Shown in pieces: positions 1-50,070 of a DNA stretch of 50,070 nucleotides. How positions within the stretch are numbered: position 1 is the first letter of the stretch; every line of letters begins with the position of its first letter. The stretch spans positions 31,733 to 81,802 of the forward strand of contig NHFN02000009.1 in NCBI GenBank assembly GCA_002170245.2, in the 5' to 3' direction. Made by a program: the position numbers and the translations under genes. This DNA is from Gammaproteobacteria bacterium TMED112. GTDB taxonomy: Bacteria > Pseudomonadota > Gammaproteobacteria > Magnimaribacterales > TMED112. The notes under the pieces were generated by a model. It had not been told where the DNA came from. It ran no database searches and saw nothing but the letters and a program-made list of their open reading frames with translations.

Positions 1-966
1 TCTAAACTACCTATAACTGTTGGAGGTACAACTGTTAATAGATATTGCTCATCAGGCCTACAAACTGTTTCAATGGCTGCGGGTCAAATCATGGCTGGTG
101 GCTACGATATTGTATTTGCTGGAGGTGTTGAATCTATCTCAATGACACAACCTAACGTAAATATGAACGGGTTCGTAAATGACAAAATAAATGCAGAGAA
201 TCCAGGTATATATTTTCCTATGGGTACAACAGCTGAAGTTGTAGCTAAAAGATACAATGTATCGAGAGAATCACAAGATGAGTATTCTTTTCAAAGTCAA
301 ATGAGAACTGCAGAAGCACAACAAGCTGGAAGATATGATGATGAAATTGTTCCGATGAAAACTTCAATGCTTCTTACAAATAAAGAAACAGGAGAGCAGA
401 AAGTAGTTGATGCTGAATGCACCAAAGATGAATGTAATAGACCTACAACGACGATGGAAGGTTTGGCGGCTCTTAAACCTGTCTTTGATGAAAATGGTAG
501 TGTGACTGCTGGTAATTCTTCACAAATGTCAGACGGAGCATCAATTACATTAGTAATGTCTGAGGAAAAAGCCCTAGATTTAGGTTTAAAGCCAAAGGCT
601 TATTTTAGAGGTTTCACAACAGTTGGCTGCAATCCTGATGAAATGGGAATAGGGCCCGTTTTTGCTATTCCAAAATTATTAGCTCAAAACAATCTATCTA
701 TCGAAGATATAGGTCTATGGGAACTGAACGAAGCTTTTGCTGTTCAAGTAGTTTATTGTAGAGATGAATTAGGAATTCCTATGCACAGATTAAATGTTGA
801 TGGTGGTTCTATAGCAATTGGCCATCCGTTTGGTATGACGGGGTCAAGACTAACTGGACATATTGTTCGAGAACTGCAAAACAGAGATGAACAATTTGGA
901 GTTGTCACAATGTGCGTTGGTGGCGGTATGGGAGCAGCAGGTCTATTTGAGCGATACCCCTCTTAG
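1..966 (+). CDS. Thiolase (acetyl-CoA C-acyltransferase), 5' end cut off by window
   Basis: Thiolase of the FadA/AtoB family, which joins or cleaves acyl-CoA and acetyl-CoA in fatty acid or ketoacid metabolism. The reading frame is open from base 1, so the N-terminus (about 75-80 residues for this family) lies outside the window. Visible catalytic elements are the nucleophile Cys in NRYCSSGLQ (codons 13-21), the GHPFGMTGSR loop with the active-site His, and the C-terminal CVGGGMGAAG with the second Cys. The stop codon overlaps the thiL start by one base, so the two are probably cotranscribed. The chain-length preference (FadA-like or acetoacetyl-CoA thiolase) cannot be read from the sequence. 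The family is secure; the exact substrate is not. Confidence 0.93.
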   Translation, partial: SKLPITVGGTTVNRYCSSGLQTVSMAAGQIMAGGYDIVFAGGVESISMTQPNVNMNGFVNDKINAENPGIYFPMGTTAEVVAKRYNVSRESQDEYSFQSQMRTAEAQQAGRYDDEIVPMKTSMLLTNKETGEQKVVDAECTKDECNRPTTTMEGLAALKPVFDENGSVTAGNSSQMSDGASITLVMSEEKALDLGLKPKAYFRGFTTVGCNPDEMGIGPVFAIPKLLAQNNLSIEDIGLWELNEAFAVQVVYCRDELGIPMHRLNVDGGSIAIGHPFGMTGSRLTGHIVRELQNRDEQFGVVTMCVGGGMGAAGLFERYPS

Positions 967-1856
967 TGAATAAAGAAGAGCATTTTCTTGAAAAGTATTT
1001 AAAACCGTGCACTAGTGTAAGTGCTCAATTTCCCCTTTTGGTTGGAGACGATTGTGCCGTTATCTCTTTATCTGAAGACCTGCTAATTTCTTCTGATAAT
1101 TCTGTAATAGATGTCCATTTCCCCGCTAATCTTGATGCTTACTATGTAGCTTATAGGGCGTTAGCAGTTGCGGCATCAGATATTATCGCAATGGGAGCTT
1201 ATCCAGAAGGTTATTTGCTTAACATTACCCATCCAGAGCCTTCAGATGTGTGGTTTAAAAAATTTTCTTATGGTATTAAAGATTTCAATGAAGATTATGA
1301 AACTAATCTTATTGGTGGAGACTTAACTAAAGGACAATTAAATATTTCTGTAACAGTTTTTGGTAAAAAGCTCGATAAAATCATCAAGCGAAGTGGTGCC
1401 AAAGTTTTTGATGATATTTATATTTCAAATATACTGGGTCTAGGAAAACTAGGATATGAGCAATACGAGAAAAAAATATTAGATTTGCCGAACCAGTACC
1501 TCAAACCAAAATTACTTTCAAAAGATTCTATTGAAGCATTAAATCCATTAATGAGCTCAGCCATTGATATATCAGATGGTTTGCTTTTAGATCTCAGCAG
1601 AATATGCAAACAATCAAAAAAAGGAGCAATGCTTAATATCAATGATACGGTTTATTCAAATGCAATTGATGACTTAGTTGCTGGTGATGATTATGTATTG
1701 CTCTTTACCTGTAATGCGGAACACAGTGAAACTGTTAGAAAAATTTTACCTAACTGCTCCTTGTTAGGAAGAGTAACTGAAGAAGAAAAAATATTAGTAG
1801 TAGATGAAAAGGGTAAAAGTATTAATTTTGAAAAATTAGGCTGGGATTCTTTCTAA
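966..1856 (+). CDS. thiL: Thiamine-monophosphate kinase ThiL
   Basis: Phosphorylates thiamine monophosphate to the active cofactor thiamine diphosphate in the cytoplasm. The 296-residue product is slightly short for ThiL (about 320). It shows the AIR-synthase-fold features of the family: VGDDCAV near residue 26 (phosphate/Mg binding), SSDNSVIDVHFP, and ALAVAASDIIAMGAYPEG near residue 66. A second acidic site, SSAIDISDGLLLDL, lies near residue 200. The start is GTG at 966, sharing one base with the thiolase stop. The gene is separate from other thi genes here. Its product would feed Dxs, the next gene on the opposite strand, which needs thiamine diphosphate, though the two are not cotranscribed. 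Its 3' end overlaps the dxs stop by 4 bases. Confidence 0.93.
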   Translation: MNKEEHFLEKYLKPCTSVSAQFPLLVGDDCAVISLSEDLLISSDNSVIDVHFPANLDAYYVAYRALAVAASDIIAMGAYPEGYLLNITHPEPSDVWFKKFSYGIKDFNEDYETNLIGGDLTKGQLNISVTVFGKKLDKIIKRSGAKVFDDIYISNILGLGKLGYEQYEKKILDLPNQYLKPKLLSKDSIEALNPLMSSAIDISDGLLLDLSRICKQSKKGAMLNINDTVYSNAIDDLVAGDDYVLLFTCNAEHSETVRKILPNCSLLGRVTEEEKILVVDEKGKSINFEKLGWDSF

Positions 1857-3709
1857 AAATTAGATATCTGCTCATTTATTGAATCAATATCTAGGCCATT
1901 AAGTTTCAGAATTTCATTCCTACTGCCATGCTCAGGAAAAGTATCATTTAAACCTAGATTTAAAACAGGTAAAGTGATCTGTTTGCTTAAAAGGTATTCA
2001 TTTACTGCACTACCACAACCACCTTTAGTGGTATGATCTTCAAGCGTTACAATTTTTGAATAGTTGTTACAGATTTCATCAAGCAATTCTTCATCTAAAG
2101 GTTTCACAAACCTCATATCACATAAACCATAGTTTTTTTCTCTAACTATCTCTAAGGCCCTATCTATCAGCACCCCAAAGTTTAAAATGCATATATTTTC
2201 TCCATCATTAATTTTTTTACCTTTTCCAATTTCAACTATAGGAAATTCTTTTTTTACCAGAGCGCCACAACCAGTTCCCCTTGGATACCTTACTGCTGCT
2301 GGACCAGAGTATTCAAAACATGTATTAAGTAAAACTCTTGTTTCGTTCTCATCAGAAGGTGTAGCAATTACTAAATTTGGAATGCATCGCATGAAACTTA
2401 TATCAAAACTACCAGAGTGCGTTGGACCATCTTCACCTACAATTCCGGCTCTATCTAAAGCAAACGTAACATCAACATTTTCTAAACACACATCATGGAT
2501 AAGTTGATCATAAGCTCTTTGTAAAAAAGTAGAGTATATTGCTACCACTGGTTTCATGCCGCCCAAGGCCAAACCTGCGCCAAATGTCACTGCATGTTGC
2601 TCAGCAATGGCAACATCATAAAATCTATCAGGATATTTTTTTTCAAAATCTACCATACCAGAACCTTCTTTCATGGCAGGAGTGATTGCAACTAATTTTT
2701 TTTCTACCTCTGCTTTATCACAAAGCCACTCACCAAAAATGTCTTGAAATTTTATTTGTGCTTTAGCAGGGCTTTTTTCAATTTTTGATATTGCGTGAAA
2801 TTTGATCCTTTCATTCTCTGCTGGTTCAAATCCTGCCCCCTTCTTTGTAATAATATGAAGCAAGTATGGTTTAGATTTCTCTTTCATTCTCTCGAGTGTT
2901 TTGACCAGTAATTTCATATCATGACCATCAATTGGCCCTATATAGTGCATACCAAGATCTTCAAATAAATTTCCTGGCATTACAGCTGATTTCAGTCCAT
3001 CTTTGAGGGACCGAGAAATGTGTAAACCAAAAGGTAAATTTTTAAGAACTTTTTTCCCACTTGATTTGAGTTTTTTATAACTTTTAGATGCCCATACTTT
3101 TGCTAAATAATCTGACAAGCCTCCTTTATTCTTCGAAATAGACATATCATTATCGTTTAAAATAATATTCAGATCTCTTCCAAGATGTCCAGTATGCATA
3201 AGACCCTCAAAGGCGAGACCTGCTGTCATAGCACCATCTCCAATAACTGAAAAAATAGTCTTATTCCCTTTCAATAATTGATTAGCTTCATTCATGCCTA
3301 AGGATGCACTTATTGATGTGCTTGAATGTCCAACACTCATCGCATCATAAACAGATTCTGTAATTGAAGGGAATGGAGCTGGTCCATCTATCTGCCTAAT
3401 TCTATGCAATTCTTCTTTTCTGCCTGTAAGTATTTTATGAGGGTAAGCTTGATGCCCAGTGTCCCATACGATTTTATCATTTGGTAAATCTAAGACGTAA
3501 TGTAATGCAATAGTTAACTCAATAGCACCTAATCCAGCACCAAAATGGCCCCCAGACTGACTTACCGAATAAAGTAAAAACTCCCTTAATTCATCTGCTA
3601 AAATTTCAAGCTCATTTAAATCTAATTTCTTTAAATCCGAAGGAAAATCTACATTATCGAGCAAAGTATTTTTTGGTTTACTTTTAGGAAATTCTTTAAA
3701 TATTTTCAT
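1853..3709 (-). CDS. dxs: 1-deoxy-D-xylulose-5-phosphate synthase
   Basis: First enzyme of the MEP isoprenoid pathway: condenses pyruvate and glyceraldehyde 3-phosphate using thiamine diphosphate. The 618-residue product is full length (family about 620). Visible signatures include SGGHFGAGLG near residue 52, the SVGHSSTSISA segment, the thiamine-diphosphate motif GDGAMTAG near residue 155, the AIAEQHAVTF segment with the catalytic Glu, and DRAGIVGEDGPTH in the pyrimidine-binding domain. It is the last gene of a minus-strand operon. Its ATG shares one base with the end of ispA, giving the common proteobacterial order xseB-ispA-dxs. The 3' end overlaps thiL, so no terminator hairpin fits between them. 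Confidence 0.97.
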   Translation of the reverse strand: MKIFKEFPKSKPKNTLLDNVDFPSDLKKLDLNELEILADELREFLLYSVSQSGGHFGAGLGAIELTIALHYVLDLPNDKIVWDTGHQAYPHKILTGRKEELHRIRQIDGPAPFPSITESVYDAMSVGHSSTSISASLGMNEANQLLKGNKTIFSVIGDGAMTAGLAFEGLMHTGHLGRDLNIILNDNDMSISKNKGGLSDYLAKVWASKSYKKLKSSGKKVLKNLPFGLHISRSLKDGLKSAVMPGNLFEDLGMHYIGPIDGHDMKLLVKTLERMKEKSKPYLLHIITKKGAGFEPAENERIKFHAISKIEKSPAKAQIKFQDIFGEWLCDKAEVEKKLVAITPAMKEGSGMVDFEKKYPDRFYDVAIAEQHAVTFGAGLALGGMKPVVAIYSTFLQRAYDQLIHDVCLENVDVTFALDRAGIVGEDGPTHSGSFDISFMRCIPNLVIATPSDENETRVLLNTCFEYSGPAAVRYPRGTGCGALVKKEFPIVEIGKGKKINDGENICILNFGVLIDRALEIVREKNYGLCDMRFVKPLDEELLDEICNNYSKIVTLEDHTTKGGCGSAVNEYLLSKQITLPVLNLGLNDTFPEHGSRNEILKLNGLDIDSINEQISNF

Positions 3710-4602
3710 TAATTTCTTCTATTAAACAAATTTTCAACATAAATCATTAGTGGGTGGTTATTTAAACTTAATTTTGAAAATGATTCCATTGTTTTATCAT
3801 GCAACTTTTTAACTTCATTGATTGTTTCTAATCGACCTAATATTAATGGAAGATTTTTTTTATTTTTAGAGTGATCTTTGTTCGTAGCTTTACCCAAACT
3901 TTCCTTTGATTCTTCTAAATCAAGTAAGTCATCAATTAATTGAAATGCTATACCAATATTTCTTGAAATTATGTTCCATTCATCATCGAGCTTATTAGCA
4001 ATTATCAATGGAGCTAAAATACAGAATTCAATAAGTAAGCCTGTTTTCAAGTAGTTCATTTGAATTATTTCCTGTTTATTTACAGTCTTTTGTTCAAAAC
4101 TTATATCTTGTGCTTGACCTAGTATCATGCCCTCATAGCCAATATTTTTCATCAATAGCTTGACTATGGACACTTTAAGTTCGTCTGATAGGTTAATGTC
4201 TTCAAGAATTATCTGTATTGCTAGTGATTGCATTGCGTCACCTGCAAGTACAGCTGTCGACTCTGAATATTTTTTATGGAGCGTTGGTTGTCCTCTACGA
4301 AGATCATCGTCGTCCATACATGGTAAGTCATCATGCACTAAAGAATAGGTATGAATAATTTCTGATGCCAAAGCTAATGAATCTAACCTTTCTAGAGAAA
4401 CATTATAAATATCTCCCACAAGATATATTAATGTTGGCCTTACTCGCTTCCCTGGAGCTGTGAGTGCAAATTTTATTGCTTCTTCAATTTGACTATTTAA
4501 ATTTAAATAAGAATTCAGTTGTGAATTTATTCTTTCTTGAAGTTCTGCTTCAAAGTTTTCTGAACTAAGATCCGTCACTTTTAAAAGTTTTTGTAGCGCC
4601 AT
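3709..4602 (-). CDS. ispA: Polyprenyl (farnesyl) diphosphate synthase
   Basis: Builds farnesyl diphosphate from IPP and DMAPP/geranyl diphosphate for quinone side chains and undecaprenyl carrier lipid. The 297 residues contain the substrate-binding GKRVRP, the first Asp-rich motif in [18 protein letters not shown] near residue 93, and the second, [13 protein letters not shown], near residue 218. Length is typical of bacterial IspA. The chosen ATG at 4602 makes the gene overlap xseB by 38 bases. A GTG eight codons inside the reading frame is an alternative that would shorten the overlap; I see no clear ribosome binding site for either. It sits between xseB and dxs as in many gammaproteobacteria. 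Confidence 0.95.
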
Positions 4603-4777
4603 CTTCAGTCAATTCTTTTATTTTATTTTCAGCTGATTCAAGCTCCGCCTGACAAACCTTAATTAGTGATATGCCTTTTTCAAAACTTTTTAATGATTCA
4701 TCTAGGCTTGGCTCACCATCTTCAAGGGCCTTAACAATTTTCTCGAGTTCTTTTATAGATTCTTCAAATTTAGGCAT
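4565..4777 (-). CDS. xseB: Exodeoxyribonuclease VII small subunit
   Basis: Small subunit of exonuclease VII, which degrades single-stranded DNA as part of a complex with the large subunit XseA (not in this window). The 70-residue product matches the family size. The helical core reads [19 protein letters not shown] near residue 4, followed by [16 protein letters not shown], both typical of XseB. The gene lies 21 bases downstream of the RND permease and overlaps the ispA start by 38 bases, as part of the common xseB-ispA-dxs arrangement. Confidence 0.93.
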
Positions 4778-4798
4778 TATAAAATTTTACTTAAGTTT

Positions 4799-7700
4799 TT
4801 AACTTTTAAAAAGAGTGCCAATCTTATTTGGTATTGATGTTACAAAATTCCTTGCACCCACTCTATATTCTTTTAGATTTTCAAGAATCATCAAGAATGA
4901 TGGAGTTACTAATAATGTGATTATAGTACTGAAACCTAAGCCCCAACAAATACTTATTCCAAACACCTGATACCATTTAACTGTTGACGTCCCTTCGTAA
5001 ATAGCCCTATTTATTACATCAATGCTGTAACCAAACGATAAAAACATTAGTCCGAAAATAGTAGTAATAGTTGTCAAAAGTACAGGCCTCAGTCTGCTCA
5101 TACAAGTTTCAGCTATTAATTCTGTTGCCGGCTTTTCTGGAAAATCTTTTCTTAGTTTATTGAAGGTATCAATCAACACAATATTGTTATTTACAACTAT
5201 GCCAGCTAAACCAACTAGTGCGGTTCCAGTCATAATTGTGGATGGCTCTGATCCTGTCACAGTTAAACCCAAAAACACACCTGCTGTTGAAAATAACACT
5301 GACAGAAGAATAACTATTGGTTGAGAGATACTATTAAATTGAGTCACTAAAATTATAAACATTAAAAATAATGCACCGTAAAATGCCTGAATTAAAAAAT
5401 CAGTTGCTTCTGCGCCTCTTTCTGTTAAGCCACCGAAAGTTATATCCATTCTTGGATCGTCAAAATTAGTCTCATTCATCCATTTTTGAATCTTATTGAT
5501 TTCACCATTTAAATTAAAACCTGGCACATTGGTAGCGTTAATCTCATAAAAAAATTGACCGTCCTTTCTAACAAGACTTGCTGCATTGGGGCGAGCTTCC
5601 ACATCAACAAAGCTGGATACTGGTACTGCTCCATTTCTGGAATTAACAGTTATGTTTTCAAGATTGGATAATGTTCTTTTTTCTTTGGCAAATCTTGCTC
5701 TTATATCGATCTCTTCTTTTGAATCGTCTGGTCTGTACTCTCCAAGCATTATGCCTGTTGTAACCATTTGAATAGTTGATCCTATATCATATAGACTAAT
5801 ACCAGATTGAAATGCTTTTTCTTTATCAACATCAATCTTCCATTCTATTTTATATTTAGGTAATGTGTCATTTACTCCGGTAAGGCCTTCAATATTTTGA
5901 TCTATGTAGTTTCTTAATTCTCGGGTTTTCCTCTCAATAAGACCTAAGTCTTCGCTCATTAATTGTATCTCAACTGGAGCACTGAATTGGCCTGGCCCTT
6001 CTTGAACTTCCCTTATACTCAGTTTATAGCCAGATATATCAGAGACTGCCTCTCTCAGCAAAGATAGGACTTCAAAACCTGTTATATCAAGTTCTTTTGG
6101 ATCTTCTAATACGATATAACCTCTACCTACTCCGTCACCACTTCCTCCTCCACCAGATACACTAATATTTAAATCTTCAACTCCTTTGACAGAAATTAAT
6201 TTTTGTTCTGCATCTATTGCAAACTCTCTAGCTTCATATGGCGATAAATTACCTCTTGCTTGAATGTCAGCTTCTATTAACCAAGGCTCAACAGAAGGAA
6301 AGTAAACAAACTGTTTTCCATAATTTGGAACAATGTTTCCCAAAATTAAAAACATTGTCAAAAAAGTATAGGCAACTGATTCTAATGGATTTCTTACTGC
6401 GAAAGTAATTGCTTTTCTATATGTTTTCTTTAAAGCAGTATCGTCACTATCATTATTTGCATCGCTTGCCCTTTTTCTTCTACCTAATAAAGATCCAATA
6501 ACAGGTGCAAAAATTAATGCATATGCTAATGAAGCTGCCAAGATAACAAAAACAGTTACAGGTAAGTAGCGCATAAATTTACCAGATATCCCTGGCCAAA
6601 TCATTAATGGAGAAAAAGCTGCTAGGGTTGTTAAGACTGAAGCAAATACTGGTGTAAACATTCTTTCAGCTGCGTTCGTATAAGCTTCTTTTCGGGATTG
6701 ACCTTTATCAATCAATTTATCGGCGTACTCAACAATTACTATTCCACCATCAATTAACATTCCTAGACCAAGTAACATTCCAAACATTACAAGAAAATTG
6801 AATTCGTAACCAATAAAGAAATGTAAAATTCCAAAACCAACTAGAAAAGAAAATGGGATGGCAATTCCAACAATAAGCCCATTTCTTAAACCCAGTGTTG
6901 CTACAACTAGAACCATTACTAGTATTACAGCCGTGATTATATTTCCTTCGAGTTCAGAAACCATATCTCCAGCAAATTTCGTTGTATCTAGTCCAGGCTG
7001 AATGATTAAATCATCTGGGAAATCTTTTCTTATCTTCGCAACTTCAGATTGAACTGACTGAGCAATATCCAGTTCATTAAAACCAACTCTTTTAGTAATT
7101 GAGAGTGAAATTGCATCAAACCCATTGATCCTTGAAAAACTGCTTGGGTCTTTAAATGTTCTTTTTATATCTGCTACGTCACCCATTTTTACAACTTTAT
7201 TTCCATCTGATTTGATTGGAAGGTCAAAAACATCTTGTCTTGTCTCAAATATACTAGGGATTTCTATTGCAAATTTTCCTGAACCTGTATCTTGGAAACC
7301 TGCTGGAATCAAAACGTTATTATTACGTACAGCACTATAAATTTCAGTGAGGCTGACACCCAAGCTTTCTAATTTTGCTTGAGAAACTTCAACTTCTAAG
7401 AGCTCTTCAGGAACACCACCAATTTCAACACCCAAAACACCTGGGACTTTTTCAAATCTATCTTGTATTTCTTGAGCAACAGCATATCCAGCTCTGAGAT
7501 TTGAAAAACCATATATACTGTAGATAAGTATTGGCCAATCATTATCAGACCTTTCCCTAACAATTGGATCGTTAGCTTCCGGAGGTAATTGATTTCTTAC
7601 TTCACCAATAGCTCTTTCAACATCTAAAATTGCTTGATCCATATTGTAGTCAACGTCATATTGAATAGTTAGATTTGTAAAACTTTGTGTATTTGTTGAT

Positions 7701-7942
7701 CTAACTTGTTCTTGACCTTCCAGACGTAAAAATCTATTTTCTAGCGGTTTTGCAACAATTCGTGCCATATCTTCAGGTGAAGCTCCCTCTAAAAATACTG
7801 ATATATTCACAAATGGAAATTGAATATTGGGGTTAGAAGCAATAGGCATTGCTGCCCGTCCAAACATACCCATAATAATTAAGAAAATCATTATTAGAAT
7901 AGTAGTTCTAAACTTACTTACCGCTGTTTTAACAATACCCAT
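4799..7942 (-). CDS. RND-family efflux permease (AcrB/HAE type)
   Basis: Inner-membrane proton-driven export pump of the resistance-nodulation-division superfamily, working with the adjacent periplasmic adaptor and an outer-membrane channel not encoded here. The 1047 residues have the expected layout: an N-terminal membrane helix, a large periplasmic loop starting NPNIQFPFVNISVFLEGASP, a helix bundle, then a second copy of the loop and bundle. In the fourth helix the proton-relay segment reads GMLIDGGIVIVEYAD: one of the two Asp residues known in AcrB (D407/D408) is Gly. In the tenth helix the AcrB Lys940 region reads GIVVNNNIVLID, with Asn in the Lys position. Such variants occur in other RND subfamilies, so the pump is probably active. 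Substrate unknown. Confidence 0.93.
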   Translation of the reverse strand: MGIVKTAVSKFRTTILIMIFLIIMGMFGRAAMPIASNPNIQFPFVNISVFLEGASPEDMARIVAKPLENRFLRLEGQEQVRSTNTQSFTNLTIQYDVDYNMDQAILDVERAIGEVRNQLPPEANDPIVRERSDNDWPILIYSIYGFSNLRAGYAVAQEIQDRFEKVPGVLGVEIGGVPEELLEVEVSQAKLESLGVSLTEIYSAVRNNNVLIPAGFQDTGSGKFAIEIPSIFETRQDVFDLPIKSDGNKVVKMGDVADIKRTFKDPSSFSRINGFDAISLSITKRVGFNELDIAQSVQSEVAKIRKDFPDDLIIQPGLDTTKFAGDMVSELEGNIITAVILVMVLVVATLGLRNGLIVGIAIPFSFLVGFGILHFFIGYEFNFLVMFGMLLGLGMLIDGGIVIVEYADKLIDKGQSRKEAYTNAAERMFTPVFASVLTTLAAFSPLMIWPGISGKFMRYLPVTVFVILAASLAYALIFAPVIGSLLGRRKRASDANNDSDDTALKKTYRKAITFAVRNPLESVAYTFLTMFLILGNIVPNYGKQFVYFPSVEPWLIEADIQARGNLSPYEAREFAIDAEQKLISVKGVEDLNISVSGGGGSGDGVGRGYIVLEDPKELDITGFEVLSLLREAVSDISGYKLSIREVQEGPGQFSAPVEIQLMSEDLGLIERKTRELRNYIDQNIEGLTGVNDTLPKYKIEWKIDVDKEKAFQSGISLYDIGSTIQMVTTGIMLGEYRPDDSKEEIDIRARFAKEKRTLSNLENITVNSRNGAVPVSSFVDVEARPNAASLVRKDGQFFYEINATNVPGFNLNGEINKIQKWMNETNFDDPRMDITFGGLTERGAEATDFLIQAFYGALFLMFIILVTQFNSISQPIVILLSVLFSTAGVFLGLTVTGSEPSTIMTGTALVGLAGIVVNNNIVLIDTFNKLRKDFPEKPATELIAETCMSRLRPVLLTTITTIFGLMFLSFGYSIDVINRAIYEGTSTVKWYQVFGISICWGLGFSTIITLLVTPSFLMILENLKEYRVGARNFVTSIPNKIGTLFKS

Positions 7943-8940
7943 TATTTATATCTTGAAATAACCTCATCACCATCTTTGACAAAGCCTTGTCCGCCAATGA
8001 TGACATTAGTATCATCAGGAATACCGGTAATCCACGCGCCTTGTATCGTATCAATTAGTATTTGCACGTCTATGATCTGTACGACATCATTAAGAACAGT
8101 TGCAAGCGCTACATTACCTTGATCCCCAAGCAAGAAAGCTGATGTTGGGATAAAATGTGCTTTTACTGGTTCAGTGTAAATCACTAACTCTCCAGTTAGT
8201 CCATCTTTGATATTTAAATCTTTATTACCTAGCTCAGCCTCAACTCTAAATGTTCTTGTTCTTGTATCTGCAGCAGAACTTATAAATGAAATTTTAGTGT
8301 TATATTTTTCACCTGAGATGAAGTTAATCTCGGCATCTAATCCAGGTTTAATTTTAGCCACCATCATTTCAGATACATTTCCAACAATTTTCAGTGGTGT
8401 CAAAGAAATTATCGAAGCACAACTTTGACCATTCTGAAGAAGTTGACCTTGTTTAGCTAGATTTTCTACAAAACCTCCAAATGGAGCTTTTATTTCAGTT
8501 CTATCTAGTTCTATTTTTGCGCTTTCATATACAGTCTCAGCCGTCACTAAAGCTGATTCAGAAATTAACCCTTTTTTCTTTAATTCAACGGAAGAATCGT
8601 AATCAATTTTGCTTTTCTTAAAGTTGGCCTCTCTTTGACCTGAGTCAAGTTTACAAATTACATCATTTTTTTGTGCATAGTCACCATCAGCAAAACCAAT
8701 TTTGACAACTTTCTCTGAAGTTTGAGATCTGACATCTACTTTTGAAAAAGCTTGGGATTCAGCTTTAACTGTGACTGGTAGTCTATAATCAACTGCTTTT
8801 GAATTATTAACCAGCACAACTTCTTTTGTTACCGGTGCAATATACTCTTCCGGATCTGTTTGTGCAAAATAACCAGAAATCATCCATATAAATGTGAATG
8901 CAAGTATTACACCTGAAGCTCTTAAGTTTTTCTTATTCAT
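7942..8940 (-). CDS. RND efflux periplasmic adaptor (HlyD/MFP family)
   Basis: Membrane-fusion protein linking the RND permease to an outer-membrane channel. The 332 residues begin with a membrane anchor or uncleaved signal helix (ASGVILAFTFIWMISGYFA). A lipoyl/hairpin half follows (GFADGDYAQKNDVICKLDSG), then a short coiled coil. The second lipoyl half reads IKAPFGGFVENLAKQGQLLQ, and beta-barrel and membrane-proximal domains end the protein. No lipobox Cys is seen, so it is anchored by its N-terminal helix. Its stop shares one base with the permease start, and it follows the DnaT-like gene with no gap. The pair forms one transport unit without a TolC-like gene alongside. Confidence 0.93.
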   Translation of the reverse strand: MNKKNLRASGVILAFTFIWMISGYFAQTDPEEYIAPVTKEVVLVNNSKAVDYRLPVTVKAESQAFSKVDVRSQTSEKVVKIGFADGDYAQKNDVICKLDSGQREANFKKSKIDYDSSVELKKKGLISESALVTAETVYESAKIELDRTEIKAPFGGFVENLAKQGQLLQNGQSCASIISLTPLKIVGNVSEMMVAKIKPGLDAEINFISGEKYNTKISFISSAADTRTRTFRVEAELGNKDLNIKDGLTGELVIYTEPVKAHFIPTSAFLLGDQGNVALATVLNDVVQIIDVQILIDTIQGAWITGIPDDTNVIIGGQGFVKDGDEVISRYK

Positions 8941-9747
8941 CTAAATTTTATATTTTTCTCTTAAATTAGTTAAAGTATCGCTATTACTTTTATCTGGAGA
9001 CCCTACAGTCTCCTTATATGGATCATAAAAGTCAAATTCTTCTTTATTTCCATTTGATGAATGTTCAATATTAAAATTCCATTTTTTCTTTATAAAATCT
9101 AAAAATTTAATATCCCAAGATGTGAAAGCTCTACCATCCTCTTTCCAGTAGAGTATAAATTCTGGCAAATATTTTTCTGCAAACTCAACATCAATACCTG
9201 TCATTTTGATTATATCTATGCAGTCATCAGACGGTACCCAAGCATTGTTTATGACAGTAGGAGATTTTTTTGTATCAACTTCAGCATTATATTGCGCCCA
9301 TTTTAATCTTGCATGTTCAATAAATTTTGAATTATACGAAATTAAGACATCTGGTCTTTCAGACCAATAAATTACAAATTCAGGAATAAGCTCTTTTACA
9401 AATGCTTCATTCATACCTGAACGCACTAATATTTCAAGCACCTCAATTGAAGGGCTCCAATCTGAGGCCATATTTGATTTTTTTATTTTCTTTGGGGTCT
9501 GTAGTTTTATTTTTGAACTAACTGTTGAAAGTGAGACTATTTTTTTTTCTGTATCCAATTCAATTAAACCTTTTACATTAAGATCGATTAATACGGTCAT
9601 TAACTCATTTTCATCCCAAAAAGTTAAATCTTTCAATATAGATTCAATTTTACATTTATGTAAATCAGCACACTTTATATATTCCAACAGAACTGCGTTA
9701 TTAAGACCTAATGTTTCCGCAACCTCTTGTTTGAATTTAAATTCCAT
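8941..9747 (-). CDS. Protein with two tandem DnaT-like ssDNA-binding domains
   Basis: A 268-residue cytoplasmic protein. Residues 1-75 look like a small helical, winged-helix-like domain. Two repeats then match the DnaT C-terminal (primosomal, single-strand DNA-binding) pattern, W-x-P ... hydrophobic helix ... PEF-I-YW ... KF ... W. Copy 1 (about 96-155) contains DWSPS, LIPEFVIYWSE and SKFIEHARLKW. Copy 2 (about 168-228) contains AWVPS, YLPEFILYWKE and IKFLDFIKKKW. The C-terminal 40 residues are acidic and polar. In E. coli DnaT takes part in PriA-dependent replication restart. Whether this protein does so is inference, since its neighbours (DAHP synthase before, efflux pump after) offer no replication context. 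It sits 5 bases after the DAHP synthase gene and abuts the adaptor gene. Confidence 0.72.
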   Translation of the reverse strand: MEFKFKQEVAETLGLNNAVLLEYIKCADLHKCKIESILKDLTFWDENELMTVLIDLNVKGLIELDTEKKIVSLSTVSSKIKLQTPKKIKKSNMASDWSPSIEVLEILVRSGMNEAFVKELIPEFVIYWSERPDVLISYNSKFIEHARLKWAQYNAEVDTKKSPTVINNAWVPSDDCIDIIKMTGIDVEFAEKYLPEFILYWKEDGRAFTSWDIKFLDFIKKKWNFNIEHSSNGNKEEFDFYDPYKETVGSPDKSNSDTLTNLREKYKI

Positions 9748-9752
9748 AAATA

Positions 9753-10796
9753 TTATCTTCGGGCTTTGACAGCTTGTGCTAGGTCGTTTAGTAATTTCAT
9801 AGTTTCTTCCCAGTTAACACAGGCATCTGTAATACTTTTACCGTACTCCATATCCACAGAAATTTTTTGATTACCTTCTTTTAAGTTGCTTTCAATCATT
9901 ACTCCTACAATATCTTTATTACCACCGGCAATTTGATCACAGATTGAAGCAGATACTTTTTTCTGATTTTCATGATTTTTTTGACTATTTCCATGACTAA
10001 AATCAACCATAATATTAGCGTTTACTTCGTTCCTCTCTAAGTCTGCTCTACAATTTTCAATATCTTCTGGATGGTAATTTGGTTCAAGTCCCCCTCGAAG
10101 AATAATATGTGTATCATCATTTCCTGACGTTTTAAAAATTGCTACTTTGCCTTTTTTGGTTGTTCCTAAAAAAACATGTTGATACTGTGCAGATCTTATT
10201 GCATCAATTGCAATTTGAACGTCTCCTTTGGTAGAATTTTTGATACCCATAGGACAAGAAAGCCCTGAAGTTAATTCTCTATGAACTTGACTTTCTGCTG
10301 TTCTCGCTCCAATAGCCCCCCAGCAAACGAGATCTGAGACATACTGAGGCGATATTAAATCTAAAAATTCAGTTCCACTCGGCATGCCTAAATCTGCAAT
10401 ATCTTTTAATAACTTACGTGAAATCCTGAGACCCTCATTAATTTTGAAGGTATTATCGAGCCTTGGATCGTTTATAAGGCCTTTCCATCCAATAGTGGTT
10501 CTCGGTTTTTCAAAATAAACTCTCATTACCAACATGAGTTCATTCTCAACATTACAAGAGAAATCTTTCAAAAGTTTTGCATATTCTAATGCAGCTTTTG
10601 GATCGTGTATTGAACAGGGCCCAACAACTACAATGACCCTATCATCCTGTCTGTGGAGTATTTGACTAATGCTTCTTCTTGCTCCAAAAATTAATTTCGA
10701 AGATTCTTTATCTAAAGGAATTTCATTAGTTATTTCTTCAGGTGTAGAAAGTTCCTCTCTCGAAAGAATTCTACTATTATCAGTTATGTACATCAT
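9753..10796 (-). CDS. aroG: 3-deoxy-7-phosphoheptulonate (DAHP) synthase, class I
   Basis: First step of the shikimate pathway: condenses phosphoenolpyruvate and erythrose 4-phosphate. Visible class I (AroF/G/H) signatures include VVVGPCSIHDPKAALEYA, MRVYFEKPRTTIGWKGLIND, the GAIGARTAESQVHRELTSGL segment, and VDFSHGNSQKNH near the C-terminus. I choose the ATG at 10796 (347 residues). A TTG at 10814 would add six residues that do not resemble the family N-terminus, and a second ATG follows directly at 10793. Which of AroF, AroG or AroH it corresponds to in feedback control cannot be told; aroG is used as the generic symbol. It heads the minus-strand operon that runs to dxs, and is divergent from scpA. 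Confidence 0.94.
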   Translation of the reverse strand: MMYITDNSRILSREELSTPEEITNEIPLDKESSKLIFGARRSISQILHRQDDRVIVVVGPCSIHDPKAALEYAKLLKDFSCNVENELMLVMRVYFEKPRTTIGWKGLINDPRLDNTFKINEGLRISRKLLKDIADLGMPSGTEFLDLISPQYVSDLVCWGAIGARTAESQVHRELTSGLSCPMGIKNSTKGDVQIAIDAIRSAQYQHVFLGTTKKGKVAIFKTSGNDDTHIILRGGLEPNYHPEDIENCRADLERNEVNANIMVDFSHGNSQKNHENQKKVSASICDQIAGGNKDIVGVMIESNLKEGNQKISVDMEYGKSITDACVNWEETMKLLNDLAQAVKARR

Positions 10797-10924
10797 ATAT
10801 TTTAAACAGAGCAATAAATTTTACATCATCGAGACTAAAGTTTCTCACTAAAAATCAAACATTTACTAAGAAATAATTGTTTTATTAAAAAACACAATAT
10901 TTAGTATTTATTTTCTTTTTTATA

Positions 10925-10930
10925 TACAAT
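10925..10930 (+). promoter_or_regulatory. Candidate -10 element for scpA
   Basis: TACAAT (5 of 6 to TATAAT) ends 9 bases before the scpA ATG in the aroG-scpA divergent gap. There is no Shine-Dalgarno sequence between it and the start. It would give a transcript starting within a few bases of the ATG. No convincing -35 is seen. The rest of the gap is AT-rich and should also hold the aroG promoter, but I cannot place that confidently. Confidence 0.4.
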
Positions 10931-10939
10931 ATCTAGTGT

Positions 10940-11737
10940 ATGGAAGTCACCCAAGAAATAGCATTACCTAAAGTTAAAGGTAGTACGGTAGATCAGTTGC
11001 CTGAAAACTTATATGTACCTCCAAAAGCACTGTTATTGCTATTGGATGTATTTTCTGGGCCGATGGACTTTTTGTTATATCTTATACAACGTAAAAATTT
11101 AGATATTTTAGAGGTTAATTTAATTGAAATCACAGATCAATACATAGCGTATATTGAGATGATGGAAGATTTTGAGTACGAATTGGCTGGTGACTATTTA
11201 GCAATGGCTGCATATTTAGCTGAAATAAAATCACGAATCTTGTTACCTAGAGAAGAAGAAAATGAAGAGGATGACAATGATCCAAAAGCAGAATTACTTA
11301 GAAGATTACAAGAATATAAAAGATTTAAAGAAGTATCCTTTAAGCTTGATGAAATACCAAGAATTGATAGAGATATCTTTACTGCAGCAGGCAAGTTACC
11401 CGAATTTGAGCTACCTAAGCCAAAGAACAATTACGAAAAAAATGATTTAACTTTTGCACTGAGATCAATGCTCGATGAAATGGTTAGATTATCAAGCCAC
11501 AAAGTTAAACTGGAAAATATTACCGTAGAATCGAAAATGAAACTTTTACTAGATAGTTTAAAAGAGAGAGATTTTATATCTTTGCCAGAGCTTATCCTTA
11601 AAGGTGAATCTAAATTGGCAGTTTCAGTGATCTTATCCGCTGCTTTGGAATTAAATAGAAAAGGTTATATTGAAATTGTACAAGCAGATCAATTTGGAGA
11701 GATTTATTTTAAAGGCTCAGAAGAGGTAGTTCATTGA
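10940..11737 (+). CDS. scpA: Segregation and condensation protein A
   Basis: Kleisin subunit that, with ScpB, bridges the SMC ATPase to form the bacterial condensin. The 265 residues include the kleisin N-terminal helix region FSGPMDFLLYLIQRKNLDI (about residue 38), the conserved DYLAMAAYLAEIKSRILLP, an acidic linker (about residues 105-115), and a C-terminal winged-helix segment. It is the first gene of scpA-scpB-rluB, a standard gammaproteobacterial order. The scpB ATG overlaps its TGA by one base. SMC is not in the window. Confidence 0.96.
   Translation: MEVTQEIALPKVKGSTVDQLPENLYVPPKALLLLLDVFSGPMDFLLYLIQRKNLDILEVNLIEITDQYIAYIEMMEDFEYELAGDYLAMAAYLAEIKSRILLPREEENEEDDNDPKAELLRRLQEYKRFKEVSFKLDEIPRIDRDIFTAAGKLPEFELPKPKNNYEKNDLTFALRSMLDEMVRLSSHKVKLENITVESKMKLLLDSLKERDFISLPELILKGESKLAVSVILSAALELNRKGYIEIVQADQFGEIYFKGSEEVVH
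11722..11726 (+). promoter_or_regulatory. Ribosome binding site supporting the scpB ATG
   Basis: AGAGG lies 10 bases before the ATG at 11737. This favours that ATG over the in-frame TTG at 11734. Confidence 0.5.
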
Positions 11738-12318
11738 TGGACATTAAAAAAAGAACGGAAGCACTTTTGCTTGCAGCAAATAGAGCTTTATCTGTGAAAG
11801 ACATTGTAGAGCTATTAGAAATTCAGTCTGCTAGGGAAGAGTCTGAGATCTTAAGTGCGGTAGTGTCGCTAAAAGAAGATTATGAAGATAAGCCATATGA
11901 TTTAGCTGAAGTTGCAAGTGGTTACAGAATTCAATTAAACCAAGAATATTCACATGATATTGCTAAGCTTTGGGAAGTTAAACCATTGAGACTTTCAAGA
12001 GCTACACTAGAGACACTCTCAATAATCTCATACATGCAACCAGTTACAAGGGGTGATATCGAGGATATAAGAGGAGTAAATGTCGCAACAAGTGTAATAA
12101 AAGTTTTAATGGATCAAGGCTGGATTAAAATTAAAGGTTACAGAGATGTGCCTGGACGACCAGCTCTTTTCATAACTACGCAAAAATTCTTAGATGATTT
12201 TTCTATGAAAACACTAGACGATCTTCCGGTTTTACCTGACTTACCTGAAATAGAAAATATTTCGCCGGAACTAAGTCTTCAGGAAGATTCAATTGAGCAA
12301 GAAGCTCCAAAACAATAA
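11737..12318 (+). CDS. scpB: Segregation and condensation protein B
   Basis: Winged-helix partner of ScpA in the SMC complex. The 193 residues contain the conserved LRLSRATLETLSIISYMQPV near residue 85, then TRGDIEDIRGVNV and GRPALFITTQKFLDDF, all typical of ScpB. The start is ATG 11737, overlapping the scpA stop by one base; the TTG just upstream would add only one Met. The C-terminal 25 residues are acidic and low complexity, as in many ScpB proteins. The gene overlaps rluB by 26 bases. Confidence 0.96.
   Translation: MDIKKRTEALLLAANRALSVKDIVELLEIQSAREESEILSAVVSLKEDYEDKPYDLAEVASGYRIQLNQEYSHDIAKLWEVKPLRLSRATLETLSIISYMQPVTRGDIEDIRGVNVATSVIKVLMDQGWIKIKGYRDVPGRPALFITTQKFLDDFSMKTLDDLPVLPDLPEIENISPELSLQEDSIEQEAPKQ
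12281..12286 (+). promoter_or_regulatory. Ribosome binding site for rluB TTG start
   Basis: AGGAAG lies 6 bases before the TTG at 12293, inside scpB. Good spacing supports TTG as the true rluB start, since the reading frame has no ATG before the S4 domain. Confidence 0.6.
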
Positions 12319-13051
12319 AGAAAAGTTAGAAAAATATCTGGCTAATTTAGGATTTGCATCTCGTCGTAATGTAAATGAATTTCTCAAGACAAAAAAAGTC
12401 ACTATAAATTCAAAAAAAGTAAAAAAAGATACATTTATTCAAAATGACGACATTCTAAACATTGATGGTGAGGATCTAGTAGTTGAGCTTAATCCAGAAA
12501 CAGAGGTTCTGATATATCATAAACCCACTGGCCAGGTTTGCTCAAATGTTCCTACAGATAAGAATGATAGTGTTTTTCAAGGACTGCCAGCAAGAAAAAA
12601 AGGTAAGTGGATCATGGTAGGCCGGCTTGATGTTAATACTTCCGGTCTTTTACTTTTCTCCAATGATGGGAATTTAGTGAATTTCTTAGCTCACCCAAGT
12701 AGTAATATCGATAGGGAGTATTTGTGTAGGGTCTATGGTGATGTATCTAATAAAAAAATTGAAAACTTACTCAAAGGAGTGAAGATAAATGACGAGTTAA
12801 CTCAATTTTCTGACATTGTAGCTGTAAAGAAAACATCAAAATCAAAAAACCATTGGTTTTATGTTTGTTTATTTAGTGGAAAAAATAGAGAAGTCAGGAA
12901 GCTGTGGAAAACACAAAGATTGGATGTTAATAGATTGATAAGGCTAAGGTTTGGGCCAATATTACTGCCTGATAATTTAAAACCCGGTGGTTGGAAAAAG
13001 TTTTCCAAAAAAGAAGTCTTGAAACTAAAAAATATCTTAGAGATTAATTGA
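12293..13051 (+). CDS. rluB: 23S rRNA pseudouridine synthase, RluB/RsuA family
   Basis: Converts a uridine in ribosomal RNA to pseudouridine; the RluB type acts at position 2605 of 23S rRNA in E. coli. The 252 residues have an N-terminal S4 RNA-binding domain (about 10-65, EKYLANLGFASRRNVNEFL). The catalytic core has GRLDVNTSGLLLFSNDG (about residue 113), where the Asp is the nucleophile, and the later NREVRKLW. Placement after scpB is typical of rluB in gammaproteobacteria and favours RluB over RluE/RsuA, although RluB is usually longer because of a basic C-terminal tail absent here. The start is TTG with a well-spaced AGGAAG. Its 3' end overlaps the convergent nuclease gene by 8 bases. Confidence 0.9.
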   Translation: MSKKLQNNKEKLEKYLANLGFASRRNVNEFLKTKKVTINSKKVKKDTFIQNDDILNIDGEDLVVELNPETEVLIYHKPTGQVCSNVPTDKNDSVFQGLPARKKGKWIMVGRLDVNTSGLLLFSNDGNLVNFLAHPSSNIDREYLCRVYGDVSNKKIENLLKGVKINDELTQFSDIVAVKKTSKSKNHWFYVCLFSGKNREVRKLWKTQRLDVNRLIRLRFGPILLPDNLKPGGWKKFSKKEVLKLKNILEIN

Positions 13052-14042
13052 GTTCAATGATTCCTACAACAGGAAAATGATCTGAGACCCCAATTTGGTT
13101 TTTTGCATCGTACCGTATAGGTGTTCCATCTTTTCTGGTTTGAAGCGGGTGGTTAACAATACTCACACCATTGGCAGAAAAATTATCCCCTCGATTTTTT
13201 CTTACCATAATTACATCAAGAAAACTCCATGATTTGCCAGTGAACCAATAGCTTGTTCCGTAACACTCTGAACATTGATCTCTATGAGAAACATACCAGT
13301 TTTTATTTGCAGTTTTAAAAGTTTCTTCTTTATTGTCTTCAGTTTGAGTTACATTAAAATCGCCTAGAGCCACCACAGTACCTTCTGTAGCTGAGGCCAG
13401 CTTCTCTAATGTTAAAAAAGCATTCTTTCTCATAAAAACAGGATTATAAGGTGCAGGGAAATGCACATTATAAACAGTCATTTTTTTACCATTGATAGAA
13501 AAAACACTTTCATGAATTTCTCTTGTATCACCAATTTGTTGTTTCGTGGCACCACTAAATTCAATCTTATGTAATTTTGATTCAATAATTTTGTATTTGG
13601 ATATAAAAGCTGTATCAATCCCTCTGTTATCACTGCCTTCTAGAAGAACGTAATACTTATAGCCTGCTTCATCAAGTTTATTAAATAATTGTTTTAGGAT
13701 TCTATTATTTTCAACTTCTTGTAAACCAATTATATCTGGACCATTAGTTCCATAGGATAAAATAACAGTTGCTATAGAATTTAATTTATGCTCAATTACT
13801 TCATCTGTCCAATCAATATTTAAGCAATCATCTCTCCATCTTTTAGTAGAAATTTTCTCACAATTTCTTATATGTGCTGGAGTTTGTTTTTTTGAAAACT
13901 CAAGATAAGTTTCATCAGTTCTATAAGCATCATTTCTGTTATCAAAAAGATTCTCAACATTAAATGTCATCACAGAAATAGTTTCACCGTATAAAGACAA
14001 TGAAAATAATAAAGCTGTAAGAATTTTTAGAAAATTATCCAT
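13044..14042 (-). CDS. Secreted endonuclease/exonuclease/phosphatase-family protein
   Basis: A DNase-I-like fold enzyme, probably exported. The first 20 residues form a signal peptide (FLKILTALLFSLSLYG, then ETISV). The Mg-dependent phosphoesterase motifs follow in order: TFNVENLFD, the metal-binding Glu in GLQEVENN, the YNVHFPAPYN region, LGDFNVTQ, and the terminal catalytic SDHFPVVGI. This resembles extracellular nucleases and bacterial EEP proteins. Substrate could be DNA, nucleotides or phospholipid and is not decided. I use the ATG at 14042; a TTG two codons earlier is possible. The gene overlaps the upstream DUF2693-like gene by 8 bases and the rluB 3' end by 8 bases. A nutritional role in scavenging phosphate from DNA is inference. 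Confidence 0.85.
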   Translation of the reverse strand: MDNFLKILTALLFSLSLYGETISVMTFNVENLFDNRNDAYRTDETYLEFSKKQTPAHIRNCEKISTKRWRDDCLNIDWTDEVIEHKLNSIATVILSYGTNGPDIIGLQEVENNRILKQLFNKLDEAGYKYYVLLEGSDNRGIDTAFISKYKIIESKLHKIEFSGATKQQIGDTREIHESVFSINGKKMTVYNVHFPAPYNPVFMRKNAFLTLEKLASATEGTVVALGDFNVTQTEDNKEETFKTANKNWYVSHRDQCSECYGTSYWFTGKSWSFLDVIMVRKNRGDNFSANGVSIVNHPLQTRKDGTPIRYDAKNQIGVSDHFPVVGIIELN

Positions 14043-14274
14043 TTTCAACTCTCCATTCAGTTATTGTGTTCACCCTTATATCTCTCCAAGCATTTTTATC
14101 AAGAGACCAAACCATAATTGTTTCGCTTTCCGAAGAGATATTCATAATTTTAACACCATCGGGCATAAGATCTTCGTTGAGTGTAGAGGGCATAACTCGA
14201 ATATCTCCAGAATCAATTTTTTTAAAACTGATTATTACGGTACCATTTTTTAATGCATTAATTAGTTCATTCAT
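14035..14274 (-). CDS. Small SH3-barrel-like protein resembling phage DUF2693
   Basis: A 79-residue protein. Its pattern is: MNELINALKNGTVIISFKK, a short basic turn, VMPSTLNEDLMP, a variable middle, then TIMVWSLDKNAWRDIRVNTI. From memory this matches the DUF2693-type SH3 beta-barrel proteins of T4-like phages and cyanophages, which share the N-terminal 'L...G...v.FtK..G..R.M.cTL', the mid 'P' and the final 'vWd....gWRsfr...'. No catalytic residues are known. The start is the ATG at 14274, overlapping the yciK stop by 8 bases, and its own end overlaps the nuclease gene by 8 bases, so it looks like a fixed operon member rather than a phage remnant. Function unknown. Confidence 0.65.
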   Translation of the reverse strand: MNELINALKNGTVIISFKKIDSGDIRVMPSTLNEDLMPDGVKIMNISSESETIMVWSLDKNAWRDIRVNTITEWRVENG

Positions 14275-15010
14275 GATAGTTATACATAATACCTGTTTCC
14301 TGACATTCTTCTGACAGTAACCATAAATAATCTGTAGCAATTTCAGCAGGTGTTCTTAAAGTGTTTGGATCTTCAGCTGGAAAAGCTTGAGCCCTCATTT
14401 GTGTTCTTGTTGGTCCTGGATTGTAAGAATTAACCCTCATATCTTTTTCATACTCATCTGCAAGACTCTGCATCAGGCCCTCTACAGCAAATTTAGAGAT
14501 AGAGTAACTTGTCCAAAAGGCTCTCGCTTTTCTTCCAACACCAGATGATGTGAAGACAACTGATGGATTTTTTGCCTTTAGCAATAGCGGTAAAGATAGC
14601 TGAGTCAGTAAAAAGTTACTTTCAAAATTTACCTGCATTACTGTCTTTAATTGTTGTAATGAGGTATTTATTAATGGTGACAAATAACCTAGAACTCCTG
14701 CTATATGCACTAAACCATCTAATTTTTTATAGTTGTCATATAAGCTATCAGCTAACTTTTTGTAATCTTTTTCACTGGCTTTCAAGAAATCAAATTCAAC
14801 TACTAAGGGTTCATTTCTACCCTCTTCGCAAATTTCATCTTGCAGTGAATAAAGTTTTTTTATGTCTTTTGATAACAATATAAGATTTGCATCATTTTTT
14901 GCAGCAATTTTTGCTACTGCTCTGCCGATGCCTGATCCAGCCCCTGTAATAAGGATATTTTTATTAGAAAGTGAATCTTCAGAAATATTTAAACTAGGAA
15001 CATGTTTCAT
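14267..15010 (-). CDS. yciK: Short-chain dehydrogenase, YciK type
   Basis: NAD(P)-binding short-chain dehydrogenase/reductase of unknown substrate. The 247 residues have the Rossmann motif TGAGSGIG near residue 22, the HIAGVLG segment, the catalytic Ser in VFTSSGVGRKAR, and the Tyr-x-x-x-Lys in SYSISK near 168. The downstream NPGPTRTQMRAQAFPAEDP closely follows E. coli YciK as I remember it. It lies immediately after the ubiG and phosphatase genes, the same order as in Pseudomonas, which supports the YciK assignment. Its start overlaps the end of the phosphatase gene by 4 bases. Confidence 0.9.
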   Translation of the reverse strand: MKHVPSLNISEDSLSNKNILITGAGSGIGRAVAKIAAKNDANLILLSKDIKKLYSLQDEICEEGRNEPLVVEFDFLKASEKDYKKLADSLYDNYKKLDGLVHIAGVLGYLSPLINTSLQQLKTVMQVNFESNFLLTQLSLPLLLKAKNPSVVFTSSGVGRKARAFWTSYSISKFAVEGLMQSLADEYEKDMRVNSYNPGPTRTQMRAQAFPAEDPNTLRTPAEIATDYLWLLSEECQETGIMYNYHE

Positions 15011-15654
15011 AATAATTTTTTTATTTCAATTGGCGAATCAACAATAAAGTCAGCGCCCCAGCTTAACGGGTCAGACTGATAATAACCATAAGTGCAGGCA
15101 ACTGATTTAACATTAGCATTTTTTGCAGATTGGATATCTCTTTCATGATCCCCAACATAAACAGATGTTTCAACGCTTGCATCCAGTAAATTTAATGCCC
15201 TAAGAATTCCTTCAGGATCTGGTTTTGTTTGATGAACATTTTCAGGACAAATAATCGCATTAGTTTGATTGTGCCACTTTAGTTTTTCGATAATTGGCAA
15301 AGTATACTTCGCCGATTTATTCGTAACAATTCCCCAAGAAATATTCTTCTCGGTTAAAAAGTTTAATAATTCTTCAACACCTTCGTATACATGAATATCT
15401 GATGTCATTATTTGAGTATATCTTTTTAAAAATTTAAATTTTAACGTATCAATTTTTTCATCACTGGCATCAGGAAAAGCATTTTTTAAAACTAGAGAAG
15501 CTCCTCTGGAGGAAAATTCTCTCACAATTTGAAAACTGACAGGATCTTGGGATTCTTCTTCTTTTAATTCATTAACAATTTTTAAAAACGAAAGACCTGA
15601 ATTAATCAATGTACCATCAAGATCGAATAATACAGCACTATTTTTTGGTTGCAT
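15007..15654 (-). CDS. HAD-family phosphatase, Gph/MupP type
   Basis: Haloacid-dehalogenase phosphatase of 215 residues. Motif I is VLFDLDGTLINS at residue 8, with the nucleophile Asp and acid/base Asp. The motif III Lys lies in QTKPDPEGI and motif IV in VYVGDHERDIQSAK, with a helical cap between. The start is the ATG at 15654, inside the ubiG 3' end; the longer reading frame upstream adds a hydrophobic stretch absent from the family. Two related functions fit: phosphoglycolate phosphatase (Gph), or MurNAc-6-phosphate phosphatase (MupP). In Pseudomonas MupP is encoded exactly between ubiG and yciK, so context favours MupP and peptidoglycan recycling. The partner kinases AmgK and MurU are not in this window, so no symbol is given. 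Confidence 0.85.
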   Translation of the reverse strand: MQPKNSAVLFDLDGTLINSGLSFLKIVNELKEEESQDPVSFQIVREFSSRGASLVLKNAFPDASDEKIDTLKFKFLKRYTQIMTSDIHVYEGVEELLNFLTEKNISWGIVTNKSAKYTLPIIEKLKWHNQTNAIICPENVHQTKPDPEGILRALNLLDASVETSVYVGDHERDIQSAKNANVKSVACTYGYYQSDPLSWGADFIVDSPIEIKKLL

Positions 15655-16330
15655 GAATAATATAATTAACCGAAGGATCGTCAGTAAGTCGAACAATATC
15701 TAAGAACGGCAGATATGACATCCCTTTAATTTCTTCAAAAACTAAACTTGCTTGATCGATATAATCTTTCATTTCCGAAGGTTTAATAAGTTTCTCAAAT
15801 TCATGCGTACCTTGTGGAAGAATATTAAGGATATATTCAGCACCTAAAATTGCAAAAATAAAGGATTTCAAATTTCTATTAATAGTTGAAAAAAATAAAT
15901 GCCCACCTGGCTTACAAAGTTGTGCACATTCTTTAATAACCTGTGATGGATCTGGAACATGTTCTAACATTTCTAAACAAGTAATTAGGTCAAATGTTTT
16001 TTTCTCTTTTACCATGTCAGTAGTACTTATTTTTCTGTAATTTATATCAAGCTTAGATTTTTTTTGTCTTATCTTAGCTACATTTAGGGGACCATCAGCT
16101 AAATCTATTGCAGTGACGTTGGCTCCTTTTTGTGATAAAAGTTCAGCAAGAATGCCACCACCACAACCAATATCAAGAATTTCCAGGTTTTTTATGTCAA
16201 CTTTGTCTTCAATATAGCTTGTTCGTAATGGATTGATCAAATGCAGTGGTTTAAACTTTCCATTTGGGTCCCACCACTGGTCAGCTAATTTTGTGAATTT
16301 TTCTAATTCTAATTGATCAAAATTTTCCAT
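15638..16330 (-). CDS. ubiG: Ubiquinone biosynthesis O-methyltransferase UbiG
   Basis: SAM-dependent methyltransferase performing both O-methylations of ubiquinone synthesis. The 230 residues start with the UbiG hallmark FTKLADQWWDPNGKFKPLH, followed by NPLRTSYI. Next comes the SAM-binding motif ILDIGCGGGILAELL near residue 50, then ITCLEMLEHVPDP, and FFSTINRNLKSFIFAI near 150, all typical of UbiG. It is the first gene of the ubiG-phosphatase-yciK set and is divergent from pntAA across only 34 bases. It ends 17 bases inside the phosphatase gene. UbiG in other species is about 232-240 residues, so it is full length. Confidence 0.96.
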   Translation of the reverse strand: MENFDQLELEKFTKLADQWWDPNGKFKPLHLINPLRTSYIEDKVDIKNLEILDIGCGGGILAELLSQKGANVTAIDLADGPLNVAKIRQKKSKLDINYRKISTTDMVKEKKTFDLITCLEMLEHVPDPSQVIKECAQLCKPGGHLFFSTINRNLKSFIFAILGAEYILNILPQGTHEFEKLIKPSEMKDYIDQASLVFEEIKGMSYLPFLDIVRLTDDPSVNYIIHATKK

Positions 16331-16337
16331 AAGTTAA

Positions 16338-16343
16338 AGTATA
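16338..16343 (-). promoter_or_regulatory. Candidate -10 element for ubiG
   Basis: On the minus strand the hexamer reads TATACT (5 of 6) and ends 7 bases before the ubiG ATG. No Shine-Dalgarno sequence fits between, so the transcript would be leaderless. The 34-base divergent gap must also serve pntAA. For that, TTAAAT at 16354-16359, 5 bases before the pntAA ATG, is a weaker candidate. Confidence 0.4.
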
Positions 16344-16364
16344 TCTTTAGACATTAAATATTTT

Positions 16365-17483
16365 ATGATTTTAGGGGCCGTTACACCAAAAAACAAAAAA
16401 GATCTCAGATCGAGTTTACATCCAAACACTATAAAACCAATTTTAGATATGGGTATAGATATTATATTTGAAAGTGGTCTTGGAGAAGGCATGGACGTCC
16501 ATGATGAAGTTTTTTTAAGCCTAGGTGTAAAGTCAGCAAGTAGAGAAGCGTGTTTATCCCAATCAGATGTGCTTATGTCAACATCCCCAATTGCAGTGAA
16601 CGAGATTTCAGCAATGAAAGATCAAGCCTTATTTCTAGGTCTAATGGAACCGTTTTCAAATAAGGAACAATTTTCTGCATTTCAACTAAATAATGTTTCA
16701 GCAGTAAGCATGGAATTCATTCCTAGAATAACGAGGGCTCAAAAAATGGATGTCTTGAGTAGCCAATCGAATTTAGCTGGATATGTTGCAGTCATTGAAT
16801 CTGCCAAAGAGTTAAAATCGGCTTTACCAATGATGATGACCGCAGCTGGGACATTGAAACCGGCTACGGTTTTTGTAATTGGAGTTGGTGTAGCAGGTTT
16901 GCAAGCTATTGCTACTGCTAAGAGATTAGGAGCAAAAGTCGAGGCATTTGATACTAGGCCCATTGTTGAGGAGCAAGTCAAATCATTAGGAGCTAAGTTT
17001 GTAAAAATTGATTTAGGGGATACAGGGCAAACTGAACAAGGTTATGCAAATGAACTAACAAAAGAACAAATCCAGTTGCAAAAAGATCTGCAAAGCGAAG
17101 TTTGTGCGAGATCAGATATTGTGATTACGACTGCTCAACTTTTTGGAAAGCCAGCACCAAAACTGATTGACGATAAGACGATAAAAAAAATGAAGCCCGG
17201 AAGTATTATTTTTGATATGGCAGTTGAGAGTGGAGGCAACGTGGAAGGTTCTGTTCTTGACGATATAAATGTAATTAATGGTGTAAAAGTTATGGGTTTT
17301 TCAAATTTACCCTCGCTAGTTTCTGATCATGCCTCATTTGCATTGAGCAACAATTTTACAAATTTCATATCTGATTTTTATTGCACTGACAAAAAGTGCA
17401 TTGAGTTAAATAAAGAAGATGAAATAATTAAATCTGCATTGCTAGTTCATGATGGCGAAATACTTAATGGAGCATTTAAATAA
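16365..17483 (+). CDS. pntAA: NAD(P) transhydrogenase alpha subunit, soluble part (PntAA)
   Basis: NAD(H)-binding domain I of the proton-pumping transhydrogenase, which makes NADPH from NADH at the expense of the proton gradient. The 372 residues include the alanine-dehydrogenase-like N-terminal half (RSSLHPNTIKPILDMGIDI, RITRAQKMDVLSSQSN). The nucleotide-binding motif is VIGVGVAGLQAIATAKRLGA near residue 173, followed by EAFDTRP. It starts at ATG 16365, 34 bases from the divergent ubiG, and its TAA shares one base with the pntAB ATG. The alpha subunit is split into two genes, as in Pseudomonas and alphaproteobacteria and unlike the single E. coli pntA. Confidence 0.96.
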   Translation: MILGAVTPKNKKDLRSSLHPNTIKPILDMGIDIIFESGLGEGMDVHDEVFLSLGVKSASREACLSQSDVLMSTSPIAVNEISAMKDQALFLGLMEPFSNKEQFSAFQLNNVSAVSMEFIPRITRAQKMDVLSSQSNLAGYVAVIESAKELKSALPMMMTAAGTLKPATVFVIGVGVAGLQAIATAKRLGAKVEAFDTRPIVEEQVKSLGAKFVKIDLGDTGQTEQGYANELTKEQIQLQKDLQSEVCARSDIVITTAQLFGKPAPKLIDDKTIKKMKPGSIIFDMAVESGGNVEGSVLDDINVINGVKVMGFSNLPSLVSDHASFALSNNFTNFISDFYCTDKKCIELNKEDEIIKSALLVHDGEILNGAFK

Positions 17484-17755
17484 TGGAAATTATACTTTTG
17501 TTATTTTTTATTTTGATTCTAGCTATTTTTCTTGGTTTGGAGTTGATTTCAAAAATCCCAAGTACGCTACATACCCCTTTAATGTCTGGGGCAAACGCAA
17601 TTAGTGGCATCACATTGGTTGGTGCACTAAGCCTTGATACTGGAAGTAATTTACAGATGATCCTAGCCTTTTCAGCTATTACTTTTGCATCAATAAATGT
17701 TTTTGGTGGTTATTTAGTTACAAATCGAATGTTGAGAATGTTTAAAAAGAAATAA
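17483..17755 (+). CDS. pntAB: NAD(P) transhydrogenase alpha subunit, membrane part (PntAB)
   Basis: Membrane portion of the split alpha subunit. The 90 residues have three to four hydrophobic segments, with the conserved TPLMSGANAISGITLVGALS (about 30-49) that forms part of the proton channel, and FGGYLVTNRMLRMFKKK at the C-terminus. It overlaps pntAA and pntB by one base each through TAATG junctions, so the three subunits are made together. Confidence 0.96.
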   Translation: MEIILLLFFILILAIFLGLELISKIPSTLHTPLMSGANAISGITLVGALSLDTGSNLQMILAFSAITFASINVFGGYLVTNRMLRMFKKK

Positions 17756-19149
17756 TGGAATTTGATTTAAATATAATGCAACAAATTGGATATATATTTT
17801 CCGCCATTCTGTTCATTTATGGTTTAAAGATGCTTTCAAATGAGAGTAGTGCCGCAAGGGGTAATGTTGTCTCTTCAATGGGCATGTTATTAGCAGTGCT
17901 TGTCACAGTTATTGAAATTGTAAATCCAGTTCTTGTGCTTTCAGCTATGCTACTTGGTGCTTTGATTGGTTCTGCATTTGCCTTGAAAGTGAAAATGACT
18001 TCAATTCCTGAAATGGTTGCATTATTTAACGGGTTTGGAGGCTTATCTTCTTTCTTTTTAGCTTGGTCGGAGTTCAATAATCTCTCCGCAGTTTCTTTAA
18101 TAATGATTTTGTCTTTTATGACCGTACTTATAGGAGGGATAACATTTAGTGGAAGCGTAATAGCATTTTTAAAGCTCGCAGAAATTTTAAAAGGTGATAA
18201 TAATTTTCTTAATAAAGCTTTAAGATGGTTTTTGATATTCAGCCTTTTGTTCGTAATTATTGCTATTGGTCAAGTGATAGCTGGGGGTTTGGGCTATGAA
18301 CTTATAAATTTAGCCTTGATTCAAAAAATATTCATAGCTCTTCTCATTATATCCTTGTTAGCTGGATTAGCCTTTGTTATACCAATTGGAGGGGGAGATA
18401 TGCCAGTTGTTATATCTTTGCTGAACTCATTTTCTGGTATTGCTGCAGCTTCTGCTGGCATATTACTAACCAATACTGCTTTGATAGTTGCAGGGTGTTT
18501 AGTGGGTGCTTCAGGATTAGTTCTGACATTGATTATGGCTAAATCAATGAATAGGACCCTATACAATATCTTTTTTGTTGGGTATGAAAGTTCAAGTTCA
18601 AATGCTGCAGAAATAGATGGAGAAATTAAACCAATATCTGCTGAAGATGCATATCTCGTTGTTGAGGCGGCAAGGTCAGTTCTTATAGTTCCTGGTTATG
18701 GTATGGCTGTTGCTCAAGCTCAACATGTCGTAAAAGAATTAGGGGATCTGTTAGAAGAAAATGGCTGTGAAGTTTCATATGGTATTCATCCAGTAGCAGG
18801 CAGAATGCCAGGCCACATGAATGTACTTTTAGCTGAGGCTAATGTCTCGTATGATAATCTCCTTGAACCAAAAGACATAAATCCGACAATGGAAACTGTT
18901 GATATTGCTATTGTAATTGGAGCAAATGATGTAGTTAACCCATCGGCAACTGAGGAGCCTGGAAGCCCAATCTATGGTATGCCAATTCTGGAAGTATATA
19001 GAGCTAAAACAACAATAGTTTTAAAGAGATCAATGGCTTCAGGTTTTGCTGGTGTTCAGAACCCATTATTTTTCAAAGAGAATTCTAGAATGCTTTTTGG
19101 TGATGCAAAAGAAAGTATTTCTAAATTAGTCACCGAATTTAAAGATTAG
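17755..19149 (+). CDS. pntB: NAD(P) transhydrogenase subunit beta (PntB)
   Basis: Beta subunit with the rest of the membrane domain and the NADP(H)-binding domain III. The 464 residues begin with about eight membrane helices (for example MTSIPEMVALFNGFGGLSS near residue 81, typical of PntB). Domain III follows, with VIVPGYG-like VLIVPGYGMAVAQAQH near residue 310, GIHPVAGRMPGHMNVLLAEA, IVIGANDVVNP and KRSMASGFAGV, which bind NADP(H). The length equals E. coli PntB (462). It is the last gene of the pnt operon; gyrA begins 27 bases later, probably with its own promoter. Confidence 0.97.
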   Translation: MEFDLNIMQQIGYIFSAILFIYGLKMLSNESSAARGNVVSSMGMLLAVLVTVIEIVNPVLVLSAMLLGALIGSAFALKVKMTSIPEMVALFNGFGGLSSFFLAWSEFNNLSAVSLIMILSFMTVLIGGITFSGSVIAFLKLAEILKGDNNFLNKALRWFLIFSLLFVIIAIGQVIAGGLGYELINLALIQKIFIALLIISLLAGLAFVIPIGGGDMPVVISLLNSFSGIAAASAGILLTNTALIVAGCLVGASGLVLTLIMAKSMNRTLYNIFFVGYESSSSNAAEIDGEIKPISAEDAYLVVEAARSVLIVPGYGMAVAQAQHVVKELGDLLEENGCEVSYGIHPVAGRMPGHMNVLLAEANVSYDNLLEPKDINPTMETVDIAIVIGANDVVNPSATEEPGSPIYGMPILEVYRAKTTIVLKRSMASGFAGVQNPLFFKENSRMLFGDAKESISKLVTEFKD

Positions 19150-19159
19150 TTGAGAACCC

Positions 19160-19165
19160 TATGAT
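19160..19165 (+). promoter_or_regulatory. Candidate gyrA promoter -10
   Basis: TATGAT (5 of 6) lies 11 bases before the gyrA GTG. TTTAAA at 19138-19143, 16 bases upstream, is a possible -35 (4 of 6). It would give a leader of only about 5 bases. Confidence 0.35.
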
Positions 19166-19176
19166 AAAATAGGTCC

Positions 19177-21726
19177 GTGCAAGAGTTTGCTAAAGAAGTC
19201 CTTTCTGTTGACATTAAAGAAGAGTTAAAAAAGTCCTATTTGGACTACGCTATGAGTGTCATAGTTGGACGAGCATTGCCTGATGCTCGTGACGGTATGA
19301 AACCAGTTCACAGAAGAATTTTATACGCCATGCATAAATTGTCTAATACCTATAATAAACCCAATAAGAAGTCAGCGAGAGTAGTAGGAGATGTCATTGG
19401 TAAATATCATCCACATGGCGATACAGCAGTTTATGACGCCATAGTAAGAATGACGCAAGACTTCTCTCTTAGATATCCATTAATACAGGGGCAGGGAAAC
19501 TTTGGTAGCATTGATGGTGATTCTGCAGCAGCAATGAGATATACAGAAATCAGAATGCAAAAAATTACTGATCAAATACTTGCAGATATTGAAAAAGAAA
19601 CAGTAAGTTACTCTCCAAATTACGACGGAACTGAAGATATTCCTGATGTTCTGCCAACTAGGATCCCCAATTTGTTAATAAATGGTTCTTCAGGTATTGC
19701 AGTTGGTATGGCAACCAATATTCCTCCACACAACCTTACTGAAGTATTGGATGCATGTTTTTACATCTTAGATAATCCTGATGCTTCAGTTGATGATTTA
19801 ATAAAAATTGTTAAAGGACCAGATTTTCCATTAGGTGGAATAATTACTGGTATTGATGGCATTGAACAAGCTTATAGAACAGGCCAAGGAAAAGTTTACG
19901 TAAGAGGCAAGACTGCTATCGAACAAATGAAAGCCGGTAAAGAAGCAATAATTATTACTGAGATACCATTTATGGTTAATAAAGCAAGAATGCTTGAAAG
20001 AATTGCTGAACTTGTAAAAGATAAGAAACTTGAAGGTATCGGAGAAATAAGGGATGAGTCAGATAAAGATGGAATGAGGGTAGTCATAGAACTTAAAAAA
20101 GGTGAAGTACCAGAAGTAGTTTTAAATAACCTCATCAAACATTCTCAATTGGAGCAAGTTTTTGGCATTAACAATGTTGTTTTAGTAGATGGCAAACCGC
20201 AAATATGCAATTTGCAACAGCTGCTCAACATATTCCTAGATCATAGGAAGGATGTTATTACTAACAGATCTCTTTATGAGCTTCGTCAAGCAAAAGAGAG
20301 AGGACATGTTGTTGAGGGTTTAATAGTTGCAATTGCAAATATCGATGAAGTAATTGAAATAATTAAAAAATCAGAAAATTCAAAAGTAGCTGCAGACAAA
20401 CTTTGTGATCAAAATTGGTCTGCTTCAACAATCAAACCACTTTTAGACAAAATTGCTGATCCTAATATCTGTAAACCCGAAGGATTGGAGGAAGGTTTTG
20501 GTCTTAATGGGAAGGAATATAAACTTTCTCTTGTGCAGGCAAAAGCTATTCTAGAATTACGACTCAGCAGACTTACAGCGCTTGAAACTGATAAATTAAA
20601 TGAAGAATATGAGGAACTTGTGAAACAAATTAAGAAGCTGCAAGAAATTCTCTCTAATCAATCAAGACTTGTTGAGGTAGTAAAGGAAGAACTCATAGAA
20701 ATTAAAGAAAATTTTGGAGATGAAAGAAGAACAGAAATTATTGAAAGAAGATTAACAATAGATGACGCAGATTTAATTCCTGAAGAAGAAAGGGTATTCA
20801 CAATTTCTAATAATGGTTTCGTAAAAACACAACAGCTGGCCGAATATAGATCACAAAGAAGAGGTGGTGTCGGAAAAACTGCTTCTGCTTTAAGAGAAGA
20901 AGATTTTATCAAACAAGTATTGGTGCTTAATACACATGTGCAAGTATTGTGTTTCACAACTAAGGGTAAAGTACATTGGCTAGAGATTTATAAGTTGCCT
21001 GTTATGTCAAGAACAGCTAAAGGTAGACCTATTTCAAATGTCTTGCCTCTGGAAGAGGATGAAAAAGTTACTTCATTTTTGCCAGTAGATGAGTACAAAG
21101 AGGACCACTTCATAATAATGGCTACAAAGAATGGAGTTGTAAAGAAGACTGCTCTAACAGCTTTCAAAAAGAAATATGCGCCAGGTTTGAGAGCTATAAA
21201 TCTTGATGAAGGCGATAAATTAATTAGCACAATTATCACCAATGGAAAGGATGAAGTTTGCCTTGCATCTGAAACTGGTAAAGCCATAAGATTCAAAGAA
21301 TCAGATGTTAGAGCAATGGGCAGATCTACCAGAGGTGTGAAAGGCATGAATATTAATAAAACCGATAGAGTAATTTCTATGATAAAAGTCATACCTGATG
21401 CAAAATTACTTACGCTTAGTGAAAACGGATATGGTAAAAGAACTAATATCTCAGAATTTAGTGGACAAAAAAGAGGCGGTAAAGGTGTTATTGCACTTAA
21501 TACCTCAACTAGAAACGGAAAAATGGTAGCCGCAGTTCAGGTTTTAGATGGAGATGAAGTAATGCTTATAGGAAATAAAGGCACCATGATAAGAACAAAT
21601 GTTAATCAAATAAGTGTAATTGGTAGAAACACACAAGGTGTTAAAGTAGTTAAAACCAGAGAAGCAGAGATGCTTGTTGACGCCGTAGGCTTCAAAGAAA
21701 GTCTTGATGAAGAAGAGAGTTCATAA
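19177..21726 (+). CDS. gyrA: DNA gyrase subunit A
   Basis: Breakage-reunion subunit of gyrase, which introduces negative supercoils with GyrB. Of 849 residues, the N-terminal domain shows [20 protein letters not shown], the quinolone-determining [15 protein letters not shown], and the catalytic Tyr in [12 protein letters not shown] near residue 125. The C-terminal beta-pinwheel contains the GyrA-box-like QRRGGVGK near residue 560, where canonical is QRRGGKG. Thr occupies the position of E. coli Ser83, as in Pseudomonas, so it is not by itself a resistance mutation. The start is GTG at 19177. It lies upstream of serC as in Pseudomonas and overlaps it by 20 bases. The C-terminal acidic tail is very short. 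Confidence 0.98.
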
Positions 21727-22789
21727 TTTCAGTGCTGGTCCTGCCACATTGCCCGTTGAGATATTAGAAGCAATTGAATCTGAGTTATACGATTATGAAG
21801 GAATTGGTTCTTCCATAATTGAAATAAGCCATCGCGATATAGTTTTTAAAGAAGTAGCCAAAAAGGCTGAAATTTCGGTTAGGAAATTACTTTCAATACC
21901 AGAAGACTATGATGTAATTTTTATGCAGGGTGGAGCAACTTTGCAATTCTCTCTTATACCGTTGAACTTTGCTCATTTAGGGAAAACAGGAAATTTTGCC
22001 GATGTAGGCTCTTGGTCTGCTAAGGCAATTAAAGAAGCTTCAAATATTTGTAACGTGAATATATGCACTTCATCAAAAGAAAATAATTATACGAACATTC
22101 ACCTTATGTCTGACTGGAATGTGGTAGAGAATTCTTCACTTGTTCATTATTGTAAAAATGAGACCATACAGGGCATAAGGATTACAGAAGAACCTAAATT
22201 CTCTTCGTACTCTTTCGTTGACATGTCCTCATGTTTATTCTCAGAAAACATCGATATCTCCAAGTATGATTTCATTTATGCTTGTGCACAAAAGAATTTT
22301 GGTCCTTCAGGAATTACTCTAGTTATTGCAAAAAAAGAATTGCTAGAAAAATCAAACACTGATTTACCAAACATTCTAAAGTATGATGCACATGCTAATG
22401 AAGGCTCTATGCTCAACACACCTAATACTTTTGGTTGGTATGTTGCTGGTAAAATGTTTGATTGGTACTTGGAAAATGGTGGTGTAGCTGAAATGGAGAA
22501 ACAAAGTATGGCTAAAACAGCTATTCTTTACGAGCTAATCGACAAATCTGATTTCTACATAAATCCTGTAAACCCAAAACAAAGATCGATAAATAATGTT
22601 GTATTCACTATTGTAAATAGTGAGCTAGAGAAAGTTTTTCTTCAGGAGGCTGAAAAAGCCGATTTTAAATATTTGAAGGGCCATCGTTCAGTTGGTGGAA
22701 TGCGAGCAAGTATCTATAATCCAATGAAAATAGAGTCAGTTTTTGCTTTAAAAGAATTTATGGAAAATTTTGAGAAAAATTATGGATGA
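21707..22789 (+). CDS. serC: Phosphoserine aminotransferase
   Basis: PLP enzyme converting 3-phosphohydroxypyruvate to phosphoserine, with a second role in vitamin B6 synthesis in many bacteria. The 360 residues include [17 protein letters not shown] at the start, MQGGATLQFSLIPLN near residue 75, the PLP-binding Lys in IYACAQKNFGPSG near 198, and HRSVGGMRASIYNPM near the end. The start is ATG 21707; the TTG one codon upstream only adds a Met. It lies within the end of gyrA by 20 bases and precedes chorismate mutase, as in the Pseudomonas gyrA-serC-pheA order. Confidence 0.97.
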   Translation: MKKRVHNFSAGPATLPVEILEAIESELYDYEGIGSSIIEISHRDIVFKEVAKKAEISVRKLLSIPEDYDVIFMQGGATLQFSLIPLNFAHLGKTGNFADVGSWSAKAIKEASNICNVNICTSSKENNYTNIHLMSDWNVVENSSLVHYCKNETIQGIRITEEPKFSSYSFVDMSSCLFSENIDISKYDFIYACAQKNFGPSGITLVIAKKELLEKSNTDLPNILKYDAHANEGSMLNTPNTFGWYVAGKMFDWYLENGGVAEMEKQSMAKTAILYELIDKSDFYINPVNPKQRSINNVVFTIVNSELEKVFLQEAEKADFKYLKGHRSVGGMRASIYNPMKIESVFALKEFMENFEKNYG

Positions 22790-23054
22790 CGAAAAAGCAC
22801 TTTTATTTATCAGAGAAGAAATAGATGCAATTGACTCAGAAATTGTTGCCTTACTCGAGTCAAGACTTAATCTCTCACTTCAAATAGGCAAAGTTAAGAA
22901 AAACTTAGATAAAGATTTTCTTGATGATTCCAGAGAAGAAGAAATCTTAAAAAAGATTGATGAACTATCATTGCTCTATCCAAAAGAGGATTTAAAGTCT
23001 ATATTCATCGAGATTATGAAAACTTCTCTTAACGCTCAGAAAAATAATGGGTAA
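22782..23054 (+). CDS. Chorismate mutase, AroQ type, stand-alone
   Basis: Converts chorismate to prephenate. The 90 residues form a single all-helical AroQ domain: IREEIDAIDSEIVALLESRL with the conserved Arg and Asp, LQIGKVKK (active-site Lys), DDSREEEIL (Arg and Glu), and a terminal Gln. In Pseudomonas and most gammaproteobacteria this position is held by PheA, a fusion of chorismate mutase with prephenate dehydratase. Here the dehydratase and ACT domains are absent and the next gene starts immediately. The start is ATG 22782, overlapping serC by 8 bases; the TTG at 22770 is less likely. The pheA symbol is withheld because the dehydratase is missing. Confidence 0.9.
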   Translation: MDDEKALLFIREEIDAIDSEIVALLESRLNLSLQIGKVKKNLDKDFLDDSREEEILKKIDELSLLYPKEDLKSIFIEIMKTSLNAQKNNG

Positions 23055-23769
23055 AGAGGTACTAATAGTTGGTTCAGGTTTTATGGGCACTTCAATGGCC
23101 CATGCTATTAAAGATTACAATATTTCTTGTTTGGAAACGCATGAAACGTTTCTAGCTACACTAAAAAAACTTAATATTTATAAAAATATTTTTTCAGATG
23201 TTTCGGATGTTGAGGGCGAGTTTAGTTTAGTAATTATTTGTACAAGACAAAAAGATGTCCTTGACCATATTTCTTATTTTTCTTCAAAATTCCCTGAAAG
23301 TCTTATTACTGATATTTCTAGTTCTAAGACTTTTTTGCAAGGAATAAAGCTACCCTCAAATTTCATTTCATCTCATCCAATATGCGGAAGCCATAAAATT
23401 GGACCTGAAGATGCTGAAACAGACTTATTTGAAGGTAAAGAGGTAATTATTATAGATAGCCCTCATCATAAAAATTTACTTAAGCTTAAATCATTTTGGA
23501 ATTCACTCGGAGCTAAAACCTCTATTATGTCTTTTTCAGAGCATGATAAGAACTACGCCTTTCTAAGCCATTTTCCACATTTATTTAGCTTTATTTATAA
23601 AAAAATACTTGACGAAGAAGGTATCGACTATGAAAAATTCTCTGGCGATAGTCTTAAAGAAATACTGAGATTATCAGAAGCAAATGAGGGCCTCTGGAGT
23701 GAAATATTCTTAGATAACGAAGAAAATCTGAAACTTATAAAACAAAAGCTTAAGAATAAACTATTGTGA
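23047..23769 (+). CDS. tyrA: Prephenate dehydrogenase (short form)
   Basis: Oxidatively decarboxylates prephenate to 4-hydroxyphenylpyruvate for tyrosine. The 240 residues have the NAD-binding GSGFMGTSMA at residue 8, VIICTRQKDVLDHI, DISSSKTF, and the substrate-binding SHPICGSHKIGPEDA near 113 followed by LFEGKEVII. Then comes SFSEHDKNYAFLSHFPHLFS, in which the His-containing HDKNYAFLSHFPH pattern is typical. Usual family length is about 280-310; the C-terminal helical dimer region is shortened to about 90 residues. It overlaps chorismate mutase by 8 bases and aroA by 4. In Pseudomonas tyrA and aroA are fused; here they are separate. Confidence 0.88.
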   Translation: MGKEVLIVGSGFMGTSMAHAIKDYNISCLETHETFLATLKKLNIYKNIFSDVSDVEGEFSLVIICTRQKDVLDHISYFSSKFPESLITDISSSKTFLQGIKLPSNFISSHPICGSHKIGPEDAETDLFEGKEVIIIDSPHHKNLLKLKSFWNSLGAKTSIMSFSEHDKNYAFLSHFPHLFSFIYKKILDEEGIDYEKFSGDSLKEILRLSEANEGLWSEIFLDNEENLKLIKQKLKNKLL

Positions 23770-24947
23770 TTAAACTTCCAAAAGACAAATCTATTGCTCA
23801 GAGGTGTGCTGTTTTAAATTTAGAATTTGATGAAAGTTTTATTGGTGAAGATGTAAAAAATACCCTTCACGCAGCAAATCAATTTGCCTCAAACAAGGAG
23901 GATCTCACTCTTGATTTAGGCAACTCTGGCACGGGTATACGTCTTTTAACTGGCTACGCTGCTGGATTTGGAAAAAAATGTACCTTGATTGGCGATAAAT
24001 CACTTTCTAAAAGACCTATGAGGAGGATTTCAGATCCTTTAAATAATTGGGGTGCAAAAATCTCTTTGAGAGATGATAAATACCCACCAATAGAAATAGG
24101 CAAATCAAAATTACAATCAAATTTTGTATATGAATTGGAAATACCAAGTGCTCAAATAAAATCATGCCTTCTTCTAGCAGCTCTTTCATCAAAAACTAGG
24201 ATTGAAATAATTGAAAATATTCCATCTAGAGATCACACAGAAAGATTGTTAAAGGAATGCGATGCAGAAATCCTTATAGAGGGTAATAAGATAATTCTTG
24301 ATGGTACCAAAGAAATTACAAAAAAATTTATCGATGTACCCAAAGATTTCTCTTCAGCTGCCTATCTAATTGCTGCGAATATTCTTACAGAAAAAGTTAT
24401 TCCATTAGTAGGTATTGGTGTAAACGAAACTAGAACAGCTTTTCTCAATGTTTTGGAGGAAATGGGTGCAAATATTGAACTACATAACTATTCTGTAATA
24501 TCTAATGAACCGAGAGCAGATATAACTGCAAGCTTTGACAAAAAACTAAAAGGAATTTCAATTTCTGGACAAAAAATTCCTAATTTAATCGATGAGATAC
24601 CCTTGATTGCAATTATGGCAATGTTTGCAGAGGGCAAAACTACCATTAAAGATGCAAAAGAACTTAGGTATAAAGAATCCGACAGAATTAGTTTATTGTT
24701 AAGTAATATGAAAAAATTTAATCCAAACATTGGCTTAAAAGAGTTTGATGACGGTTTTGAAATTATTCCTTCAAAAAATTTCAATAATGATAGTGTAGAT
24801 TTAAAGACTGGTGGTGATCACAGAATAATTATGAGTTTTATGATAGCGGCGCTTGCAACTGGAAAAAAAATTAATTTTGATGAAACTGAATCAGTTGAAA
24901 CATCTTTTCCAGGTTTTTATCAGGTAATAGAAGCATGGTACCCATAG
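23766..24947 (+). CDS. aroA: 3-phosphoshikimate 1-carboxyvinyltransferase (EPSP synthase)
   Basis: Sixth shikimate-pathway enzyme, target of glyphosate. The 393 residues are shorter than usual (about 430) because the N-terminus begins almost directly at the substrate loop, KLPKDKSIAQR; the family usually has PG-K/D-KS-x-x-x-R preceded by 10-20 residues. Other motifs: LGNSGTGIRLL near residue 50 (PEP/glyphosate loop), KRPMRRISDPL, SAQIKSCLLLAAL, SRDHTERLL, and RYKESDRI near 303, with a C-terminal GGDHRIIMSF. The start is GTG at 23766 in a GTGA overlap with tyrA. It overlaps cmk by 13 bases. The compressed first 40 residues are unusual but the catalytic core is complete. Confidence 0.94.
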   Translation: MIKLPKDKSIAQRCAVLNLEFDESFIGEDVKNTLHAANQFASNKEDLTLDLGNSGTGIRLLTGYAAGFGKKCTLIGDKSLSKRPMRRISDPLNNWGAKISLRDDKYPPIEIGKSKLQSNFVYELEIPSAQIKSCLLLAALSSKTRIEIIENIPSRDHTERLLKECDAEILIEGNKIILDGTKEITKKFIDVPKDFSSAAYLIAANILTEKVIPLVGIGVNETRTAFLNVLEEMGANIELHNYSVISNEPRADITASFDKKLKGISISGQKIPNLIDEIPLIAIMAMFAEGKTTIKDAKELRYKESDRISLLLSNMKKFNPNIGLKEFDDGFEIIPSKNFNNDSVDLKTGGDHRIIMSFMIAALATGKKINFDETESVETSFPGFYQVIEAWYP

Positions 24948-25576
24948 TAACAATCGACGGACCTTCTGGTTCTGGTAAAGGGACTATTTCAAAAGAATTA
25001 GCAATAGATTTAAAATGGAATTATTTGGATAGTGGATTGATATATAGGTGTTATGCTTTTCTGCACTCAATAGGAGTTATAGATATAACACAAGAGATTA
25101 ATTGCATAAAACATGAATATGATTTGGAGCAAGAAACTATTCTATACCATAACAAGAATATTACTGATGAAATACGAGGGCCAGCAATAACAAAACTTTC
25201 ATCAGAGCTATCCCAACTATCTGCTGTAAGAGATAAATTAACTATGATTCAAAAAACATATAGAAAAAAGCCTGGCTTGGTTGCTGAAGGGCGCGATATG
25301 TCTTCAAAGCTTTTTCCAGATTCACTCGTGAAAATTTTTTTAACAGCAAATTTAGATGAAAGAGTAATGAGAAGAGCAAATCAGTTGAGAAATGCTGGAC
25401 AAAAGGTTAATATTTCCGAACTCAAAAATGAGATTGTACTCAGAGATGATAGAGACATGAAAAGAACTCAGTCGCCTCTTAAACAAACTGAAGATTCAAT
25501 CCTCGTTGATAGTTCTGAAAAAACTGTTGGAGAAATTATAAATTTAATAAAAAAATTAATTAATGAAAAATACTGA
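24935..25576 (+). CDS. cmk: Cytidylate kinase
   Basis: Phosphorylates CMP and dCMP. The 213 residues show the P-loop GPSGSGKGT at residue 9, YLDSGLIYRCYAF in place of the usual LDTGAMYR, GRDMSSKLFPDS near 120, and the lid/RRAxQL motif in RRANQLRNAGQ, followed by RDDRDMKRTQSPL. The gene sits between aroA and rpsA, as in most proteobacteria. It overlaps aroA by 13 bases and rpsA by 14. Confidence 0.96.
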   Translation: MVPIVTIDGPSGSGKGTISKELAIDLKWNYLDSGLIYRCYAFLHSIGVIDITQEINCIKHEYDLEQETILYHNKNITDEIRGPAITKLSSELSQLSAVRDKLTMIQKTYRKKPGLVAEGRDMSSKLFPDSLVKIFLTANLDERVMRRANQLRNAGQKVNISELKNEIVLRDDRDMKRTQSPLKQTEDSILVDSSEKTVGEIINLIKKLINEKY

Positions 25577-26876
25577 TAACACATTACAACATATGCTTGA
25601 TAAAAGCTTCAGCGAGTTCAATCTTGTTCAAGGATCGCTAGTTAAAGCTAATGTAATAGAAATTGGCAAGAAGTGGGTTACGCTAGATATAGGTTTCAAA
25701 TCAGATGGGTTAGTTTCAATAGAAGAATTTCAAGATCATTCAAGTAAATTAGTGGTAGATGTTGGCGATGAGGTTGAAGTCATACTTGATGCTCTTGATG
25801 ACGGGTATGGCGAGATAAGACTTTCTAGAGATAAGGCAAGAAAACAAGAGACATGGGACAAACTGGAAACTGCACACAGCGATGGGATATATGTCGAAGG
25901 AAAAGTTGTGAACAAAGTTAAAGGAGGTTTTACAGTGTTTGTCGATGTAGTAAAAGCTTTCTTACCAGGTTCTTTAATCGATCCTAAAGGTGGCAAGGAT
26001 TATCCAGACTTAACAGGACAAACGCTTGATTTCAAGGTAATGAAATTTGATAAGAAGAGATCAAATATTGTTCTCTCAAGAAAAGCAGTACTGCAAGAAC
26101 AAAATTCCGAAGAGAGAGAAAGACTACTAGGAATAATTAAAGAAGGTGAAAAGATTCAAGGCACAGTCAAAAACCTTACAGATTATGGTGCTTTTGTTGA
26201 CTTAGGTGGTTTAGATGGCCTACTTCATATCACTGATTTATCTTGGAAAAGAGTTTCTCATCCTAAAGAAGCACTTAAGGTAGGAGAAAAAATGGAATTC
26301 ATGGTTCTTTCCTTTGACGAAGAAAAAATGAGAGTTTCTTTGGGCCTTAAACAACTTTCCGAGGACCCTTGGAAGGACATAGAAAGCAAGTATCATGTTG
26401 GTCAAGTTGTTAAGGGTGAAGTTGCTCTAACAACAGACTACGGATGTTTCGTTAAACTTGACGATGATATTGAAGGTTTAGTTCATATCACTGATCTAGA
26501 TTGGAAAAATAAAAATATAAATCCTGCTTCAATACTAGATAAAGGCGACAAGATTGATGTAAAAGTTATGGAAATTGATCTCGAAGAGAGGAAAGTCTCA
26601 TTAAGCAAAAAACATACGACAGAAAATCCATGGAAAGAGTTCGAGGACAAGCATAACGACGGTGATATTCTTGAGAAACTTAAGGTCAAATCAGTTACTG
26701 ATTTTGGTGTGTTTGTTGAACTTGAAGGTGGTATAGATGGCTTGATACACCACTCAGAAATTGAAGTTGGCTCACAAACAATACAAGATCTATATAAAGT
26801 TGGCGAAGAAGTTACAGTGTCAATTAGTGGCATGGATTCTGAAAGAGAAAGAATTTCACTTACCCTTGTTTCCTAG
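25563..26876 (+). CDS. rpsA: Ribosomal protein S1, five S1 domains
   Basis: Large RNA-binding protein of the 30S subunit that helps unfold and recruit mRNA. The 437 residues hold five S1 repeats, which I place near residues 20-85, 103-172, 190-260, 277-347 and 363-432 (for example GTVKNLTDYGAFVDLGG and KVKSVTDFGVFVELEGG). Domains 1 and 2 carry the more divergent sequence that binds the ribosome in E. coli. E. coli S1 has six domains and 557 residues. Here the protein stops cleanly after the fifth and pyrF starts 33 bases on, so there is no frameshifted remnant. ihfB, which usually follows rpsA, is absent. Confidence 0.96.
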   Translation: MKNTDNTLQHMLDKSFSEFNLVQGSLVKANVIEIGKKWVTLDIGFKSDGLVSIEEFQDHSSKLVVDVGDEVEVILDALDDGYGEIRLSRDKARKQETWDKLETAHSDGIYVEGKVVNKVKGGFTVFVDVVKAFLPGSLIDPKGGKDYPDLTGQTLDFKVMKFDKKRSNIVLSRKAVLQEQNSEERERLLGIIKEGEKIQGTVKNLTDYGAFVDLGGLDGLLHITDLSWKRVSHPKEALKVGEKMEFMVLSFDEEKMRVSLGLKQLSEDPWKDIESKYHVGQVVKGEVALTTDYGCFVKLDDDIEGLVHITDLDWKNKNINPASILDKGDKIDVKVMEIDLEERKVSLSKKHTTENPWKEFEDKHNDGDILEKLKVKSVTDFGVFVELEGGIDGLIHHSEIEVGSQTIQDLYKVGEEVTVSISGMDSERERISLTLVS

Positions 26877-26896
26877 TAAATCGCCAATCTTTTAAA

Positions 26897-26902
26897 TACA
26901 AT
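26897..26902 (+). promoter_or_regulatory. Candidate -10 element for pyrF
   Basis: TACAAT (5 of 6) ends 7 bases before the pyrF ATG, in the 33-base gap after rpsA. No Shine-Dalgarno sequence lies between, which suggests a leaderless pyrF transcript. Confidence 0.4.
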
Positions 26903-26909
26903 TCAAGTT

Positions 26910-27563
26910 ATGTCTAATAAAAGACTGATTATTGCCTTAGATTTTAAAAATATTGCTGAAATGTCTTATTTCATTTCTAATCTTGATCCTAAAAAATGTA
27001 TTGTTAAAGTAGGTTTGCAGCTATTTATAGCTGAAGGACCTAAGGTTTTAGATTTTTTATCTCAAAGGGATTTTGAAATATTTTTAGATCTGAAATTGCA
27101 TGACATACCAAATACTGTCAAAAAATCAGTAGAAGAAATATCTCAATATAATGTCAAATTAACAACTATTCATCTTCAAGGTGGTCAAGATATGATTCAG
27201 GCTGCAAATGAAGCTAAGGGAAGTACAAAGATTCTTGGTGTTAGTTTGCTCACAAGTCTAGATGAAAGTGATATTAGAAAACTTTATAACAATGATTTTA
27301 AAAAACAATTTAACAATTTAATCAATATTGCCATGGAGACTAATATCGATGGAATTGTGTGTAGTTCACAAGAGCTAGAGCTCATTCAAGATCCTTCGTT
27401 GATTAAAGTTGTGCCTGGAATAAGAAATCAAAATTCATCAGATGATCAAAAAAGGGTAATGACATCCAAAGAAGCATATTCTAAAGGTGCAGATTTTATA
27501 GTAGTAGGTAGACCAATAACACAGGCAAAAGATATTGAAGAATCTATCAAGGATTACTCATGA
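26910..27563 (+). CDS. pyrF: Orotidine 5'-phosphate decarboxylase
   Basis: Last step of UMP synthesis. The 217-residue TIM-barrel shows ALDFKN at residue 9, the first Lys in CIVKVGLQLF, and the catalytic FLDLKLHDIPNTVKK near residue 55 with its Lys and Asp charges. VVPGIRNQ and VVGRPITQAKD at the C-terminus bind the phosphate. Length is slightly below E. coli PyrF (245). It overlaps pgi by 4 bases and is 33 bases after rpsA. Confidence 0.96.
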   Translation: MSNKRLIIALDFKNIAEMSYFISNLDPKKCIVKVGLQLFIAEGPKVLDFLSQRDFEIFLDLKLHDIPNTVKKSVEEISQYNVKLTTIHLQGGQDMIQAANEAKGSTKILGVSLLTSLDESDIRKLYNNDFKKQFNNLINIAMETNIDGIVCSSQELELIQDPSLIKVVPGIRNQNSSDDQKRVMTSKEAYSKGADFIVVGRPITQAKDIEESIKDYS

Positions 27564-28888
27564 AATTCCAGGATTTATTAAAGAATATCTCAGCTGAAGA
27601 TATTCTTGGATTATGTGAAAGAAAATTTTCAACAGATTTTCTATCAATAGATCAATCCATGTCATCAATCAATGAAGCAACTTTTAAGTATTTTGAAAAT
27701 TATGCAGAAAAACATAAATTTGTGCAGAAATTTCAAGATCTCAAGTCTGGAGTAAGGCTTAATAATACTGAAAACAGAGCAGTCACACATTTCAAATATA
27801 GAGATCCAGAGTCAGATTTATATTTAAAAAGTCTGGATCAAATGGAAGTCTTAGCAAAATTAATTAAAACAAATTTTAAAAAGATAATTATTTTTGGCAT
27901 AGGAGGTTCATATTTAGGTCCGAAACTAATGCATGACGTTTTTTTAAATAAAGAAATACAAATTGATTTTGTAACTGGTAGCGATCCAGTTGAATATGAA
28001 AAGTATAAAGATTTAGATTTATCAGATTATGGCTTAGTAATTGCTTCAAAATCCTTCTCAACTTTAGAAACTTTGAGTAGCTATTTAAGAATTACTGAAA
28101 ATAAGTATCTTAGTAATACATTTGCTATTACAGCATCAAGACAATCAGCAATAGATTTTGGTATCAATGCAAACAACATTTTGGATTTTGACGTTGGTAC
28201 TGGTGGTAGATTTTCAATTTGGACTGGAATAAACATAGGATTTTTTTTAACTCAAGGTCGAGCTTCCTTTGAAAGATTTCTATCGGGCGCAAATAGTATT
28301 GATAATTTAAGCTTAGAGAAGCCTGAGCTAAATCCAGCACTTTCATTAGCTATACAAGATATAGTTTTCAGTAATTTATTAAACTTTGATACTACATTAA
28401 TACTTAACTACGATTATAAGTTAAGAAATTTCTATGCCTATGCTCAACAGCTTGAGATGGAGTCCCTTGGAAAATCAGTTGACAGGGATGCAGGTGATAT
28501 ATTGAATTTTAAAACAGGATCAATTATTTGGGGTGGATATGGCCCTCGAGCTCAACATTCCTTTTTTCAACATTTATTTCAAGGAAATAGAGAAACTAAT
28601 AGCTATTTTATTTCTTCAAAAAATGAAGATTTAAATTTTAAACAATACAAGGGGCAGACTAAATCTTTAAGAGATGGTACTGTCGACGAATCTAACTCTC
28701 ACAAAAAAGTTTCACCAAAAAGATTTACGACTCTACTTTTGAAAAATATATCGCCAGAATCTTTAGGTGAGTTAATTGCAATTTGGGAAAACAAAACCAT
28801 ATTTATGAGTATGTTTTGGAACATTAACCCTTTCGATCAATGGGGGGTTGAGCTAGGTAAATTAAACACGAAGAAAGAAATTGGATAA
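27560..28888 (+). CDS. pgi: Glucose-6-phosphate isomerase
   Basis: Interconverts glucose 6-phosphate and fructose 6-phosphate. The 442 residues are shorter than E. coli Pgi (549) and close to the compact bacterial form. Motifs: FGIGGSYLGPKLMHDVF near residue 113, SKSFSTLET (sugar-phosphate Ser/Thr), GGRFSIWTGINIG, LEMESLGKSVDR with the catalytic Glu near 295, GPRAQHSFFQHLFQG with His near 325, and DQWGVELGK at the C-terminus with Lys. The start overlaps pyrF by 4 bases (ATGA) and the stop overlaps the TTG start of uvrC by 8 bases. Confidence 0.95.
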   Translation: MKFQDLLKNISAEDILGLCERKFSTDFLSIDQSMSSINEATFKYFENYAEKHKFVQKFQDLKSGVRLNNTENRAVTHFKYRDPESDLYLKSLDQMEVLAKLIKTNFKKIIIFGIGGSYLGPKLMHDVFLNKEIQIDFVTGSDPVEYEKYKDLDLSDYGLVIASKSFSTLETLSSYLRITENKYLSNTFAITASRQSAIDFGINANNILDFDVGTGGRFSIWTGINIGFFLTQGRASFERFLSGANSIDNLSLEKPELNPALSLAIQDIVFSNLLNFDTTLILNYDYKLRNFYAYAQQLEMESLGKSVDRDAGDILNFKTGSIIWGGYGPRAQHSFFQHLFQGNRETNSYFISSKNEDLNFKQYKGQTKSLRDGTVDESNSHKKVSPKRFTTLLLKNISPESLGELIAIWENKTIFMSMFWNINPFDQWGVELGKLNTKKEIG

Positions 28889-30626
28889 AGATCTCAAAAC
28901 GTCAACCGCTAAATTCCCTGAAGAGCCTGGCATTTATAAGTTTTTTAATAATGACGAAATCTTATATATTGGTAAAGCAAAAAACCTAAAAAAAAGAGCT
29001 AGAAGTTATTTTTCTGGTAATCAAACTTATAAAACTAAAAGACTTGTGTCTTTGGCAAATAAACTAGATTTTGTCACAACAAATAATGAAGTAGATGCGT
29101 TACTTCTAGAACAAAACTTGATTAAATCAGAAAAACCTAGATTTAACATACTATTAAGGGACGATAAAAGTTATCCCTTCATTCATCTTGATGAAAATCA
29201 TGACTTTCCTAAAATTCAAACTAAAAGAGTTCTAAAAGGTCATGAGGGTCTTTATGGTCCATACACCAGTGCTTATGCGACTAGAATAGCTGTAAATCAA
29301 ATTCAGAAAGTTTTTAAAATACGAACTTGTAGTGATAGCTACTTTAAAAATAGATCAAGGCCATGCATGGAATATCAAATTGGTCGGTGCACTGCACCAT
29401 GTGTTGGCGAAATAAATAAAACAGAGTACAGAAAAGACATTGAAAACACTAAATCAATTCTCAAGGGCAATTTCAAAAATTTAGAAAAGAAAATGAAGGA
29501 AGAAATGTTGCAAGCAGCAGATCTAGAAAAATTTGAACAAGCAGCTGCAATAAGAGATAGGCTCGAGCAATTAAATAAGATTAATCAAAAACAAATTATT
29601 TTTTCGAAAGGCAGTAACACAAGAGTAGTTGGTATAAGAACGAATGAAAAACTTATCTCGGTTGCAGTAATACAAGTTGAATCAGATAGGTTTGTAAATC
29701 TACAAAAATTTATTTTTAAAAACCATCTTCAAAAAAACGATTATGATGCTTTATTAGAATTCATTCCAAGTTTGATTCAAAAATATCCATCTGTTAGTAA
29801 GATCATTACAGAATTTAAAGTCGATGAGAATGATATATTTGGAAACGTAAAATTTCTAAAACCTCTAAAAGGTAAAAAATCTGAGTGGATTGAGCTCGCA
29901 AACAAAAACGCTAACGAAGGTTTATTGAATCAATCTACGAAATATCAAAAATATGCCCAGTCTTTAGATTTTTTACGCAGGAATCTTAATACTATCGACG
30001 AGCCAACTATTGTCGGATTTGACGTGAGTGGTGTTAGTGGCGATATAAAAACAGTCTCATGTGTAAATTTTTCAGAAAACTCATTCGATAAAAGCAAATA
30101 CCGATTTTTTCGAGTTCCTTTAGTAATTTCTGAGTCAGATTTAGATTCACTGGTATTTGGCATTAATAAATATCTTAAATCTATACCAGATGTAGACTTA
30201 ATATTGATAGATGGTGGCAAAACTCATTTGAATTACATATCAGAAAGAATTGATATGGAAATTCAATGTGTGTCAGTATCTAAAGGTGCTAAAAGGAAAT
30301 ATGGGCTAGAAACTTTACATACTAATGTTGGTGATTATGAATTCCGGAATTCAGAAGACATCTCAAAATTATTTTTAGACGTCAGGGATGAAGCCCATAG
30401 ATTTGCACTGAAGAATTTTAGAAGTAAAAAACGTAAGGATATGAAAAAACATTTCCTTTTCGACATAAATGGTGTGGGACCAAAAATAGTTGAACGAATT
30501 TATATTAAATATAATTCAATAGAACCTATAGCAAAGCTCAGTTTACAACAAATTTCAAAAGATTTAAGCATAAAAATAGACTTAGCTAAGGAGATACAAA
30601 GTCTTACAAAAGAGTTTTATAATTAG
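28881..30626 (+). CDS. uvrC: Excinuclease ABC subunit C
   Basis: Makes the two incisions in nucleotide excision repair with UvrA and UvrB. Of 581 residues, the N-terminal GIY-YIG domain reads EPGIYKFFNNDEILYIGKAK. The Cys-rich segment MEYQIGRCTAPCVGEI lies near residue 160, and the UVR (UvrB-binding) motif near 200-240. The C-terminal RNase-H-like nuclease has GFDVSGVSG, LILIDGGKTHL and RDEAHRFALKNF, and the protein ends with helix-hairpin-helix segments (FDINGVGPKI). In the RNase-H part the usual SHTQG is replaced by SGVSG, though the Asp before it remains. The start is TTG 28881, overlapping pgi by 8 bases. Confidence 0.96.
   Translation: MDKDLKTSTAKFPEEPGIYKFFNNDEILYIGKAKNLKKRARSYFSGNQTYKTKRLVSLANKLDFVTTNNEVDALLLEQNLIKSEKPRFNILLRDDKSYPFIHLDENHDFPKIQTKRVLKGHEGLYGPYTSAYATRIAVNQIQKVFKIRTCSDSYFKNRSRPCMEYQIGRCTAPCVGEINKTEYRKDIENTKSILKGNFKNLEKKMKEEMLQAADLEKFEQAAAIRDRLEQLNKINQKQIIFSKGSNTRVVGIRTNEKLISVAVIQVESDRFVNLQKFIFKNHLQKNDYDALLEFIPSLIQKYPSVSKIITEFKVDENDIFGNVKFLKPLKGKKSEWIELANKNANEGLLNQSTKYQKYAQSLDFLRRNLNTIDEPTIVGFDVSGVSGDIKTVSCVNFSENSFDKSKYRFFRVPLVISESDLDSLVFGINKYLKSIPDVDLILIDGGKTHLNYISERIDMEIQCVSVSKGAKRKYGLETLHTNVGDYEFRNSEDISKLFLDVRDEAHRFALKNFRSKKRKDMKKHFLFDINGVGPKIVERIYIKYNSIEPIAKLSLQQISKDLSIKIDLAKEIQSLTKEFYN
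30618..30623 (+). promoter_or_regulatory. Candidate -10 element for the VOC gene
   Basis: A perfect TATAAT, formed by the last codons of uvrC, ends 6 bases before the ATG at 30630. There is no Shine-Dalgarno sequence between, a strong candidate for a leaderless promoter. Confidence 0.45.
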
Positions 30627-30629
30627 TTT

Positions 30630-31061
30630 ATGAGTTCAAGATTTCACTTAGCTATTCCTGTTAAATCAATAGAAGAGGCAAAAAATTTCTATTGCAGTTT
30701 TTTAGGCTGTAAGGAAGGTAATTGTGAAGAAGGAAAATGGCAAGACATTAATTTTTGGGGTAATGAGTTAACTTTGCATAATGCTGGTGAGGAGGAATTA
30801 ACTCATAGTCACAGACATCATGTAGATATGGCTGACGTGTGTGTTCCTCATTTTGGCATTCATCTCACAAATAACGACTTTCAGGAAGTAAAGCAAAGAA
30901 TTAAAAATAGCAAAGAATATAATTTCTTGGACGAGCCGCATTTAAGATTTAAGGGAGGCTATCGAGAGCAAGAAACATTTTTTATTCGAGATCCAAGTGG
31001 CAATGCCATCGAAATAAAAACTATGAAAGTACCAGAATCTTTGTGGGATACAAACTCTTGA
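30630..31061 (+). CDS. VOC-superfamily (glyoxalase/dioxygenase-like) protein
   Basis: A 143-residue metalloenzyme-like protein of the vicinal oxygen chelate superfamily. Two beta-alpha-beta-beta-beta modules are visible: RFHLAIPVKSIEEAKNFYCS at the start and HFGIHLTNNDFQEVKQRI in the second half. It ends ETFFIRDPSGNAIEIKTM, the usual C-terminal strand with its metal-ligand Glu. A His-rich loop (HSHRHH, about residue 64) lies between the modules. The first His and last Glu fit metal ligands. Reaction and substrate unknown; glyoxalase, bleomycin resistance and ring-cleavage families all share this fold. It follows uvrC by 3 bases and precedes the infC operon by 102 bases. Confidence 0.85.
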   Translation: MSSRFHLAIPVKSIEEAKNFYCSFLGCKEGNCEEGKWQDINFWGNELTLHNAGEEELTHSHRHHVDMADVCVPHFGIHLTNNDFQEVKQRIKNSKEYNFLDEPHLRFKGGYREQETFFIRDPSGNAIEIKTMKVPESLWDTNS

Positions 31062-31077
31062 TTAAATCCTCAAATCA

Positions 31078-31083
31078 TATAAT
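31078..31083 (+). promoter_or_regulatory. Candidate promoter -10 for the infC-rpmI-rplT-pheST operon
   Basis: TATAAT lies in the 102-base gap before infC. It would give a leader of about 75 bases, the longest protein-gene leader I can infer here. A TATGAT at 31094-31099 is an alternative. No convincing -35 at correct spacing. A small inverted repeat GTGC...GCAC (31121-31137) is too short to call a regulator. Confidence 0.35.
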
Positions 31084-31163
31084 ATTTGCATTCTATGATA
31101 ATACTTAAGACTTTCAAACAGTGCTAATTCTATGCACGTTAAATCTTTACAACCCACAATAAT

Positions 31164-31706
31164 TTGAGACAACAAAGGCAAAGAAGAAGAAGACCACCTC
31201 AGGCACCTGTAAATAAGTACGTCAAAGCTCAAACTTTGACTGTGATAGACGATAATGGAGAAAAACTCGGTGTGTATAGTAAAGATGATGCTTTGAAAAT
31301 CGCCGAAGAAAAAGGTCTAGATTTACTACAGATAACATTTGAAAAAGAACCTTGTGTGGCCAAAATTCTAGACTACGGAAAACATAAATTCGATCAGAAG
31401 AAAAAACAATCTGCTGCTAAAAAGCATCAAAAAAAAATAGAACAAAAAGAGATTAAAATGCGCCCAAATATCGATACCGGCGATATTAATACTAAACTAA
31501 ATAAAATCGTTGGTTTCATTGAGAAGAATGCCAACGTCAAAATCTCTGTTACCTTTCGTGGAAGAGAGCTTGGAAACACGAGTTTTGGTAAAACTTTACT
31601 TGACAGCATCATCAAAGAAACGGAAGATATTGCATCTGTGTTAGTAGAACCAAAGTTTGAAAATAGAACATACAGCGCACTACTGGCACCAAAGAAAGTA
31701 AAATGA
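31164..31706 (+). CDS. infC: Translation initiation factor IF-3
   Basis: Binds the 30S subunit, prevents premature 50S joining and proofreads the start codon. The 180 residues have a basic arginine-rich N-terminus ([11 protein letters not shown]), the N-domain [19 protein letters not shown], the linker [15 protein letters not shown], and the C-domain [17 protein letters not shown] and [10 protein letters not shown]. The only plausible start is TTG at 31164. In E. coli infC uses the rare AUU, which IF-3 itself discriminates against for autoregulation; a UUG start could serve the same role. The usual upstream thrS is absent. It overlaps rpmI by 4 bases. Confidence 0.96.
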
Positions 31707-31894
31707 GTAAATTAAAGAATCACTCTGGTGCAAAAAAGAGGTTTAAAACTACGGGTTCAGGTCTTAAAATGAGGTCTGCTGGCAGAAACCATATTTTGTC
31801 TAAACATAAGACAAAAAAGAAAAGACACGCCAGAGGAACTTCACATCTTGAGGGTGCGAACCTGAAAGCAGTGAACAAACTATTGGAAGCATAA
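31703..31894 (+). CDS. rpmI: Ribosomal protein bL35
   Basis: Small 50S protein of 63 residues: [20 protein letters not shown] and [16 protein letters not shown] are family signatures. The start overlaps the infC stop (ATGA), and rplT begins one base after its stop. In E. coli L20 represses this operon by binding RNA near rpmI; I cannot identify such a structure by eye. Confidence 0.97.
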
Positions 31895-31895
31895 A

Positions 31896-32243
31896 ATGCC
31901 AAGAACAACAAAAGGAAATTTAGCTGCAAAAAAACATAAGGCTGTTCTAGCAAAAACTAAAGGCCATTATGGTGCTAGATCACGTTTATTTAAGACAGCC
32001 AAACAATCTCTGATTAAATCACTTCAATATGCATATAGAGATAGAAAAAATAGAAAAAGAGATTTTAGAAGACTTTGGATAATAAGAATAAATGCTGAAG
32101 TCAGAAACCTTGGGCACACTTACTCCAAGTTCATTGCTGGGATGAATAAAAAAGGCATAGAACTTGACAGAAAGATGCTGTCAGAGTTAGCTATACAGGA
32201 TAAAGCAGCTTTTGAAAAAGTTGTGAAAACTGCTATAGATTAA
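31896..32243 (+). CDS. rplT: Ribosomal protein bL20
   Basis: Binds 23S rRNA early in 50S assembly. The 115 residues include [40 protein letters not shown] and [18 protein letters not shown], all typical of L20. Full length. Its TAA shares one base with the pheS ATG. Confidence 0.98.
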
Positions 32244-32965
32244 TGTCAAAACCAAAAGAGCTATTCTTACCAAGTCTTGATAGAGAAATCGGGGCTATTC
32301 ATCCAGTAAACAAAGTTAAATTCGATCTCATAAAGCTGCTCACTTCTTTTGGTTTTGAAGTTGCTGAAGGTCCTGAAATTGAGAGTGAAGAATATAATTT
32401 TGATATGCTCAATATCCCTGCAACTCACCCTGCAAGAGAGATGCATGATACTTTTTATGTCGACGATATGAAAAAAGTATTGCGCACCCACACTTCACCA
32501 GTTCAAGTGAGATGTATGCTTGAAAAACAAGGTCCTATGGCCTTTGTTTCACCTGGAAAAGTCTATAGAAAAGATGACGATGCTACGCACTTACCAATGT
32601 TTCATCAAATTGAAGGCATCTTTATTGATGAGAAAGTAAGTTTTGCTCATTTAAAAGATTTAATATATAAAATCTGCCATTCTCTTTTTGGAGAAGACGC
32701 TAAACTGAGATTTAGACCCTCTTACTTTCCTTTTACTGAACCATCTGCAGAGGTCGATGTTTTATTTGGTGACAAATGGTTAGAAATTCTTGGTTGTGGC
32801 ATTGTTAACCCAAAAGTTCTGAAAAATTGTAAAGTCGATTCTAATAAATATTCAGGCTTAGCTTTTGGTCTTGGTATTGAGAGAATAGCGATGCTTAAGT
32901 ATGGGGTAAGCGATATTAGAGATTTTTATAAATCAAACTTAGATTTTTTGAGGCAATTTAAATGA
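32243..32965 (+). CDS. pheS: Phenylalanyl-tRNA synthetase alpha subunit lacking the N-terminal coiled coil
   Basis: Catalytic subunit that charges tRNA-Phe. The 240 residues start directly at the class II catalytic core: HPVNKVKFDLIKLLTSFGFE at residue 20, GPEIESEEYNFDMLNIPATH, motif 2 SPGKVYRKDDDATHLPMFHQ, RPSYFPFTEPSAEVDV, and motif 3 FGLGIERIAMLKYG. E. coli PheS has 327 residues; the missing part is its first ~85 residues, a helical coiled coil that reaches out to the tRNA. An in-frame TGA at 32213-32215 and the overlap of ATG 32243 with the rplT stop leave no room for a longer start. All catalytic motifs are intact. Confidence 0.97.
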   Translation: MSKPKELFLPSLDREIGAIHPVNKVKFDLIKLLTSFGFEVAEGPEIESEEYNFDMLNIPATHPAREMHDTFYVDDMKKVLRTHTSPVQVRCMLEKQGPMAFVSPGKVYRKDDDATHLPMFHQIEGIFIDEKVSFAHLKDLIYKICHSLFGEDAKLRFRPSYFPFTEPSAEVDVLFGDKWLEILGCGIVNPKVLKNCKVDSNKYSGLAFGLGIERIAMLKYGVSDIRDFYKSNLDFLRQFK

Positions 32966-34899
32966 AAATTGTGTACTCACATTTATTGAACTTTTTAGAG
33001 AAGAAACCTTCTATTGAAGAACTATCTGATAAATTATTTCAACTTGGTCACGAGCATGAACTAGAGGGTGAGGTATTTGATTTAGAAATCACACCTAATA
33101 GAGGTGACTGTCTTTCATTAAAAGGTCTTGCTCGAGATCTAAATCATTTCTACTCTGCAAAACTTGATCAAAAAATTTTTGAAGACGAATTACCAGATGC
33201 AAATTTAAAATTTGAAAATAAAGCGGAGAATTTATGTCCAAATATATGTTTTGTGGAAATTGAAATTGAGGGTGAAATAAAGAATTATGCTTCCTACTTA
33301 GAGAACTATTTTAACGACCTCAATTTAAATAAAAACAATTTCTTTACCGATATCTCTAATTATTTGGCCTATGAGTCTGGTCAACCAACACATTGTTACG
33401 ATGCTGAAAAGATTGCTGGCCCTCTAGTTTTAGAAAAAAGAAATAAAAAAGAAGAGTTTAAGACATTATTAGGTACTGAAATAGAACTTGAAGGTGAAAA
33501 TTTAGTTTTTACTGTCAATGGAGTTGCAGTTGACCTAGCTGGGACCATGGGTGATGAAAGCACCTCTTGTAATGAAAAAACGTCTAAAGTACTCGTCGAG
33601 TGTGCCTACTTTAAGCCTGAAGAAATACTTGGTAAAGCAAGAAAATATAATCTAACTTCAGAAGCATCTTATAAGTTTGAAAGGGGAGTAGATTATCTTG
33701 CGCAAGAACAGGTTTTACGTAGATTTATCGCCATTGTTCAAGATCATGTCAAAGTTAAATCTTGTGCCATAAAATCTGAACAAAGAAAAAAAGATTTGTT
33801 AAGTGTCGAATTTAACTCGCAGAAACTTAACAACGTCATAGGCATAGATTTAACAGATGAAGAGCAGCAAGAAATCTTAAAATCACTATATTTCGAAGTT
33901 TCTGGTGATGTCATGGTGCCTCCACATAGGTCAGATGTAGACCAGATAAATGATTTGGCTGAAGAAATAACAAGAATGATTGGATACGATAATATTGCTC
34001 CTAAGGCATTATCCTTGCCAGTAAAAACTAAAACTATTTCTCCAAATTTTGAAACATCATGTCGAAACTATTTGGTCAATTGTGGCTTTTTTGAGGCTAT
34101 CAATTTCCCTTTTAATGATAACGTTGATGAATCAGCAATATCTGTCGATAACCCCTTAGATAAGCAAAGATCGAAAATGCGTGTTTGTATTACAAAATCT
34201 CTCAAGGAGAATGTTGTTTACAATCAAAACAGACAAAAAGATTCCATTAAATTGTTTGAATTCTCAGATATTTATACAAAAGAGGGAAATGAAAGAAAGC
34301 TGTCTGCAATGGTATGCGGAAGGACTAATAAAAACTTTAAAGAATTCAATCAGCAACTGGATTATTCGTACTTGAAGGGATTAATTTGCACAATTTTTGA
34401 AGAGATTCTTGGGGAAAAGCCAAACTTTGAAGAAGGTAAATCAGAAAACTATGATCTCTATGAAAAAGTTTATTTTAAGGGTGGTCAAATTGGCAGAATT
34501 GGTCGATTATCTAAAAACTTCGTTGATTCAAAAGTAAAAACTCCTGTCTTTAGTTTTGAAATATCAATTAATGGTCTGGAAATTTCTGAAAAAAAATACC
34601 AGAAAACCTCGGATTTTCCCGCTTCTTATCGAGATTTATCTTTCAGCCTAGAGGCCCATGATAATTTAAGTGATTTAGCTAATTTGATGATAAAAGTAAG
34701 TGAAGCAAATGATCTAATAACAGACTTTTTTATTTTTGATTTATTTGAAAATAAAAAATTAAACATCTTAAAAGTAGGGTATAGATTTAAATTTCAATCT
34801 ATTGTAAAAAGCTTAACTGATGAAGAGATTGATAAAGTAATGAATTCACTTATAAAAGATGCTCTCTTAATGGATGGCATAAGCATTGAGGGCTTATAG
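32962..34899 (+). CDS. pheT: Phenylalanyl-tRNA synthetase beta subunit lacking the OB-fold tRNA-binding domain
   Basis: Beta subunit with editing and tRNA-recognition modules. It has 645 residues where E. coli PheT has 795. The N-terminal B1 half (about 1-40, [19 protein letters not shown]) runs straight into [20 protein letters not shown]. This skips the EMAP-type OB-fold (B2, PF01588) that normally separates these segments. The B3/B4 editing region is present ([40 protein letters not shown]), as are B5 ([17 protein letters not shown]) and the C-terminal anticodon-binding FDX-ACB domain ([14 protein letters not shown]). It overlaps pheS by 4 bases and metK by one. Confidence 0.96.
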
Positions 34900-36020
34900 T
34901 GTCTTACATATTTACATCTGAATCAGTTTCGGAAGGCCATCCTGACAAAATATGCGATCAAATTTCTGATGCAGTTTTAGATGCATGTTTACAAAAAGAT
35001 AAAAACTCACGAGTTGCTTGCGAAGTAATGGTAAAAAATAACAATGTCATCTTAGCTGGAGAAATTAGTACTGAGGCAAATATTAATTACGAAGAAATAG
35101 CTAGAGAGGTAGTTAAAGAGATTGGGTATGACCAAGAAGATTTGGGTTTTAGTCATGATACATTTCATTTCACGAATCATATATCTGAACAAAGTAAAGA
35201 TATTAGTGCAGGTATCAATCTTGGAGGTCAATTAGGTTCTGGAGATCAAGGTATTATGTTTGGTTATGCTTGCAAAGAGACAAAAGAATTAATGCCATTG
35301 CCGATAGCATTAGCACATCAATTAACTTTAAAGCAGGCACAAATTCGAAAAGCAAAAGGTTTGAGTTTAAGGCCTGATGCAAAATCACAAGTTGCAGTTG
35401 AGTATTCCGATGACTATAAACCAAAAAGGATAGATTCCATTGTGATGTCTACTCAACATGACCCTGATCTATCTTTAGAGCAACTGAGAGAATTGGTTAA
35501 AAGTGAGATCATTGACAAAATTATGCCTCAAGAACTGTTAGATAATAAAACTAAATTTTATATAAACCCTGCTGGCCGTTTTGAAATTGGTGGCCCTGTT
35601 GGTGATTGTGGTTTAACCGGACGTAAAATAATAGTAGATACTTATGGCGGCATGGCCAGACATGGAGGAGGTGCCTTTTCTGGGAAAGATCCATCAAAAG
35701 TTGATAGATCTGCTGCCTATGCTTTGAGGCAGGTAGCAAAATCTTTGGTAGCGAATGATCTATGTGGTTATTGCGAGATTCAAGCTTCATATGCAATAGG
35801 AATTGCAGAACCAACCTCAGTTTTTATAAATACCTTCGAATCAGAGGTAGTACCTATAAAAGAAATAGAAAAAATAGTCAGAGATAGTTTTGATTTAACG
35901 CCTTCTGGCATAATTTCATCACTTAAGCTCTACGAAATAGAATATAAAAAAACTGCAGCTTATGGTCACTTTGGAAGAGAGGACCAATACTTCAGCTGGG
36001 AGAATACAGTTAAATTTTAA
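34899..36020 (+). CDS. metK: S-adenosylmethionine synthetase
   Basis: Makes SAM from methionine and ATP. The 373 residues (E. coli 384) show [20 protein letters not shown] near residue 10, [14 protein letters not shown] near 107, and [19 protein letters not shown] near 250, the ATP and phosphate loops. The start is GTG at 34899, sharing one base with the pheT stop. It precedes a nucleotidyltransferase-cupin gene and ahcY, so two enzymes of the methyl cycle are linked. No SAM riboswitch-sized leader exists in front of it. Confidence 0.97.
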
Positions 36021-36029
36021 TTTAGCTGT

Positions 36030-36035
36030 TAGAAT
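36030..36035 (+). promoter_or_regulatory. Candidate -10 element for the nucleotidyltransferase-cupin gene
   Basis: TAGAAT (5 of 6) ends 6 bases before the ATG at 36042, with no Shine-Dalgarno sequence between them. It lies in the 21-base gap after metK. Confidence 0.4.
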
Positions 36036-36041
36036 ATTCAC

Positions 36042-36818
36042 ATGAAAATATCAGTAGTAAGCGGGGGCTTTGATCCTGTTCATTCAGGCCATATTAGCTA
36101 TATCCAAGCGGCCAGAAATTATGGAGAGTATCTAATAATTGCTCTAAATAGTGATCAATGGTTACGAGATAAAAAAGGAAAAGAGTTCATGTCATTTGAT
36201 GAAAGAAAAAATATTTTGATTAATCTAAAAGGTGTTGATGAAGTTATTGAATTTGATGATGATGATAGTGGAAGTGCAATTCATGCTCTTGAAAAAATTA
36301 AAAAAAAATATCCAGATGCACATATTAATTTTTGTAATGGTGGTGACCGTGGCAAAGACAATATACCTGAGATGAGTCTCAAAGGTATCGAATTTAAATT
36401 CGGAGTAGGTGGTGAAAACAAGAAGAACTCAAGTAGTTGGATATTAAAAGAATGGCAATATGATAGTGAAGAAAGAGTATGGGGAAAATTCTATAATCTT
36501 TTTCAAGATAAAAGAGTAAAACTTAAAGAGCTTATAGTTTTACCTGGTAAGGGAATGAGCTTGCAAAGACATTTTTATAGAGACGAGATTTGGTTTATTT
36601 CTAAAGGTGAGTGCATCGTTAACTTTTCAGATTTATCACCAGATGATACAAAAGAATTTCACCTAAAAGAACATGACACATTTAGTGTAAAGAAAAAAGA
36701 ATGGCATCAAATTACAAATCCATTTGAACATGAATGTAAAATTATAGAAGTTCAATACGGACACGAGACCAATGAAGATGATATAGAGAGGCATAGCTAT
36801 TACAAAAATAATGAGTAG
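36042..36818 (+). CDS. Cytidylyltransferase-like nucleotidyltransferase fused to a cupin domain
   Basis: A two-domain protein of 258 residues. Residues 1-135 form a TagD/HldE-type nucleotidyltransferase: [19 protein letters not shown] with the HxGH motif (HSGH) that binds nucleotide phosphates, [13 protein letters not shown], and a C-terminal [10 protein letters not shown] matching the SSxxI/K motif. Residues about 150-258 form a cupin like the C-terminus of type II mannose-6-phosphate isomerase: [32 protein letters not shown], and [19 protein letters not shown]. Both halves suggest sugar-phosphate activation, with the cupin as isomerase/epimerase or binding module. The substrate cannot be read. 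Placement between metK and ahcY is unexpected for this job. It overlaps ahcY by 8 bases. Confidence 0.8.
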
Positions 36819-38169
36819 ATTTAGTGATTATAAAGTGAAAGATATCTCACTCGCAGAGTTTGGAAGACAAGAAATTCTATTAGCTCAAGATGAGATGCCT
36901 GCCTTAATGGAGTTGCGGAAAAAGTATAAAAAAGAGCAGCCTCTCAAAGGTGCAAAAATTATGGGTTGCATACATATGACAGTCCAAACTGCAGTCTTGA
37001 TTGAGACTCTGATTGATTTAGGGGCCGAGGTTAGATGGTCGTCTTGCAATATTTTCTCGACACAAGACCATGCAGCAGCAGCAATAGCTGCTGAAGGTGT
37101 ACCAGTATTTGCCTGGAAGGGAGAGACTGAGGAAGAATATGAGTGGTGCTTAGATCAAACAATTAATAAAGATGGCAAGCCTTGGTCTGCGAACATGATC
37201 CTAGATGATGGTGGCGATTTAACAATTAAAATCCATAAAGAATACGCAAGTATGCTTGATCACATACATGGAATATCTGAAGAGACAACCACAGGAGTTA
37301 AACGATTAAAAGAAATGCTTGCAAGAGGTGAGCTAAAAGTTCCTGCTATAAATGTAAATGATTCTATTACGAAATCTAAGAATGATAATAAATATGGTTG
37401 CCGACATGGACTTGATGATGCCATTAAGCGAGGCACTGATATGCTCCTTTCAGGCAAAAAAGCACTAGTTATTGGTTATGGTGATGTTGGAAAAGGTTCT
37501 GCTGAATCACTAATGCAACAAAAAATGATAGTTGATGTAACAGAAGTTGATCCTATTTGTGCTATGCAAGCTTGCTTTGATGGTTATTCAGTAGTTTCCG
37601 CTTATAACGATGGAAAAGTAGATACTGCTGGATTAAATGTAAATAAAGAATTATTAAAAAAATATGATCTTGTGGTTACAACTACAGGAAATATTAATGT
37701 TTTAGACAGGTTTATGCTCGAAGCACTAAGATCAGGATGTGTTATCTGCAATATCGGCCATTTTGATAATGAAATTGATATTGAATATTTAAAAGAATTT
37801 AAGTGGTATGAAGTTAAACCTGGCGTGCATAAAGTTATTAAATCAGATGATGATTACTTGATTCTCCTCGGGGAGGGCCGGCTAGTTAATTTAGCGCTTG
37901 CTACTGGTCATCCAAGCAGAGTAATGGATGGCTCTTTTTGCAACCAGGTCCTTGCTCAGATAACTTTATATAAAGAAGCATATGCCTCAATGCCTCCGGA
38001 TGAAAAAAAATTATATGTAAAGGTATTACCAAAAAAACTTGATGAGGAAGTTGCATCTTTGATGGTCAAAGGATTTGGTGGTACCTTGACAGTACTTACT
38101 GAACAACAGGAAGAATATATTTCAGTTGCTAAAGACGGTCCATTTAAGGATGATTCTTACACCTATTAG
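36811..38169 (+). CDS. ahcY: Adenosylhomocysteinase
   Basis: Hydrolyses S-adenosylhomocysteine, the by-product of SAM-dependent methylation, to adenosine and homocysteine with a bound NAD. The 452 residues show [20 protein letters not shown] near residue 52, [17 protein letters not shown], and the NAD-binding [15 protein letters not shown] near 222. The C-terminal NAD-contacting region ([19 protein letters not shown]) ends with the family-typical [11 protein letters not shown], matching the usual KP.HYRY tail in position. The start at 36811 overlaps the preceding gene by 8 bases. It completes a metK-ahcY methyl-cycle set; no luxS or pfs is seen here. Confidence 0.97.
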
Positions 38170-38177
38170 TTTAGAAT

Positions 38178-38183
38178 TATAAT
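38178..38183 (+). promoter_or_regulatory. Candidate -10 element for tRNA-Cys
   Basis: TATAAT ends 4 bases before the first base of the mature tRNA-Cys. It may be the promoter of a transcript that starts almost at the mature 5' end and reads on into the pyruvyl transferase gene. Confidence 0.4.
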
Positions 38184-38187
38184 TAAA

Positions 38188-38261
38188 GGCTGAGTGGCAG
38201 AGTGGTTATGCAGCGGACTGCAACTCCGTTAACATCGGTTCGATTCCGTTCTCAGCCTCCA
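38188..38261 (+). tRNA. tRNA-Cys (anticodon GCA)
   Basis: A 74-base cloverleaf. The acceptor stem GGCTGAG pairs with CTCAGCC, followed by discriminator T and an encoded CCA. The anticodon loop CTGCAAC gives GCA, and GGTTCGATTCC forms the T arm. U73 is the expected discriminator for tRNA-Cys. The pyruvyl transferase ATG follows the CCA by only 6 bases. Confidence 0.97.
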
Positions 38262-38267
38262 TTTACA

Positions 38268-39179
38268 ATGAAAATATTTTTATATGGGCAATTTGGAAGA
38301 GGGAACATAGGCGATGATCTTATGTTTTTGCATTACAAGTCAAGCTCACCTAAAAATGTTAAATTTTTTAAATTTTTTAAATTGAAATACTTAAAAAATT
38401 TTTTCCCGAGCAACAACTACATAAAAAATTTTCCAATGATTTTCTTTGCAGATAAGTATGTTGTAACCGGTGGTAACCAAGCTAACTTTGAAAGTATTAG
38501 ATCGTATCTAAAAATATCTTTTCAGATAGTTGTCTTATTTATAAGAAAATTATTTAGAAAAAGAAATCAAATTTTTTCATTTGGTTCAGAATTTCAATAC
38601 ACAAGCATACAGCTTTTCTTAGTAAAACATTTTCTTTTACAGTTTGATGAGATACATGTGAGAGATAAAAAATCTTACAACTACATACAACAGAATATTA
38701 CAAAAACAAATATTTTCTTAAGTTTTGACACTGGTTTCATTTACTTATTGGACAATTATAAAAAGAATATAAAGAAAACTTTTAATTCAAGTTCAAAAAT
38801 TATTAACAAGCCAATTTTTTATTTTCTATCGCATCATTCAGGCTTATCATTTAATTCAAGAAAAGAATATCTTAATCAAGTAGCTAAAGAGAACAAAAAC
38901 ATAATTGTATTTGCACAGTCTAAAGAAGACAAAAAGCTCGCTTCAGAATTATCAAAAAAAATCAAAATTAAAGTTGTTGCTTATGATTTTTATTCTTTAG
39001 ATAATTTTATTAAATTATTAAGCGACTCTTCAAAAATAATAACTGAAAGATTCCATGGCCTCATTTTTGCCTATGCACTAAACATTAGATGTGAAGTAAG
39101 AGGCAATCTTCCTAAACTCAAGAACTTATGGGAATTAGAGAGGCAAAGGTACAGCAATGAAGTTAAGAAATTTATTTAA
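38268..39179 (+). CDS. Polysaccharide pyruvyl transferase-family protein
   Basis: A 303-residue member of the CsaB/WcaK family (PF04230), which adds pyruvate ketals to envelope sugars. The start reads FLYGQFGRGNIGDDLMFLHY, the typical nucleotide-independent N-terminal motif. ADKYVVTGGNQANFES follows near residue 62, then FGSEFQYTS, EIHVRDKKSYNYI, and the C-terminal KIITERFHGLIFAYALNI near 264 with its Arg and His. The start is ATG 38268; the reading frame upstream crosses tRNA-Cys and is not coding. It is the first gene of the polysaccharide region and overlaps the following membrane protein gene by 23 bases. Acceptor sugar unknown. Confidence 0.85.
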   Translation: MKIFLYGQFGRGNIGDDLMFLHYKSSSPKNVKFFKFFKLKYLKNFFPSNNYIKNFPMIFFADKYVVTGGNQANFESIRSYLKISFQIVVLFIRKLFRKRNQIFSFGSEFQYTSIQLFLVKHFLLQFDEIHVRDKKSYNYIQQNITKTNIFLSFDTGFIYLLDNYKKNIKKTFNSSSKIINKPIFYFLSHHSGLSFNSRKEYLNQVAKENKNIIVFAQSKEDKKLASELSKKIKIKVVAYDFYSLDNFIKLLSDSSKIITERFHGLIFAYALNIRCEVRGNLPKLKNLWELERQRYSNEVKKFI

Positions 39180-40239
39180 TAAATATTCCTCAACTTTGAT
39201 TGGTGTTTTATGTTTTACAGTAGTTTGGGCAACTAAAAAAATCAGTTTGGAATTTCAGGAAAGTGACCTGTTAATTGATTTTGTTAGAGCCTGGTTTTAC
39301 GGAATATTATTAGCAACTATTTTTTTTAGTCCGACGATAAAGAGTCAAGCCACTAAAATTTATGAAGGCAAAAAAATAATATTTTCATATTTTGAGGTAA
39401 TACTTTTTATTCTAACTTTAGTAATTTTACTTCCTCTAGAAAAAAGTTATTTAATACTTTTATACTCAATTTTATATGTATTAAAAAATGTAGTGGTTGA
39501 ATTATCGATTATTCAAGAGAAAAAAAATGAAACGATCTTTTACGAATTATTTTTTGTCTTAATTTTCCTTCTTATAACTATTTCAGTTGTAAAATCACAA
39601 GAATATTTAGCTTTAATGGTAATGGTTTTAGGTATTTTGCTTTTTTCAATATTTGCACTATCAAAATTTAAATTGTTCAAGGCTTCAATCGATCCAAGCC
39701 CTAACAGCATAATTTTTATAGTTATTGCAGCACATGTACCGTTTGTGAATGTTTTAGCTGGTTTTTTATTAAGTTCACCAAACTACTTGATATTCACAGA
39801 TTTTTACCTGAATGTTTCGTTTGCTATTGCAGGGATGAGCTTTGTAACCAACAGACTTCTTTTTTCTAGGGAGTTTTCTTCAGATCTGGTTACCAAAAAT
39901 TTAAATTTACAATCAAAATATGGAAAAGGCTTTATTCTTTTTGTAATTCTTTCCTCATTATTTCTATATTTTATCAACAACCCAATTTCCTTATTACTCA
40001 TTTACTTTTTAATTAGAATAATATTCACAATTTCAAATACTTCAATTTGGACAAATAAAAATATTGAATATTTTAAAAGTATACTTATTCTTCCTTGTGT
40101 GGCACTTTGGATTTCAATATTTTTAACTTTGATATATTTGGGCGATAACAGCTTGGCACCATTTTATTCTGTATTAACGGCTCAGATAATTACATTGTTA
40201 TTACTCATTGCTTTAAATAAAAAGTCTTTTATTAATTAA
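39157..40239 (+). CDS. Multi-pass membrane protein, possible polysaccharide flippase or transporter
   Basis: A 360-residue protein with about ten hydrophobic segments and short basic loops (for example TLIGVLCFTVVWATKKI, VILFILTLVILLPLEKSYLI, FILFVILSSLFLYFI). I recognise no catalytic or family motif. Position after a pyruvyl transferase in a polysaccharide region makes a Wzx-like flippase or other export role plausible, but it is smaller than usual Wzx proteins (about 420-480). The start lies 23 bases inside the preceding gene, indicating coupled translation. Very AT-rich, like the rest of the region. Role is inference. Confidence 0.6.
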   Translation: MKLRNLFNKYSSTLIGVLCFTVVWATKKISLEFQESDLLIDFVRAWFYGILLATIFFSPTIKSQATKIYEGKKIIFSYFEVILFILTLVILLPLEKSYLILLYSILYVLKNVVVELSIIQEKKNETIFYELFFVLIFLLITISVVKSQEYLALMVMVLGILLFSIFALSKFKLFKASIDPSPNSIIFIVIAAHVPFVNVLAGFLLSSPNYLIFTDFYLNVSFAIAGMSFVTNRLLFSREFSSDLVTKNLNLQSKYGKGFILFVILSSLFLYFINNPISLLLIYFLIRIIFTISNTSIWTNKNIEYFKSILILPCVALWISIFLTLIYLGDNSLAPFYSVLTAQIITLLLLIALNKKSFIN

Positions 40240-40292
40240 TATTTTAAAATATTTTACTGTTTTAATAATAGCTCCTCTCAATTTATTAAGAG

Positions 40293-40298
40293 TATAAT
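40293..40298 (+). promoter_or_regulatory. Candidate -10 element for tRNA-Leu
   Basis: TATAAT lies 18 bases before tRNA-Leu in a 77-base gap. An imperfect hairpin (CTCTCAA/TTAAGAG, 40274-40291) just upstream might be a weak terminator for the membrane-protein gene. No clear -35. Confidence 0.4.
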
Positions 40299-40316
40299 TA
40301 TTAAATAGATATTTAA

Positions 40317-40403
40317 GCCCAGGTGGTGAAATTGGTAGACACAAGGGACTTAAAATCCCTCGAAGGAAACTTCGTGCCGGTTCAAGTCCGGCCCTGGGCA
40401 CCA
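40317..40403 (+). tRNA. tRNA-Leu (anticodon TAA)
   Basis: An 87-base class II tRNA. The acceptor stem GCCCAGG pairs with CCTGGGC, followed by discriminator A and an encoded CCA. The anticodon loop CTTAAAA gives TAA. A long variable arm (CGAAGGAAACTTCG) and the T arm GGTTCAAGTCC are present. The Wzz-like gene ATG follows the CCA by only 4 bases. Confidence 0.97.
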
Positions 40404-40407
40404 GATT

Positions 40408-41214
40408 ATGGAAAAAAAAGAATATATTGAAATACCATATAAAAGAATATGGTTTCAAATAAAAGAAAAGGCATTTTTAAAAATGATGGCCATTTTCTTC
40501 ATAAGTCTATTTAGTACAATTTTATTCGAATTCAACTATAAATTTTTTAAATCCAATGCTGTTTTAGAGCAAGCATCAATAAATAATACTTCAAATAGTT
40601 CGCTACCAATTGGCGTTGGAAATTTATTGTCAAATAATCAGTTAAGCAGCAAAAGCACAAGCTTTTATTTGAAATCACTAAACTCCTTCAATTTTTTTGA
40701 GTTTCTATTGATCAAAGACAAAACTGGAATATTTCAAAAAGATATTTTTATGAATAATATGCAAAAATATGAAAAATTTGAAATATATAAAAATATTTTC
40801 AGTTCAAGCATTGATGATTTAGGCTTTATTTTACTTGATGCAAAGTGCAAGGACTGGAAATATTGTAATAATCTTCTGACCTTTGTTATAGAAAATTCAA
40901 ATACGTATATTAAATCAGAATATAAAAAAAGATCTAACCTAAATATTGATTCGATTATGAAACAAATAGAATCCAGTAATAATTTTGCCGTAAATTCAGC
41001 ACTTCTTAATGAAGTTATTGATGAAATGATTATTAAGTCGAGAAGTGAAAGTGATAATGGTTACGTTTTCCCTGTCATACAAGAACCTTATTCGAATAGA
41101 GAACCAATAACTAGTTCATTCTTAGTTTTTATTGTGTCTTTTATTTTTTACCTTTTTATTTACATATCATTTGTGGCAATATTTCAGACTTTTTTAAAAG
41201 AAACTAAATTATAA
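40408..41214 (+). CDS. Wzz-like polysaccharide chain-length regulator (probable)
   Basis: A 268-residue inner-membrane protein with the Wzz layout. A cytoplasmic N-terminus is followed by a membrane helix (MAIFFISLFSTILFEFNY, about 27-44), a periplasmic, helix-rich domain, and a second membrane helix (FLVFIVSFIFYLFIYISFVA, about 240-259). A Pro-containing segment (FPVIQEPYSNREP) precedes the second helix, as in Wzz/Wzc proteins. Sequence is otherwise divergent. The ATG is only 4 bases after the tRNA-Leu CCA, leaving no space for a ribosome binding site outside the tRNA. ATGs at residues 26-27 are possible but would remove the region before the first helix. The 3' end overlaps the convergent next gene by 11 bases. 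Confidence 0.6.
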   Translation: MEKKEYIEIPYKRIWFQIKEKAFLKMMAIFFISLFSTILFEFNYKFFKSNAVLEQASINNTSNSSLPIGVGNLLSNNQLSSKSTSFYLKSLNSFNFFEFLLIKDKTGIFQKDIFMNNMQKYEKFEIYKNIFSSSIDDLGFILLDAKCKDWKYCNNLLTFVIENSNTYIKSEYKKRSNLNIDSIMKQIESSNNFAVNSALLNEVIDEMIIKSRSESDNGYVFPVIQEPYSNREPITSSFLVFIVSFIFYLFIYISFVAIFQTFLKETKL

Positions 41215-42094
41215 ATTCCTTCTTCCCGCGAAAATAAAGTGATAATTTTTCATAAATTATTATTAAGAGCGCAAAGTCAATAAAGAACAACAGTCTTGAT
41301 CCAACTTTCATATAACCTAGAGAATAAAGGAGTACTATGAAAATTATAAGAAATGAATATCTATAGATATTTATGCTATTAAGCTTTAAAGCATAATTCA
41401 GAAATAAAAGACTAACAGGGTATACAAATACCATCAATATATGAAATTTGTTATACCCAATATTAGGACTTGAATAAGCATTAAGTTTCGTAGACATAAC
41501 ATCACTCAACATCAAAATTGAAGCTAAACTTAGAGCTATAAAAATGAAATAGAAAGAGATATTTTTCACTACTTGTCTTCTCACAAATACAAGGATAAAA
41601 AGCAGCTCAAAAAATATAAAAATTACAGCAGACCAATGAAACAGAAGAGCCAATATCCCAAGTATGAAACAAATTAATATTCTTGGCTTTTCACTATTAA
41701 GCTCAATCCCCAGCTTAAAAACAAAGCAACTAGATATAAAAAAAGAGGTGATGTTGAATAATAAAAGCTCTCCTGGTGGAGTTAAAGCAAGCAAGAATAA
41801 GAAAAATCCACTTTTATTGAATAAAGATAAAAAAATAATAATTGCCATCCAGACAAATAATATTCGTATATAAACAGGGTCTAATTCAAATAAAGCAAAG
41901 AATATAAAAAAAAATAATTCAGCAAGAAATTCAGAGGTTAGAGTATCTAATAATTCAAACTGATTAAAAAATGAAATGCTTGAAATCATTCTTTGATAAG
42001 TATCTAAATTAATAGGAATATTAATTAACAAAGAAGTCGTATAAAAAAATATGAAAAAATATGAAATTAACAAATAAATTGATCTAAACGACAT
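41204..42094 (-). CDS. EpsG/Wzy-like polymerase (multi-pass membrane protein)
   Basis: A 296-residue membrane protein with about nine hydrophobic segments. Features that recall the EpsG/Wzy polysaccharide polymerases are the early NLDTYQRMI region, a conserved-looking ALTPPGELLLFNIT loop, and the LLFHWSAVIFIFFELLFIL segment, in which a His at a membrane edge is typical. No soluble catalytic domain. Opposite in orientation to its neighbours: it overlaps the Wzz-like gene 3' end by 11 bases and diverges from the next glycosyltransferase across 30 bases. A polymerase next to a chain-length regulator is the usual Wzy-dependent pairing, but the assignment rests on weak motifs. Confidence 0.5.
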   Translation of the reverse strand: MSFRSIYLLISYFFIFFYTTSLLINIPINLDTYQRMISSISFFNQFELLDTLTSEFLAELFFFIFFALFELDPVYIRILFVWMAIIIFLSLFNKSGFFLFLLALTPPGELLLFNITSFFISSCFVFKLGIELNSEKPRILICFILGILALLFHWSAVIFIFFELLFILVFVRRQVVKNISFYFIFIALSLASILMLSDVMSTKLNAYSSPNIGYNKFHILMVFVYPVSLLFLNYALKLNSINIYRYSFLIIFIVLLYSLGYMKVGSRLLFFIDFALLIIIYEKLSLYFRGKKEFII

Positions 42095-42124
42095 AAGGAC
42101 TAAAATTAACTCACAATATATTAT

Positions 42125-43111
42125 ATGCGAAAAAAATTAGCTCTCTACGAAGCAACAATCCAAGGTGGGGAAAAATACCACCAACTATTTTATAAGAGCC
42201 ATGGCCTCTCGCTAACGATACTGGTTGATGAACCAGGAATTATTAAAAATAATGAAGGAGATTTTCAAGGTATATATAATTGGTCCAATAAAAAAATTCT
42301 TTGCTTTTTAAAGAAAAGGAATATTAAACAAATCTTATTTTTTAGCCATAGAATTCAAGATGTAATGTTAGCTAACTATTTAAGAAAAAATAATATAAAT
42401 ACATCGTATATGCAACATGGTTACTACGAAATTACATCGATGAAAAGGACATTAAGTGGGGTTTTAAGAAAAATTTATAGATTTAAGACAATTTTGCTTA
42501 GGTCTCTAGATTCATTATTGAATCTAAAAGAATTAACTTGCTTACTCTACCCTTTGATTCTACATTGGGTTTTTTTAAAAAATTTTAAAAAAGAATTTTT
42601 AAATCCTTATAACAGTTGTTTTGTTTTTAACGAGTATTGGCAAAAAAAACATTATGAAATTTATAATTGTGATAGAAATTCTGTATTAATTGCAGGAAAT
42701 TTTGACTACAAAAATCTTTTTATTGAACCACAATCAAATTATGAGCCAGAAAGAATTTATATTTGCCAATCACTTTACGAAGATGGAAGAATCAGTAAAC
42801 TACATTTTCAACAAGCTTTAGCGCAATTACAGAACATTGATGCAATAAAATATCACCCTAGATCTGATAAGTTACTATATTCTGAATTACACGCAAATAA
42901 AATTAGTAGAATACCAATAGGAAGTACTGTGATAGGTCATTATTCATCTCTTCTAATATCAGCTAAAGCAATGGGTTGTAAAATTGAATTAATTGGCATC
43001 GAGGGGCATAAAACTCCCAAAAGTTTTTTTGAGGAATTAAAAAACACAAATCGGCAAAAAAATTTGACTGATTTTTGTCCAGTTGAAATAATTACAAGTC
43101 ATTTATTTTAG
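42125..43111 (+). CDS. GT-B-like glycosyltransferase of unassigned family
   Basis: A 328-residue soluble protein that reads like the polysialyl/CDP-glycerol/GT52-type group: TSYMQHGYYEIT near residue 94, SCFVFNEYWQKKHYEIYNC near 180, RIYICQSLYEDGRISK near 208 at the start of a second Rossmann-like half, then DAIKYHPRSDKLLYSE. It ends with TVIGHYSSLLISAKAMG, which resembles the C-terminal substrate-binding helix of GT-B enzymes. The Lys-Tyr-His-Pro and His-Tyr-Ser-Ser elements are typical of CMP-sugar or CDP-polyol transferases, but I cannot name the family. The cytidylyltransferase at 45548 supports a CMP-activated donor. Its 3' end overlaps the SDR gene by 9 bases. Confidence 0.55.
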   Translation: MRKKLALYEATIQGGEKYHQLFYKSHGLSLTILVDEPGIIKNNEGDFQGIYNWSNKKILCFLKKRNIKQILFFSHRIQDVMLANYLRKNNINTSYMQHGYYEITSMKRTLSGVLRKIYRFKTILLRSLDSLLNLKELTCLLYPLILHWVFLKNFKKEFLNPYNSCFVFNEYWQKKHYEIYNCDRNSVLIAGNFDYKNLFIEPQSNYEPERIYICQSLYEDGRISKLHFQQALAQLQNIDAIKYHPRSDKLLYSELHANKISRIPIGSTVIGHYSSLLISAKAMGCKIELIGIEGHKTPKSFFEELKNTNRQKNLTDFCPVEIITSHLF

Positions 43112-43834
43112 GTCTGGATCATGCAACAAATTCGAAATACCTCCGTCAAAATTTATTTTTGCACCATTCATAAAGCTTGAATCGATAGACAAAATCTTAA
43201 AGATTAATTCAGCAAGCTCTTTTGGAAGTCCAATAGTTTTAGTGGGATGTGAGGAAGCAATTTTTTTAAAAGATTCTTCACTGAGCCCATCTCTTAACAT
43301 AGAAGTTTCAATTGCAGCAGGAAAAATTTGTATGATTTTAATTCTATGAAGATCAAATTCAAGTGATAGGCCATCCATTAGGCCTTCAAGTAGTTTTTTT
43401 GAAGAGGAATAACTTATGAACCCCTTCTTGGTCAGAGTTGAGTGTATGGAATTAATTGATAAAAAAGACGACTTGTTTTCAACTAATAATTCTTTTAATA
43501 GATTAAAAATTTTAAACTGGGCAATTGCATTAATGCTCAATGATTTCAGTAATTTTTTCTCTGAGATATTACTATGATCATTTAACGCTTGGATTGCTGA
43601 CGTGCAAATAATATGTTCAATTGTACTTGTACCGATAATCAACTTCATTTCATTTTGTAACTTGTTTAAATCATCTGGGTTACTAATATCACAATTAATA
43701 TGATGATAGTTTTTATTGATAATGTGTGATTCTTGAACGTCTAAACCTATTACAGCGTAACCCTCTTTCAAGTATAATTCAGATATGGCTGATCCGATTC
43801 CACCTGCACTTCCAGTGATTAAAATATTTTTCAT
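43103..43834 (-). CDS. Short-chain dehydrogenase/reductase
   Basis: A 243-residue SDR. The Rossmann motif ILITGSAGGIGSAI is at residue 4, then LDVQESH, CTSAIQALNDHS, the catalytic Ser in LSINSIHS near 133, and the Tyr-x-x-x-Lys in SYSSSKKLLEG near 146. IFPAAIETSML and NFDGGISNL end the protein. The start is ATG 43834, chosen over an upstream ATG (43858) because a perfect TATAAT (43842-43847) would fall inside the longer version and the shorter start gives the normal SDR N-terminus. Its start codon directly abuts that of the divergent SMP-30 gene. In flagellin-glycan and nonulosonic-acid clusters SDRs of this kind (PtmA-type) accompany CMP-sugar synthetases, which may apply here. Confidence 0.88.
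   Translation of the reverse strand: MKNILITGSAGGIGSAISELYLKEGYAVIGLDVQESHIINKNYHHINCDISNPDDLNKLQNEMKLIIGTSTIEHIICTSAIQALNDHSNISEKKLLKSLSINAIAQFKIFNLLKELLVENKSSFLSINSIHSTLTKKGFISYSSSKKLLEGLMDGLSLEFDLHRIKIIQIFPAAIETSMLRDGLSEESFKKIASSHPTKTIGLPKELAELIFKILSIDSSFMNGAKINFDGGISNLLHDPDLK
43820..43825 (+). promoter_or_regulatory. Candidate -10 element for the SMP-30-like gene
   Basis: TAAAAT (5 of 6) ends 9 bases before the ATG at 43835 and lies inside the coding start of the divergent SDR gene. Implies a leaderless transcript. Confidence 0.4.
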
Positions 43835-44614
43835 ATGAAAGATTATATAGATGTTCAAAACTTATTGGGAGAGGGAATAATATTTTGTCAAAACTTACAA
43901 AAACTTGTTTGGGTTGATATTTTGCAAAAAAAATCTTACGAATACTGCCCTTTGACTGAAAAGCTCGATATTTTCAATCATGACTTTCAAGCGTCTTTTG
44001 CTGCTGAATACCAGGATAGCTATATATTAGTTTCAAGCATTGGTATTTTTAAAAAAGATAAAAAAACAGAAAATTTCTTATTAATACAAGAGTTCAATAT
44101 AAGCCGCAATTTAAGGACAAACGATGGAAGAATCGATCAAAAAGGAGAATTGTGGTTTTCTACCATGGATCAAAAAAATAATATTGCAGGAGAAATATTC
44201 AAGCTCTCAAATTTTCCAGAACCTGTTTTTAAAAAAATACTTATCCCAAACTCAATATGCTTCTGTAAAAATACATTAAGAGGCTATTTTTCAGATAGTG
44301 CAACAAAAAAATTATATTCATTTTCACTTGAGGATATGTCTAAAGAATTATTCTACACATTTGAATTTGGTGAGCCTGATGGTGCTATTGTAGACCTTGA
44401 ATCTAACATACATTTAGCTATGTGGGGGGCTGGAGAGATTGCAGTTTTATCTAGAAAAGGTAAAAAGATTGACTCTATTAAAACACCTTTTAAACATCCT
44501 ACCTGTATTGCTACCTTTGAATTAAATGAGGCAAAATACATTGCAGTTACATCTGCCTTAGTGGAGGATGATGGCGGCGACGTTTGGATAACTAAAACAA
44601 GTTATAATTTCTAA
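43835..44614 (+). CDS. SMP-30/gluconolactonase-family protein
   Basis: A 259-residue six-bladed beta-propeller of the SMP-30/gluconolaconase/LRE family, typically a metal-dependent sugar lactonase. The N-terminal LLGEGIIFCQNLQKLVWVDI has the metal-binding Glu in GEG. RTNDGRIDQKGELWFSTMD near residue 90 carries the substrate-binding Asn/Asp, IPNSICFC the third ligand Asn, and GEPDGAIVDLESNIHLAMWG near 180 the catalytic Asp. HPTCIATF ends the fold. All expected metal ligands are visible. It starts at the base next to the SDR start codon and is followed 5 bases later by a glycosyltransferase. A lactonase in a polysaccharide cluster suggests aldonic or ulosonic acid chemistry; the substrate is unknown. 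Confidence 0.88.
   Translation: MKDYIDVQNLLGEGIIFCQNLQKLVWVDILQKKSYEYCPLTEKLDIFNHDFQASFAAEYQDSYILVSSIGIFKKDKKTENFLLIQEFNISRNLRTNDGRIDQKGELWFSTMDQKNNIAGEIFKLSNFPEPVFKKILIPNSICFCKNTLRGYFSDSATKKLYSFSLEDMSKELFYTFEFGEPDGAIVDLESNIHLAMWGAGEIAVLSRKGKKIDSIKTPFKHPTCIATFELNEAKYIAVTSALVEDDGGDVWITKTSYNF
43842..43847 (-). promoter_or_regulatory. Candidate -10 element for the SDR gene
   Basis: On the minus strand a perfect TATAAT ends 7 bases before the ATG at 43834, and lies inside the coding start of the divergent SMP-30 gene. Transcription would start at or within one or two bases of the start codon. Confidence 0.5.
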
Positions 44615-44619
44615 AATAA

Positions 44620-45561
44620 ATGAAAGTTTCAATAATTATTAGAGCACTCAATGAAGAAAAACATTTAGGAAAACTTTTTAGAGGTTTAGCAGAGCAAACA
44701 TACAGAAATTTTGAAGTCATATTTGTTGATTCTGGTTCAAATGACAATAGTGTAGCTATTGCACAAGAAAATAATGCGAAAATTATAAACATACCAAAGG
44801 AAAAATTTTCTTTTGGTAGATCTTTAAATTTCGGATGCAAAGCTGCATCTGGTGAAATACTTGTTTTTATGAGTGCACATGTATATCCAGTCAGCAGAAA
44901 ATGGCTTTCTAATATGGTGTCACCTTTTGATGATAAAGCTGTCTCAATAGTGTATGGCAGACAAATTGGAAATGAATTTACCAAATTTTCCGAACATCAA
45001 ATTTTTAACAAATGGTTTCCAGAAAAAAGCAATTATGATCAAGAAGACTATTTTACTAATAATGCTAATTGTGCAACTAGAAAATCAATTTGGTTAAGGA
45101 ATCCATATGATGAAAAATTAACTGGTCTTGAAGATTTATATTTTTCAAAAAATGTTAAGAGTGAAGGTGGAAGAATAGTCTATTCAGCTGATGCTGAAAT
45201 TGTACATATTCATGAAGAGACTTTTATGCAAACCAAAAATCGTTACATGAGGGAAGCAATCGCTATGAAATATATCGAACCTTCATATTCATTTAGTTTT
45301 TCTTCATTTATAAGAAACTTCCTTTTAAGCGTTAAAGAAGATGTATCTCTCGCTCTAACACAGAAAAAATTTACTAAATATTTTCTTTCTATAGTAGCTT
45401 TTAGGTTTGCTCAAAAATATGGAACATATCAAGGATTTAATAAGACTGAAGAAATAAATGATTCACTTTATAATAAATTCTATAGCTATGATGGTAAGAA
45501 TCCAGCATTAAAATCAAGTGTTAAGACTTCTAAGGATTTAATTGATTATGAAAAAGAATAA
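44620..45561 (+). CDS. Family 2 glycosyltransferase
   Basis: Inverting GT-A enzyme of 313 residues, probably adding a sugar to a lipid-linked repeat. The N-terminus reads VSIIIRALNEEKHLGKLF, then FEVIFVDSGSNDNSVAIAQ near residue 33 and the metal-binding equivalent of DxD in FMSAHVYP near 88. GLEDLYFSKNVKSEGGRIVY near 170 holds the ED base motif typical of GT2. The C-terminal 100 residues, from EETFMQTKNRYMREAIAMKY, resemble the rhamnosyltransferase-like subgroup. A TATAAT at 44603-44608, 11 bases upstream, may provide an internal promoter. It overlaps the cytidylyltransferase gene by 14 bases. Confidence 0.9.
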   Translation: MKVSIIIRALNEEKHLGKLFRGLAEQTYRNFEVIFVDSGSNDNSVAIAQENNAKIINIPKEKFSFGRSLNFGCKAASGEILVFMSAHVYPVSRKWLSNMVSPFDDKAVSIVYGRQIGNEFTKFSEHQIFNKWFPEKSNYDQEDYFTNNANCATRKSIWLRNPYDEKLTGLEDLYFSKNVKSEGGRIVYSADAEIVHIHEETFMQTKNRYMREAIAMKYIEPSYSFSFSSFIRNFLLSVKEDVSLALTQKKFTKYFLSIVAFRFAQKYGTYQGFNKTEEINDSLYNKFYSYDGKNPALKSSVKTSKDLIDYEKE

Positions 45562-46213
45562 TGTGACATGTTTGATACCAATGCGGCATAATTCTGAAAG
45601 AGTCCCAGGTAAAAATTATAGAACTCTTGGAGATAAGTGTCTTTTTGAGCACATCTTAAAATCTGTTCTAGAGGTTGATGCCATTAATGAAGTTATAATC
45701 AATACAGATTCACAAGTCATAAAAGATATTATAAAAGAATCATATAAGAAACATGTTACTGTCATAGAACGGCCCGATAATCTTGTAGATGGTGAGATTC
45801 CAATGAATAAAATTATTGAAAATGATTTAGATGCAATAAGCAATGAAATAATCTTTCAAACCCACTCTACTAACCCTTTTCTGTCAAAAAAAACTATTGA
45901 AAATGCAATCAAAATTTATTTAGAAGATGATGAACATGATTCGTTATTTAGCGTGAATTTAATTCAATCAAGATTTTATGATCATAATAAAAGACCAATA
46001 AATCATGACCCAAAAACTTTGCTTAGAACACAAGATCTAGCTCCTGTTTATGAAGAGAATTCATGTATTTACTTGTTCACAAAAGATTCTTTTCTTAAAA
46101 CAGGCAATAGAATTGGAGATAAGCCAATTTTATTTGAAACTAATGCTGCGGAATCACTCGATATTGATAATGAAATTGATTTTAAAATGGCAGAGGCAAT
46201 CATCAAAAAATAA
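45548..46213 (+). CDS. Acylneuraminate cytidylyltransferase-like (CMP-sugar synthetase)
   Basis: A 221-residue nucleotidyltransferase of the NeuA/KdsB/PtmB group, which activates acidic 2-keto sugars as CMP derivatives. The signature CLIPMRHNSERVPGKNYRTL is at residue 8, with the CTP-binding Arg and Lys. VIINTDSQ, ERPDNLVDGEIPM and IIFQTHSTNPFLSKKTIENA (about 95) follow the family; the usual LLQPTSP-like stretch is QTHSTNPF. The end, FETNAAESLDIDNEIDFKMAE, matches the C-terminal Asp motif. The start is ATG 45548; a TTG at 45542 is less likely. The substrate might be a sialic acid, legionaminic/pseudaminic acid or Kdo-like sugar; NeuB- and NeuC-type synthases are not in the window. Confidence 0.85.
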   Translation: MKKNNVTCLIPMRHNSERVPGKNYRTLGDKCLFEHILKSVLEVDAINEVIINTDSQVIKDIIKESYKKHVTVIERPDNLVDGEIPMNKIIENDLDAISNEIIFQTHSTNPFLSKKTIENAIKIYLEDDEHDSLFSVNLIQSRFYDHNKRPINHDPKTLLRTQDLAPVYEENSCIYLFTKDSFLKTGNRIGDKPILFETNAAESLDIDNEIDFKMAEAIIKK

Positions 46214-46215
46214 AT

Positions 46216-47157
46216 ATGAATAAATTGCTTGTAACGTGTAGTCATTTAGAAAATGAACTTTCTAATAAACAATATGATCAAATAGAATTTGAAATCATCC
46301 AACCGAAAGAGTCTAAACAAACATTTAGCTCTGAAGAGATGAAGTCGTTACTGCACGGTGTTCATACTGCGATAATTGGGGATGATGAAATAGATTTTTC
46401 TTCTATTCAAGAAAACAAAACATTGAAAAATATCATTAAATGGGGAGTTGGTTATGATGGGATAAAAATTCACGAACTGAAAAATTCTGGCATAAATATT
46501 TTTCACACACCTGGAGTATTTAGTGATGAGGTTTCTGATCTTGCAATTGGTTTGATGATCAGCGTTGTAAGAGGAATAAACCAAATGGACCAAGACATAA
46601 GAAATGGAGTTTGGCAACAATTTAAGGGAACAACTTTTAATGGAAAAACTGCAGGTATAATAGGTTTTGGAGCTATCGGGCAGGGAATTTATTCAAGGTT
46701 ACTTCCTTTTGGTTTAAATGTAATTTGGTTTGATCCTTTTGCTGATACTAGTTTGGATGGCAAGAGAAACTTTGAAGATATCCTTTTAAATTCCGATTAT
46801 ATTTTTTTAGCTTGTAATTTGACACCTGAAACTCGCAATATCATTAACAAAGAATCAATTTCCAAAATGAAAAATAAACCAGTATTAATAAATATATCCA
46901 GAGGTGGACTCATAGAAGAAAATGATCTTATGGATGCGTTAAAAAATAAAAAAATAAAAGCAGTTGGACTTGATGTGTTTGAATCTGAACCCCCTATAAA
47001 TGAACTTATAAAACATAATCAGTCTGTCTTTACCTCTCATAGCGGTTCTTCAACTTTTGAAGCAATAAATAAGATTAATAAAGTTACATTAGAACTATCT
47101 AAATTATTATTGGAAGAAAAAGATTACTCTCATTTACCAGTAAGAAAACTTAATTAG
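46216..47157 (+). CDS. D-isomer-specific 2-hydroxyacid dehydrogenase
   Basis: A 313-residue NAD-dependent dehydrogenase of the SerA/phosphoglycerate dehydrogenase-like family, without a C-terminal regulatory ACT domain. GVGYDGIKIHELKNSGI near residue 76, the NAD-binding IIGFGAIGQGIYSRL near 152, the catalytic Arg in NISRGGLIEENDLM near 230, Glu in VGLDVFESEPP near 255, and the His in TSHSGSSTFEA near 277 are all present. It lies 2 bases after the cytidylyltransferase and 3 bases before a glycosyltransferase, so it belongs to the sugar cluster rather than to serine synthesis. A role interconverting a 2-keto and a 2-hydroxy acid intermediate is inference. Confidence 0.9.
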   Translation: MNKLLVTCSHLENELSNKQYDQIEFEIIQPKESKQTFSSEEMKSLLHGVHTAIIGDDEIDFSSIQENKTLKNIIKWGVGYDGIKIHELKNSGINIFHTPGVFSDEVSDLAIGLMISVVRGINQMDQDIRNGVWQQFKGTTFNGKTAGIIGFGAIGQGIYSRLLPFGLNVIWFDPFADTSLDGKRNFEDILLNSDYIFLACNLTPETRNIINKESISKMKNKPVLINISRGGLIEENDLMDALKNKKIKAVGLDVFESEPPINELIKHNQSVFTSHSGSSTFEAINKINKVTLELSKLLLEEKDYSHLPVRKLN

Positions 47158-47160
47158 TTC

Positions 47161-48198
47161 ATGCTCGCAATAATCTCAAACTCAGATAATCCAGATATGC
47201 GTGAATATTTTTCATGCAAGTTTGATCTAAACATTAACGGAGATATTCATTTTTATTCTTCCAGCCCAGAGTCCTTTAAAAATGAGGATATTCTTACTTC
47301 AACAAAAGTTAAGAAAAATAAAATTTCAGTAAATATTTTTTTTGATTTTTCGATTATCTGCCAAATGCTCAAAGATTTTCGTAAAAAAAAGATTAAATAT
47401 ATCTTATTTGATAATGTCCATGTAGCAAATGTTTTTCAAATTTTAATCTTCAAAGCTTTTGGGTATAGAATCATAAGCACTATCCATGATTATGTGCCTC
47501 ATCCAGGAAGTAAATCAATTTTTATAGCTATTTACAATCGTGTATTTATACACTTTTTATCAGACTGGATAATAGCATTTTCAAAGAAATTTACCTCAAA
47601 GAAAAATGTTTCATATGTTTGCTTAGGGGGAATAGACCATCAATTTTCACCAAATGATGGGCATTCAAGAAAGTATATATTTTTTAATGGTAGGCTTGAA
47701 TCTTACAAAGGTATGGAACATTTGCCAAAAATACAGTCCTTCCTTGCTAAACATCATCCTAATAAAACTTTGTTAGTAGCAGGTAGTGGCTATCTACCAA
47801 ATAAGGAATATCTTGAAAGTTGCATAAATGTTCAAGTTCATAATTCTTTTATTTCAGAAACAGAGTTAAATAATTATTTTGATAATTCACTTTTAACCAT
47901 ATTGCCTTATAACCACGCTACACAAAGTGGGGTTTTAATTAGGTCTTTCTCAAGGGGAGTTCCAGTAGTTGCCTTTGATGTAGGTTCGTTAGGGGAATAT
48001 GTTTGTCATGGTGAGAATGGATTTATTTCAGAGCAAAATAATTTAGTTGAGTTTTGTAATCATATAGATAGAGCCATCTTAAGCTACGATCATTTGTCTT
48101 ATAATACAAAAAAAATTTTTCAACAAAAATTTTCAAAATCTGCTTTTATAACTCAATATCAGTCATTCATAAATATATTAAAGAGAGATAAGAATTGA
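47161..48198 (+). CDS. Family 4-type glycosyltransferase (GT-B)
   Basis: A 345-residue GT-B transferase. The second Rossmann half starts FFNGRLESYKGMEHLPKIQS near residue 177, with TLLVAGSGYLP, NSFISETELNNYFDNS and TILPYNHATQSG near 250. The end motif GVPVVAFDVGSLGEYVCHGE near 270 holds the conserved Glu; the first Glu of the usual EX7E pair is replaced by Gln in TQSGVLIRS. The N-terminal half is more variable and holds the acceptor site (ISTIHDYVPHPG). It abuts the hydroxyacid dehydrogenase (3-base gap) and its TGA overlaps the TTG start of the epimerase by 4 bases. Sugar specificity unknown. Confidence 0.88.
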   Translation: MLAIISNSDNPDMREYFSCKFDLNINGDIHFYSSSPESFKNEDILTSTKVKKNKISVNIFFDFSIICQMLKDFRKKKIKYILFDNVHVANVFQILIFKAFGYRIISTIHDYVPHPGSKSIFIAIYNRVFIHFLSDWIIAFSKKFTSKKNVSYVCLGGIDHQFSPNDGHSRKYIFFNGRLESYKGMEHLPKIQSFLAKHHPNKTLLVAGSGYLPNKEYLESCINVQVHNSFISETELNNYFDNSLLTILPYNHATQSGVLIRSFSRGVPVVAFDVGSLGEYVCHGENGFISEQNNLVEFCNHIDRAILSYDHLSYNTKKIFQQKFSKSAFITQYQSFINILKRDKN

Positions 48199-49151
48199 AA
48201 AAATTTTTAGTCACTGGGGCAGCTGGTTTTATTGGCCACCATTTTATAAAAAAACTACTCGATAACGGTAATTATGTAATAGGGATAGATAATTACGGTT
48301 TATCAGAAACAAAAAAACTTTCAAAAATTAGATTGTCGACAATTAAATCTAAAAATTTTTCACTATTAAATCTGGATATAAACGAAAAAAACTTTGAAAA
48401 GAACTTAAAAACTTATGAGTTTGATTGTGTTGTACATTTGGCTGCTAAAGCAGGTATAAGGACATCTTTTCGTGATCCGTTGGTCTATATAAATAACAAT
48501 ATAATAAGTCACCAAAATATTTTAGATTTATGTAAAGCTCGGAAAGTTCCTTTATATTTTGCATCCTCATCGTCTGTCTATGGCAACCATGCTAATAATA
48601 GTTCAAATGAAGCAGATTTGTCTGATCATCCAACTTCGATTTATGGAGTTACAAAAAAAACTACAGAAATGCTTAGTCAAGTTTATTCAGATAAATATAA
48701 TTTAAAAGTCTATGGATTTAGATTTTTTACAGTTTACGGAATATTAGGAAGGCCTGATATGGCATATTGGATTTTTGCAAAAAAAATACTGCAAAATAAA
48801 CCTATAAAAGTTTTTGGAAATCCAAATTTAATCATCAGGGATTTTACCCATGTTAGTGACATAACTAGTGGCTTACTATCAGCAATCGAATCAAACAGAT
48901 CAAATGAGTTATTTAAGATATACAACTTAGGAAGAGGCAAGCCCGAAACGTTGGCTGATTTAATAAATTATATTTCAGAAGCATACGGCAAAAAGCCAAG
49001 TATAGATTTCAAATCAAGCTTTTATGGTGATGTAAGGAAGACATCTGCATGTATAATTAGTGCTAAATCTGACTTCGGGTATAACCCTAAAATTAATTTA
49101 CAAGAAGGTATTTATGAGTTTTGCAATTGGTTTAAGAATTTTAATAAATAG
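48195..49151 (+). CDS. UDP-glucuronate 4-epimerase-like NAD-dependent epimerase
   Basis: Extended SDR of 318 residues. NAD motif TGAAGFIGHHFIKKLLDNG at residue 7, HLAAKAGIRTSFRDPLVYIN near 82, the catalytic Ser in FASSSSVYG near 120, Tyr-x-x-x-Lys in SIYGVTKKTTEM near 147, and FRFFTVYGILGRPDMA near 175. The AAKAGIR and RFFTVYGxxGRPDMA segments match UDP-glucuronate 4-epimerase (CapI/GlaE type), which makes UDP-galacturonate for capsule, more than GalE. IRDFTHVSD is also conserved. The start is TTG 48195 in a 4-base overlap. Its 3' end overlaps the following gene by 38 bases. Confidence 0.85.
   Translation: MKKFLVTGAAGFIGHHFIKKLLDNGNYVIGIDNYGLSETKKLSKIRLSTIKSKNFSLLNLDINEKNFEKNLKTYEFDCVVHLAAKAGIRTSFRDPLVYINNNIISHQNILDLCKARKVPLYFASSSSVYGNHANNSSNEADLSDHPTSIYGVTKKTTEMLSQVYSDKYNLKVYGFRFFTVYGILGRPDMAYWIFAKKILQNKPIKVFGNPNLIIRDFTHVSDITSGLLSAIESNRSNELFKIYNLGRGKPETLADLINYISEAYGKKPSIDFKSSFYGDVRKTSACIISAKSDFGYNPKINLQEGIYEFCNWFKNFNK
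49103..49108 (+). promoter_or_regulatory. Ribosome binding site for the YjbH-like gene
   Basis: AGAAGG lies 5 bases before the ATG at 49114, inside the epimerase gene, and sets this start. It shows the organism also uses ordinary Shine-Dalgarno initiation inside operons. Confidence 0.6.
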
Positions 49152-50070
49152 CTTCTTAGTTTTTTCGCTTTCTTTATTCTCAAATTACTCTTCGAACTAT
49201 AATCAACATGGTGCGACCGGTGTAATAAATACTCCAAATGCTCGTTTTCAAGCTGAAGGTAATCTCGGCTTAAGTGTTTCTCGGGGTAAAGCACTTAACA
49301 AGCTTTCACTTATTGCAAGTCCCTATGACTGGCTTGAAGCATCAATATATTATGCTGATTTGACAGAAAAGCCCTATGGTCAACAATTTGGTAATACTCA
49401 ATCTTTTAAAGATAAAGGTTTTAATTTTAAATTGCTTTTAAAAGAAGAGGGCTCATTCCCTGCTATTGCAGTTGGAGCATATGATTTTGGCGGTACTGGT
49501 TGGTTTTCCAGTGAGTACATAGTGATGAGTAAGGCTATTAATAAAATGGATTTCTCTCTTGGTTTAGGTTGGGGCAAGTTATCTGGTGGAGGACTATCTT
49601 TCAGAAATCCTTTCATAGAGCTTGACGATAATTTTAGATTTAGGGGAAAAGATACTTATCTAGGAGGTACATTTAATACAGATTACTACTTTTCTGGAGA
49701 GGAGGTTGCACCCTTTTTCTCCGCAGTGTACAAGCATAATAAGTATATTTCAGTTGGTTTAGAATATGATTCTACGAAACTTAATGATTTTGAAAGAAAT
49801 ATTGAATTCCCAGAAAGTAATAGTGAGCTATCTTTATTTTTCAATTCACAGGTATTTAAAAATTCGTTCTTAAAACTTTCTTACATTAGAGATTCATATT
49901 TTAATCTCTCTTTTGAATATAAATTTAATTTTGGGAAAAAAGATCTTTCCAAAAAATATTTACCTCCAGCTACTAATACAAAAAACACTTTTTCTGACTT
50001 TCAGAAAAATCTTGATAGAAATAATATTGGTCTTGTAAAAGTTGAGAAAACAACAGAAAACATCCCTAAA
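49114..50070 (+). CDS. YjbH-family outer-membrane exopolysaccharide protein, 3' end cut off
   Basis: The frame stays open for 319 codons from ATG 49114 to the window edge. Residues 1-27 form a signal peptide (LINSFLVFSLSLFSNYSS) without a lipobox Cys. Then comes the YjbH (PF06082) start NQHGATGVINTPNARF, with LSLIASPYDWLEASIYYADL near residue 68 and SFKDKGFNFKLLLKE near 97. AIAVGAYDFGGTGWFSSEY near 118 is followed by the alternating strands of an outer-membrane barrel (LGLGWGKLSGGG). YjbH proteins run to about 700 residues and act in exopolysaccharide export or assembly. The gene overlaps the epimerase by 38 bases. Length and C-terminus cannot be judged. Confidence 0.85.
   Translation, partial: MSFAIGLRILINSFLVFSLSLFSNYSSNYNQHGATGVINTPNARFQAEGNLGLSVSRGKALNKLSLIASPYDWLEASIYYADLTEKPYGQQFGNTQSFKDKGFNFKLLLKEEGSFPAIAVGAYDFGGTGWFSSEYIVMSKAINKMDFSLGLGWGKLSGGGLSFRNPFIELDDNFRFRGKDTYLGGTFNTDYYFSGEEVAPFFSAVYKHNKYISVGLEYDSTKLNDFERNIEFPESNSELSLFFNSQVFKNSFLKLSYIRDSYFNLSFEYKFNFGKKDLSKKYLPPATNTKNTFSDFQKNLDRNNIGLVKVEKTTENIPK

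Follow-up and report, generated by a model that had tools for sequence, protein, structure and literature searches.

The B2 domain of the phenylalanyl-tRNA synthetase (PheRS) β-subunit is said to be a dispensable RNA-binding domain of the E. coli enzyme that supports editing. The β-subunits of archaeal and eukaryotic cytosolic PheRS (3l4g, 8s8b) are devoid of B2, and human mitochondrial PheRS consists of one chain without coiled coil, B2, CLM, B1, B5 and editing domain. In the part of the published text available, the mitochondrial enzyme (3cmq, 3tup) has been described as monomeric and minimalist, with an anticodon-binding domain (PMC9976931). An engineered E. coli PheRS (Roy and Ibba, 2006) has reportedly been deprived of the same β-domain by laboratory deletion, the enzyme being otherwise full, and crystallised PheRS of T. 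thermophilus and Staphylococcus (2akw, 266 aa; 2rhq, 294 aa) combine an α-subunit whose N-terminal arm is partly or wholly missing with a β-subunit that is full-length (785-795 aa), their α having presumably been shortened for or during crystallisation. In the parts of the literature searched, no description of a doubly trimmed PheRS has been found. Such an enzyme is encoded in the 50,070-nucleotide stretch of Gammaproteobacteria bacterium TMED112 analysed here (the window). Its genes are found in the same place behind infC-rpmI-rplT as in E. coli (3pco, 6oz5) and T. thermophilus (1pys, 2iy5), with which they have the catalytic module, a weakly scored B1, B3/4, B5, CLM, B8 and the editing residues in common; they differ by the absence of the coiled coil, of B2 and of counterparts to Thermus Ser742 and Arg780.

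31164..32243, + strand: infC-rpmI-rplT, conserved genes upstream of pheST and source of the comparison tree (L20, L35 and IF-3 domains)
32213..32215, + strand: in-frame TGA 5' of pheS (read from the sequence)
32243..32965, + strand: pheS, PheRS α, 240 aa, catalytic module alone (PF01409, TIGR00468, E. coli alignment)
32962..34899, + strand: pheT, PheRS β, 645 aa, without B2 (EMAP/OB) (Pfam, TIGR00472, alignment)
32962..33060, + strand: PheT B1, first half (residues 1-33), closed by LGHEHE, a clade-specific motif with H30 and H32 (alignment)
33061..33063, + strand: approximate B1-B1 junction, ~110 B2 residues absent (residue 33 pairs with E. coli residue 152)
33298..33747, + strand: PheT B3/B4 editing domain (PF03483, 134.4 bits)
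33805..33987, + strand: PheT B5 (PF03484, 58 bits)
34030..34566, + strand: PheT catalytic-like module, B6/B7, CLM (PF17759, 85.4 bits)
34609..34860, + strand: PheT B8 (FDX-ACB), anticodon-binding (PF03147, 47.5 bits)

The sole Pfam match of the window PheS has been PF01409 (322.8 bits), and PF02912, the coiled coil, has been absent from that search. The bacterial α-model TIGR00468 is matched with 309.8 bits (cut-off 237.45) from model position 61 onwards, residue 7 pairs with E. coli PheS residue 94, and in an alignment of 110 rows including E. coli K-12 the window protein has 0 residues opposite E. coli PheS 1-85. The first-pass annotation had described a PheS of 240 residues that starts at the catalytic core without the coiled coil, which is borne out by these results. 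It had also dismissed a missed start on account of a stop codon and one-base overlaps. Indeed, the in-frame TGA at 32213-32215 excludes a longer N-terminus, no ATG, GTG or TTG has been read in frame between it and 32243, and the stop-to-stop frame amounts to 249 aa; single-base overlaps exist for rplT/pheS and pheT/metK, but pheS and pheT share 4 bases (ATGA). Among 100 matched genomes (116 searched), a short PheS with an open frame of 239-262 aa has been observed in 39 and a full one of 324-346 aa in 57, the other 4 being uninformative; no genus is mixed, and the 39 short forms have been found only in the window's order, in 7 genera. A missed start or sequencing error is ruled out by the TGA together with the like frames across many genomes, and the recurrence of short PheS in 39 and of short PheT in 47 genomes excludes the assembly error that had been raised as a check.

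For PheT, an annotated length of 645 aa without B2 has been confirmed: PF01588 (B2, tRNA_bind) is absent from the Pfam search, and 0 residues of the window PheT fall opposite E. coli PheT 45-148 (111 rows including E. coli K-12; PheT below 450 aa and PheS below 225 aa have been left out of the alignments). PF03483, PF03484, PF17759 and PF03147 are all above cut-off, so that FDX-ACB persists as claimed, and B1 (PF18262) reaches 18.1 bits (cut-off 26.8) over its second half only, both B1 halves being alignable among members of the order. The bacterial β-model TIGR00472 is matched with 407.2 bits (cut-off 402.65) from model position 156, a narrow pass by 4.6 bits. The archaeal-type β-model TIGR00471 is failed (70.9 bits, cut-off 282.65), and the structural match to archaeal and eukaryotic β-subunits is much weaker than that to 1pys_B (Z 20 vs 39). 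The AlphaFold model of PheT (pLDDT 85.3, pTM 0.58) superimposes on 1pys_B over 618 of 645 residues with an rmsd of 17.6, and because of the single-chain pTM and the high whole-chain rmsd it does not establish the placement of the domains.

The window genome, which is 91.7% complete, harbors a single PF01409 gene and a single PheT, no second pheST having been found; the best PF02912 match in it reaches 12.8 bits, under the cut-off, and its lone PF01588 match is a free-standing ORF of 110 aa. Free-standing PF01588-type domains are able to bind tRNA alone, and the missing domains might accordingly be supplied in trans, the role of B2 being taken, for example, by a detached C-domain of MetRS. We consider this very improbable, as no PF02912-like protein has been found in this genome and the ORF is located directly behind metG, where it reads like the MetRS C-domain, which by motif we take it to be.

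Regarding the spread of the trimming, 51 of 61 searched genomes of the order (own included) have been matched, and all 47 complete PheT frames measure 633-699 aa, the remaining 4 being cut or in pieces; the loss of B2 is order-wide among the genomes sampled. A PheT without B2 also occurs outside the order, in at least 18 genomes from 11 other gammaproteobacterial families (365 sampled), a lower bound since mid-ranking sequences were judged by E-value only, with 69 genomes judged row by row, of which 10 belong to the order and 59 do not, and the ~150 best viewed as rows. Beyond the class, no clear case has emerged from a phylum survey that matched 345 of 348 genomes, in which 16 low scorers or non-matchers and 4 order members were followed up and the others judged by E-value or listed rows. 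In the same survey, the PheT of one genome (G492) is full but split across two contigs, and that of another (G497) is odd. On a quick tree, built with no mixture model and less trustworthy in its branch marks, the B2 state changes 4-6 times, and the coiled-coil loss constitutes one change on the pheST tree. The latter has been seen solely alongside B2-less PheT, in 24 of 24 short-PheS rows with both genes aligned. Trimming is a property of a clade, of more than one genome, and the repeated losses of B2 preceded the single loss of the coiled coil. Two appendages are thus gone from one enzyme, as initially noted, but not in a joint event, and the term tRNA-contacting is loose for B2, for which the described role is support of editing (Roy and Ibba, 2006). 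In comparison with that laboratory deletion, the loss seen here is natural, extends over an order and 11 other families, and is accompanied in part of the order by loss of the coiled coil.

The coiled coil is missing in one family of the order (f1) and in part of another (f3). The careful pheST tree, built on 40 of the 109 concatenated rows, joins f1 with the short-PheS f3, and f3 as one clade is rejected (lnL difference 206, p-AU 5.7e-119, mixture model). The infC-rpmI-rplT tree, calculated without G293 and G188 (empty rows), unites f3 (92/90) and leaves f1 outside. Since pheST joins families that infC-rpmI-rplT prefer apart, the trimmed operon was probably transferred once between the two families. 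One may instead postulate two losses of the coiled coil, with the shared pheST features resulting from convergence and long-branch attraction; the union of f3 by the ribosomal-operon genes would fit, the pheST topology test shares the model's long-branch pull, and families fitting f1 and f3 are separate sister families in published phylogenomics, as far as the available part of that source goes (PMC11582366). We regard two losses as improbable in view of the rejected f3 monophyly and of pheST identities of 51.5% between f1 and short-PheS f3 vs 33.3% between short- and long-PheS f3, despite ribosomal genes that are 69.5% identical in the latter pair. A single loss with vertical descent only, in which f1 branches inside f3, has to be taken more seriously, though we still hold it to be unlikely. 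A clade of f1 and short-PheS f3 is not rejected by infC-rpmI-rplT (p-AU 0.138), in which f1 is fast (stem 1.16) and long branches meet. Nevertheless, these genes prefer f3 together; GTDB families are meant as single clades, and the family codes, if they follow them, should be such; and pheST sets f1 and short-PheS f3 only a small distance apart relative to the ribosomal genes (1.73 vs 1.90, with pheST ~3x ribosomal within groups). One loss followed by one transfer is the reading that we retain.

The most distinctive change concerns the anticodon pocket in B8. In the available part of the source, Thermus PheT contacts G34 by Asp729, Tyr731, Ser742 and Arg780, and Ser742 and Arg780 are two of the three residues that hydrogen-bond to it (PMC9976931). 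The window PheT aligns to these positions as follows:

34738..34746, + strand: B8 D593, aligned with Thermus Asp729, and F595, aligned with Tyr731; Asp and aromatic kept (alignment)
34771..34773, + strand: B8 K604 where Thermus has Ser742 (E. coli S755); Ser lost (alignment)
34888..34890, + strand: B8 E643 where Thermus has Arg780 (E. coli R794); Arg lost (alignment)

In PheT from short-PheS genomes, Asp and an aromatic residue at the Tyr731 position have been kept in 24 of 24 sequences each, and both Ser and Arg have been lost in all 24; coiled-coil-bearing members of the order have kept Ser in 19/19 and Arg in 17/19 (one Lys, one cut). The Ser site adjoins a two-residue gap, so that replacement by Lys or deletion depends on the alignment. 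The tRNA-Phe has been searched in 25 genomes of the order (12 coiled-coil-bearing), of which 22 loci could be read (G029 and G036 matched without locus, G044 gave no match). Between 13 short-PheS and 9 coiled-coil-bearing genomes no group difference has been seen at 72 of 76 positions, and compensating changes have not been detected beyond positions 17, 52:62 and 60. What is new here is this loss of two G34-bonding residues in all 24 PheT next to a nearly unchanged tRNA-Phe, and the proposal of altered tRNA-Phe recognition finds its support on the side of the enzyme and not of the tRNA. Clade-specific residues number 7 in PheS and 19 in PheT; as these were picked after the fact, with no correction for shared descent, they have not been used as proof of compensation, and with a short-PheS stem of 1.28 changes per column in the pheST tree they are expected even without adaptation.

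The likeness to the mitochondrial enzyme noted at first holds only as an analogy. The B8 profile of the short-PheS clade scores 31 bits on human mitochondrial PheRS, 48 on Staphylococcus and 27.5 on E. coli, the window PheS fails TIGR00469 (141.9 bits, cut-off 258.35), and α and β are two separate genes. A B8 of mitochondrial-type origin is unsupported: the gain on human mitochondrial PheRS is just ~6 bits (31.4 vs 25.6 for the control profile), and every bacterial PheT listed for both profiles scores ~25-65 bits lower than with the control, which reads as drift. Tentatively, and with somewhat less than even confidence, we propose that the coiled-coil loss was coupled to a novel mode of anticodon reading, with Ser742 and Arg780 given up and tRNA-Phe left the same, and that the minimal, self-sufficient PheRS then replaced a full-α operon by one transfer between SAR86 families. 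If true, a bacterial PheRS that recognises its tRNA in a new way would have become fixed in bacteria that abound in the ocean.

The editing site has remained largely intact. In the window PheT H144, G197 and E213 correspond to E. coli H265, G318 and E334, which we take to be editing-site residues, and all three are kept in 23 of 23 PheT from short-PheS genomes (L014, which contains unknown residues, has been left out here and for the clade-specific residues and kept in the B8 count). An altered editing site has not been found except for Ser at the T354 counterpart (23/23) and Asp at position 319 in 5 of the 23, the window included; the retention of editing motifs described at first inspection thus stands, as does, at the level of domains, that of the catalytic module. 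For pheST, dN/dS has been determined as 0.013-0.152 in 13 of 14 comparisons, one giving no ratio, and the comparisons of the window itself have a dS of 1.9-3.0, near saturation; the retained domains are accordingly under purifying selection. A degenerating, non-functional operon, with another enzyme charging tRNA-Phe, might be considered given the fast evolution of the clade and some genomes in which no pheS or pheT has been seen (G006, with a spurious PF01409 match alone, G461, G463 and G446). This idea is largely refuted already and extremely improbable to us, as the operon is present in single copy in the window genome, its short frames are open across the 39 genomes, the ratios obtained are low, the editing residues are kept, and rplT adjoins pheS wherever the retrieved stretches reach.

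Taken from the sequences, pheST most probably encodes a working, essential PheRS of bacterial type that has been cut to its core, with a predicted (αβ)2 assembly, proposed since only appendages are gone, and a reduced, re-tuned grip on the tRNA. During charging, the catalytic module would hold the acceptor end and B8 the anticodon, the α-arm bracing the tRNA elbow would be dispensed with, and the G34 pocket would operate with a changed set of residues. Editing of Tyr-tRNA-Phe would be kept, perhaps weaker without B2. Streamlining of a small genome is the likely driver.

PheRS is an elaborate synthetase of class II. In the available parts of the literature it is a drug target, and all four subunits are contacted by each tRNA in the complex from M. 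tuberculosis. A minimal natural PheRS may help to tell core from accessory parts of this target. As the doubly trimmed lineage exists beside relatives that have lost B2 only and others that are untrimmed, the contacts needed for charging and editing become directly testable, and the unchanged tRNA-Phe next to a changed G34 pocket provides a clean prediction. These small marine bacteria offer a natural experiment on what this essential enzyme can do without.

The subunit genes of phenylalanyl-tRNA synthetase (PheRS) are located directly downstream of infC-rpmI-rplT in the window (G+C 32.6%), with the following features:

32213-32215, TGA in the pheS frame, upstream of the gene, read from the sequence
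32243-32965, pheS, 240 aa
32962-34899, pheT, 645 aa

The first-pass annotation had proposed that PheS starts at its catalytic core without the N-terminal coiled coil, and that PheT lacks the EMAP/OB (tRNA_bind) domain B2 but keeps the FDX-ACB anticodon-binding domain B8, and both descriptions have been borne out. The class II core PF01409 is the sole Pfam match of PheS, and in PheT the B3/4, B5, catalytic-like and FDX-ACB modules have all been found above cut-offs, together with a weak match to B1. In the alignment, no window residue occupies the columns of E. coli K-12 PheS 1-85 or PheT 45-148. Both proteins pass the NCBI bacterial equivalog models, PheT narrowly (407.2 bits, cut-off 402.65), with matches beginning at model positions 61 (PheS) and 156 (PheT). 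A missed pheS start is excluded, as had been claimed, by the in-frame TGA and by the lack of any alternative start codon before 32243 in that frame of the window sequence. Neither the missing domains nor a second pheST has been found elsewhere in the organism's own 1.02-Mb assembly of 20 contigs (completeness 91.7%), which holds a single PF01409 gene, a single PheT and no match above cut-off to the coiled-coil family PF02912. Its one PF01588 match is a 110-aa ORF starting right behind metG, which reads like the C-terminal domain of MetRS; at this locus (L032, G000:C16:9047-12328) metG runs to position 1461, the separate tRNA-binding ORF spans 1462-1794, and MetRS seems to be split into the two.

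The coiled-coil loss has been followed through the order, in which 100 of 116 genomes have a pheS match. Frames of 239-262 aa have been observed in 39 of these and of 324-346 aa in 57, the remaining four being uninformative (two cut or broken, one partial, one spurious). Short PheS is confined to genus g1 of family f1 and genera g3, g6, g9, g10, g287 and g288 of f3; the long form occurs in f2, f4 and the f3 genera g13, g15 and g289, and no genus is mixed. Across the class sample, PF02912 is present in 358 of 370 genomes; the other 12 comprise three order members, one genome whose pheS is truncated at a contig edge and eight in which no pheS has been found (seven without a PF01409 match, one with a weak spurious match). 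Four genomes (G006, G461, G463, G446) match neither pheS (TIGR00468) nor pheT, of which G006 is a single contig, 93% complete; a gap, masking or replacement may account for this.

The absence of B2 has been encountered more widely. The window PheT as query matches in 51 of 61 genomes (its own and 60 relatives), and a PheT match is present in 364 of the 370 class-sample genomes, 69 of which have been inspected row by row. Outside the order, at least 18 genomes from 11 other families are B2-less, their main PheT match starting at model position 147-160; 17 have been aligned and carry 0-20 residues in the B2 columns, versus 100-109 in full proteins, and the 18th (G380) has been read by eye. Among the matches listed for 80 named loci, the 675-aa PheT of Legionellales bacterium nzgw544 is the only complete frame below 700 aa. 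The B2-less frame of G228 is longer because it is open upstream, and that of G294 owing to an unrelated low-complexity stretch, rich in Asn/Asp/Glu and near the N-terminus of the 752-aa protein (L219, G294:C52). In a quickly built tree of 109 rows, the B2 state has switched six times or more, four of these changes being forced by starred branches; G147, for example, lacks B2 and its same-family sister rows have it (0.953). No clear B2-less case has emerged outside the class among 348 phylum genomes (345 with a match; 16 that scored low or gave no match examined further). The PheS frame is full-length (327-360 aa) in each of the 18 genomes outside the order that lack B2, and B2 is absent in all 24 rows in which both genes of a short-PheS genome are aligned; in this material, therefore, loss of the coiled coil is seen only alongside loss of B2. 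Several oddities have been met on the way: the operon is split in the f162 genome G380, with pheS and pheT on separate contigs (L220, G380:C11; L221, G380:C39), neither at a contig end; two f111 loci (G167:C7:57697-60081, G366:C44:1643-4027) have a PheT open frame of 1117 aa, ~300 aa above usual; and a same-phylum PheT with a 697-aa frame (G497:C20:917498-918469) matches the bacterial model only at 370-694 (E 6.9e-47), a beta subunit that is probably very divergent or foreign.

On the pheST tree the coiled-coil state changes once. In a more careful pheST tree (40 rows, mixture model), f1 together with short-PheS f3 forms one clade (100/100, stem 1.28); f3 as a single clade is rejected (lnL difference 206, p-AU 5.7e-119). 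The infC-rpmI-rplT tree prefers f3 as one clade (92/90, unstarred), although it also tolerates the f1 plus short-PheS f3 grouping (p-AU 0.138), where long branches meet. Identity between f1 and short-PheS f3 is 51.5% in pheST versus 54.7% in the ribosomal genes, and between short- and long-PheS f3 33.3% versus 69.5%, which points to transfer. We rank a single coiled-coil loss followed by plain descent second: it gains from f1 being a fast lineage in ribosomal genes and from three linked genes making a thin species tree, but the identities favour transfer. One loss combined with one transfer is ranked first as the probable history. The SAR86 order has been described as four GTDB families branching ((Suzuki, CHAB-I-7), (Magnimaribacteraceae, RedeBAC7D11)) (PMC11582366), which by branching would fit f3, f1, f2 and f4, respectively; the window would then come from a CHAB-I-7 (TMED112) genome.

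The trimmed genes have remained under constraint, with dN/dS of 0.013-0.152 in 13 of 14 gene-pair comparisons (the other yielded no ratio), the window's own comparisons being near saturation (dS 1.9-3.0). Counterparts of H265, G318 and E334, which we take to be PheT editing-site residues in E. coli numbering, are kept in 23/23 PheT from short-PheS genomes, and Thr354 is replaced by Ser in all 23. An AlphaFold model of the window PheT, with 14 aligned sequences as input, has reached a mean pLDDT of 85.3 and a pTM of 0.58, and VIA-align has matched it to T. thermophilus PheT over 618 residues (Z 39, rmsd 17.6); given the high rmsd and low pTM, the domains are recognisable and their mutual arrangement is a prediction only. 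In the catalytic-like module of three f3 PheT from short-PheS genomes (L016, L022, L023), a further ~25 residues of the C-terminal portion are missing; the window and f4 retain them.

In the complex described for M. tuberculosis, contacts to the D- and T-loops come from the N-terminal arm of the alpha subunit, and B8 provides both stacking and hydrogen bonds to the anticodon (PMC12447630). For T. thermophilus, hydrogen bonds to G34 from beta Asp729, Ser742 and Arg780 and stacking by Tyr731 have been described (PMC9976931); by chain match these correspond to E. coli D742, S755, R794 and Y744, R794 being set by its position in a C-terminal motif. In 24 PheT from short-PheS genomes, the Asp729 counterpart is always kept and the stacking residue is always Phe or Tyr. 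The Ser742 counterpart is Lys in all 24, though given an adjoining two-residue gap it may have been deleted instead, as one alignment shows, and that of Arg780 is Pro in 13 and Glu in 11. Coiled-coil-bearing order members keep Ser in 19/19 and Arg in 17/19 (one Lys, one cut), the other B2-less rows keep each in 16 of 18, and 50 full rows keep Ser in 46 and Arg in 49. The E. coli tRNA-Phe elements G34, A35, A36, U20 and U59, as listed in PMC9976931, are kept in 22/22 order genomes, and 13 short-PheS and nine coiled-coil-bearing genomes differ as groups at positions 17, 52, 60 and 62 only. Thus, with the B8 Ser and Arg counterparts lost and tRNA-Phe differing at four positions, the enzyme has changed and its tRNA hardly.

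In 2006, Roy and Ibba reportedly found an RNA-binding domain of PheRS, said to be B2 of the E. coli enzyme, to be dispensable and to contribute to editing. In Mycoplasma pneumoniae, a PheT split at the B1/B3 linker is reported to be viable. Editing-domain changes are reported for Mollicutes in PMC4014445, whose statements on PheRS name no coiled-coil or B2 losses of this kind. Our literature searches have turned up no published description resembling this trimming and, judged by its sequence, the trimmed PheRS would represent a previously undescribed variant of bacterial PheRS.

Follow-up and report, generated by a model that had tools for sequence, protein, structure and literature searches.

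A conserved gene module that may make CMP-activated ulosonic acids without NeuB-type condensation

To our knowledge, the known CMP-activated acid sugars (Kdo, sialic, legionaminic and pseudaminic acids, and Kdn) all begin by PEP condensation. The locus described here, part of a 50,070-nucleotide stretch of DNA from Gammaproteobacteria bacterium TMED112 (the window), raises the question of whether such a sugar could be made without that step. The four genes named in the original prediction are present as described and score above their Pfam cut-offs: an SDR (43103..43834, minus strand; PF13561/PF00106), predicted to be an NAD-dependent aldose 1-dehydrogenase; a protein of the SMP-30/gluconolactonase (SGL) family (43835..44614, plus strand; PF08450, E=4.6e-38), a predicted aldonolactonase; a NeuA-type cytidylyltransferase (45548..46213, plus strand; PF02348, CTP_transf_3, E=9.5e-29), predicted to be a CMP-ulosonate synthetase; and a D-2-hydroxyacid dehydrogenase (46216..47157, plus strand; PF02826/PF00389), a predicted NAD-dependent aldonate 2-dehydrogenase. 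Overlooked at first was a GT2 glycosyltransferase gene (44620..45561, plus strand; PF00535) between the SMP-30 and cytidylyltransferase genes, which overlaps the latter by 14 bp and is predicted to encode the transferase of the CMP-activated product.

We propose, with about even confidence, that the enzymes of this module synthesise a CMP-activated ulosonic (2-keto) acid and pass it on to an acceptor, with no NeuB-type PEP condensation involved. In step 1, the SDR would use NAD to oxidise an aldose at C1 to the aldonolactone. Ring opening to the aldonate (step 2) would fall to the SMP-30 protein and, in other carriers, to a cyclase of the PF04199 family or an MBL-fold hydrolase resembling UlaG. 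The D-2-hydroxyacid dehydrogenase would then oxidise the C2 hydroxyl to yield a 2-keto acid (step 3), which could close to a hemiketal ulosonic acid with its 3-OH kept. Coupling of this acid to CMP by the NeuA-type enzyme (step 4) would render the sequence irreversible; since oxidation of 2-hydroxy acids with NAD is unfavourable, the CTP step would be needed as a pull. Finally, the ulosonic acid would be placed on a surface glycan by the GT2 enzyme encoded at 44620, accompanied in many genomes by an MptE-like protein (step 5). What the analysis establishes is the protein families, their catalytic and NAD-type residues, the conservation and orthology of the neighbouring genes, and the lack of NeuB in several carriers; all substrates, the oxidative direction of the flux, and which sugar is made and how large it is are inferred.

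The window's variable surface-sugar island is hypervariable within the genus, yet the expectation that the genes co-occur elsewhere is borne out. Among the 61 clade loci with enough flanking sequence, the dehydrogenase gene is found within 6 kb of the cytidylyltransferase gene at 58, a gene for an MptE-like protein at 52, the SDR gene at 49 and the GT2 gene at 44. In 79 of 87 cases the dehydrogenase gene follows the cytidylyltransferase gene on the same strand, and in 65 the distance is no more than 400 bp. Carriers belong to the Chloroflexota, Planctomycetota, Bacteroidota, Zixibacteria, alpha- and gammaproteobacteria, and include one deltaproteobacterium. Stappia sediminis, Thalassovita gelatinovora and Niveispirillum irakense are cultured carriers, and Mesorhizobium sp. 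L-8-3 also has a copy of the cytidylyltransferase. Ten other genomes each encode 3 to 10 related dehydrogenases, and in all ten the best genome-wide match of the window dehydrogenase is the one adjoining the cytidylyltransferase gene, a co-localisation far above what chance would give. Similarly, the module copy is the best genome-wide SDR match in six genomes, by a wide margin. More distant cytidylyltransferase relatives (23–38%) have the dehydrogenase gene at one of seven loci and an adjacent NeuB at two; the E. coli records H6 and H38 (32% and 23%) were rejected as carriers, since they are such distant relatives with NeuB adjacent and belong to other pathways. No cytidylyltransferase relative was found in viral contigs or phage records, and literature searches found no paper describing this gene combination. 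Three of the four genes first noted, those for the SDR, the cytidylyltransferase and the dehydrogenase, are members of a conserved module, whereas the SMP-30 gene is a variable member. The window SDR gene points the other way from the arrangement usual in the module, which counts against the proposed pathway.

The GT2 protein at 44620 is the conserved transferase of the module: at most loci a GT2 gene whose product is 38–53% identical lies directly upstream of the cytidylyltransferase gene, and the two genes overlap in the window, Thalassovita, Sulfitobacter and Gemmobacter. The original prediction had favoured a glycosyltransferase at 42125 as a possible user of the product, a candidate that we dropped: it has no Pfam or NCBIfam match and no homologue among 369 class genomes, at other module loci none of the probes matched it, and its structure model (pLDDT 36) is useless. 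Downstream of the dehydrogenase gene, after a gap of 3 bp, a GT4 glycosyltransferase gene (47161..48198, plus strand; PF00534) probably belongs to the same transcription unit but is outside the conserved module. It is followed by a gene for a GalE-like NAD epimerase (48195..49151, plus strand; PF01370, with TIGR01179 as best match below its cut-off), a possible link to sugar supply; in Thalassovita and Sulfitobacter, galE is directly 3' of the dehydrogenase gene.

The module shares its NeuA-type cytidylyltransferase, predicted CMP-activated acidic sugar and surface-glycan context with the NeuA/NeuB pathways to sialic, legionaminic and pseudaminic acids, and the MptE-like proteins at many loci are a further likeness. 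It differs from them in its distinct cytidylyltransferase clade, in having an SDR, a hydrolase and a D-2-hydroxyacid dehydrogenase where those pathways have NeuB, and in that several carriers do not require NeuB. Indeed, in agreement with the prediction of an acid-sugar module lacking NeuB, PF03102 had no match anywhere in the organism's own genome while control genomes were positive, and the suggested search for a NeuB-type operon elsewhere in that genome found none; with the genome 92% complete, absence is probable, not proven. Neither was NeuB found in G076 (99% complete), L055, L063 or L011, and the matches in L004, L039, L046 and L072 stay below 35 bits and are closer to other aldolase-type synthases. 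These carriers speak against the alternative that the module tailors a standard nonulosonic acid, which a NeuB encoded elsewhere would make, the cytidylyltransferase activate, and the SDR and dehydrogenase modify. This alternative, which we consider fairly unlikely, draws on the fact that 16 of the 23 carrier genomes or records have a NeuB match, a strong one in 11, and on the Anaerolineae, where NeuB lies within 10 kb at 24 of the 61 flanked loci and where, at many loci, the module has NeuB nearby together with a NeuA-HAD fusion and another SDR. Where NeuB is present, however, it is accompanied by its own NeuA-HAD.

Under the proposed oxidative route, the SDR would act first. Its catalytic S/Y142/K146 and NAD-type Asp32 are conserved, and its nearest PDB sequences are 2dtd/2zk7, annotated as 'glucose 1-dehydrogenase related protein'. 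The earlier label 'PtmA-like' is not supported, as the nearest solved relatives are aldohexose/glucose dehydrogenases and the protein groups with the module SDRs in cluster 2; the SDRs that accompany NeuB in Anaerolineae form cluster 11. SDR families leave the substrate unfixed. The NCBIfam aldose dehydrogenase cut-off is missed (PRK06398, 90 vs 341 bits in the window; 125.6 in L046), and an aldose dehydrogenase is only the nearest kind. The SMP-30 protein (PF08450, 131.7 bits) has the metal-site motifs and resembles most closely the SMP-30 proteins 2ghs and 7plb in the PDB; it is predicted to hydrolyse a lactone. Its GEG, R-x-NDG, PN and PDG motifs recur in the SMP-30 proteins encoded at other module loci. 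Outside the Anaerolineae, a hydrolase from one of three unrelated families often joins the module: SMP-30 in the window and at L063, L086 and L087 (here and in alphaproteobacteria), a PF04199 cyclase at L004, L005, L011, L039, L046 and L072, and a UlaG-like MBL-fold enzyme at L099, L100 and L113, fused to GT2 in L113. None of the three families was found at the Anaerolineae loci, which are all the Chloroflexota ones but L004; this weighs against the proposed route. Lactonases occur in SMP-30 and UlaG-type families; the best match of the PF04199 proteins is arylformamidase, so these may cleave an amide. In L063 and L086 the SDR and SMP-30 genes overlap in a single operon. Such a pair, leading from aldose via lactone to aldonate, is likewise found in oxidative sugar catabolism of the Weimberg, Dahms and DeLey-Doudoroff type, but here a 2-hydroxyacid dehydrogenase and a cytidylyltransferase come next, with no dehydratase, and the use would be anabolic.

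The cytidylyltransferase scores 101.2 bits against PF02348 (curated cut-off 22.6) and belongs to a clade of 88 sequences (support 100/98) separate from NeuA and NeuA-HAD. In its structure model (pLDDT 85), the nearest fold is the CMP-Kdn synthetase PpNeuA (9t4z; Foldseek E=5e-17), followed by CMP-Neu5Ac synthetases, and CMP-Kdn/Neu5Ac synthetases are also nearest by sequence; Kdn itself is PEP-derived. Although PpNeuA is the closest solved fold and profile match, identity is 20%, and the Arg of its R-Q-D motif is Thr in the window enzyme. Instead of the NeuA-type substrate motif R-Q-D/Q-W/L, T161-Q-D-L is invariant across the clade, so the substrate pocket differs and an ulosonate substrate is not proven. 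As a published study of the N. meningitidis enzyme leaves the residues that bind the carboxylate unnamed, R142 and T161 are given no specific roles. The enzyme falls short of the equivalog cut-off for the pseudaminic acid cytidylyltransferase PseF (TIGR03584, 70.4 vs 205.7 bits). Transfer of CMP from CTP onto a 2-keto acid is a family-based prediction.

This Arg-to-Thr change is among the points in favour of a second alternative, in which the dehydrogenase works reductively, yielding a glycerate-like D-2-hydroxy acid, and the cytidylyltransferase couples a non-ulosonic acid to CMP or CDP, much as CpgD produces CDP-glycerate. The dehydrogenase (PF02826, 172 bits) has the NAD domain and the Arg/Glu/His triad, R229/E258/H275 and the NAD-type Asp173 being conserved in 96–98% or more of the module copies; both dehydrogenases of the module thus have an NAD-type Asp, a point in favour of the oxidative route. 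The family of the D-2-hydroxyacid dehydrogenase is normally reductive, with PGDH and glyoxylate reductase as best-matching models, and a phosphoglycerate cytidylyltransferase is known (PMC12275187). The dehydrogenase shares the fold of SerA/phosphoglycerate dehydrogenase, its best family model, but lacks an ACT domain, falls far below the SerA/PGDH equivalog cut-off (195 vs 454 bits) and has 'GDD' in place of the Arg-containing 'VRT', which argues against a phosphorylated substrate. The reductive alternative would also leave the lactonase without a role and runs against the closeness, in sequence and fold, to CMP-Kdn/Neu5Ac synthetases; we judge it unlikely.

It is quite improbable that the enzyme is a second CMP-Kdo synthetase on an ordinary Kdo pathway with the other genes unrelated to it. 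The cytidylyltransferase and KdsB both belong to the CTP_transf_3 superfamily, Kdo is probably made, given the KdsB-like gene in the own genome, and kdsA and a kdsB lie beside the module in L086. However, the module itself lacks kdsA, and a separate KdsB already exists in L086 and in the own genome, where the other CTP_transf_3 matches are this KdsB-like protein, encoded on a different contig, and one below the cut-off. The module enzyme resembles KdsB less than it does NeuA, the equivalog cut-off for KdsB (TIGR00466, 24.1 vs 155.2 bits) is missed, and the conserved dehydrogenases would be unexplained. Chance neighbourhood in a gene-rich glycan island, to which the hypervariability and the inconstant SMP-30 gene might point, is very improbable, as partners, order and orthologues are the same across phyla, and is refuted for the cytidylyltransferase, dehydrogenase, SDR and GT2; it could account for the SMP-30 gene only.

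Returning to the oxidative route, we suggest tentatively, and with somewhat less than even confidence, that a widespread, PEP- and NeuB-independent stepwise oxidation of aldoses yields CMP-activated 2-keto-aldonic acids (3-hydroxylated, of hexulosonic or pentulosonic type), with lactone opening recruited three times from unrelated hydrolases. According to PMC10433991, which cites Dengler 1988, the E. coli K3 capsule contains 4-deoxy-2-hexulosonic acid; this glycan, the sole precedent found in literature searches on hexulosonic acids, sets a precedent for a non-3-deoxy hexulosonic acid, the likeness being in sugar type alone. Genome surveys using NeuB as a marker would miss the module. If the model is true, it would define a new class of activated sugars with a gene signature across several phyla, cultured species included, and would suggest a role for many annotated 'acylneuraminate cytidylyltransferases' without NeuB.

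The SDR (predicted aldose 1-dehydrogenase; 43103-43834, minus strand, best start ATG 43834), the SMP-30-type predicted lactonase (43835-44614, plus strand), the NeuA-type cytidylyltransferase (45548-46213, plus strand, best start ATG 45548) and the D-2-hydroxyacid dehydrogenase (HADH; 46216-47157, plus strand) of the original prediction were all recovered by profile matches above curated family cut-offs. Between the SMP-30 and cytidylyltransferase genes, overlapping the latter, lies a GT2 glycosyltransferase gene (44620-45561). The start codons of SDR and SMP-30 stand head to head at 43834/43835 with zero intergenic bases, and the 3' ends of the SDR gene and the glycosyltransferase gene at 42125 overlap (43103-43111), so that each promoter must sit within a neighbouring gene.

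One scan of 84,980 genomes returned 159 cytidylyltransferase relatives. The best 80 of these 159 (44-52% identity) stem mostly from Anaerolineae, and also from Planctomycetota, Bacteroidota, Zixibacteria, one deltaproteobacterium and alphaproteobacteria; further relatives come from Roseobacter-group plasmids and gammaproteobacteria. In a 101-protein tree, the window enzyme falls within an 88-member clade (support 100/98) apart from same-locus NeuA and NeuA-HAD proteins and from relatives adjoining NeuB, its long branch leaving the exact position inside the clade unsure. Among the 61 clade loci whose flanks reach at least 2.5 kb upstream and at least 4 kb downstream, HADH (58/61), SDR (49/61), GT2 (44/61) and an MptE-like protein (PF01973; 52/61) lie within 6 kb of the cytidylyltransferase, counts skewed to close relatives because the best 80 of 159 matches were kept. 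HADH, SDR and GT2 thus do accompany it in other genomes. In 79 of 87 clade loci the HADH gene follows the cytidylyltransferase gene downstream on its strand, and 65 have it within 400 bp; among seven more distant relatives (23-38%), HADH occurs in one and NeuB adjoins two. As HADH and SDR belong to large superfamilies, identity alone tells little; the best genome-wide match to the window HADH adjoins the cytidylyltransferase in 10/10 whole genomes searched, usually far ahead of the next paralogue (e.g. 221 vs 117 bits), and for the SDR it is the module copy in six genomes (100-123 bits, every other match <60 bits). Very long proteins containing MptE-like (PF01973) domains, candidate multi-domain transferases, adjoin the module in Thalassovita (L086, 13443-18182) and Sphingobium (L063, 11677-16050).

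An SDR and a lactonase are the usual pair converting aldose to aldonate. D-2-hydroxyacid dehydrogenases catalyse the step between 2-hydroxy and 2-keto acids in either direction, and cyclic 2-keto acids are what NeuA/KdsB enzymes activate, which would make the keto product of HADH a natural cytidylyltransferase substrate. In the proposed pathway, the SDR would oxidize an aldose to a lactone, the lactonase would open it to the aldonate, HADH would yield the 2-keto-aldonate and the cytidylyltransferase a CMP-ulosonate. Transfer to the glycan would best be assigned to GT2, the most conserved transferase of the module (38-53%); use of the CMP-sugar by the glycosyltransferase at 42125, as originally proposed, found no support. 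The weak points are the direction of HADH, the variable hydrolase and an altered cytidylyltransferase pocket residue.

The nearest solved relatives of the SDR are glucose/aldohexose dehydrogenases (2dtd and 2zk7), and the top NCBIfam model for a Bacteroidota copy is aldose dehydrogenase, with a score below cut-off. HADH has an intact Arg/Glu/His triad, the Asp typical of NAD use is present in both dehydrogenases, and the 'VRT' loop of a phosphoglycerate dehydrogenase is 'GDD' in the module HADH, arguing against a phosphorylated substrate. The predicted cytidylyltransferase structure (pLDDT 85) has CMP-Kdn and CMP-Neu5Ac synthetases as its closest matches. An invariant Thr in the module enzymes replaces the NeuA Arg, at a site where the model is ill-defined (residues 153-162, pLDDT <50), and the substrate is therefore likely other than sialic acid.

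SMP-30 occurs together with SDR, GT2, cytidylyltransferase and HADH in the window, Sphingobium, Thalassovita and Sulfitobacter (L087). In six other loci (L004, L005, L011, L039, L046, L072), a PF04199 'cyclase' hydrolase lies directly upstream of the cytidylyltransferase and is mostly flanked by GT2 on its other side. In three gammaproteobacterial loci (L099, L100, L113), GT2 is directly preceded by an MBL-fold protein that counts the lactonase UlaG among its named relatives, and in L113 (7025-8692) the UlaG-like hydrolase and GT2 are fused in one 555-aa ORF. Three unrelated hydrolase families in one slot suggest a common hydrolytic step, for which a lactone-forming SDR would account. None of the three was seen in Anaerolineae module loci, where hydrolysis may need no enzyme or may rely on one encoded at another site. 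An Acuticoccus plasmid (L089, 9201-12362) carries an HpcH-type aldolase, cytidylyltransferase (38%), HADH and HAD phosphatase; this variant, with an aldolase in place of the SDR, is outside the explanation of the main model.

In the window, these genes belong to the cargo of a variable polysaccharide island, arranged as ahcY, tRNA-Cys, cargo, tRNA-Leu(taa), cargo (36811-49151; likewise in compared loci L115-L119) and framed by ahcY and both tRNAs. Of five same-genus genomes compared, four show both tRNAs after ahcY, tRNA-Cys but not tRNA-Leu being seen in the fifth, and the glycan genes differ in each of the five. The cytidylyltransferase had no match passing E <= 1e-25 in any of 20 same-genus genomes, and across the class or phylum a relative occurs in only a few percent of genomes. 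The module genes are most naturally read as a recent horizontal gain. Gene order elsewhere in the window (ubiG near gyrA; serC ... aroA-cmk-rpsA) looks gammaproteobacterial. At 36042-36818, an RfaE2-like nucleotidyltransferase domain is fused to a mannose-6-phosphate-isomerase-type cupin.

Dependence on a NeuB encoded elsewhere is unlikely. The source genome (92% complete; 1.02 Mb in 20 contigs) gave no NeuB (PF03102) match in a search positive in nine control genomes, in line with the NeuB-less pathway originally proposed, and has one KdsB-like cytidylyltransferase besides the window gene. PF03102 matched in 16/23 carrier genomes or records, strongly in 11; matches in L004, L039, L046 and L072 were all <35 bits, and among the 23 it was absent from L011, L055 (Mesorhizobium sp. 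L-8-3) and L063. The search was also without match in G076, a gammaproteobacterium that carries the entire module and whose genome is 99% complete, and such carriers indicate that the module does not need NeuB. In Anaerolineae, the module often lies close to a complete NeuB pathway that brings a NeuA-HAD of its own; L019, L031 and L073, for example, place it near a full cluster of NeuB, NeuA-HAD fusion and PtmA-like SDR.

Across 5.39 million open-access papers, the literature search found none describing this gene combination. PMC10433991 cites the K3 antigen of E. coli as containing a hexulosonic acid, a precedent for acids of this type in bacterial glycans. We rate the module, by its predicted function, as a new variant of CMP-acid-sugar biosynthesis, and its presence near NeuB clusters in Anaerolineae suggests glycans bearing two different CMP-acid sugars.
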